Below, piece by piece: positions 1 to 31,944 of a stretch of DNA of 31,944 nucleotides; positions within the stretch are counted from its first letter, which is position 1; each line of letters starts with the position of its first letter. Origin of the DNA: a virus; IMG/VR virus record IMGVR_UViG_3300044712_002707, positions 1 through 31,944 of that record. One strand, 5' to 3'. Under the pieces are notes generated by a model. The model did not search any database. It saw only the letters and a list, made by a program, of their open reading frames with translations, and was not told the DNA's origin. The position numbers and the translations under genes were made by a program.

Positions 1-516
1 TCATCCGCCCGTCGCCCAGTTATCCCGATCGAGGCTTCTGTAATTGATTGCTTCAGCGAGGTGATGGGGTTCAATGTGTGCACTTGCGTCGAGATCGGCA
101 ATTGTACGCGATACTTTTAAAATACGATCATAGGCTCTTGCTGAAAGGCCTACCTTCTCCATGGCTGTCTTTAAAAGCTGGTTTCCCTCTTTGCTGATTT
201 CACAGTGTTCGCGCATCAGTGCCGGTGTCAGCTGGGCATTGCTGTGTATGCCCTCGTGATCCCTGAACCTTTCAAGCTGGATTTTACGGGCCTGAATAAC
301 GCGTGACCTTACCTGCTCACTGGGTTCCGAAGGACGCAGTTCCGACAATTTCTCGAATGGAACCGGAACCACTTCAATGTGAATATCGATACGGTCGAGC
401 AGCGGACCCGATATGCGATTGAGGTACTTCTGCACAACCCCTGCAGTGCACACGCAATCTTTTTCGGGATGGTTATAATACCCGCAGGGACAGGGATTCA
501 TGCTGGCCACGAGCAT
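1..516 (-). CDS. comM: ComM/YifB Mg-chelatase-like ATPase, C-terminal fragment (interrupted host gene)
   Basis: This is the C-terminal part of the AAA+ Mg-chelatase-like protein ComM/YifB, which in naturally transformable bacteria acts as a branch-migration helicase during integration of incoming DNA. The recognisable family segment VASMNPCPCGYYNHP begins at residue 3, and the Mg-chelatase C-terminal domain follows, ending YRSLDRDNW, a Bacteroidota-like ending. The natural stop is at 1-3. The apparent ATG at 516 is an internal methionine of the full protein. Upstream codons still read K-F, as in intact relatives, and then lose similarity around 517-525, where phage DNA starts. The N-terminal half with the Walker motifs is missing and should lie beyond the right end of the prophage. 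The fragment is clearly GC-richer than everything to its right. It is probably inactive while the prophage is integrated. Confidence 0.93.
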   Translation of the reverse strand: MLVASMNPCPCGYYNHPEKDCVCTAGVVQKYLNRISGPLLDRIDIHIEVVPVPFEKLSELRPSEPSEQVRSRVIQARKIQLERFRDHEGIHSNAQLTPALMREHCEISKEGNQLLKTAMEKVGLSARAYDRILKVSRTIADLDASAHIEPHHLAEAINYRSLDRDNWATGG

Positions 517-560
517 AAATTTAGTTGTTACATTGAAATAATGATTATATTTACCTATAT
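505..560. other. attL junction (host comM / prophage)
   Basis: Similarity to comM stops at about 517-525 on the minus strand and the serine recombinase gene begins at 573. The host-phage junction of the integrated element must therefore be here. The exact crossover dinucleotide cannot be set without attR or an empty site. The site falls in the codons just before the conserved MLVASMNP segment, so integration splits comM in two. A 12-bp segment at the junction (508-519) recurs inverted at 589-600, inside the start of the recombinase gene. Confidence 0.7.
525..553 (+). promoter_or_regulatory. Putative Bacteroidota-type promoter of the integrase gene
   Basis: A TTG at 525-527, an 18-nt spacer and TATATTTA at 546-553 match the Bacteroidota housekeeping promoter (TTTG, about 20 nt, TAnnTTTG) with one mismatch in the -7 box. 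It lies 20 nt ahead of the integrase ATG and next to the att junction. Excision would change the DNA upstream of it. Assigned by pattern only. Confidence 0.35.
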
Positions 561-572
561 AATATAAGCATT

Positions 573-2177
573 ATGGAAAAGATGGTACTTTATGCTCGTG
601 TCTCAACACAGGATAAACAAGATCCTCAAAGTCAAATTGACGATTTGAGGCGTCATTTTGAACATTACTTTGAGATTGATGAGACATTCGGCGAACACGT
701 TTCAGGATATGATTCTGAAGATTTGATCAGAGAAGAATATGAACGGATGAAGACTTATGTAATTCAGAGTAATATCAAGCACATTGGAATATGGGAAATA
801 AGTCGGTTAGGCAGAACAATGTTGACAACACTAAAGGAAATACAGGAATTCAGGGATGAAGGTGTCAATATACATTTCAAAAAAGAGGGCCTTAACTCAA
901 TATCTGATAATCGAACCAATCAAGCTTTTCTTGCTCTCTTAAGTTCTTGGGCAGAACAAGAGGGCAAAGACTTTGTGGAAAGGACGACCAGGGGTAGAAT
1001 GAAGAAAGCTTTAGAGGGTAAGGCAATTGGCTATGCTGTCCTCCCCTATGGTTATCAGAAAGGTGCTAATGGTAAACTTGAAGAGAACAAGGAAGAAGCA
1101 GAAGCTGTCAGACTTATGTATAAACTCGCTGATGAAGGAAAAACATTACGTTGGATAGCTAAAAATCTTGATGATAAATACCCCACAAGACACGAACTGA
1201 TGGGTAAAACAAGGGATGACGGGTCAAACTTTAAATGGAAGGCTAATGTGGTACGCAGAATACTTGTAAGCCCTAAATACAAAGGGATTAGAGAGTACAA
1301 AGGTCACGAAATTCCGATGGTAAACCTTGTTGATAAGGATCTTTGGGAAAGAGTAAATGAAAAGATGCAGGCCAATGTAACTGCTATGAACAGGACAAAA
1401 TACTCCTATTTATTTAAAAGCAAGATGATATGCGGACATTGTGGTAGATATTATTGCAGTCAAACGAATCACAAAACAATGGTCAGCTTTTATTTCTGCA
1501 ATGGTGGCAGAAACAGGTATACAAGATGTGATAATGGATTTATAAACACTCAAGTCATTGATGATAACTTGTACAAGATTCTATTCTTCCACAAGGATAG
1601 TCTGCTCACCTTATATAATAATGAACGAAAAGTCAAAGAAATAGAGGACAGACAACGACAACTTGAACTACACACTAAGGAAATTGAAAGATTAAATAAG
1701 AGGAAATCAACATTGGTCAATCTCAGACTTAATGATGATATTACACAGGATAGATATGATGACGAAAATAAGTCAATTAAGAATGCACTTGTTGAACATA
1801 AGAATCAAATCGGTTCCATTGAAAGACAACTTAAATCGCTGAATGATATAAGTTTAACTGAAGCAATATCAAAACTTTATCAGAATGGTGATTTTAATAC
1901 GAAAAGGGATTTTATTCTTAAGTATGTTGATGATATCAGGATTTACAGGGCTCAATGGAATAATATACAAGTGAAGAAGAAGAAAAATCCATTCTACCCA
2001 ACTTTCGATAAAAAACCAAGGCTTGATGATAAAGTTCTTTACATTGAGCTATTTGCATTTAAAAATAAAACGCCTCTACAGATTGTCTTAACAAGCAGAA
2101 CTCACAATGTCATTGTGAGCAAAAGATTATTTTACTTCAAAGAAATTGAGTATCTGAGAGTTGAAGGCGATGTGTAA
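573..2177 (+). CDS. Large serine recombinase (phage integrase)
   Basis: A 534-residue site-specific recombinase that would catalyse integration into, and with a directionality factor excision from, comM. The N-terminal resolvase domain (about residues 4-150) starts LYARVSTQDKQ with the catalytic serine at residue 11, and has the SRLGR motif near residue 70. The central recombinase domain covers roughly residues 165-275. A zinc-ribbon pattern follows (CGHCGRYYC, then two further Cys), then a long charged coiled-coil region (about 360-440) as in large serine integrases of the phiC31 / Listeria A118 type. Its position directly beside the host gene and its orientation away from the junction are typical. 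The next gene converges on it with only 2 nt between them. No recombination directionality factor was recognised, but these are small and diverse. Confidence 0.95.
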   Translation: MEKMVLYARVSTQDKQDPQSQIDDLRRHFEHYFEIDETFGEHVSGYDSEDLIREEYERMKTYVIQSNIKHIGIWEISRLGRTMLTTLKEIQEFRDEGVNIHFKKEGLNSISDNRTNQAFLALLSSWAEQEGKDFVERTTRGRMKKALEGKAIGYAVLPYGYQKGANGKLEENKEEAEAVRLMYKLADEGKTLRWIAKNLDDKYPTRHELMGKTRDDGSNFKWKANVVRRILVSPKYKGIREYKGHEIPMVNLVDKDLWERVNEKMQANVTAMNRTKYSYLFKSKMICGHCGRYYCSQTNHKTMVSFYFCNGGRNRYTRCDNGFINTQVIDDNLYKILFFHKDSLLTLYNNERKVKEIEDRQRQLELHTKEIERLNKRKSTLVNLRLNDDITQDRYDDENKSIKNALVEHKNQIGSIERQLKSLNDISLTEAISKLYQNGDFNTKRDFILKYVDDIRIYRAQWNNIQVKKKKNPFYPTFDKKPRLDDKVLYIELFAFKNKTPLQIVLTSRTHNVIVSKRLFYFKEIEYLRVEGDV

Positions 2178-2179
2178 TA

Positions 2180-2683
2180 TTAAGCGTATTTCTTTATTTT
2201 ATCTGTAAATTTTTTAGCAACACCATATTTTAAAAGCAACTTCAAATAAATATCTGCATCTTCATCCCTAAAACTTACTGAATTAAATAAAACATACATT
2301 GATAATTGTTCATCCATTTTCATACCTTTCTTTAATAATAACTCCAAATAATCTGCATCAATTAATATCCACAAAGTGAAATCAGAATTTTTATTATTAT
2401 CAGTTGGGTGATATTTAAAATTAATATTGGCACCGTTATCAATAAGAATTTCTGTAATTTCTAAACTTTTCCTAATACGTAAAGAATCCCAAAATCCTTC
2501 ATTAATATTGGCCTTTAAAGAATCAGGGCGCATTTTACTTATAACTTCTCTCAATTCTGAAGTGAATCCATTATGAATACAATTGTAAAATTTCTCCTTT
2601 GGAGTAAGTGATGACAACTTCTTTTGAATATCATCCTTAATTTCCTCAGCAGTCTTTGGTTTTAATACATCTTTTATATTCAT
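2180..2683 (-). CDS. Ankyrin-repeat-like protein with N-terminal 'LKPK' motif
   Basis: A 167-residue protein of unknown role. The middle (about residues 70-155) has helical repeats with the ankyrin signature, for example ITEILIDNGANINFK and LELLLKKGMKMDEQ, which suggest protein binding. The first 20 residues form a separate segment (MNIKDVLKPKTAEEI) that closely resembles the start of the unrelated small protein at 5838-6041, so this looks like a shared leader or docking segment. The gene starts 1 nt after the stop of the gene at 2685-3338, so the two are probably co-transcribed leftward and converge on the integrase. An accessory, non-structural role is likely; the function is not known. Confidence 0.6.
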   Translation of the reverse strand: MNIKDVLKPKTAEEIKDDIQKKLSSLTPKEKFYNCIHNGFTSELREVISKMRPDSLKANINEGFWDSLRIRKSLEITEILIDNGANINFKYHPTDNNKNSDFTLWILIDADYLELLLKKGMKMDEQLSMYVLFNSVSFRDEDADIYLKLLLKYGVAKKFTDKIKKYA

Positions 2684-2684
2684 T

Positions 2685-3338
2685 TTATTTGTTATAAGGA
2701 TTTTTAAATTTCTTTTCCTTTATAGAATATCTTTCATTTGTTCGTCTATAAACATAAAAATAATAAAGGTCTTGTAAAACATTAAATGTATTGGCCTCCT
2801 GAGCAAATACTTCCTTACTTATTCTGAATTTAAATTTTTTAAAAATATCATCCTCATCGGCCCATCCAAAGAATATTTTATAATTGATTCTTATTAAAAT
2901 ATTGGGGTCATCAAATTCTAAATAAATAGTTGATACAAAAGGAAAATCATCTTCATTTAAATAATTAATTATATAAACATTACTAAGTATCTTATGATTA
3001 AATAATTTCCTTCTATAATAATCATCATTAAATATGGACTTTATAAAAAGTCTATTTCTAAAAGATTCTAATAACTCTGTAACTGATGCTTGATATGTTT
3101 CTAAATCCTTATTTAATATAACTTCTCTAGTTTCTCTTATCTGCCTTATTTGTCTAATATCATTCTCATAATCTATCAATAAACTATTATCCCATTCATT
3201 TTCATTTACCTCACGCTCAAGAAAAAGGTTTTTGGGTGGTTTAATAATATTAATTTCTTCAAAAAATTCCAAATTATTCAAAATATCACTTAACGATATT
3301 TCATACTCCTTTGCAATATTTTTAAGTCGAAGTAACAT
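2685..3338 (-). CDS. Hypothetical protein with IF2-N/HTH-like N-terminus
   Basis: A 217-residue protein I do not recognise as a whole. The first 25 residues (LKNIAKEYEISLSDILNNL) resemble the small helical IF2-N type domain found at the start of Bacteroidota translation factor IF-2 and of various accessory proteins, so a nucleic-acid or protein contact is possible. The remainder is charged, rich in Phe, Tyr and Ile, predicted globular, and without membrane segments. The gene is the first of a leftward pair with the ankyrin-like gene. Its upstream region (3339-3514) is shared with the divergent gene at 3515. It could be a regulator or an accessory toxin/defence component; nothing in the sequence decides this. 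Confidence 0.5.
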   Translation of the reverse strand: MLLRLKNIAKEYEISLSDILNNLEFFEEINIIKPPKNLFLEREVNENEWDNSLLIDYENDIRQIRQIRETREVILNKDLETYQASVTELLESFRNRLFIKSIFNDDYYRRKLFNHKILSNVYIINYLNEDDFPFVSTIYLEFDDPNILIRINYKIFFGWADEDDIFKKFKFRISKEVFAQEANTFNVLQDLYYFYVYRRTNERYSIKEKKFKNPYNK

Positions 3339-3471
3339 TTTTAAAGAGAATACGCATTGATAAAGTAAAAGTTACAAAACCTCCCAAACCGCCTAGGATC
3401 ACCTCTCCTCACTTTTTTTAATATTCTTACACCCTCGTTTTTTACGCTCATAGCAAGTTTTTTAATTAGCC

Positions 3472-3492
3472 CTGTAAATCAAACAATTACAG
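3472..3492. promoter_or_regulatory. Dyad (operator-like) ahead of the gene at 3515
   Basis: CTGTAA at 3472-3477 and TTACAG at 3487-3492 form a 6-bp dyad with a 9-nt spacer, 22 nt before the ATG at 3515 and inside the divergent intergenic region 3339-3514. It could be a repressor operator. The rest of the interval holds C-rich and T-rich runs and no gene that I can see. Confidence 0.25.
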
Positions 3493-3514
3493 TATTAATT
3501 AAAAACAACACACA

Positions 3515-3853
3515 ATGGAAAAATTTGCAACAATTCAGGCTTGGATTTCTTCGAAACCCAAGAAAGATGAGATGGAATTGGTAATGAATTTCATTAACCG
3601 GAGGGCCTTAACAGGTCTGAGGCAAGAGCTTTATGGTATTGAACGTGCCATTAAGTGGTTTGAAAAGACTCAGAAGGAGTTTGAAAAACACGGCTTAAAA
3701 TTATCTGCTGAAAATCACGAGGGTTATAAAAGGGATATCAAGAGACGGCAGGAGATTCGTAACTTGCTACCTCCGCCCAGGGTTGTAGTAAAGAAGCAGG
3801 ATAAGAAAGCTGCACAGACATCCCCGGAGAGCCAGGAGGCAGCTACTGAATAG
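3515..3853 (+). CDS. Small basic hypothetical protein
   Basis: A 112-residue Lys/Arg/Glu-rich protein that I do not recognise. Residues 1-75 are predicted helical, and the segment around residues 32-60 (LRQELYGIERAIKWFEKTQ) is coiled-coil-like. The last 25 residues are a disordered Lys-then-Glu/Ser tail. It is the only rightward gene between the integrase and 6294. It is a one-gene transcription unit, with a promoter region at 3339-3514 and two terminators after it. Such isolation fits a regulator or nucleoid-type DNA-binding protein of the lysogenic state, but there is no clear HTH. Function unknown. Confidence 0.5.
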   Translation: MEKFATIQAWISSKPKKDEMELVMNFINRRALTGLRQELYGIERAIKWFEKTQKEFEKHGLKLSAENHEGYKRDIKRRQEIRNLLPPPRVVVKKQDKKAAQTSPESQEAATE

Positions 3854-3878
3854 TAGGTAATATAACCTATTACGAAAG

Positions 3879-3905
3879 AGGAGAATCACCAGGTTCTCCT
3901 TTTTT
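3879..3905 (+). terminator. Intrinsic terminator after the 3515 gene
   Basis: A 7-bp stem AGGAGAA/TTCTCCT (3879-3885 and 3894-3900) with an 8-nt loop is followed by a T run to 3905. It lies 26 nt after the stop codon. Confidence 0.75.
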
Positions 3906-3916
3906 AGGGTGGTTTC

Positions 3917-3952
3917 CTCCTATCTTTAATGAGTATAAATAGGAGCTTTTTT
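3917..3952 (+). terminator. Second tandem terminator
   Basis: CTCCTAT (3917-3923) pairs with ATAGGAG (3939-3945), followed by C and six T. It backs up the terminator at 3879-3905 and protects the convergent leftward operon that ends at 3952. In the leftward direction it lacks a T run. Confidence 0.6.
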
Positions 3953-4269
3953 CATTTGAATATAAATTTTTTAAGAGCTAAATCAACAGGAGAGAATTTT
4001 ACTTTGTTGTTTTCTTGTTGGGTTATGATGGAATGGCAACTCTTACAAAGACTCATTAAATTTTCGTAATCAAGCGCATTTTCCATCGTTGGTTCTTTCT
4101 CAATACTGATAATGTGGTGTACGTCCTCTGTAGGGGTTAAAATTCTTTTTTTAAGACATTCTTCACATAATGGGTGTGTTGACACTTTATAAGCTCGGAG
4201 ATTGCGCCATGCTTTACTTAAATAGAATTTTTGACGGCCTTCATAAGTCTTTAAGTTATAGGATTTCAT
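3952..4269 (-). CDS. HNH endonuclease
   Basis: A 105-residue HNH nuclease. Zinc-binding cysteines are at C35-x2-C38 and C75-x2-C78. The catalytic VHH is at residues 50-52, the central Asn at about residue 70, and the final His in CHS at residue 79. The N-terminal pattern FYLSKAWRNLR is the usual start of phage HNH proteins of the HK97-like packaging class, where the enzyme works with the large terminase and portal. Here it is the last gene of the leftward block, adjacent to the ThyA-like gene (stop of one against start of the other), and far from the terminase at 11443. A role in packaging or in DNA processing during replication is equally possible. A homing function is less likely because no host gene or intron is nearby. 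Confidence 0.85.
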   Translation of the reverse strand: MKSYNLKTYEGRQKFYLSKAWRNLRAYKVSTHPLCEECLKKRILTPTEDVHHIISIEKEPTMENALDYENLMSLCKSCHSIITQQENNKVKFSPVDLALKKFIFK

Positions 4270-4692
4270 TTAAACGTGATAATTTCCAACATTCACATCA
4301 ATTTGAACTTTATTGATTCTTTTCGTTAGCCCCCTCAGTACTTGATTTGTAATGTAACATATCAATTTTGCATCTCTTTCTCTGTAGCACTCTTTTTGAG
4401 AGCGAAAGTTTACAATAACATAAAATTGATTTTGAATAATACCTTTTTGCAGAATATGTTCAACTATCTGAAATTGAAAATTAATGCAGCAACTATTGTG
4501 ATCGGGAATTCTGTTTATCATTAATATGGCCTGACGTGTGTCAGGCTTTTCATTCAAAAGCTTAATGATTTGTGGGAGTTGTTCATTTATTTTAGGTTCA
4601 TAGCTGACAACCCCAATAGCGTCAGTATACATTGTGTATTTGAAGTCTGTGGGAGTTATGAACGGAATCGAGTAATGCTTATTTATTTCCAT
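4270..4692 (-). CDS. Truncated thymidylate-synthase-superfamily (ThyA-like) protein
   Basis: A 140-residue protein that aligns by eye with the central part of ThyA-type thymidylate synthases and phage nucleotide hydroxymethylases (about 264 residues). Residues 37-60 (EQLPQIIKLLNEKPDTRQAI) match the DQL...L...P.SR-R segment with its phosphate-binding Arg (R53). C68/C69 before INFQFQI match the catalytic Cys followed by QF. R97-S98 match the RS of the dUMP-binding QRS motif. The end, VNVGNYHV, matches the GDAH(I/L)Y motif. The N-terminal folate/phosphate loop and the C-terminal approx. 55 residues are missing, and the Asp after RS is not kept. It may be a minimal nucleotide-modifying enzyme or a non-catalytic binding protein. 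It sits between the HNH gene and a small membrane protein. Confidence 0.65.
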   Translation of the reverse strand: MEINKHYSIPFITPTDFKYTMYTDAIGVVSYEPKINEQLPQIIKLLNEKPDTRQAILMINRIPDHNSCCINFQFQIVEHILQKGIIQNQFYVIVNFRSQKECYRERDAKLICYITNQVLRGLTKRINKVQIDVNVGNYHV

Positions 4693-4698
4693 AACGTT

Positions 4699-4869
4699 TT
4701 AGATATTTTTATGATTAGACTCGTATTCCTCGTGTAATCGGTTTTTCTCTTTTGTGATAAGTTTTTCCAGTTGCCTTTTCAAAAGAGCATTCTCTTTTTT
4801 AAGTTTTAGCACAGATATTATTGCAACGAGCAATACAGCTATAAATGAGATTGAAAAAATCGTTTCCAT
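4699..4869 (-). CDS. Small membrane-anchored coiled-coil protein (56 aa)
   Basis: A short gene, ATG at 4867-4869 and stop at 4699-4701. Residues 2-21 (ETIFSISFIAVLLVAIISVL) form one transmembrane helix. Residues 22-50 are a charged coiled coil (KLKKENALLKRQLEKL). The expected topology is N-out/C-in with a cytoplasmic coiled coil. It lies in the leftward block, 6 nt upstream of the ThyA-like gene and 17 nt downstream of the nuclease gene, so it is well inside the operon. A Rz/spanin-like or membrane-tethering role is possible but unsupported. The gene call rests on spacing and on amino-acid pattern. Confidence 0.55.
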   Translation of the reverse strand: METIFSISFIAVLLVAIISVLKLKKENALLKRQLEKLITKEKNRLHEEYESNHKNI

Positions 4870-4886
4870 TTTATATGTCTTAAATT

Positions 4887-5387
4887 TTAGTTGTAGGAGA
4901 ACTTGCCTCCTTTAATAATTTTATCAATACTTTCCTGGTACTTTAACATTATCACTTCCTTCATAACTTTTGGCCCACTCTTACAGGTAAAGGAATTCAT
5001 CCATTTTTTCTGGATTACTTTTTCTATACCTTGTTGCCTCCAAACTTGAATCCGAAAATTGATATTAAAAATGATTGCATCATAGGTGTTATCAGGGTTT
5101 TGAAAGAACATAATTATAAAAACCGGGTGATTTTTGTTATTCCACTTGGCAAGGGAATTTATTTTGCTTGCCTCAACAATCCATTCATCATATTTATCAA
5201 TTGGAAAGTTTCGGCATTTTACTTCAAAGAAGGTTGATACATCAGAATCTATTGTTGTCCAAGTACCATCAAAGGACTTGTTCGTTGAAGGCTCAGTAAA
5301 ATTGAAGTTTCCGATTTCGGGGAACATTTCAAATAACTGGGTAGCAAGGGAACGTTCTCTTAATTCATAATAATTGAGGTTTTGCAC
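4887..5387 (-). CDS. PD-(D/E)XK-superfamily nuclease-like protein
   Basis: A 166-residue protein with the layout of a small restriction-endonuclease-fold nuclease. An acidic residue (D40 in SFDGTW) precedes a strand that carries the E-x-K signature (FFEVKCR, E55 and K57). This is followed by a helix and a hydrophobic strand (HPVFIIMFF). These are the usual metal-binding and catalytic positions of PD-(D/E)XK enzymes such as phage Holliday-junction resolvases and VRR-type nucleases. It lies in the leftward block with an HNH nuclease and a ThyA-like gene, which fits DNA recombination or replication intermediates as substrate. It lacks any specific signature that would fix the subfamily. Confidence 0.6.
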   Translation of the reverse strand: MQNLNYYELRERSLATQLFEMFPEIGNFNFTEPSTNKSFDGTWTTIDSDVSTFFEVKCRNFPIDKYDEWIVEASKINSLAKWNNKNHPVFIIMFFQNPDNTYDAIIFNINFRIQVWRQQGIEKVIQKKWMNSFTCKSGPKVMKEVIMLKYQESIDKIIKGGKFSYN

Positions 5388-5437
5388 GTTTCATACTCGT
5401 AATTTTTCATAGGCTTATTATATTAGTTTTGAAGTAA

Positions 5438-5680
5438 TTATTCTTGGTTTGGTTGGTTTAAACTATATATTAGGTCATCTACATCTCTGAACTCCGTTTC
5501 GTTAGGTAGTTCAAGCGATTCGGTTTCTATATTTATTTTCTCTTGTCCGAAACCTTTATCGAATTCACTAATTTTAGATGAGCCAGTTTTATAGGCATTT
5601 ACAAAGTCTGCCACTTCTTTTTCCAATTTGTAAAGTCTATCAGAAAGTTCTGAATAACTTAATTTTTCTTCTTTTTCCAT
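5438..5680 (-). CDS. Small acidic coiled-coil protein
   Basis: An 80-residue protein, very acidic, with a heptad-like N-terminal half (residues 5-33, ELSDRLYKLEKEVADFVNAY) and a flexible acidic C-terminal half. No family recognised. Its start (ATG at 5678-5680) overlaps the end of the Cys-rich gene by 22 nt, so the two are translated from the same leftward transcript. It is likely a partner or adaptor protein; function unknown. Confidence 0.5.
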   Translation of the reverse strand: MEKEEKLSYSELSDRLYKLEKEVADFVNAYKTGSSKISEFDKGFGQEKINIETESLELPNETEFRDVDDLIYSLNQPNQE

Positions 5681-5814
5681 TCTATTAATTGGTTATTTTT
5701 ATTCTTTAAGCTTTCATTGCATTTAATGAAATCATATACAGGACAAAACTTATAGTCACAATTAAAGTCTTTTACACTTCCATAAAGGCATTCTGCACAT
5801 TTTGTAGTTTTCAT
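5659..5814 (-). CDS. Cys-rich small protein (51 aa), zinc-binding candidate
   Basis: ATG at 5812-5814, stop at 5659-5661. The protein starts MKTTKCAECLYGSVKDFNCD and has Cys at positions 6, 9, 19, 24 and 32, which is a plausible treble-clef or zinc-ribbon spacing, then a basic tail ending KKKKN. It overlaps the downstream gene start by 22 nt in another frame, which is typical of translationally coupled phage genes. The Cys pattern argues that it is real. It could be a nucleic-acid-binding or regulatory peptide. Function unknown. Confidence 0.5.
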   Translation of the reverse strand: MKTTKCAECLYGSVKDFNCDYKFCPVYDFIKCNESLKNKNNQLIEWKKKKN

Positions 5815-5837
5815 ATTACATTTATTTTATTTGATTT

Positions 5838-6041
5838 TCACTTTTTTAAATAAGGTTCAATTTTGTCATAGTTGATAGGTTTACCATTGACTTCAATGAC
5901 ATATGAATTCAATATTCTTGGTGTGATTTCACCTAAATAATTTAATTCTATTGTTTCATTTGTAATTGATATTTCGGCATTTTGTAAATATTCTAAAATA
6001 TCTTCTTCAGATTTAGGCTTTAATATTTCTGCTATTTTCAT
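5838..6041 (-). CDS. Small 'LKPK' leader-motif protein (67 aa)
   Basis: I take the start at ATG 6039-6041 (protein MKIAEILKPKSEEDILEYLQ...), not the more upstream ATG at 6161. The additional 40 residues would be translated out of the interleaved inverted repeats and have no protein-like features. The first 20 residues match the start of the ankyrin-like protein at 2180-2683 in the pattern M-x-I-x-[DE]-[IV]-LKPK-[ST]-x-E-[DE]-I. The remainder (strands such as TIELNYLG and SYVIEVNGKPI) is a small beta-rich domain. It is the first gene of the leftward block, so its leader carries the structured region 6066-6145. Function unknown. Confidence 0.55.
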   Translation of the reverse strand: MKIAEILKPKSEEDILEYLQNAEISITNETIELNYLGEITPRILNSYVIEVNGKPINYDKIEPYLKK

Positions 6042-6065
6042 CTTACAATATATTTTAAATAATAA

Positions 6066-6145
6066 ATGCTCTGAAAGTGGACGACCAATCCTTAAACTTT
6101 CAGAGCATACATACAACCTAATTTCTTTCTTTGGATTGGTCGTCC
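6066..6145. repeat. Two interleaved perfect 13-bp inverted repeats
   Basis: Repeat A: 6066-6078 (ATGCTCTGAAAGT) and its exact complement at 6096-6108. Repeat B: 6079-6091 (GGACGACCAATCC) and its exact complement at 6133-6145. The order is A-B-A'-B', with A abutting B directly. The two hairpins cannot both form fully, because there is no linker between the stem halves. As RNA this is therefore a two-state switch or a partial pseudoknot; as DNA it is a compound operator. It lies 25-104 nt upstream of the leftward start at 6041 and 150 nt upstream of the rightward gene at 6294. Confidence 0.85.
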
Positions 6146-6293
6146 TTTTACTATATATCACTCACACCTACAAAATTTTCTTCCTTTTTTCGCCAAGTGT
6201 TAAAAATGTTAAAACTCTCTGTATCTGTGCTTTAGCTCGCGGATTATGATTATATTAGCCTCATAATCAATCGAATAAATAAAATAAAACGTT

Positions 6294-6698
6294 ATGAAAA
6301 AGCTTATCTTAATCTTTGCACTTCTTTTAGCTGCATTAGTATCTTTTGGCCAAACGATTGAAACGTCCGGCATCTTTGAAACCGGTTACGAGGAAAAAAG
6401 AGCTTTGATTTATATGAATGAAGTGCCTACAGCAGGTGTTAAGATTAAACCCTTCTTTGGTTACTTGTACTTTGATGCTCAATGGAAGAATATAAAAGCA
6501 TATACAAGCAACAAAACATATTTTGATAAGGGAGACAAGATTTACTTTAATCCGTTACAATCTGAATTCAAGATAGGATTGTCTTATGAGTATAAGAAAA
6601 TATTATTAGGAGCAGAACACATGTGTTCTCACAGCATTGATGAATTAATACTAAATGAAGGCTACAATAAGATATTTGTAAGGGTTAAGATGTTTTAG
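6294..6698 (+). CDS. Secreted beta-barrel-like small outer-membrane protein
   Basis: A 134-residue protein with a clear Sec signal peptide (MKKLILIFALLLAALVSFGQ, cleavage expected after about residue 19-20). The mature part alternates short amphipathic strands with aromatic ends (FFGYLYFDAQW, FKIGLSYEYKKILLGAEH, KIFVRVKMF) and ends in Phe, as do outer-membrane barrels. The segment GAEHMCSH, with a His-x-Cys-x-His pattern, recalls small barrel proteins often carried by phages of Bacteroidota. Alone between a divergent control region and a terminator, it looks like a lysogenic-conversion gene, perhaps altering the cell surface or blocking superinfection. That role is inferred only. Confidence 0.65.
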   Translation: MKKLILIFALLLAALVSFGQTIETSGIFETGYEEKRALIYMNEVPTAGVKIKPFFGYLYFDAQWKNIKAYTSNKTYFDKGDKIYFNPLQSEFKIGLSYEYKKILLGAEHMCSHSIDELILNEGYNKIFVRVKMF

Positions 6699-6740
6699 GA
6701 ATAAGCTAATATAGCAGTCGGAAACCTGCTGTCCCTGGGA

Positions 6741-6769
6741 GCCTCCAATTAATTTTGGAGGCTTTTTTT
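6741..6769 (+). terminator. Intrinsic terminator after the 6294 gene
   Basis: GCCTCCAA (6741-6748) pairs with TTGGAGGC (6755-6762), with a 6-nt loop, followed by seven T (6763-6769). Confidence 0.9.
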
Positions 6770-6906
6770 GTCTCTTATATTAAGACAAAAAGTCTGCAAA
6801 GATACAAACAATTATTTACTTGAATCACATAATTACTAACTTGTTACATTTAGCGTCGTAAAACGAAACTTGTTTAAAAAAATGATGTGAGTTATTTTCT
6901 ATTTCG

Positions 6907-6914
6907 TAAATTTG
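6907..6914 (+). promoter_or_regulatory. Predicted -7 box for the structured RNA
   Basis: TAAATTTG is a perfect match to the Bacteroidota -7 consensus TAnnTTTG. It would start transcription around 6920, shortly before the RNA's closing stem at 6936. No good TTTG -33 element was found at the right distance, so this is only half a promoter match. Confidence 0.45.
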
Positions 6915-6919
6915 GGTAT

Positions 6920-7059
6920 GTCCTTTCAGAAAATAAAAAAGATGAACAAAAAGCTATCAAATTGCTTCTGGTGAGTCAAAGCCCCTTCCAAAAGGGCTTT
7001 GAGGGAGCTTTTGATAGTCAGGGTGAGGTCCAATCTCACCCTTTTTTGTTCATCTTTTT
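6920..7059 (+). ncRNA. Highly structured small RNA candidate
   Basis: A 17-bp perfect closing stem (6936-6952 with 7043-7059) encloses a long hairpin and a terminator hairpin. The long hairpin has 8 bp (6954-6961/7010-7017), about 6 bp with wobbles (6964-6969/7003-7008), a bulge GGTGAG (6970-6975) and 9 bp (6976-6984/6994-7002) with a 9-nt loop. The terminator hairpin is GGGTGAG/CTCACCC (7021-7027/7035-7041) followed by T. The bulge is also complementary to 7035-7040, so an alternative pairing can disrupt the terminator. A 10-codon reading frame (6942-6974, MNKKLSNCFW) runs through the 5' strands. It may be a regulatory RNA, an attenuator leader or part of a replication origin. No known RNA family recognised. 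Confidence 0.65.
7021..7047 (+). terminator. Intrinsic terminator of the structured RNA
   Basis: A 7-bp GC-rich stem (7021-7027/7035-7041), 7-nt loop, then six T. Unusually, the T tract also pairs with an upstream A tract as part of the 17-bp closing stem. Confidence 0.8.
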
Positions 7060-7358
7060 CTTATAATGTGAAGTTAAGAATAAATTTTCTAACCCCTATA
7101 CACAATTTTAGGAATTTTCCAAATTTTTATGTGACCTTTTTGGTGGCTCAGGAGGAATGTTTGACAAAAACTTCTTGAAGATCAGTGAATATATAGTAAA
7201 AGATGCGCTTTTGCCGAGCGTTTGAGAACAGCCTAAAGTTCGAAATCGAAAAGACTTTGCTTTAATGATTTAATATTATTTTTTAGGCTAAACCCTCAAG
7301 ACGGCAAATCTTGAGGGTTTTTTAATGTATTTTTAGAAGGTAAAATAAATAATATGAA
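7060..7358 (+). other. Non-coding interval ahead of the polymerase gene; possible second small RNA / origin
   Basis: No reading frame of note on either strand. Contents: an 8-bp hairpin AGCCTAAA/TTTAGGCT (7230-7237/7282-7289) with internal short repeats, followed directly by a strong terminator (7291-7325). A TTTG at 7139 and AATGTTTG at 7156-7163 resemble promoter boxes, but the spacing is short. A small RNA of up to about 160-190 nt ending at 7325 is plausible. Its position directly ahead of the replication-type polymerase gene also makes it a candidate for the origin. Confidence 0.4.
7291..7325 (+). terminator. Intrinsic terminator upstream of the polymerase gene
   Basis: AACCCTCAAGA (7291-7301) pairs perfectly with TCTTGAGGGTT (7309-7319), an 11-bp stem with a 7-nt loop, then a T run. 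It is 34 nt before the next start codon, so it either ends a separate RNA or attenuates the polymerase gene. Confidence 0.9.
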
Positions 7359-8573
7359 ATGAAATCACCATTTCCAGACGTCTTCATCATTGTCATTGAC
7401 ACAATTTTAAGTGATGTTTATAATAAACCTATTCCGAGAAAGGATTATCTATCTTTCTTTGAGATGTTTGAAAAGATTATTTCAAGAAACATCAATGAGG
7501 AATTCACTTCCATGGAAATAAACAACAATGTTGAAAGAATTAAATGGGGCCGTATCAAAGTTAATGGTAAAATGATTTGGAAGCTCGATTTGATGCTCAA
7601 AACACTTAAAGAAAAGAGAATCCTTGAATCAACCGGATATTTAGCCAATATACCTAATTCTAAAGGACATTCAAGACGTTTTTACTTTACTGAATCCTTT
7701 CTTAATGAACTCGATTATTCATCCTTTAGTATTGTTTATGAGGAAATTAACGATAAGATATACCAGACACTCAAAAATCAGAAGTCTTATGATGAATCAG
7801 ATCCACAATATCAGTTATTAAAATCTTCTCGATTTACGATAGATGTTGATAAATGTAATGAATGGCTTATCGAAACATATAAATCAAACCAGATTAGCAA
7901 GGAAAGTTGTTTGCTAAACATAAGGAGAGTTCAAGATATTTTCAATAAGGATATTTATGTTGTCAAGATCAATAATGGTAGGGTTTACAGTTCTTTCAAT
8001 TCTTTGAAAAAAGAGCTACGTCAATTCTGTTATATTGATGGTGAACCTCTTTCAAATTGTGACCTTAAATCTTCACAGCCTTTTTTACTTGCCACCTACC
8101 TAATCAATAAATATCCGAAAAATGGAGATGTTCAGTCATTCTTTGACATTGTGGTTAATAGAGATATTTATACCTGGCTTATGACAAAGAACAATGAGCT
8201 ATTTGAAGAAAAGATTAAGGGTCGGGATGATTGCAAGCCGGAATTTTACAGGTACTTATTCAAGAAAACTAATAAGGGAGTTAATAATATTCAAAGGATT
8301 ATTCAGAGTGTCTTTCCTTCCATGTACAACATAATCAAAAATGAAAAGAATTCATTGGCAGTTGAGGGTAACAATCTTGCCAATTTATTGCAGAGTGTTG
8401 AAGCAAAGTTATTCATTCCGGTTTGTGAGGAGTTTGTAGATCGGGGATGCTTGAGTGTACACGATAGTTTGTATTTCAAATCGGGGATCGAGGATGAGAT
8501 CAGGTCGGGGTTGGAAGGTAAGTTTGGTCAATTTGAAATAATAAAATATAAAATAATTTATAATATACTATAA
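7359..8573 (+). CDS. Divergent family-A polymerase, TV-Pol-like (putative replication polymerase/primase)
   Basis: A 404-residue protein whose C-terminal half keeps the family-A polymerase core. Motif A is CDLKSSQPFLL (D235). The motif B-like helix is KGRDDCKPEFYRYLF (R289, K293). The helix LANLLQSVEAKLF (about 340-352) corresponds to the NxxxQGTAAD helix of Pol I. Motif C is LSVHDSLYF (H368, D369). The order and spacing match a minimal palm/fingers without proofreading or full thumb. This fits the TV-Pol family described from bacterial mobile elements and some DNA viruses, which is proposed to combine primase and polymerase activity. The N-terminal 200 residues look helical, perhaps DNA-binding. 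It is the only replication-type gene seen here. It stands alone between terminators and follows a structured non-coding interval. Confidence 0.7.
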   Translation: MKSPFPDVFIIVIDTILSDVYNKPIPRKDYLSFFEMFEKIISRNINEEFTSMEINNNVERIKWGRIKVNGKMIWKLDLMLKTLKEKRILESTGYLANIPNSKGHSRRFYFTESFLNELDYSSFSIVYEEINDKIYQTLKNQKSYDESDPQYQLLKSSRFTIDVDKCNEWLIETYKSNQISKESCLLNIRRVQDIFNKDIYVVKINNGRVYSSFNSLKKELRQFCYIDGEPLSNCDLKSSQPFLLATYLINKYPKNGDVQSFFDIVVNRDIYTWLMTKNNELFEEKIKGRDDCKPEFYRYLFKKTNKGVNNIQRIIQSVFPSMYNIIKNEKNSLAVEGNNLANLLQSVEAKLFIPVCEEFVDRGCLSVHDSLYFKSGIEDEIRSGLEGKFGQFEIIKYKIIYNIL

Positions 8574-8583
8574 TGTAGTACAC

Positions 8584-8697
8584 CGCCCAGCGGGTCAGCA
8601 GCTTAGAGGGCTTTTCTCAAAGTGTAACTGATTGATAACACTTTTTTCGAAATCAAAAAAGGTCTGATCTTTTATAATCTGAGTTCTCGCTTGGGCG
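8584..8697. repeat. Imperfect long-range inverted repeat in convergent intergenic region
   Basis: CGCCCA-GCG at 8584-8592 pairs with CGC-T-TGGGCG at 8688-8697 (9 bp, one bulge), enclosing the terminator at 8619-8647. A 10-bp direct repeat AGAGGGCTTT occurs at 8605-8614 and 8705-8714, exactly 100 bp apart. The interval 8574-8715 is GC-richer than its surroundings and holds no gene. It could be a folded 3' UTR or small RNA, or the scar of the adjoining cassette insertion. Confidence 0.4.
8619..8647 (+). terminator. Terminator after the polymerase gene
   Basis: AAAGTGT (8619-8625) pairs with ACACTTT (8638-8644), 12-nt loop, and a T run to 8647. Moderate strength. Confidence 0.55.
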
Positions 8698-8715
8698 AAG
8701 GGGCAGAGGGCTTTC

Positions 8716-9126
8716 TTAACAGTCTTTTATTATTGCAATAAAGATTGATAAAGTAGCTAATAATAATGATATAAAAGCTATTATGGTAGCAGTCAAATAT
8801 TTCTTATTCTCACTTCTCAATCCAGCTAAAACAGAAGCCATAAGTGGAAATTGAATACACCTAACATCGTTACCAGCACTTAATGTAAAGAATTTTACCT
8901 TAACACCATCTGATTCAACATAACTATATTTTTCATTTAAATAATAATAAAGTCTGCCAAAAACAATATCACCATCAACACCTAGCTTTTTAGCAATTAA
9001 ATCTGAATCTATCGGAACATAGATTTTTGTTTCCCTTGTTTTATTATTCCTTGAGAAAGAAATGTAAGTTTTATAATAAGTTTTGTAGATCAACTTTAGG
9101 ATTTTAAGGTCTGTTGGGGTTTTCAT
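8716..9126 (-). CDS. Winged-helix-like protein with C-terminal membrane segments
   Basis: A 136-residue protein. Residues 38-80 (DSDLIAKKLGVDGDIVFGRLYYYL, then a beta wing ending VKFF) look like a winged-helix domain. Residues 110-133 (TATIIAFISLLLATLSIFIAIIK) form one long or two short membrane helices at the C-terminus. I do not recognise the family. It is the last gene of the leftward cassette 8716-11177, 43 nt after the PIN gene. A membrane-tethered regulator or a defence component is possible. The leftward orientation between two rightward modules marks it as cargo. Confidence 0.5.
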   Translation of the reverse strand: MKTPTDLKILKLIYKTYYKTYISFSRNNKTRETKIYVPIDSDLIAKKLGVDGDIVFGRLYYYLNEKYSYVESDGVKVKFFTLSAGNDVRCIQFPLMASVLAGLRSENKKYLTATIIAFISLLLATLSIFIAIIKDC

Positions 9127-9169
9127 TTTTATTAAATATAATAGTTATACCTCAGAATATTATATGATA

Positions 9170-10219
9170 TTAAGTATCTAACATATCCCAATCATCACCC
9201 ATAACCCAACGGAGTGCAGATAGTTTTCCATTTAACATACCCCACTCAAAATCATCCCATATAAGATTTTTTTTACCGTATTTTTGTTCAACCCCCTTTG
9301 CAGCTTTTAAAGCTCCTTCCCATATATCTTTCACTATAGTATCTTGCATATTTTTTATATCAAAATCCTTACGATCAATTATTTTCGTTTGACCATTATT
9401 CACATAAAATGCTCTATTCTGATGTCTATTGTACCATATTTTTTCAACTAATTCTGCTTCTACATCCAATATTTCACTAAAACCTCGGGGTTCAAAGTAC
9501 CAATCATTTTCCAACTCATATTCTTCAATAATATTGGGACTTATAGCCTTTAATGCTTCCGGCAGACTTATAAAATATCTGGAATTAGTTTTGTTGAAAA
9601 TATTCTTAAAATCTTCGTGTGGTTCAGATGGATTTGTTTTAAGGCTAAAATCTTCTTTATTATGGGTAACAAATAACATATATAAATTCTTCGATTTAAA
9701 TTTCAATTTATAATCAATATATGACTCAAGGATAATTGCATCAGCAATACTGTTTCTTGATGTATGAAATGGTGCTTCTTTTTTAAGTGATCTGTCAAAA
9801 ACACGAAGCTTAATTTCATCAGTAAGTTCAATTCTTTCGACTTCGGTTATAAACATTGCTTCTATCAAAGTCATTGATTCAGCAATAGTTTCCTTTAGAC
9901 CATACAACTTATGATTTAGATCAGATAGTTGTGGTAATAAATTTCTTTTATCTTCTTCCTTGCCATACTGACTAATAACTTTTTTTACAATGTCAAAATG
10001 TGCAGATAAGCTTTTTCTATGATCATTTATTATTCGATCCTTATTTCTTTGAAATTCAGATATAACAATATCTGGAACAATTACTGAAACTAATTTGCTT
10101 TCAATAAGTTCGAAGAGAATATTTAATAATTTTTCTCCTTTTGTTGTTTTGGCCAATTCTAACCAAACACAAGTATCTAAGAGTAGTTTGAAGTTTTTAG
10201 ACTTCCTTTTTTGTCTCAT
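9170..10219 (-). CDS. PIN-domain (DUF4935-like) nuclease
   Basis: A 349-residue protein whose first 210 residues form a PIN-type ribonuclease domain. LLLDTCVWLEL (D15) carries the first metal-binding Asp, VIVPDIVISEFQRN (E57) the conserved Glu, and SRNSIADAIILESYI with MLFVTHNKEDF the later acidic positions. The insertion between these blocks and the overall length resemble the DUF4935 group rather than VapC toxins, and no antitoxin-like gene is adjacent. The C-terminal 130 residues are an additional domain I do not recognise. Such proteins cleave RNA and several occur in phage-defence or stress contexts. It is flanked by two putative membrane proteins transcribed in the same direction, so an abortive-infection-like module is a reasonable inference. 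Confidence 0.7.
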   Translation of the reverse strand: MRQKRKSKNFKLLLDTCVWLELAKTTKGEKLLNILFELIESKLVSVIVPDIVISEFQRNKDRIINDHRKSLSAHFDIVKKVISQYGKEEDKRNLLPQLSDLNHKLYGLKETIAESMTLIEAMFITEVERIELTDEIKLRVFDRSLKKEAPFHTSRNSIADAIILESYIDYKLKFKSKNLYMLFVTHNKEDFSLKTNPSEPHEDFKNIFNKTNSRYFISLPEALKAISPNIIEEYELENDWYFEPRGFSEILDVEAELVEKIWYNRHQNRAFYVNNGQTKIIDRKDFDIKNMQDTIVKDIWEGALKAAKGVEQKYGKKNLIWDDFEWGMLNGKLSALRWVMGDDWDMLDT

Positions 10220-10280
10220 AAGCTTAAGTCTTAATATTTACTCACGAAATAAAGTCACATTTGGTGACGCTAAAGTCTCT

Positions 10281-11177
10281 TTATTTATCATCCTCATATT
10301 CTATTTCATCAAAAAGAATTCTTGAATTGCTCATTGTTAGATGAAGGTCAGTACCAAGTGACATAAAACTAGATTTAACAACTACCTTATATTGTTTATT
10401 ATAAGTCATCTGATTAATATCATTATAGGAAATATGAAGAAATAATGGAGGACAAATGTCTTCTTTCTTCCTTAAACTATATTCAATGAAATCATAATGC
10501 AAGTATTTACATATTTCAAGGAATGACCACAACTGTAAATAAATCTCAGGTATCTTTAAATAAAGAATATTATTATTATCAGAACTAGGTAGGATATATT
10601 TAACAAAATCCCTTCTATCCCATTCCTTTTGATAAATTGTATCGTTATGTGAAATAAATGATACCCTTCCATCCCCTTTAATCATCTTTTGTATTGGTCT
10701 GAAAGTCTTAAACGTATCATTATAGTAATGCATTATTTTAAGAGTATCAAAATACCAATCCAATTTTATATCCTTTGCCATACCCAAACCAATATTCGCA
10801 ATAGGAAATTCAAAATCATTTAACCAATCAAACCTTAATATGTACCATTGATTACTAAATTTTATCTTAATATGATTTGTATCTATCTTATTATTATATG
10901 TGTATGTTGTTATTCGGTCGAATGTGTCTACATCAAATTCTATTTTAGTTAACATCCCAAATGGTATCTCAGAGTTAATGACCAATTCTGGTTGATTAGC
11001 TATAATTCTTTGTTTTTGTATTTCGTTTAATGTTTGTTTAGTTAGTATAACAACCACTACTGTTGCTATCGAAGCCGCTGCAATTATAAATTTATTTAAT
11101 ATACTAAAGAAAGTCTTACCCTTTTTGGATAATGCCCATTTAAAAAACTTCCGTACCCAGTCAAATAGTTTAATCAT
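10281..11177 (-). CDS. Membrane-anchored protein of unknown function
   Basis: A 298-residue protein. Residues 1-22 are basic and amphipathic, and residues 24-46 form a single membrane helix (FSILNKFIIAAASIATVVVVIL). The segment QRIIANQPELVI follows and then a large beta-rich soluble domain. The anchor followed by an RxxANxPxL-type segment is common among uncharacterised membrane proteins of bacterial accessory and defence loci. It is the first gene of the leftward cassette with the PIN protein (61 nt between them). It could sense or target the membrane; no specific function can be given. Confidence 0.5.
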   Translation of the reverse strand: MIKLFDWVRKFFKWALSKKGKTFFSILNKFIIAAASIATVVVVILTKQTLNEIQKQRIIANQPELVINSEIPFGMLTKIEFDVDTFDRITTYTYNNKIDTNHIKIKFSNQWYILRFDWLNDFEFPIANIGLGMAKDIKLDWYFDTLKIMHYYNDTFKTFRPIQKMIKGDGRVSFISHNDTIYQKEWDRRDFVKYILPSSDNNNILYLKIPEIYLQLWSFLEICKYLHYDFIEYSLRKKEDICPPLFLHISYNDINQMTYNKQYKVVVKSSFMSLGTDLHLTMSNSRILFDEIEYEDDK

Positions 11178-11196
11178 AATGTTAATTATCTTACGA

Positions 11197-11241
11197 TTAA
11201 AGATAAGAAAATCTTTAAAATAACAGGTGGCTATCTTTAAA
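11197..11241. promoter_or_regulatory. Operator-like repeats upstream of the leftward cassette
   Basis: TTAAAGAT (11197-11204) and ATCTTTAA (11211-11218) form a perfect 8-bp dyad with a 6-nt spacer. A third copy of ATCTTTAAA lies at 11233-11241. The cluster starts 20 nt upstream of the cassette's first ATG (11177) and could be a regulator binding site. Confidence 0.35.
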
Positions 11242-11442
11242 TGATATGCAATCGTTTGGCCCTATATCATCGCCCTAGTTCCTCTCACACCAGGAAATTT
11301 TTCCCAAAAAACCGACCTTTCCAAGGCCCTTAGCCCCTAACTATAATCCTGTCAATACTTTCAGATAAGCCTACCCCCATTTAAGTCAAAGCAATACAGA
11401 ATACGTATTTCGCAACAGATATATAAAATAAACACTTACTAA
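11242..11442 (+). other. Non-coding, C-rich interval before the terminase (late control / packaging-start candidate)
   Basis: No gene seen. The plus strand is unusually C-rich for this phage (several CCC runs at 11255-11340). This is where HK97-type phages often place late-gene control signals or the cos/pac site. No terminator or known motif identified. Confidence 0.3.
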
Positions 11443-13578
11443 TTGGAACCCTCAAAACTTAAACCTGTATTATTGAAGGAATTTTCTTCGAAAGGTATTG
11501 ATTGTCCTGTTGATGAGTTTATACTTGATGATCTTGTATTCAATATCGAGGCTTCAATTCAGTTCAAACAACTCATTAACAAAGATGGCGTGCTTGTCAA
11601 TATTAATAAAGACAGGAGACGCAGACCAATACTAAAGCCAAATCCATTACTTGATTCATATGATCAAAGAACAAAAGCAGTTCAGACAATTTGCAAGTCA
11701 TTAGGCCTTTCAAAAGAAGGATACAAAATTGCCCTCGATATTATAAATAATGAATCTGAACCAAAAATGAAATTAGAAATACTAAGGGCTGAAAAAGATG
11801 ATACAAATATTTGCAATTATGATTGGTGTTCTGACTACATTCAGGAGGCCTGGGATAGTGTAGATTTATATGTTAAGGGTGTAAAAGATGGATCAATTAC
11901 CACTAATGACTATATAAAAATACTTGTCAGTTGGTACGAGCATATTTTGCAAGGTACGGATAAGTATGAATTCAGAAGAGAAAAAGTAGACAGATACTTC
12001 GCCTTTGCCAGTTTGGTCAATATAGGTACTGAAGAAGGATATAAACAAATTAAATTCCTGCCTTGGCAAGCCTTTGTCAGAGCAATATTATTTGGCACTT
12101 ATCACAAAGAGACAGATAGACGAAGATTTACCGAAGCATTCATTTATATGGGGAGAAAGAATGCAAAAACAGGAGGTGCTGTTGTAGATAATTTATTTAT
12201 GTTACTTGCAGATAATCAAACAAATCCTCAAGCCGTTTTAATGTCTACTGTAGAAGCAAGAAAGCGTTCAATCGATGAAATGAAATCAATTATTATGAAT
12301 TCGCCTGAGCTTTATCCATTTGTACAAATCTCGAATTATCAAATTTATCTTAACAATAGGAAGAATACTGAAGATAATGGCGAAACAAAACTAAAGACTG
12401 TAAATGATGTAGGATGGATTAGAATTATACCAAATGACTTTAAAAAACTCGATTCATTAAAGATTTCAGGTGCAATCATTGACGAGATTCATACATATCC
12501 AAACAATCTGTCATATCTAACTCTCAAAAAGGGTACGGGAACTAGGGAAAATTCTTTATTAATCATAATAACAACAGCAGGATATTTTCCAGGCGGTTTT
12601 TGTGACGAGTTTGTTAGAAAATGTAAGGATATTTTAACAGGAAAAGTAGAGTCAGATTCGGTTCTGCCTGTACTCTACTGCTTAGATGAAGAAGAAAATA
12701 GACAATATGCCGATGGAAAACTTGATATAAGTGACAAAAAACTTTGGCACAAAGTTAACCCAAGCCTAGGTACACTATTGAAAATGCATCAAATGGAAAA
12801 ATGGTATAATGATGCTTTAGTTGACCAATCAGAAAGATATGATTTTCTTACAAAGAGTTTAAACATGTTTGTTACAAATGAATTAGAGGAAATAATACCA
12901 AACGAACACAAAGTAAGAGCTTTACATAATATAAGTAGAGAAGAATTTGAAAAAGAACTTAAGGACCAGGAATACAAGGACTGCTATGTTGGTATTGACT
13001 TAAGTCAAAAACACGACTTAAGTGCTGTGGTGTGTGCATTCCCTGATAAAGAACGAAAGAAATGGAAAGTTCTTTCATACTTCTTCATCCCAGATGATTC
13101 AAAGAAATTTAATAGAAAGAATAAGTTCAAACTTGACCGATTGATAAAAGATGGATGGATAACAAAATTTGAAGACAGTACAAGTATTGATTATACAAAG
13201 ATAGCTGATAGACTTAAATGGATAAGTGAGAATTTCAATGTGTTAGGTATAGGATATGATGAAAAAATGTGGCTGAATTTAGAACAGTATATTAGAGAAC
13301 TTAGTTTGGGTGTAAGAAAAAGAATTCCTCAAGGTTGGAGCATGTCACCATCACTCGTTTTCATTATCAAGCTTTTTGCTGACCAACAAATAGTTTTTAA
13401 TAATCCAACAATGCTCTGGAATTGGCAGAATGCTATTATTAAACCAATAGACAGTAACGGGAATTTAAAGATTCACAAAGATGTGTCAAGGGATGCCGTT
13501 GATGGTGCAGTAGCTCTAAATGATGCAATGGCTGCTTACTTTTTAATTGAGCTTAATCCTAATCAGAAATATATATAA
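11443..13578 (+). CDS. Terminase: P27-like small subunit fused to HK97-type large subunit
   Basis: A 711-residue DNA-packaging motor. TTG is the start because TAA precedes it immediately and no ATG follows for over 300 nt; the repeated AT-rich element lies 10 nt before it. Residues about 60-95 (KPNPLLDSYDQRTKAVQTICKSLGLS) look like the C-terminal segment of P27-family small terminases. From about residue 125 comes the large subunit: a Walker A-like GRKNAKTG (237-244), Walker B AIIDEIH (D347/E348), the coupling-type TTAG (377-380), the nuclease-domain first Asp in VGIDLS (D519) and the final acidic block RDAVDGAVALND. Large subunits of this type are usually about 550-570 residues, so the excess at the N-terminus fits a fusion. 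No separate small-subunit gene is present upstream. Confidence 0.88.
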   Translation: MEPSKLKPVLLKEFSSKGIDCPVDEFILDDLVFNIEASIQFKQLINKDGVLVNINKDRRRRPILKPNPLLDSYDQRTKAVQTICKSLGLSKEGYKIALDIINNESEPKMKLEILRAEKDDTNICNYDWCSDYIQEAWDSVDLYVKGVKDGSITTNDYIKILVSWYEHILQGTDKYEFRREKVDRYFAFASLVNIGTEEGYKQIKFLPWQAFVRAILFGTYHKETDRRRFTEAFIYMGRKNAKTGGAVVDNLFMLLADNQTNPQAVLMSTVEARKRSIDEMKSIIMNSPELYPFVQISNYQIYLNNRKNTEDNGETKLKTVNDVGWIRIIPNDFKKLDSLKISGAIIDEIHTYPNNLSYLTLKKGTGTRENSLLIIITTAGYFPGGFCDEFVRKCKDILTGKVESDSVLPVLYCLDEEENRQYADGKLDISDKKLWHKVNPSLGTLLKMHQMEKWYNDALVDQSERYDFLTKSLNMFVTNELEEIIPNEHKVRALHNISREEFEKELKDQEYKDCYVGIDLSQKHDLSAVVCAFPDKERKKWKVLSYFFIPDDSKKFNRKNKFKLDRLIKDGWITKFEDSTSIDYTKIADRLKWISENFNVLGIGYDEKMWLNLEQYIRELSLGVRKRIPQGWSMSPSLVFIIKLFADQQIVFNNPTMLWNWQNAIIKPIDSNGNLKIHKDVSRDAVDGAVALNDAMAAYFLIELNPNQKYI

Positions 13579-13589
13579 AATAAAATAAT
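13568..13589 (+). promoter_or_regulatory. AT-rich late element (portal copy)
   Basis: AATATATATAAAATAAAATAAT, truncated here to its core ATATATAAAATAAAATAA, covers the terminase stop codon and lies about 10 nt before the portal ATG. It is one of seven related elements before late genes; see the repeat finding. Confidence 0.5.
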
Positions 13590-13598
13590 ATTCTTCAA

Positions 13599-14843
13599 AT
13601 GAACTTTTTTGATCGTGTTTTTAAAAGAAGCTATTCGAATCTACCAACATTTTATTGGAGAGAAATAATCAATGGTGTTTATACCTATGATGATGACTAT
13701 TCTATATACAATAATGCAGCAGCAGATACTTGTTCAACCCTGATTGCTAACACAATCGCAAGCATTCCACTTAATATTTTAATAAAAAGTGATGTTAAGA
13801 AAACAACTTTAATACAAAAAGATGATCCAAGATATGACCTATTGCATTATTACCCTAATGATTATCAGTCGGCCTTTTCTTTTTGGCATTTAATGGAATA
13901 TACTAAGCAGATGGAAGGTAATTCATTTGCTAGAATCATAAGACCAAAAGGTAAACAGATTGTTCTTGAATTTATTCATCCAAAATTGCTCTATCAAAAA
14001 GGATATGAAATAAAGAATGGAATACTTAACTACAAGTTTGTGAATGGCGAAAAAATAGTAAATATACCTTCCTCTGAAATAATTCACTTTAAATTAAAAT
14101 CTCGTGACGGTTATATAGGTGAAAAACCCGAAGTGGCATTATCAAAATATTTACAATTGAGCTATATGGCAATAAAAACCATAACAACATACTATGTAAA
14201 GGGTGGAAAAGGTAGAGATTTTATTAAAACTCAAATAGAAGGTGTAGATACAAAGAAAATTAAAGAGAAAATTGCAGATTTTAGAAAGGAGGCAGCAGGA
14301 TATTGGGTTGATGAAAAGGGAAACAAACACTCATTCGATTTAGATAAAGTCGTCCCCTTCCCTGAGCTTCCCGGTTTCTCAGAAGTTCAACACTTACCAG
14401 ATGATCAAAATGCTGATTTGTTTAATGCAGTAATGGAATATTGCAATTTACAAATGGGAGCATTTTATCAAATTCCGGGGCATTATTTAAATATTTTAAA
14501 GGCTGAAAAAAATAACAATGTTGAGACCAGACAATTAGATTTTAAAAGCGCAACAATTGATCATCAGTTAAGACAAAACAGGCAAGAGCTTGAAATGAAA
14601 CTCTTGACTAGTCTAGAAAGGAAAAGTGGATATTCTATTGAATATAATACCATGTCCATTGTTGAACTAGATCACGAGACTAGAATGAAAGGTTATGAGT
14701 CATTACAAAGAACTGCTGGGATGACCTGGAATGAAGTCAGATTATTAGAAAATATGGAACTAAGACCTGATGGTGATAATCCTTTTATATTTAACCAAAT
14801 GACTACCCCTGACCAAATAAATAATGATGCTCCTGAAAAATAA
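13599..14843 (+). CDS. Portal protein (HK97 family)
   Basis: A 414-residue portal that forms the dodecameric ring at the capsid vertex and docks the terminase. Typical landmarks are an early helix with the TCSTLIANTIASIPLNI block (about residues 45-62), the PNDYQSAFSFWHLMEYTKQMEGNSFA segment, the wing strands (IIHFKLKSRDGYIGEKP), the crown-side helix, and the region GAFYQIPGHYLN before the long C-terminal helix. Length is normal for the HK97 type. It lies 20 nt after the terminase and upstream of the prohead protease, in canonical order. Confidence 0.92.
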   Translation: MNFFDRVFKRSYSNLPTFYWREIINGVYTYDDDYSIYNNAAADTCSTLIANTIASIPLNILIKSDVKKTTLIQKDDPRYDLLHYYPNDYQSAFSFWHLMEYTKQMEGNSFARIIRPKGKQIVLEFIHPKLLYQKGYEIKNGILNYKFVNGEKIVNIPSSEIIHFKLKSRDGYIGEKPEVALSKYLQLSYMAIKTITTYYVKGGKGRDFIKTQIEGVDTKKIKEKIADFRKEAAGYWVDEKGNKHSFDLDKVVPFPELPGFSEVQHLPDDQNADLFNAVMEYCNLQMGAFYQIPGHYLNILKAEKNNNVETRQLDFKSATIDHQLRQNRQELEMKLLTSLERKSGYSIEYNTMSIVELDHETRMKGYESLQRTAGMTWNEVRLLENMELRPDGDNPFIFNQMTTPDQINNDAPEK

Positions 14844-14846
14844 GAT

Positions 14847-14864
14847 GATATATATTAAAATAAT
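14847..14864 (+). promoter_or_regulatory. AT-rich late element (protease copy)
   Basis: GATATATATTAAAATAAT, ending 9 nt before the prohead protease ATG at 14873. Variant of the repeated late element. Confidence 0.45.
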
Positions 14865-14872
14865 GATATAAA

Positions 14873-15553
14873 ATGGAAGAACAGGTTGTAATTCCCCAAA
14901 ACAAGGAAGTTAGATACTTAAGAATTACCCCAGATATTGAATTCAGAGCATTTGAGGAAACTGAAAGTTCGGGGCCTAAATTAAGAGGATATGCACTGCT
15001 TTTTAATCAAAAATCATACCTTTTACCTTACTGGAAGGATGGCGAAAATATAGTTTTCAGAGAGGTTATACTCCCGGGAGCAGCCGATGATGCAATTGCA
15101 AACCCTCCATTTGACATATTTTATACTGTAGATCATAACGATAGACAACTTATTGCTAATATCTACAGCAAAACACTTATGCTTTTCAGTGATGAAAGAG
15201 GACTTGGGTTTGAAGCAGATGTTGACTTAGGTGTTAGTTATGCTAAAGATCTTTATAATAATGTAAAATCAGGCAGAGTTTATTCGAATTCATTTGCCTT
15301 TACTGTCAAAGAAGAAAGATGGGAACAAATTGCAGATAAAGAATGGTTAAGATATATTGTTAAAATTGATAATTTGTTTGATGTAAGCTCTGTTTATAGA
15401 GCTGCCTATCCAAATACAGAAATTGCTACTCGGTCATTCCAAGAATATCAAAAAAATTCAACAAGAGCCGAAGATATATATAAAGAAGAAATTAGAAAGA
15501 AAAACGGGTGGGACTCGGATTATCTCTCTATAATAAAATTAAAAATTAAATAA
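14873..15553 (+). CDS. Prohead maturation protease (HK97 family, S78)
   Basis: A 226-residue herpesvirus/HK97-type serine protease that trims the scaffolding part of the capsid protein during maturation. The core pattern is present: RGYALLFNQKS (about 38-48), the catalytic His in VDHND (H88), DERGLGFEADVDLG (107-120) and the catalytic Ser in GRVYSNSFAFTV (S140). The C-terminal 40 residues are a charged tail. It sits between portal and major capsid, the canonical position, and is separated from the capsid gene by only 4 nt. Confidence 0.92.
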   Translation: MEEQVVIPQNKEVRYLRITPDIEFRAFEETESSGPKLRGYALLFNQKSYLLPYWKDGENIVFREVILPGAADDAIANPPFDIFYTVDHNDRQLIANIYSKTLMLFSDERGLGFEADVDLGVSYAKDLYNNVKSGRVYSNSFAFTVKEERWEQIADKEWLRYIVKIDNLFDVSSVYRAAYPNTEIATRSFQEYQKNSTRAEDIYKEEIRKKNGWDSDYLSIIKLKIK

Positions 15554-15557
15554 TAAA

Positions 15558-16739
15558 ATGAAAAGAATTTCAGATTTAGAATTAAGAAATAAGGAATTAT
15601 TCCAAAAAATGGAAGAAATTCAGAATAAGGCAGTCGCTGAAAACAGAAATAAAACGGATGAAGAATCCGCTGACTTCAGAAAAAATGCTGATGAAATAAA
15701 GAAAAATGAAGTTGAAATTGAAGATCTTAAAGAACAAGCAAAAAGATCAACTCAGTTTAGTTCTGCTAACATAGAAGTTACAGAAAATAAGCAAGATAAG
15801 AGTGACCTAAACAAATTTTTTAGATCGTTTGGTACTTATCTCCAATCTGGTGTAGCTCCTGAAGGATATAGAGGTAATAATGCAAACTCTTTTATTATTC
15901 CTAACGAAATTTTAAGGGGTTTAACTAATACATCTGCAATTGGATCAGCAAAGGAAAAAACCGTTGAACCAGGAGTAAGCATTGCAAAATCTCCTGCATT
16001 GGCCATGTTACAAGAGCTTGGTCCAAAGTTCGTTTCAAGGCCAGTTGGTTCTGGGGATTATGTTATGTCATCTAAACCTATCTCAACAGCCAGTAAAGTG
16101 GCAGAGGGTGTTGCTGGTGCGGATGCTTCAATGAACTTAACTACCGTTACATTATCACCAAATGGGAATAGAATTTCTGTTTATGCTTATTTTACGGTTG
16201 AAGAAGAATATTCATTAAATCCTCAATCACAAGCAGACCTTATTCAAGACCTGCAAGATGCGGTTTGGGAACAAGCAGCATATAACTATTTTGACAATTT
16301 GGAAATTGATGCATCTTTATCAACAACCTCCATTAGTACTGCTAATGCAGCAATAGTTTATGATGATTTTGTTACCCTTCAAGAAGGTGTTCCTTATCAA
16401 TTGGCTAACCCAAGATACGTAGCAGCTCCTTCAGTTGCTTCACGAGCAAAAAAAATTGCTCAAATTGCAAGTGTTTCTGGCCCAGTTTGGACTGGTTCAA
16501 TCTTAAAAGGAGAAGTTGATGGTATTCCAGCTACTGGAACTCCTTTTGCTAATACTGATAAGCTTTACTACGGAGATTTTTCAAAATCCACTATTTGTCA
16601 ATGGGGTGGTTTGGAAGTTCAGTTCAATCCATTTGAAAAGGATGCAGAAGGCGAAGTAAAGGTTGTTGCAAGAGCAATAATTGATTCAGGTGTAAATAAC
16701 TACAGATACTTTAAGTTCTTAGATGCAAGTCTATCCTAA
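15558..16739 (+). CDS. Major capsid protein (HK97 fold)
   Basis: A 393-residue capsid protein. Residues 1-65 are a charged coiled coil (LRNKELFQKMEEIQNKAV...) corresponding to the HK97 delta domain, an internal scaffold normally removed by the protease encoded just upstream. The shell domain begins near residue 80 (SDLNKFFRSFGTYLQ). It includes the N-arm/E-loop region, the block VYAYFTVEEEYSLNPQSQADLIQDL before the spine helix, and the A-domain part GTPFANTDKLYYGDFSK. It is followed by a strong terminator, as expected for a highly expressed gene. Confidence 0.93.
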   Translation: MKRISDLELRNKELFQKMEEIQNKAVAENRNKTDEESADFRKNADEIKKNEVEIEDLKEQAKRSTQFSSANIEVTENKQDKSDLNKFFRSFGTYLQSGVAPEGYRGNNANSFIIPNEILRGLTNTSAIGSAKEKTVEPGVSIAKSPALAMLQELGPKFVSRPVGSGDYVMSSKPISTASKVAEGVAGADASMNLTTVTLSPNGNRISVYAYFTVEEEYSLNPQSQADLIQDLQDAVWEQAAYNYFDNLEIDASLSTTSISTANAAIVYDDFVTLQEGVPYQLANPRYVAAPSVASRAKKIAQIASVSGPVWTGSILKGEVDGIPATGTPFANTDKLYYGDFSKSTICQWGGLEVQFNPFEKDAEGEVKVVARAIIDSGVNNYRYFKFLDASLS

Positions 16740-16760
16740 TTGTGAAATATAAAATATTAA

Positions 16761-16788
16761 AAGAGGGTTCCCAAGACCCTCTTTTTTT
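16761..16788 (+). terminator. Intrinsic terminator after the major capsid gene
   Basis: AGAGGGT (16762-16768) pairs with ACCCTCT (16776-16782), 7-nt loop, with a T run to 16788. It separates head genes from connector/tail genes. Transcription must either read through or restart at the AT-rich element that follows directly. Confidence 0.9.
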
Positions 16789-16790
16789 GT

Positions 16791-16810
16791 GAATATATAA
16801 TTAAAATAAT
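16791..16810 (+). promoter_or_regulatory. AT-rich late element (connector copy), 20-bp exact repeat
   Basis: GAATATATAATTAAAATAAT, identical over 20 bp to 19664-19683. It starts 2 nt after the capsid terminator's T run and ends 9 nt before the ATG at 16820. The position just after a terminator favours a promoter function; the constant distance to start codons favours a translation-initiation function. Confidence 0.6.
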
Positions 16811-16819
16811 CAGACAATA

Positions 16820-17356
16820 ATGATTCCTCAAAAAACAATCATATCATATCCTTTAACCCTTGATACTGCCCAATCTTATATTAAAAGGCACTTCAACTAT
16901 GAAATGTCAGAAACATTGGATGATGAGTATGTAGGACAACTCTTAAAGGTTGCTTCAGCTTTTGTGAAAGGTAAAATCAACGGCGATGTATGCAAAACAA
17001 AGAATGTTTTAGAGATAAAAGACTTTACAGGTGATGAAATCATCATAAACGAACCAAATTTTATTGATTCTTCAACCCAGATTATCAATTTGGACGCCTC
17101 TACTGTCATTACGGAATATGACATATGGACAAAATATACACAATTCAAAATTGAACTTGAATCACCTATTTCATCGAAGACAGACTTGGAAGTTACATAT
17201 TATACCGGATTTGATCAAAATAGTGTTCCAGAGGATATAAAACACGCAATTCTGATGAAATCAAGTCAATTATTTGCTGATAGAGATGGATTAACATACA
17301 ACATTAAAGAAAATGAGGCGATTGATACTCTATTAAACCCACATAAGAATTACTAA
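16820..17356 (+). CDS. Head-tail connector protein (gp6-like)
   Basis: A 178-residue head-completion protein of the HK97 gp6 / SPP1 gp15 type that attaches under the portal. N-terminal helices (TLDTAQSYIKRHFNYEMSETLDDE, then VASAFVKGKIN) and the C-terminal stretch VTYYTGFDQNSVPEDIKHAILM are the family's typical pattern (x-Y-x-G-F ... VP-x-x-i-k-x-A). The gene lies between the capsid and the head-tail adaptor. Function by similarity and synteny. Confidence 0.8.
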   Translation: MIPQKTIISYPLTLDTAQSYIKRHFNYEMSETLDDEYVGQLLKVASAFVKGKINGDVCKTKNVLEIKDFTGDEIIINEPNFIDSSTQIINLDASTVITEYDIWTKYTQFKIELESPISSKTDLEVTYYTGFDQNSVPEDIKHAILMKSSQLFADRDGLTYNIKENEAIDTLLNPHKNY

Positions 17357-17357
17357 T

Positions 17358-17687
17358 ATGCCAGTTCAAGTAAATACAACCATATCTGCATTGTCTGAAA
17401 GAATTATGATAAAGAAGGCTATCAGTTCTGAAACTGTTAAAGGTAAACCTGTAAAATCATCATTCGAAACTTATAAAAACACATTTGCTAATGTTTATGT
17501 GCAATCTGGGGCTATGCAATCCACATCACAATATAGTACCATATCATCTACAGTTTATTTCACCATACGTTATGATTCAAATGTTGATTATAACTGTCAA
17601 ATCTTATGGAAAAATAAAATTTACAAAATTGATTTCATTGATGAAACAATAAATGGATTTCAAAGAATATCAACATCACTTGCATAA
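17358..17687 (+). CDS. Head-tail adaptor / head closure protein
   Basis: A 109-residue small beta-barrel protein of the head closure type (SPP1 gp16-like). Characteristic features are an N-terminal RIMIKKAI strand, the TFANVYVQSG block (about residues 47-56), TVYFTIRYDSNVDYNCQILWKNKIYKI, and a C-terminal short strand. It is located 1 nt after the connector gene. Its stop overlaps the start of the next gene by 1 nt (17687), which indicates coupled translation. Confidence 0.78.
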   Translation: MPVQVNTTISALSERIMIKKAISSETVKGKPVKSSFETYKNTFANVYVQSGAMQSTSQYSTISSTVYFTIRYDSNVDYNCQILWKNKIYKIDFIDETINGFQRISTSLA

Positions 17688-18127
17688 TGGCAGAAGACTT
17701 TACATATAAACTTGAAGGTGCAGACGAAATAGAAAAGGCATTATCTGATTTGCCAACTAAACTTAGCTTAAAACTATTACAATCCTTTAATAGAAAAGCC
17801 ACAAAGAAATTTGTTGTTGATCCATTAAGGGCATGCTTACCTTATTCTGCAGAGACTAAAAAGGGCATTACTGTAATGAATGACAGAACAGATAAAACTA
17901 AAGTATTTGCAGGTATAGCAAGCAATAAATTTTGGGTAAGATGGGCTGAAAAGGGAACAAAACAAAGGGTTACAAAAAAAGGAGCTTCAAGGGGCCAAAT
18001 TATAGGCAAGAATAGAGCAGTTCCAATCATTGAGAATAGTACAGATCCTATTATTAACTATGCTAACAAAGAGTTAGGTAATGAAATAGCAAATTTTTTG
18101 CAGAAGAGAATTAAAAAAATGAAATAA
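17687..18127 (+). CDS. HK97 gp10-like tail-joining protein
   Basis: A 146-residue protein with the HK97-gp10 pattern. The N-terminal part is EGADEIEKALSDLPTKLSLKLL. The middle holds PLRACLPYSAETKKGI and FWVRWAEKGTKQR, where the x-x-x-E-x-G-T block is the most conserved part of the family, and a C-terminal amphipathic helix follows. It joins the head-tail interface with the tail terminator. It overlaps the previous gene by one nucleotide and is 1 nt from the next. Confidence 0.8.
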   Translation: MAEDFTYKLEGADEIEKALSDLPTKLSLKLLQSFNRKATKKFVVDPLRACLPYSAETKKGITVMNDRTDKTKVFAGIASNKFWVRWAEKGTKQRVTKKGASRGQIIGKNRAVPIIENSTDPIINYANKELGNEIANFLQKRIKKMK

Positions 18128-18128
18128 A

Positions 18129-18536
18129 ATGGCTTTTGAAAGTGATATAGCAACCTTAATGAGATCATTTAATGACTTAAATACACTAACAACCGGCGGT
18201 ATTTGGTATAGAAATTTACCTATGGATGAGGATGGTAATATTGATTGGTCATTAAATTACATAGCCTGGGATTCAAATAAATCAGGTATTAATACAGGGA
18301 TGAACAACATCTCACTATTTACAACATATACACTGCTAGTTGTTGTTACTTCAAGCGATGAAAATGATCAGTTTGACACAATTATAAAAAGTGTTTACAA
18401 TAACCTTCACAATTATAGAGGAGGAAAAATACTTTCTACAACATTTGAAAATGAAAATAAATATACAAAGTTGGGCGATGGATTTGACGGCATTTATGTG
18501 TCGGAACAAACATTCACAATTTTGTATGGAGAATAA
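18129..18536 (+). CDS. Tail terminator / completion protein (DUF3168-like)
   Basis: A 135-residue protein that is expected to cap the tail tube at the head side. The N-terminal helix, an IWYRNLPMDEDGN segment, the strand YTLLVVVTSSDENDQFDTIIKSVYNNL and the C-terminal FDGIYVSEQTFTILY are consistent with the DUF3168/tail-completion fold. The synteny (gp10-like, this gene, tail tube) is canonical for siphoviruses. Confidence 0.72.
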   Translation: MAFESDIATLMRSFNDLNTLTTGGIWYRNLPMDEDGNIDWSLNYIAWDSNKSGINTGMNNISLFTTYTLLVVVTSSDENDQFDTIIKSVYNNLHNYRGGKILSTTFENENKYTKLGDGFDGIYVSEQTFTILYGE

Positions 18537-18556
18537 GATATATAAAATAAAATAAC
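18537..18556 (+). promoter_or_regulatory. AT-rich late element (tail tube copy)
   Basis: GATATATAAAATAAAATAAC, directly after the stop codon of the tail terminator gene and ending 9 nt before the tail tube ATG at 18566. The tail tube is one of the most abundant virion proteins. Confidence 0.5.
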
Positions 18557-18565
18557 TTAATAAAA

Positions 18566-18985
18566 ATGGCTTTACCAATTACACATAATCTTCTTAAAAT
18601 AAAATTTGACGGAAGTATAGGAGCATACGCAACTAGTTTTTCACAAGACTTTACTTGGGATACTATTGAAATTGCAAAACTTGGTTCAGGCGGGGCAAAG
18701 GAATTTATTGTGTCTGACTATTCTTGGGCAGGTTCTGCTGAATTTTGGGTTCTTCAAGATAGCACAGTTGCAACTCAAGAAAAATCCTTAAAAGATTTAC
18801 TTACTATGGCAAAAAACCGCCAAAAGGTTTATTTTGCATATATACCAGAGGTTTCTGCTAATATGTATGTTGATGGTTCAATGTATATTACTGGAATGAA
18901 TATTACGGGTGCAACTGGATCAGCAATGACTTTTTCAGCCGATTTCCAAGGAACTGGAGATTTTGCTATAAAAACAACTGTTTAA
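18566..18985 (+). CDS. Major tail tube protein
   Basis: A 139-residue protein that forms the stacked hexameric rings of the tail tube. Pattern seen: N-terminal strand NLLKIKFDGSIGAYATSFSQDF, a central region with DYSWAGSAEFWVLQDS, and a beta-rich C-terminal half ending MTFSADFQGTGDF, typical of TP901-1/lambda-V-type tail tubes (FSADFQGTG is characteristic). It precedes the frameshifted tail chaperones, as in nearly all siphoviruses. Confidence 0.85.
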   Translation: MALPITHNLLKIKFDGSIGAYATSFSQDFTWDTIEIAKLGSGGAKEFIVSDYSWAGSAEFWVLQDSTVATQEKSLKDLLTMAKNRQKVYFAYIPEVSANMYVDGSMYITGMNITGATGSAMTFSADFQGTGDFAIKTTV

Positions 18986-18987
18986 TT

Positions 18988-19293
18988 ATGGTTAAGTATA
19001 TTACTTATCAGGGAGAAAAACTCCCTATTAGCCTTTCTTACATTGCTATTAAAGGATTTGAAGAAGATTCAGGTGAATCAATTGAAGTACTTGATAAGAA
19101 AATTTCTAACCTAGAAATAGTTCTATGGCATGCTCTAAGAGCTGGATATAAAGCTGAAAGAAAAGAATTTAATGTAAAAAGAGAAGATGTTGAATGGATA
19201 TTGGATGAATGTATGTCTGAATTTCAAAAGATATTATTTTCATTTTCACCGGTTACAAGTGATATTCCTTCAACTGAACCTAAAAAAAAATAA
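18988..19293 (+). CDS. Tail assembly chaperone, short form (gpG-like)
   Basis: A 101-residue protein. It is the 0-frame product of the tail-chaperone pair and binds the tape measure during tube assembly. It is alpha-helical (SNLEIVLWHALRAGYKAERKEF) and ends ...STEPKKK at nine consecutive A's followed by TAA. It is 2 nt after the tail tube gene. About 5-20% of ribosomes would shift -1 at the A run if this follows the lambda G/GT scheme. The rate cannot be read from sequence. Confidence 0.85.
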   Translation: MVKYITYQGEKLPISLSYIAIKGFEEDSGESIEVLDKKISNLEIVLWHALRAGYKAERKEFNVKREDVEWILDECMSEFQKILFSFSPVTSDIPSTEPKKK

Positions 19294-19340
19294 CTCTTGA
19301 TGAATTAGCGGGCATATGTTTCATAAAGTTACATATGCCC
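19282..19340 (+). promoter_or_regulatory. -1 programmed ribosomal frameshift signal (A9 slippery run + hairpin)
   Basis: Nine A's at 19282-19290 include A-AAA-AAA in the correct phase. The stop TAA (19291-19293) follows immediately. A perfect 10-bp hairpin GGGCATATGT/ACATATGCCC (19310-19319 and 19331-19340, 11-nt loop) lies 19 nt downstream, where a stimulatory structure would be expected, somewhat farther than usual. The -1 frame is open from 19290 to 19673. Confidence 0.8.
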
Positions 19341-19673
19341 TTTGATGTGTTCTGGGATCTGACACCTATAGAACTTGATTATGCTTTTAAAGCATATGTT
19401 GAAGAGTTAGAATACAAAGAAAGACTTTCCTGGGAGCAAGTTAGAGTAAATGCTTATTATAGGTATTTAATGACACCGAAAGAGAAAAGTAAGCACATTC
19501 TTACACTTGAACAATTTAAAAAGAGAGTTTTCCCACTCAATTTCGATAAACCTAATAATGAAGCAGATGAAATAGACCTAGACCAAATAGCTAGTGTGTT
19601 CAATCAAATAGAACAAAAAGAGGTCACAACTCAAGTTGTTTCTGCAAACGAACTTAAAGCTATGAATATATAA
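19290..19673 (+). CDS. Tail assembly chaperone, frameshift extension (gpGT-like)
   Basis: The -1 frame continues the chaperone as ITLDELAGICFIKLHMPFDV and on to 19673, making a 228-residue fusion with the 18988 product. The ATG at 19335-19337 lies inside the hairpin and is not the real start, because the conserved part (LDELAG...MPFDVFWDLTPIELDYAF) begins upstream of it. The domain is the C-terminal 'T' extension that recruits tail tube subunits and binds the tape measure. The end ALNANELKAMNI overlaps the AT-rich element before the tape measure gene. The frameshift is inferred from reading frames and signals, not measured. Confidence 0.8.
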   Translation: MTLDELAGICFIKLHMPFDVFWDLTPIELDYAFKAYVEELEYKERLSWEQVRVNAYYRYLMTPKEKSKHILTLEQFKKRVFPLNFDKPNNEADEIDLDQIASVFNQIEQKEVTTQVVSANELKAMNI

Positions 19674-19683
19674 TTAAAATAAT
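19664..19683 (+). promoter_or_regulatory. AT-rich late element (tape measure copy), 20-bp exact repeat
   Basis: GAATATATAATTAAAATAAT, identical to 16791-16810. It includes the stop codon of the chaperone extension and ends 9 nt before the GTG start at 19693. This constant spacing supports the GTG start call. Confidence 0.6.
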
Positions 19684-19692
19684 TCATTTACC

Positions 19693-21606
19693 GTGGCTGT
19701 AGGAGTATTAGCAGATTTGAGGTTGAACCTCTCAACAAACACCGCAAATCTCACCAAAGGTGTAGAAGAATATAAGAAGAAAATGTCAGATATGAAATCT
19801 GCAACATCTTCATCTCTTGGTTCATTAAAAAGCAATTTTAAAGATGCTGCAAATGATTTAAAATCATCACTTAATATAATGTCTGGTGGTTTTCTTGGTT
19901 TAGCTGATGGAGCTGCTAAAGGTTTAGGGGGTATAGCAAAATCAGCCAAGACAGCCTCTGCGGCTTTCGCAGCAACAGGAATAGGTGCCTTAATCATTGG
20001 TGTTACAACTGCCTTAGCCGGATTAATAGCATATTTTAAAAAGACTGGTGAAGGAGAAGATAAACTTGCAGAAGCCACAGCATTTTTAAAAGGAATTTTT
20101 GAGGGTATTATAAAAGTATTAGTTGATGTTGGAAAATGGTTAGTCAAAGCCTTCGAAGATCCTCAAGCAGCAGTTAAAGAGTTATGGGAAGTTATTAAAA
20201 CAAATCTTGTAAACAGATTTAACGGAATAGTTGAATTGTTCTCTGCTGGTTGGTCAGCAATTAAGAATGGAGCTATTGGAGTTGGGCTTGCTATAAAAGG
20301 AATTTTTGATAGTGATGCAAGAGAAAAATCAAAAGAATATTTTGACGCAATGGCCAAAGACCTTGTTAAGGTTGGCCAAGCTGCTATACAAGTTGCAACA
20401 GGTGTTACGCCTGAAGGTTTTAAAAAGCTAACAGAAGGAATAGCAGAAAATGCCAAAGCAATGAAATCTCTTGAACAACAAGAGGATGCGTTTCAAGAAA
20501 GAAGAAGGAAATGGAATTTAGTAGCTAAAGACCTTGAAACTAATCTCGAAGAAACTCGTCTTGCAGCAGCAGAACAAGAAGATACATCACTTGAAGGAAA
20601 GAAGAAAAAAATTGAATTAGTAAATAAAGCAATTGAATATCAAAAACAAATTACTGCTGGTAATCTTGCCATTGCATCAACTGAAATAGACTTAGAGAAA
20701 GAGCGCATTAGGCTTACAGGCGACCTTAATGATATGACTGATGATCAAGCTGATAAAATGAATGAATTGCAGGTTGCTTATAAACAAGTTGGAATTGATG
20801 GAACAGCAGCTTTATTGAAACTTACAAAGCAACACCAAGGACTTACTGAGCAAATAACAATGTCTGAGAGAGCTGCAGCGGTTCCACAAAAATTAGCACC
20901 TATAACAGCTCAAATTGACAATACTGCATTTGATAACGAAGCAAGCCATATCAATACAATACAAGAAATGTATAAAGCTGCTGAACTTAACAAACAGCAA
21001 TGGGCAAAAGAAACAGCAGATTATATTGCAAAACTTGATGAAGAAAAGAAAGAAAGAGATTTAGCAAACGCTGAATTTGGTCTAGGACTTGCTCAACAAG
21101 GGTTAACTGCTATTGGAGATTTTCAAGAAGCTGCAATGAATAGAGAACTTGAAGCAGCAGGAAATAATGAGGCGAAGAAAGACGAGATAAAGAAAAAATA
21201 TGCAAAGAAACAAAAAGCTACTGCAATAGCTCAGGCTGTTATAGCAGGTGCTCTTGCAATTGTACAAGCATTTGCTCAATTAGGCCCTATTGGTGGTGCT
21301 ATTTCAGCTGTACTTATTGGTGTAACTACAGCAGCCCAAATTGCCAAGATTAGTTCACAACCTCTTGCAAAAGGTGGTATTGCTTATGGCGAAACCCTTG
21401 CAACAATTGGTGAATATACAGGTGCAGCAATGAACCCTGAAGTTGTTACTCCATTAAAAACCTTAGATAATAAATTGAGAAGTATCATTCAAGCTGAACT
21501 TGAAGGTATTCAATTAGGTGGTATTGGAGAAGTAAGATTTGTACAAGAATATGACCAATTAGTTGGTGTATTGACAACAGGTGGAAAAATAAGAGCAGCA
21601 TTTTAA
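19693..21606 (+). CDS. Tape measure protein
   Basis: A 637-residue protein that sets tail length and is ejected with DNA. GTG start, supported by the AT-rich element. The N-terminal region is coiled coil (residues 10-60, NTANLTKGVEEYKKKMSDMK). A Gly/Ala-rich hydrophobic region (about 85-125) has membrane-active character. Long charged helical parts follow (240-350), then a second hydrophobic segment (AIAQAVIAGALAIVQAFAQLGPIGGAI, about 513-550) and the end TAAQIAKISSQPLAKGG, which is typical of Bacteroidota tape measures. At about 0.15 nm per residue the tail would be near 95 nm. Its stop overlaps the start of the next gene (TAATG). Confidence 0.88.
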   Translation: MAVGVLADLRLNLSTNTANLTKGVEEYKKKMSDMKSATSSSLGSLKSNFKDAANDLKSSLNIMSGGFLGLADGAAKGLGGIAKSAKTASAAFAATGIGALIIGVTTALAGLIAYFKKTGEGEDKLAEATAFLKGIFEGIIKVLVDVGKWLVKAFEDPQAAVKELWEVIKTNLVNRFNGIVELFSAGWSAIKNGAIGVGLAIKGIFDSDAREKSKEYFDAMAKDLVKVGQAAIQVATGVTPEGFKKLTEGIAENAKAMKSLEQQEDAFQERRRKWNLVAKDLETNLEETRLAAAEQEDTSLEGKKKKIELVNKAIEYQKQITAGNLAIASTEIDLEKERIRLTGDLNDMTDDQADKMNELQVAYKQVGIDGTAALLKLTKQHQGLTEQITMSERAAAVPQKLAPITAQIDNTAFDNEASHINTIQEMYKAAELNKQQWAKETADYIAKLDEEKKERDLANAEFGLGLAQQGLTAIGDFQEAAMNRELEAAGNNEAKKDEIKKKYAKKQKATAIAQAVIAGALAIVQAFAQLGPIGGAISAVLIGVTTAAQIAKISSQPLAKGGIAYGETLATIGEYTGAAMNPEVVTPLKTLDNKLRSIIQAELEGIQLGGIGEVRFVQEYDQLVGVLTTGGKIRAAF

Positions 21607-23741
21607 TGAGTTACAACGAAAAATATTTTACAGAACACTTTACTACAAGTGGTATACCATATAGAGTTAGTATTAAAAAGGACAATTATATAGGCCCAAC
21701 AAGAAGACTTTATTTAATGGGCAATAATCCTTGTAAGGTTGATCAGAAACACGATGGTTGGTTTAGCCCTATTTTGGGTAATAGTTTATCATTATCAATT
21801 TTAAACGATGCAACCACCAATTGGTATGATCTTGAAGATATTTGCACACTTGACGAAAAGGAGTTTATGATAACTCTTGATGTAAGTTACAATTCAGGGT
21901 CTGTTCAACAATTTGATGGCTTTATAAATTCAAATATTGTAACTCAGAAATATGCAAATAATTCTGTTATAAACTTGACAGCATCAAATTATGTCTCAAA
22001 GCTTACAAACATATATCCTCCATCAATTAATACATTAGGTAAACAAAGTCTTATTGATATTATTAATGAAACGTTAAAATTAACAGGAAAGGAAGATAAT
22101 ATTAGAGTATTATGTACTCTTGAACCTTCGGGAACAACACTTACAGAGACAAATTCCTGTTTTAATTTATGTGGTATTGATTCTGAAGCTTTTTGGAAAA
22201 ACAATGTAGATCGCAATAATGGGTTAGAAATACTTACACAAATCTTAACAACCTTTGATTGTTATTTGTATTGGTGGGATGGTAATTGGTATATAGAGCG
22301 TTATGCAGACATGTGGACAACAGATGGAAGCAAACATTATGTAGAATACAAGTCAAATAATTCATATGGATTTTCAGATGATGCAAGTTCAATTTACTTA
22401 TTTGAGCCATCTATTAATTTGCCAATCTCAAACTTTACAAATAACAATGCTTTTTTAGGTGGTTCTCAAAGTATTTCAATGATTCCTGGCCTTCAATTTC
22501 TTGAAATTAATACAAAATTGGATGAGTATATAAACTTAACTAATCCTGATTTATCAAGAATATCAGGACAAAGTTATGCACCAGAGGCTATGTATCCTGA
22601 CATAAGAGGATGGTGGGGTTATAGAACAGATAGTTATACACCACCTTCAACTGGGTGGCATTTCCCGGGTTATAGATATGGATTTCTTGATGGCTCAAGT
22701 GGTTTTGCGTTTGATTGGGAAACTATTTGGCTGTTTTACCCAACTACTTATTCTTATAGTACAGGGCCGGGTGCTCCTTATAAAACAATAAGTAATGCAA
22801 TAAGAAGGCAAGGTGTTCCACAATATTACAGTGGTGGAATTTATGATCATAGCGATAAACACAGGGCCTCCTTATCAACAAGATTTAAAATGACAATAGA
22901 AAATGAGAATACGGTCCTAAATCTCAAATGGAAATTTGCAAGTCCATTTCCAGGTTCAGGTGGCGTTCAAAATTGGGATCACAGATGTTGGTATTTACTC
23001 AGAGTTCCTCCGGGCAATAGATTTATAAGATATGATGCAGATAAAGATTTTTGGGTTTATGGAACAAGTATAGCAGATGGATCATCAAACATAACAGTTA
23101 GTGGCCCCGATTTTGATCCAAACACAGCAGTAGCAGAACTAAGTGTTACAGTTCCTGTTGGAGATGTGTCAGGATGGACTTTAGGTTATGGAGATTTTGA
23201 TATTATTTTCACATTAATGGGCGAGGATATAAAAACAGTGGCAGAATCTTCATTCACTCCAAGACTTGGTCAGTTTCCTGTTTGGGCCTATTATGGTGAT
23301 TTTGAATTTTCAGCAAATAGTGGATTACAGGACAGCAGGATTACAGGAGTATTTAATAATAAAACACTCAATAAAGAAAGTGTTAGTTTAAAAATATTTG
23401 ATATTAATAATATCAATTATAGAAACGGAATATTCTATGATAATGAATATAATACAAGGACAACGTTGTGGACAGATAAGGACAATGTAAATTTTTATCC
23501 GTTAAACAAATGGCTTTTACACGATAGATTTCAATTATATAATAAGAACAGAAGGGAAATTACAGGTGATTTAAAATTTACATCGCCTTTAAAACCTTTC
23601 AGAATGTTTTATGATACTTATGATCCATCTGTAAGAAAATACTTAAATACAGATTATACATATAATGTTGCTGAAGATGGCTACGATTGTACATTCCCCG
23701 AATATGATAATACAGAGCAAGTTAACTTAAATATGATTTAA
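21606..23741 (+). CDS. Distal tail / tail hub protein
   Basis: A 711-residue protein that follows the tape measure with a 1-nt overlap, the place of the distal tail (Dit) and tail-associated (Tal/hub) proteins. The N-terminal 150 residues are beta-rich with a Dit-like layout (YRVSIKKDNYIGPTRRLYLMG... LSLSILNDATTNWYDLEDI). The middle has an ILTTFDCYLYWWDGNWYIERY segment, similar to hub domains that bind the tube end. The C-terminal half is beta-rich with many Trp/Tyr. No lytic or peptidase motif seen. Likely a fused Dit-Tal-like baseplate protein specific to Bacteroidota phages. Confidence 0.65.
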   Translation: MSYNEKYFTEHFTTSGIPYRVSIKKDNYIGPTRRLYLMGNNPCKVDQKHDGWFSPILGNSLSLSILNDATTNWYDLEDICTLDEKEFMITLDVSYNSGSVQQFDGFINSNIVTQKYANNSVINLTASNYVSKLTNIYPPSINTLGKQSLIDIINETLKLTGKEDNIRVLCTLEPSGTTLTETNSCFNLCGIDSEAFWKNNVDRNNGLEILTQILTTFDCYLYWWDGNWYIERYADMWTTDGSKHYVEYKSNNSYGFSDDASSIYLFEPSINLPISNFTNNNAFLGGSQSISMIPGLQFLEINTKLDEYINLTNPDLSRISGQSYAPEAMYPDIRGWWGYRTDSYTPPSTGWHFPGYRYGFLDGSSGFAFDWETIWLFYPTTYSYSTGPGAPYKTISNAIRRQGVPQYYSGGIYDHSDKHRASLSTRFKMTIENENTVLNLKWKFASPFPGSGGVQNWDHRCWYLLRVPPGNRFIRYDADKDFWVYGTSIADGSSNITVSGPDFDPNTAVAELSVTVPVGDVSGWTLGYGDFDIIFTLMGEDIKTVAESSFTPRLGQFPVWAYYGDFEFSANSGLQDSRITGVFNNKTLNKESVSLKIFDINNINYRNGIFYDNEYNTRTTLWTDKDNVNFYPLNKWLLHDRFQLYNKNRREITGDLKFTSPLKPFRMFYDTYDPSVRKYLNTDYTYNVAEDGYDCTFPEYDNTEQVNLNMI

Positions 23742-23746
23742 TTATT

Positions 23747-26686
23747 ATGGCAATTGATGTAAGTGTTTATTCAAGTTATGTAAATGAAGATTTCTATAAA
23801 GGTGTAGGAGGTTCAGGAGGTGGTATTTATGTGTATAGTGGTGGAAGCAGTTATCCTGATTTAACGGGATATGTCACTCACACAAACTACGATGCTTCCA
23901 TTTTAAGGATTGATACAACAAATACAAGTCAAGACACTTCAATAGCTTGGTTAGATGCAAGCACAAGGAAATTGTTCACCCAGAACATCACCCAAGACGC
24001 CAGTTTGATTAGAGATGCATCTGCAATTAACTATATAATTAATCTTGATACATCATTTGGGGGTTCAAAAAGATTCTCAAATCAAATCATTTCTGATAAT
24101 GGTATAAGGACTTCAAATTATAACCAATATTACTTAGGTCAAGGTTCTTCTCTTTATACTGATGAAAATAATAAAACTCATTTAGTTATTGATAATGCCC
24201 ATATTAGGGAAACTTTAGAGACTCAAGTGTCAAGTGTAAATAGTACAACATTTTCAGCTGGAACTTGGGTAATATCAGATGGTGTGACGGCTATCGACAC
24301 AAGTACAGAAGGTGCTGGTATTAATTTCGATGCGAGTGGGGCTTATTTTAATGTTGATCCTTGGAGAAATTCAATGCAAGTTGGATATCTTATTCGTTCC
24401 AAAAGCCAATCAACTACAGGAACTCAACAACTCGAATACACTGTAACGGCCGTTAATGGAGGTAAAGTTTATATAAACTTCCCTCCACAAGATCAAAGTA
24501 CTTTTTATGATGATGTAACTCTTTCCAATGTAGACGTAAGTACTTTTAATTGGTTGGGCGGTGCGCCACCAGCATACCAAGCAATTCCTTCATCTTCTGG
24601 TCAATATGCTCAAACAGCTTTGTTGCCAATAAAAGAAGGTTCTTTAAATGTTAGTCAAGTATTTACATTGACTGCTGCTCCTTCAAGTGGAACAGTTGTC
24701 GTTACGTTATATGATGCTAGTGGAAATCTTTATGCAACTGTTGGAACAGCAGATACAAGTGAAACAGTTTCAGGAAATGTAAATATTCCTGTAGATGTTT
24801 CATTAAGAGTAAGAAATACATTTACTAAAACCACCACACCATCTTGGCACGTTTACAGACCTGATATAATTAACACCTATACAAATGATGCATCAATACC
24901 AAATGTTAAAGGCAAAGAATTTGGTCGTGTAAATGGTGATTTCATTGTTTTTACAAGTGACCAAGAGAATTCTCCTTTTGGAAGATATTATAAAGATGTA
25001 AGCTCTTTCAACCCTTCACCATCAAACTTATTTTTTGCAGAAGGTAATCTCACAGGAATATATGATCCTGATATTTCAGTTTATGGTTATGGAATTTATG
25101 GCAAGAATGCTTTTTTCAGCAATATAGTTGCAAAGGGAAATATTACGGCACCCACCGGAAATATTGCCGGATTTGATTTAATAAATGGTACGTTGTCTGC
25201 TTATGACGGTTCTTCTGCAATAATTCTTGATTCGGGCCAAAATAGAATTGATTTTATTGATGCAAGCGGAATAGTAAGTACTTCAATTCACAATAATAAT
25301 ATATCAAACATTACTGCTATCGCTGCTTCTACAGAGATATCCTATACTGGTGCTTATGCAAAAAATTATACTGCACATACAAAAATTTTGACATATCAGC
25401 AAACAGATGTAAGTACAAAATATTTGAATCGCTATCCAAGTGGAACGGCCTATTTAGTAATGGATAATACGAAAGATGCTAGCGGATATAATATTACAAC
25501 AATTCCTGATGCTACATATATAGCAAATCTTACAGTTGACATAAGTTCTTTAATGGATGTTTCTGCTAATACATCTTTTCCCGGATCACCAGTTGAGGGA
25601 CAATCCGCAGATATTCATACCTATTCAAGAGAAGGAACATTTGATGTCAGCATCTTTATATCTGTTTATGATTCAAGCGAAGCTTTATTAGACAGCTATA
25701 CATATATTTCTAGTAATGAAACTGGAACCATAAGTAATAGAAACATTTTTTCAAACAGGAATATCATCCCAACTTCCTTCAAAACTTATGGTACATATTT
25801 TAAAGTTCAGAGATACATCAATAACAAAATAAGACAAAAGGATGTTTTTGAAGTTTATCGTTATTCAGGTGGAAGTTGGACAAAAATAGCAGGGCCTTAT
25901 ACTCAATATCAAAATAATCCTGTCACTTATGTTATGAAGGTTAACTCATTGTCTTTGAATGGTAACTTTCAAAAAACAGAAATTGGGAGAGATGGTTTCC
26001 TAAGCTACTGGAATCCATTAGAATATTTCAAAGTAAGCCAGGGAGAAACCAACACAATAGCATCTGCATGTGCAGGATCAATATTTGATTCGTGGAAACA
26101 TAAAGGGGTAATGGAAATAATGGATCCCTCAACTTCAACAACCCCGGCATTTGGGTTACTTAAAGTGGGGTATAAAAGCCCCGATGCTTATTATGTTGCA
26201 ACATTTCAAAACACAAATGACACATCTTACGGTTATGGTTTAATGGTTGCTTGTGGTACAACAAGTGATTCTGGTACTTATTCTCAGTGGCCTTTGAGAT
26301 GTTTTACTTCAAATTATGCATATGAAATCGGAGGTTTAAGAAATAATGGTGGAACATTTGCTTTATATACAAGTTCAGATGAGAGATTGAAAATAGGAAT
26401 AAAGGATGCTTCTTTTTCTGCTTTAGATATTCTCTACAAAATTCCAAGGAGAACTTATTGGTGGAGATTAAAGGATAAGGAAGGTAATCCATTGGATGTT
26501 AGTACAGGCGATTTACAGCTTGGATACATTTCTCAGGAGGTCGAAGGAATTATACCTAAAATGAGTGTTGATTCACCGGATGGTGGCTATAAATCAATTG
26601 CAAAAGATGAACTTATTGTGTATTTGCATATGGCTATATTGGAGCTTAAGGATGAAATTAAAGAATTAAAAAAGAAGAATAAGTAA
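23747..26686 (+). CDS. Tail fibre / spike with C-terminal S74 intramolecular chaperone-protease
   Basis: A 979-residue protein. The N-terminal 30 residues are Gly-rich (GVGGSGGGIYVYSGGSS), then long beta-rich repeats suited to a trimeric fibre. The last 103 residues are a peptidase S74 domain: SDERLK (catalytic Ser at about 877) followed by LDILYKIPRRTYWW, LQLGYISQEVEGIIPK, and a C-terminal coiled coil (HMAILELKDEIKELKK). S74 domains help trimerise the fibre and then cut themselves off. The protein is strikingly rich in Asp-(Ala/Val/Thr/Ile)-Ser tripeptides (25 by my count). It is the likely host-recognition fibre. Confidence 0.85.
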   Translation: MAIDVSVYSSYVNEDFYKGVGGSGGGIYVYSGGSSYPDLTGYVTHTNYDASILRIDTTNTSQDTSIAWLDASTRKLFTQNITQDASLIRDASAINYIINLDTSFGGSKRFSNQIISDNGIRTSNYNQYYLGQGSSLYTDENNKTHLVIDNAHIRETLETQVSSVNSTTFSAGTWVISDGVTAIDTSTEGAGINFDASGAYFNVDPWRNSMQVGYLIRSKSQSTTGTQQLEYTVTAVNGGKVYINFPPQDQSTFYDDVTLSNVDVSTFNWLGGAPPAYQAIPSSSGQYAQTALLPIKEGSLNVSQVFTLTAAPSSGTVVVTLYDASGNLYATVGTADTSETVSGNVNIPVDVSLRVRNTFTKTTTPSWHVYRPDIINTYTNDASIPNVKGKEFGRVNGDFIVFTSDQENSPFGRYYKDVSSFNPSPSNLFFAEGNLTGIYDPDISVYGYGIYGKNAFFSNIVAKGNITAPTGNIAGFDLINGTLSAYDGSSAIILDSGQNRIDFIDASGIVSTSIHNNNISNITAIAASTEISYTGAYAKNYTAHTKILTYQQTDVSTKYLNRYPSGTAYLVMDNTKDASGYNITTIPDATYIANLTVDISSLMDVSANTSFPGSPVEGQSADIHTYSREGTFDVSIFISVYDSSEALLDSYTYISSNETGTISNRNIFSNRNIIPTSFKTYGTYFKVQRYINNKIRQKDVFEVYRYSGGSWTKIAGPYTQYQNNPVTYVMKVNSLSLNGNFQKTEIGRDGFLSYWNPLEYFKVSQGETNTIASACAGSIFDSWKHKGVMEIMDPSTSTTPAFGLLKVGYKSPDAYYVATFQNTNDTSYGYGLMVACGTTSDSGTYSQWPLRCFTSNYAYEIGGLRNNGGTFALYTSSDERLKIGIKDASFSALDILYKIPRRTYWWRLKDKEGNPLDVSTGDLQLGYISQEVEGIIPKMSVDSPDGGYKSIAKDELIVYLHMAILELKDEIKELKKKNK

Positions 26687-26687
26687 A

Positions 26688-28451
26688 ATGGCACTTACAG
26701 TTACATTGCCTATAGCATCACCAACCAACTTACAAGCTACTCTTCAAGCTGGTGGTTCTTTGGCTGCAAACACAACATATTACTATATTGTGATTGCTTA
26801 TGATCAAACCAGCTATACCCCCTCTGGAGTATTTTGTTATCATTCTCCTATAAGTATCGAAGGAACTTTCACAACAGATACAACTAACAGGTCTGTCAAG
26901 ATAAATTGGGATAATGTAACCGGTGCGACAAGATATCAAATCCTTTTAACCACAATTTCAGGTAATTATACAAATAGTGGTGGGTATGGAACTGCTGCCG
27001 AAAATGTAGGCTCAATAACAAGTGGAGTTACAGGATATACGATTACTTCTTTAAGCTCTGAGATTTATGTTTTTCATACTTGTCAAATAGTAAATACACT
27101 ACCTGGCAATCTCAATAAAAATTTAGGTTTAATTAAAGTTGACTTTGCTACGGCTGGTAATATAACACTTGACCAAGTTTATGATGCAATTGTGGCTCAA
27201 GGTTTTGGTGATTATGTTGTTTATGATGGATACAATTTCATATTGAAAGGTTGGTTTTACGCACCAAATAATTCATCAACGGGCTTGTTTAATCCAACAC
27301 GTAAAAGGTTTTCATTTGTAAAAGGAGGCGTTATAAATGATAGCTCGACTTATACTTTCAGATTTGGAACTTGGACTTCTGACGCTGTAGGAGCTAACTA
27401 TACTAATGGTTGCGCTATTGACATATTGAACGCAAGAACTCCATTTAGAGGCCCTTCAAATTATGGAACCCTACAAGTATATGGAAGCTTAGTTACTAAC
27501 GGCCAATCAATGTATTTGAAACTTGCTGAGAATAAGACTATAGGTAATTTTCTTTTCGGTTCACCTTATATCGGCTACACATATACTGAAATAAAAGATA
27601 ACATAATGGGTATTGCTGGGAGAGGTGTTACAAGTGATGTTATTGATCTGAAGTGGTGGCAACAAAACAACTTTGGAAACGGAAAACACGTTAGGTTGAA
27701 AATATATGTTGTTGCTCTTCTACCTTATTCTACTGCACCAGGTGGCTTCTATAATTGTGACTTTTTAACTAACACAAAACTTTCAAGATATTCAGGACAC
27801 GGAGGTGGGTATGACTTATCAGGATACAATTGCAAGTTTTATGATTGTAAGTTTACCGGATTTACAAGTAAAATGTTAGACAAGGATAATTATTCAATGA
27901 GTAGTATTGAAAACCCTTATTTATGGACTAATCAATTTGATCAAATATACTATTCACTTTCAGCAACTGTTTTAGATGAAAATGGAAATCCATTACAAGA
28001 TGTTAGTGTAAATGCGATAAAACAAGATGGGAACCCGGTTATTTGGGTTGAACACGACAATTCAACAAACCGATATGTCACTGGAAATACATATACAACT
28101 GATAGAAAAACTGATGTAAATGGACAAATAGACTATTACATTAGAAGACATAAGTTAAGTCACGACCCTTCAAATAATCAATATCCTACAAGTACAATGA
28201 TTATTCAAGAAGATGATTTTCCATTTACTATAACATTTAGCAAAGAAGGATATAGAAACTATACTGTGTTATTACAGGAATTAAACGAAAGAACCAATTT
28301 GACATTAACCCTAGAAGATTATGAATACCCAGTATTTATGGATCGTTCAATCTCTGGTTCTATTGATTTTCCTGCTGTTTCAGGTGAAGTTTCATTCCCT
28401 CAAGTCAGTGGAAATATTGAATCTACCTTCTTTGTTGAAGGAGATATATAA
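26688..28451 (+). CDS. Tail appendage with FN3-like and carboxypeptidase-regulatory-like domains
   Basis: A 587-residue protein. The N-terminal part (about 5-105) reads as a fibronectin-type III-like fold (SPTNLQATLQ...TTYYYIVIAYD...ATRYQILLT). The middle is a beta-rich region with short parallel-helix-like turns (YNCKFYDCKFTGF). A CarboxypepD-reg-like beta-sandwich follows (about 425-540, LSATVLDENGNPLQDVSVNA... KEGYRNYTV). The C-terminal end has a short repeat (SGSIDFPAVSGEVSFPQVSG). It starts 1 nt after the S74 fibre gene, so it is probably part of the same adhesion apparatus or carbohydrate-binding decoration. Confidence 0.65.
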   Translation: MALTVTLPIASPTNLQATLQAGGSLAANTTYYYIVIAYDQTSYTPSGVFCYHSPISIEGTFTTDTTNRSVKINWDNVTGATRYQILLTTISGNYTNSGGYGTAAENVGSITSGVTGYTITSLSSEIYVFHTCQIVNTLPGNLNKNLGLIKVDFATAGNITLDQVYDAIVAQGFGDYVVYDGYNFILKGWFYAPNNSSTGLFNPTRKRFSFVKGGVINDSSTYTFRFGTWTSDAVGANYTNGCAIDILNARTPFRGPSNYGTLQVYGSLVTNGQSMYLKLAENKTIGNFLFGSPYIGYTYTEIKDNIMGIAGRGVTSDVIDLKWWQQNNFGNGKHVRLKIYVVALLPYSTAPGGFYNCDFLTNTKLSRYSGHGGGYDLSGYNCKFYDCKFTGFTSKMLDKDNYSMSSIENPYLWTNQFDQIYYSLSATVLDENGNPLQDVSVNAIKQDGNPVIWVEHDNSTNRYVTGNTYTTDRKTDVNGQIDYYIRRHKLSHDPSNNQYPTSTMIIQEDDFPFTITFSKEGYRNYTVLLQELNERTNLTLTLEDYEYPVFMDRSISGSIDFPAVSGEVSFPQVSGNIESTFFVEGDI

Positions 28452-28460
28452 TTAAAATAA
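28443..28460 (+). promoter_or_regulatory. AT-rich late element (appendage copy)
   Basis: GATATATAATTAAAATAA covers the stop codon of the previous gene and ends 8 nt before the ATG at 28469. Shares 17 contiguous bases with the copies at 16791 and 19664. Confidence 0.55.
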
Positions 28461-28468
28461 CTTCACAA

Positions 28469-28966
28469 ATGTCATTCTGTGTCACTGGAGTCTTAACAAA
28501 TGCAATACCAATATATACAGGAGGTGAAATGCCTCACGTATTCTCTTCATTTGATTCAAAATCAATTACAAAATCTTTGACACAGAATGTCAGCGTTATG
28601 TTAACTGATGCTTCATTACTATGGCAAACAGCACCTGATGCTCATTTTGAAGATTTTACTTATGATACAAGTGACCATATTATAGCAAGTAAGTCAGGAC
28701 ATTATGCTATTATAGGTGATATGGATTTAAGAAGTGTTAATGGTGGTGGCGAATATAAAATGTTTATTAAGAAAAATGATATAACCATTGCCACTAAAAA
28801 TGCGGAATGTCAAACATCTGGTTTCTTCTTTTCAATACCTATAAATGTTGGTGTTGAAATGGAAGCAGGAGATAAAATACATTTAGAGTTTGTAAACACA
28901 TCAAATGGAAATGATATTCAAGTTGTTGGTGGTAGCATAATAGTTCACACTGTACATTTAACTTAA
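28469..28966 (+). CDS. C1q/TNF-like jelly-roll appendage protein
   Basis: A 165-residue protein with a likely C1q-like jelly roll: strands SGHYAIIGDMDLRSV, YKMFIKKNDITIAT, GFFFSIPINVGVEMEAGDKIHLEFVN and QVVGGSIIVHTV follow the family order, with the AGDKIHL segment as the best marker. C1q-like modules occur at the ends of phage receptor-binding proteins and trimerise. The gene lies between a fibre-like gene and another small late gene. A receptor-contact or decoration role is inferred. Confidence 0.6.
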   Translation: MSFCVTGVLTNAIPIYTGGEMPHVFSSFDSKSITKSLTQNVSVMLTDASLLWQTAPDAHFEDFTYDTSDHIIASKSGHYAIIGDMDLRSVNGGGEYKMFIKKNDITIATKNAECQTSGFFFSIPINVGVEMEAGDKIHLEFVNTSNGNDIQVVGGSIIVHTVHLT

Positions 28967-28980
28967 AATAAAGAATTAAA

Positions 28981-29331
28981 ATGAGCAATTGTAATAATGA
29001 TAATAAAATAACTATTAGAAGATATGATACTGGAACTATTTGTGCCAGTATATATGGACTAAGTGATTATACAGGAATGTCCTCAACTTTTAATGTTTCC
29101 AATGAATTGGATGGAACACTAGATTTAATGAGAGATTGTTCTATTCTTCCAACTGCTGACCCAAGTATTTATGTGCTTGCTTATCACATAGGTTTATATG
29201 ATATATCGATGAATGCAGGATCTTATTTGTATTCTTATGTACTTGAATCATCATCAGCTCGATACACACCGCTCCAAGAACAGTTTACAGTATTGCCATC
29301 CGTTAAATACGGATCAACAAAAAAGATATAA
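28981..29331 (+). CDS. Small late tail-region protein
   Basis: A 116-residue protein, not recognised. The pattern of short strands (NKITIRRYDTGTICASIYGL, then STFNVSN, and SYLYSYVLESSS with a final QFTVLPSV) resembles small beta-sandwich proteins near fibre genes, for example BppU-like N-terminal modules. It overlaps by one nucleotide with the following gene (29331). Probably a virion accessory protein. Confidence 0.5.
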   Translation: MSNCNNDNKITIRRYDTGTICASIYGLSDYTGMSSTFNVSNELDGTLDLMRDCSILPTADPSIYVLAYHIGLYDISMNAGSYLYSYVLESSSARYTPLQEQFTVLPSVKYGSTKKI

Positions 29332-29588
29332 TGGAAATGAATCAACAAGATAAGAATTACCTAGACGAAAAATTTGAGTGGATGAGAAAGGAAACAAAAT
29401 TGATCGTTGAAAATGCAATACAACAACATACAATAAGTTGTCCGGTCGCAAAGGAGGTTAAAGTTATAAAAGAAGAGCAACAAAAGTATTGGCTTATTAA
29501 AAAGTATCCAGGAGCAATTGCCACAATAGGGGTTGTTTATGGTTTGGCCATTGTTCTGCTGTTCTTAGCTAAAATAGGAGTTATATGA
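29331..29588 (+). CDS. Coiled-coil plus single-membrane-helix protein (XhlA-like, lysis module)
   Basis: An 85-residue protein. Residues 1-50 are a charged helix (LDEKFEWMRKETKLIVENAI...VKVIKEEQQKYW). Residues 58-82 form one membrane helix (YPGAIATIGVVYGLAIVLLFLAKIG). This layout is that of XhlA-type holin accessory proteins. It overlaps both neighbours by a few nucleotides and precedes a holin candidate. No endolysin follows in this window. Confidence 0.6.
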   Translation: MEMNQQDKNYLDEKFEWMRKETKLIVENAIQQHTISCPVAKEVKVIKEEQQKYWLIKKYPGAIATIGVVYGLAIVLLFLAKIGVI

Positions 29589-29800
29589 AGAAATTTATTG
29601 TAAGTATGTTTACGGCTGGTGACGCTGTATCTTCAAAGAGGGTTACGGCTTTTACTGGTTTACTACTTTTGGTTGGAACTGTTGTCTGCAAACTATGTCA
29701 GGTTCAGGTGGAAATGGATTTGGTTTATGCTTTAATGGGATTTGTACTTACTTGTCAAGGACTTACGATGTTCTCAACCCAGCCAAAGCAAAACATATAA
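29585..29800 (+). CDS. Holin candidate (two membrane helices)
   Basis: A 71-residue protein with two likely membrane helices (about residues 22-40, VTAFTGLLLLVGTVVCKL, and 45-64, LVYALMGFVLTCQGLTMF), a short basic N-terminus and a polar C-terminal tail. Small size, two helices and position at the end of the late operon fit a class II-type holin. It overlaps the previous gene by 4 nt. Alternative: a generic phage membrane protein. Confidence 0.6.
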   Translation: MKKFIVSMFTAGDAVSSKRVTAFTGLLLLVGTVVCKLCQVQVEMDLVYALMGFVLTCQGLTMFSTQPKQNI

Positions 29801-29838
29801 TTTTTAACATTAGTATATTCTTTATCAACAGCCTTCCA

Positions 29839-29865
29839 TTTGCCCCCAATAATTTCATATTTTTG
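29839..29865 (+). promoter_or_regulatory. Predicted promoter of the restriction-modification pair
   Basis: TTTG at 29839-29842, 15-nt spacer, TATTTTTG at 29858-29865 (perfect TAnnTTTG). It is 20 nt before the endonuclease ATG, in the 85-nt gap after the holin gene. The spacer is shorter than the usual approx. 20 nt. An own promoter would let these genes be expressed in the lysogen. Confidence 0.45.
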
Positions 29866-29885
29866 ATTTAAGTTAATATTAACCA

Positions 29886-30791
29886 ATGACAAAAGATGAA
29901 TTTTTGGTGGCCCTTCAGAAGGAAGTTGAAGGCTACAATAGAATAATTGCAACTGAAAAAGGCGAATGGATTGTCAAAGGATTTATTGATATTTACAAAC
30001 AGATTTATGCCATAACACTGGATACTAAGGTTATATCCAAAGTTCTTGAATTACTTTTAATACCTGCTTTTCATTCATTTGCTGGAAAGAATAACCTGAC
30101 CCTTGAACTTCCTCCCTATCAAAATTTCTACCCTGATCTTTCTTTTCTGGATAATGAAACAGGAGATAAATTTGCAGTCGATATTAAAAGTACCTATCGA
30201 GATTCTAAAAATGTTATTGGAAGTATGACGCTTGGAGCTTTTACAGGATACTTTAGAAATAGGGAAAGCTGTAAAAATACCCTCTATCCTTATGGCACAT
30301 ACAAGGCACACATTGTACTCGGCGTTATTTATTCACAGATTGAATTAAAGCCAGAAGAAAGGAAAATTTATAAACTTGACGACCTTGATAAGATAGAATC
30401 TGTTATAAGGGACTTTCAATTTTTTGTACAACCTAAATACAAAATTGCTGTTGACAAGCCAGGTAGCGGAAATACTAAAAATATCGGGGCTGTCAACAAT
30501 ATTGAAAAGTTAATTAATGGACAAGGGATTTTTGCCACTCTTGGAGAGGAAGTTTATGATGATTATTGGATGTTTTATTTGACGAGGGATATGGCCAAAG
30601 CCTTGGAAATACCTAGACCCTATACAAATATCAAAAGTTATATGGAGTATAAACGAAAGGGTGTAGGTGTTTTGGAAAAACACAAACAGGAAATAATTAA
30701 ATTTGCAGAAGAAACAGCTCCTACAGAAGAGAATGGGGAAAATGGAGATAATGGAAGTGTTGAAGAGACAAATGGAGAAAACAATGCATAA
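29886..30791 (+). CDS. EcoRV-like type II restriction endonuclease
   Basis: A 301-residue homologue of R.EcoRV (245 residues), which cuts GAT^ATC. All key parts are visible: the helix with the catalytic Glu (DTKVISKVLELL, E55), the Q-loop-like YQNFY, the metal-binding YPDLSF (D84) and the VDIKSTY (D99, K101), NTLYPYGTYKAHIVLG, and the DNA-recognition loop GSGNT (193-197) followed by NIGAV. The conserved recognition loop suggests the same target, GATATC. The last approx. 30 residues are an additional acidic, low-complexity tail. The gene ends overlapping the methylase by 8 nt and stands directly after the holin, away from phage functions, so it is cargo that protects the lysogen or stabilises the prophage. 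Confidence 0.93.
   Translation: MTKDEFLVALQKEVEGYNRIIATEKGEWIVKGFIDIYKQIYAITLDTKVISKVLELLLIPAFHSFAGKNNLTLELPPYQNFYPDLSFLDNETGDKFAVDIKSTYRDSKNVIGSMTLGAFTGYFRNRESCKNTLYPYGTYKAHIVLGVIYSQIELKPEERKIYKLDDLDKIESVIRDFQFFVQPKYKIAVDKPGSGNTKNIGAVNNIEKLINGQGIFATLGEEVYDDYWMFYLTRDMAKALEIPRPYTNIKSYMEYKRKGVGVLEKHKQEIIKFAEETAPTEENGENGDNGSVEETNGENNA
30671..30705 (+). promoter_or_regulatory. Predicted internal promoter for the methylase inside the endonuclease gene
   Basis: TTTG at 30671-30674, 23-nt spacer, TAAATTTG at 30698-30705 (perfect TAnnTTTG). It lies inside the endonuclease's C-terminal part, 79 nt before the methylase start at 30784. Pattern-based only. Confidence 0.4.
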
Positions 30792-31704
30792 GAAAGTATT
30801 TGTACCACCAATAAAGAGTCAAGGAATAAAAACAAAATTAGTCCCTTGGATAAATGAAATCACTCCAAAGACACAAGGTAGGTGGATAGAGCCCTTTTTA
30901 GGTACTGGTGTAGTGGCATTTAATTCCGGGTTTGAAAAAGCAATCCTTAATGATACAAACCCTCATATCATAAATTTTTATAAAGGAATTCAAAATGGTG
31001 ACATTACGGCCCCTTTAATGAAGAAATATCTTGAAAATGAGGGTGCTTTGTTAAGTAAAGGAGGGGATAATGGTTATGACCATTATAGATTGGTAAGAGA
31101 CAGGTTTAATAGTGAATTTTCTCCATATGATTTTATTTTCCTTTCAAGAGCGGGGTTTAATGGTATGATGAGGTTCAGTAGCAAGGGAAAATGGAATATA
31201 CCGTTTTGTAAAAAACCAAACAGATTTGCACAAGCATACATAACAAAGATTACAAACCAAGTATCTTCAATTTCTAAAATCATTAAACCAGAACCTGATT
31301 GGGTATTCTATAATAAGCCTTTCTTTGAAATAATTCCATTAGCTCAAGAAAACGACGTAATTTATTGTGATCCTCCTTATTTTGGAAGGTATGTTGATTA
31401 CTTTAATGGCTGGAAAGAAGAGGATGAGGAGTTATTATTTACTTTGTTAGATAAAACTAGAGCTAAATTCATCTTATCGACTTGGCATCATAATCAATGG
31501 AGAGAAAATGATATGATAAAGAAGTTCTGGAATAAATTTAATATAGTAACTCAAGATCATTTTTATCATTCAGGAGGTAAAATAGATAATAGACAAACGA
31601 TAGTTGAAGCGTTGGTATGTAATTTCAATCTCGATAATTTTAATAAACATAATCATAGTTTAAAGATACCCCAACAACTGCAAACATCATTTCAATTTGT
31701 TTAA
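30784..31704 (+). CDS. EcoRV-type adenine-N6 DNA methyltransferase (D12 class)
   Basis: A protein of about 306 residues. I choose ATG 30784 because the conserved N-terminus (KKVFVPPIKSQGIKTKLV) then begins at residue 3, as in M.EcoRV; ATG 30772 (4 residues more) is the alternative, and the ATG at 30703 would add 27 unconserved residues. D12-class motifs: motif I IEPFLGTGVVAF (AdoMet binding), the block FIFLSRAGFNGMMRF, motif IV VIYCDPPYFG (catalytic DPPY) and the C-terminal FILSTWHHNQWR. It would methylate GATATC and protect host and phage DNA. It overlaps the endonuclease gene by 8 nt, so translation is probably coupled. Confidence 0.93.
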   Translation: MHKKVFVPPIKSQGIKTKLVPWINEITPKTQGRWIEPFLGTGVVAFNSGFEKAILNDTNPHIINFYKGIQNGDITAPLMKKYLENEGALLSKGGDNGYDHYRLVRDRFNSEFSPYDFIFLSRAGFNGMMRFSSKGKWNIPFCKKPNRFAQAYITKITNQVSSISKIIKPEPDWVFYNKPFFEIIPLAQENDVIYCDPPYFGRYVDYFNGWKEEDEELLFTLLDKTRAKFILSTWHHNQWRENDMIKKFWNKFNIVTQDHFYHSGGKIDNRQTIVEALVCNFNLDNFNKHNHSLKIPQQLQTSFQFV

Positions 31705-31719
31705 CTTAAACCCTTAGTT

Positions 31720-31848
31720 ATGGCAAAAAAATCAACAGGAACAATTACAAGACACAGAAGTGCATCTACTGGTCATTATGTATCAAAGGAGTATGCAGAT
31801 AAGCATCCTAAAACGACAGTGAAAGAGACTGATAAGAAGAAGAAATAG
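31720..31848 (+). CDS. Small conserved basic protein (42 aa)
   Basis: ATG 31720-31722, stop 31846-31848, protein MAKKSTGTITRHRSASTGHY then VSKEYADKHPKTTVKE and a poly-Lys end. The RSASTG-x-YVSKEYA-x-KHPKTT pattern is that of a short protein found repeatedly in bacterial genomes and phages, of unknown role. It follows the methylase by 15 nt and precedes a terminator. Below the usual ORF length cut-off, but the conserved pattern makes it likely real. Confidence 0.65.
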   Translation: MAKKSTGTITRHRSASTGHYVSKEYADKHPKTTVKETDKKKK

Positions 31849-31873
31849 TCATTTGGTAGGGATTGTTGGACTT

Positions 31874-31908
31874 AAAGCCCTTATTTTTAAGTAAATAGGG
31901 GCTTTTTT
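31874..31908 (+). terminator. Intrinsic terminator at the end of the right-hand module
   Basis: AAAGCCCTTATTT (31874-31886) pairs with AAATAGGGGCTTT (31893-31905), one G-U wobble, 6-nt loop, T run. Ends the restriction-modification transcript. After it only 36 nt of AT-rich sequence remain in the window. Confidence 0.88.
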
Positions 31909-31944
31909 ATTAAAATTTAATACATTTAAAATATTAGAATTCAT

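Follow-up and report, generated by a model that had tools for sequence, protein, structure and literature searches.

Intergenic small RNAs of Bacteroidota, such as GibS of B. thetaiotaomicron (PMC7366714) and Rfp of F. psychrophilum (PMC9723704), are strongly folded molecules of 100–200 nt, preceded by a TAnnTTTG box and closed by an intrinsic terminator at the 3′-end. The box occupies positions −12 to −5 in this phylum (PMC9723704), and in B. thetaiotaomicron a start site together with an intrinsic terminator was found for eight of the nine Northern-confirmed intergenic sRNAs (PMC7366714). The element described here, located in the window (the whole 31,944-nt stretch of viral DNA analyzed), is likewise intergenic and strongly folded, with a predicted length in the same range, a candidate TAnnTTTG box and an intrinsic terminator at 7020–7047; unlike those RNAs, it is a prophage-borne, predicted RNA for which no conservation was found, and it has a 17-bp outer stem that includes the T-run and passes it.

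Other systems resemble the element in single aspects. As in bidirectional intrinsic terminators, a G+C hairpin is followed by a T-run with which an upstream A-tract pairs, but here pairing extends for another 12 bp beyond the T-run, and a second hairpin, larger than the first, lies within it. Retron and DRT ncRNAs similarly are complementary-ended RNAs upstream of a polymerase gene; in this case, however, the neighbor is not a reverse transcriptase but a family-A DNA polymerase-like protein, the gene is separated from the RNA by 300 nt and a terminator, and neither a significant enrichment of structure (p = 0.15) nor covariance-model matches were obtained. HK022 putRNA (PMC9378689) is also a structured nascent phage RNA near early/replication genes, but it lets the polymerase pass terminators, whereas this element ends in one; no sequence relation between the two was seen. 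Finally, REP/BIME and MITE repeats are intergenic inverted repeats with internal hairpins, but the element occurs as a single copy in the window and has no target duplication.

One end of this virus contig is host DNA. Positions 1–516 (−) contain the 3′ part of the magnesium-chelatase-like gene comM, and a serine recombinase (573–2177) adjoins it; comM is split by the serine-recombinase prophage (1–572). Homologs from Bacteroidota reach 67% identity, and the host is therefore taken to be a member of this phylum. A different serine-recombinase element, also provided with a family-A polymerase-like gene, sits at the same comM codons (...ASMN/PCPCG...) in a Bacteroidota genome (G470, locus L248, 2011–3888). 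At the right end of the phage, 29886–31704 (+), an EcoRV-type restriction endonuclease (PF09233, E 2e-107) lies beside a D12-class adenine methyltransferase. The features relevant to the element are the following.

6737–6771 (+): intrinsic terminator that ends the gene before the element (ORF 6294–6698)
6907–6914 (+): TAAATTTG, exact TAnnTTTG −7 box of Bacteroidota, 21 nt before the stem; predicted start near 6919
6936–6952 (+): 5′ arm of the closing stem P1 (AAAAAGATGAACAAAAA)
6942–6974 (+): 10-codon frame MNKKLSNCFW with TGA, chance-level, no Shine-Dalgarno
6953–7018 (+): long hairpin of three stacked helices (6953–6961/7010–7018, 6964–6969/7003–7008, 6976–6984/6994–7002), by folding
6970–6975 (+): GGTGAG bulge, unpaired at >99.8% by pair probabilities
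7020–7047 (+): intrinsic terminator AGGGTGAGGT-CCA-ATCTCACCCT with T-run to 7047
7043–7059 (+): 3′ arm of P1 (TTTTTGTTCATCTTTTT), its first five T shared with the terminator T-run
7290–7323 (+): third intrinsic terminator, predicted to close another small unit that precedes the polymerase-like ORF
7359–8573 (+): minimal family-A DNA polymerase-like protein, 404 aa, no Pfam family, identified by motifs, model and one PHROGs match

Architecture of the element and its putative transcription unit

The closing stem is a mismatch-free 17-bp inverted repeat (6936–6952/7043–7059), exactly as the initial annotation had described it, and it encloses the long hairpin and the terminator hairpin. The three-part hairpin and the terminator that the same annotation had placed inside the stem were also recovered: the helices have 9, 6 and 9 bp, and are followed by a terminator hairpin of 10 bp with a 3-nt loop (7020–7042) and by T6 (7042–7047). 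A point overlooked at that stage is that T6 sits within the 3′ arm of P1, so that terminator use and the full 17-bp stem are mutually exclusive in one transcript. Indeed, a folding series revealed that a transcript ending near 7047 can form only about 5 of the 17 P1 pairs, and that all 17 require read-through; a single transcript thus adopts the terminator state and the full-stem state one after the other, never both at once.

The RNA element is the strongest fold of the window (−60.5 kcal/mol, z −6.5), with the lowest fold energy among all 140-nt segments of the 32-kb record. The minimum free energy of 6900–7080 is −64 kcal/mol, compared with −37.4 ± 4.1 in shuffled sequences (z −6.5), none of 200 shuffles being as good. 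Perfect inverted repeats of at least 15 bp with a spacer of 25–150 nt are rare, only six being present in 1.83 Mb of fetched phage and host DNA, and among these the P1 repeat is the most stable (lowest energy per base) of those with AT-rich arms. The folded element is real and strongly non-random.

The −7 box, which had also been pointed out previously, is an exact TAnnTTTG; its position at −12 to −5 implies that transcription would begin near 6919. The box alone, however, appears in 14% of shuffles of 6767–6935, and no −33 TTTG motif was found upstream of it, a motif that was likewise not found genome-wide in Flavobacterium johnsoniae according to work cited in PMC7366714. Between the terminators at 6737–6766 and 7020–7047 there are this box and no ORF of at least 60 aa, and the first of the two terminators sets the RNA unit apart from the gene before it. 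Sequence and folding show the stems, both terminators and the −7 box; transcription, the position of the 3′-end, and a role that combines insulation with that of a small RNA acting as regulator or decoy are inferred.

Beyond the element, a second small unit may occupy 7060–7325 (+), with a 22-codon frame, MFDKNFLKISEYIVKDALLPSV (7157–7225), behind a strong AGGAGG, and with a stem at 7231–7238/7283–7290. A type I antisense relation of the RNA to this neighboring small ORF was considered and discarded, as no exact complementarity of at least 10 nt exists at 7060–7330. Exact pairing of the RNA with other sites in the window never exceeds 12 nt, thus no cis antisense target is evident.

On these grounds, the likeliest, though still tentative, reading of the stretch is a stand-alone small transcription unit of a Bacteroidota prophage, producing a terminated RNA with a lock against read-through; with no credible relatives in the collections searched it is an orphan, and probably an ordinary small RNA/terminator module. 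In the proposed mechanism, the host sigma-A would initiate near 6919, and the transcript would fold co-transcriptionally, the long hairpin (6953–7018) forming first and the terminator hairpin (7020–7042) next. Most polymerases would halt in T6 near 7047, and a stable transcript of about 130 nt would be set free. Upon read-through past T6, the following 12 nt (GUUCAUCUUUUU) would zip onto the 5′ arm and complete the 17-bp stem; P1 may thus represent a second lock behind the terminator, protecting both the RNA and the replication gene that follows against read-through. The initial proposal of a stable regulatory RNA of the phage, matching no known family, agrees with this picture, in view of the strong fold, the −7 box, the RNA's own terminator and the lack of an Rfam match. 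The strongest fold of the window, both terminators, the box, the make-up common to eight of nine sRNAs and the plus-strand wobbles detailed below were counted in favor; the lack of relatives, a box devoid of the −33 motif and frequent in shuffles, and the strong fold of the minus strand were counted against, together with the location of part of P1 beyond the T-run, a feature superfluous in a simple terminated sRNA.

Another explanation is that the element is only a nested (double) terminator or insulator before the replication gene and that the short RNA is itself functionless. The outer stem includes the T-run of P4 in its 3′ arm, the outer arm starts with A5 and ends with T5, and three terminators stand in a row ahead of the polymerase-like gene; moreover, a similar terminator within a longer stem follows a gene at another locus (L202, 1340–1413). 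Transcription of the preceding gene, however, is already ended by a terminator of its own 250 nt upstream, and termination does not need the 66-nt branched hairpin inserted between stem and terminator; this explanation is considered rather unlikely.

Relatives, repeats and folding of the two strands

Searches for relatives of the RNA covered 637 genomes of the host phylum, about 100 relative loci and 50,697 phage records. The earlier statement that the element belongs to no known RNA family holds, since no Rfam match was obtained at gathering or relaxed thresholds, the relaxed matches being at chance level. The covariance model search that the initial annotation had named as a check was performed with a single-sequence model (R1) on 400 + 237 Bacteroidota genomes, giving best E values of 0.19 and 0.51 and nothing credible; in the approximately 100 loci, too, no credible match was found. 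Blastn of the RNA against phages gave short AT-rich matches only, and that of 5800–9200 against plasmids gave none. In an exact-arm scan of IMG/VR, the stretches checked lacked the second arm and, among the matches listed, the only one was the copy in the window itself (L001); exact matches to 16-mers of the core, also in IMG/VR, were discarded, as the covariance model and inspection indicated unrelated places.

As no credible relatives turned up in the collections searched, the refuting condition named in the initial annotation, a lack of conservation or covariation in relatives, has no cases to apply to, and covariation speaks neither for nor against the fold. A covariance model built from a single sequence is not powerful, and a terminase comparison revealed no close relatives of the prophage (about 29% identity to Gram-positive phages); hence the missing relatives say little about function.

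A look-alike match came from a Bacteroidota genome (G708; L252, ATGAACAAAAAG...), but it was rejected: the match belongs to a local repeat family whose shared part varies among copies, and the best similarity in G708 is at chance level (blastn E 0.016 against only about 33 kb). The repeat in question (L252, 1455–1567) is a BIME-like intergenic sequence with paired GCCCCTAAATCCCC hairpins and 36 matches in its genome, several of them arranged as head-to-head pairs 80–110 nt apart.

The presence of such paired intergenic hairpin repeats in Bacteroidota, together with perfect inverted repeats flanking the inner hairpins of the element, is compatible with a non-autonomous mobile or repeated element, MITE- or REP/BIME-like, in which the 17-bp repeat would be the terminal inverted repeat. 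This origin seems improbable, however: the element is present in a single copy in 32 kb, no target-site duplication of 2–14 nt abuts it, and the chance-level similarity just described is the best that G708 offers.

A further explanation concerns the DNA itself, the element being a replication origin, a cruciform or a protein-binding palindrome for the adjacent polymerase, a family-A protein carried by phages and integrative elements. The single-stranded DNA of the element folds strongly (z −8.8), and the reverse complement is nearly as strong as the plus strand (−57.6, z −7.2); strong folding of the minus strand and of single-stranded DNA follows from the fact that an inverted repeat must fold on either strand. 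The helices contain four non-Watson-Crick pairs, G6953-U7018, U6967-G7005, U6969-G7003 and one G-U in P4, which are G-U wobbles in the plus-strand RNA and A-C mismatches on the opposite strand, thus providing modest evidence in favor of a plus-strand RNA. As the four wobbles pair only in this RNA, as an iteron array sought around the element was not found, and as the gaps upstream of the relatives of the polymerase are not significantly more structured than others (p = 0.15), a DNA-level function is distinctly improbable.

The mini-ORF and the family-A polymerase-like gene

The initial annotation also likened the element to a transcription attenuator that senses translation of the leader peptide MNKKLSNCFW. 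The frame is present (6942–6971), with its TGA (6972–6974) inside the bulge, but its length is uninformative (p ~0.56): in random sequence of the same composition, 56% of ATGs run for at least nine further sense codons. Likewise, the bulge is complementary over 6 nt to the 3′ arm of the terminator (GGTGAG/CTCACC), as had been noticed, but a six-base copy of the terminator arm occurs in about 7% of shuffles and, at every transcript length, forcing this pairing costs 12.4–16.2 kcal/mol. Because the stop codon is inside the bulge, a ribosome located there would cover GGTGAG itself, and when the ribosome-covered stretch was masked in folding, the terminator hairpin still formed. No regulated gene lies directly downstream of the element, as the next ORF starts at 7359, after the terminator at 7290–7320. 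With an unfavorable alternative pairing, a chance-level frame and a further terminator before the next gene, attenuation was abandoned as very improbable.

The conserved residues of the product of the gene at 7359–8573 include D235/S239/Q240, K293 and H368/D369, and it has the motifs DxxSSQ and HDS (DLKSSQPFLLA, VHDSL). When its AlphaFold2 model (pLDDT 79) was compared with the PDB, the top 48 matches were family-A DNA polymerases, with a best E of 1.4e-3, and one of its relatives matches a DNA polymerase I family in PHROGs. Relatives are found in huge phages (600 kb) and, within Bacteroidota, in small integrative elements; in the latter, the gene is usually preceded by a non-coding gap of 300–1000 nt. 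The upstream gaps in the huge phages are mostly short or absent. Several other sequences were noted around the gene: a 349-aa PIN_12-domain protein beside it (9170–10219, −); a near-identical 14-nt motif, TTCGAAATC(G/A)AAAA, flanking it at 7239–7252 and 8646–8659; AGAGGGCTTT at 8605 and 8705; and, inside the ORF, a perfect sigma-70 consensus, TTGACA-17-TATAAT (7396–7424, +), probably a coincidence in a Bacteroidota host.

An association of structured RNAs with this gene was screened in 87 + 12 relatives. It looked promising at three loci (L186, L199, L202) and was dropped after comparison with control gaps of the same loci: several of the 15 gaps upstream of polymerase genes carry strong folds, but fold strength is not significantly enriched with respect to 34 other gaps (one-sided p = 0.15). 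Three-way junctions with a closing stem of at least 12 bp were present in 2 of the 15 polymerase gaps (the window and L199) and in none of 100 control gaps, with 0 expected in shuffles, by a descriptor chosen after seeing these two very cases; close relatives of L199 were sought as a test of the descriptor, and none was found. The L199 element (2271–2342) lies some 20 nt ahead of the polymerase-like gene and is closed by a perfect stem of 12 bp; its loop, CAGTTG, is the complement of a CAACTG that immediately precedes the start codon. It differs from that of the window in sequence and position, and has no T-run. In L186, a 20-bp hairpin with a terminator (1886–1995, z ~−10) lies between divergent genes, 480 nt upstream of the polymerase-like gene, and is likely a separate small RNA gene.

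That the RNA might be a template, primer, cofactor or partner of the polymerase-like protein, in a two-component system of ncRNA and polymerase that would follow retron- or DRT-like logic with no reverse transcriptase, L199 being a second, diverged example, is possible but very improbable: the RNA lies on the same strand 300 nt upstream of the gene, its closing stem and inner hairpins resemble the retron layout, and L199 has its junction before the polymerase gene, both loci contributing to the 2/15 against 0/100 count, but that descriptor is post hoc and the general test gave p = 0.15, a terminator separates RNA and gene, the huge-phage relatives mostly have short upstream gaps or none, and the L199 structure is unlike in sequence and position.

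Implications

Were the RNA bound by the neighboring family-A polymerase, for which the evidence is weak, this would extend RNA-guided DNA synthesis to a class of polymerases that is not known to perform it. As a stand-alone terminated RNA, and provided that it is transcribed, the element would enlarge the repertoire of small RNAs in Bacteroidota phages, which has received little study, by one structured orphan; its outer stem, extending past the T-run, would represent a clean model for testing fail-safe (double-lock) termination.
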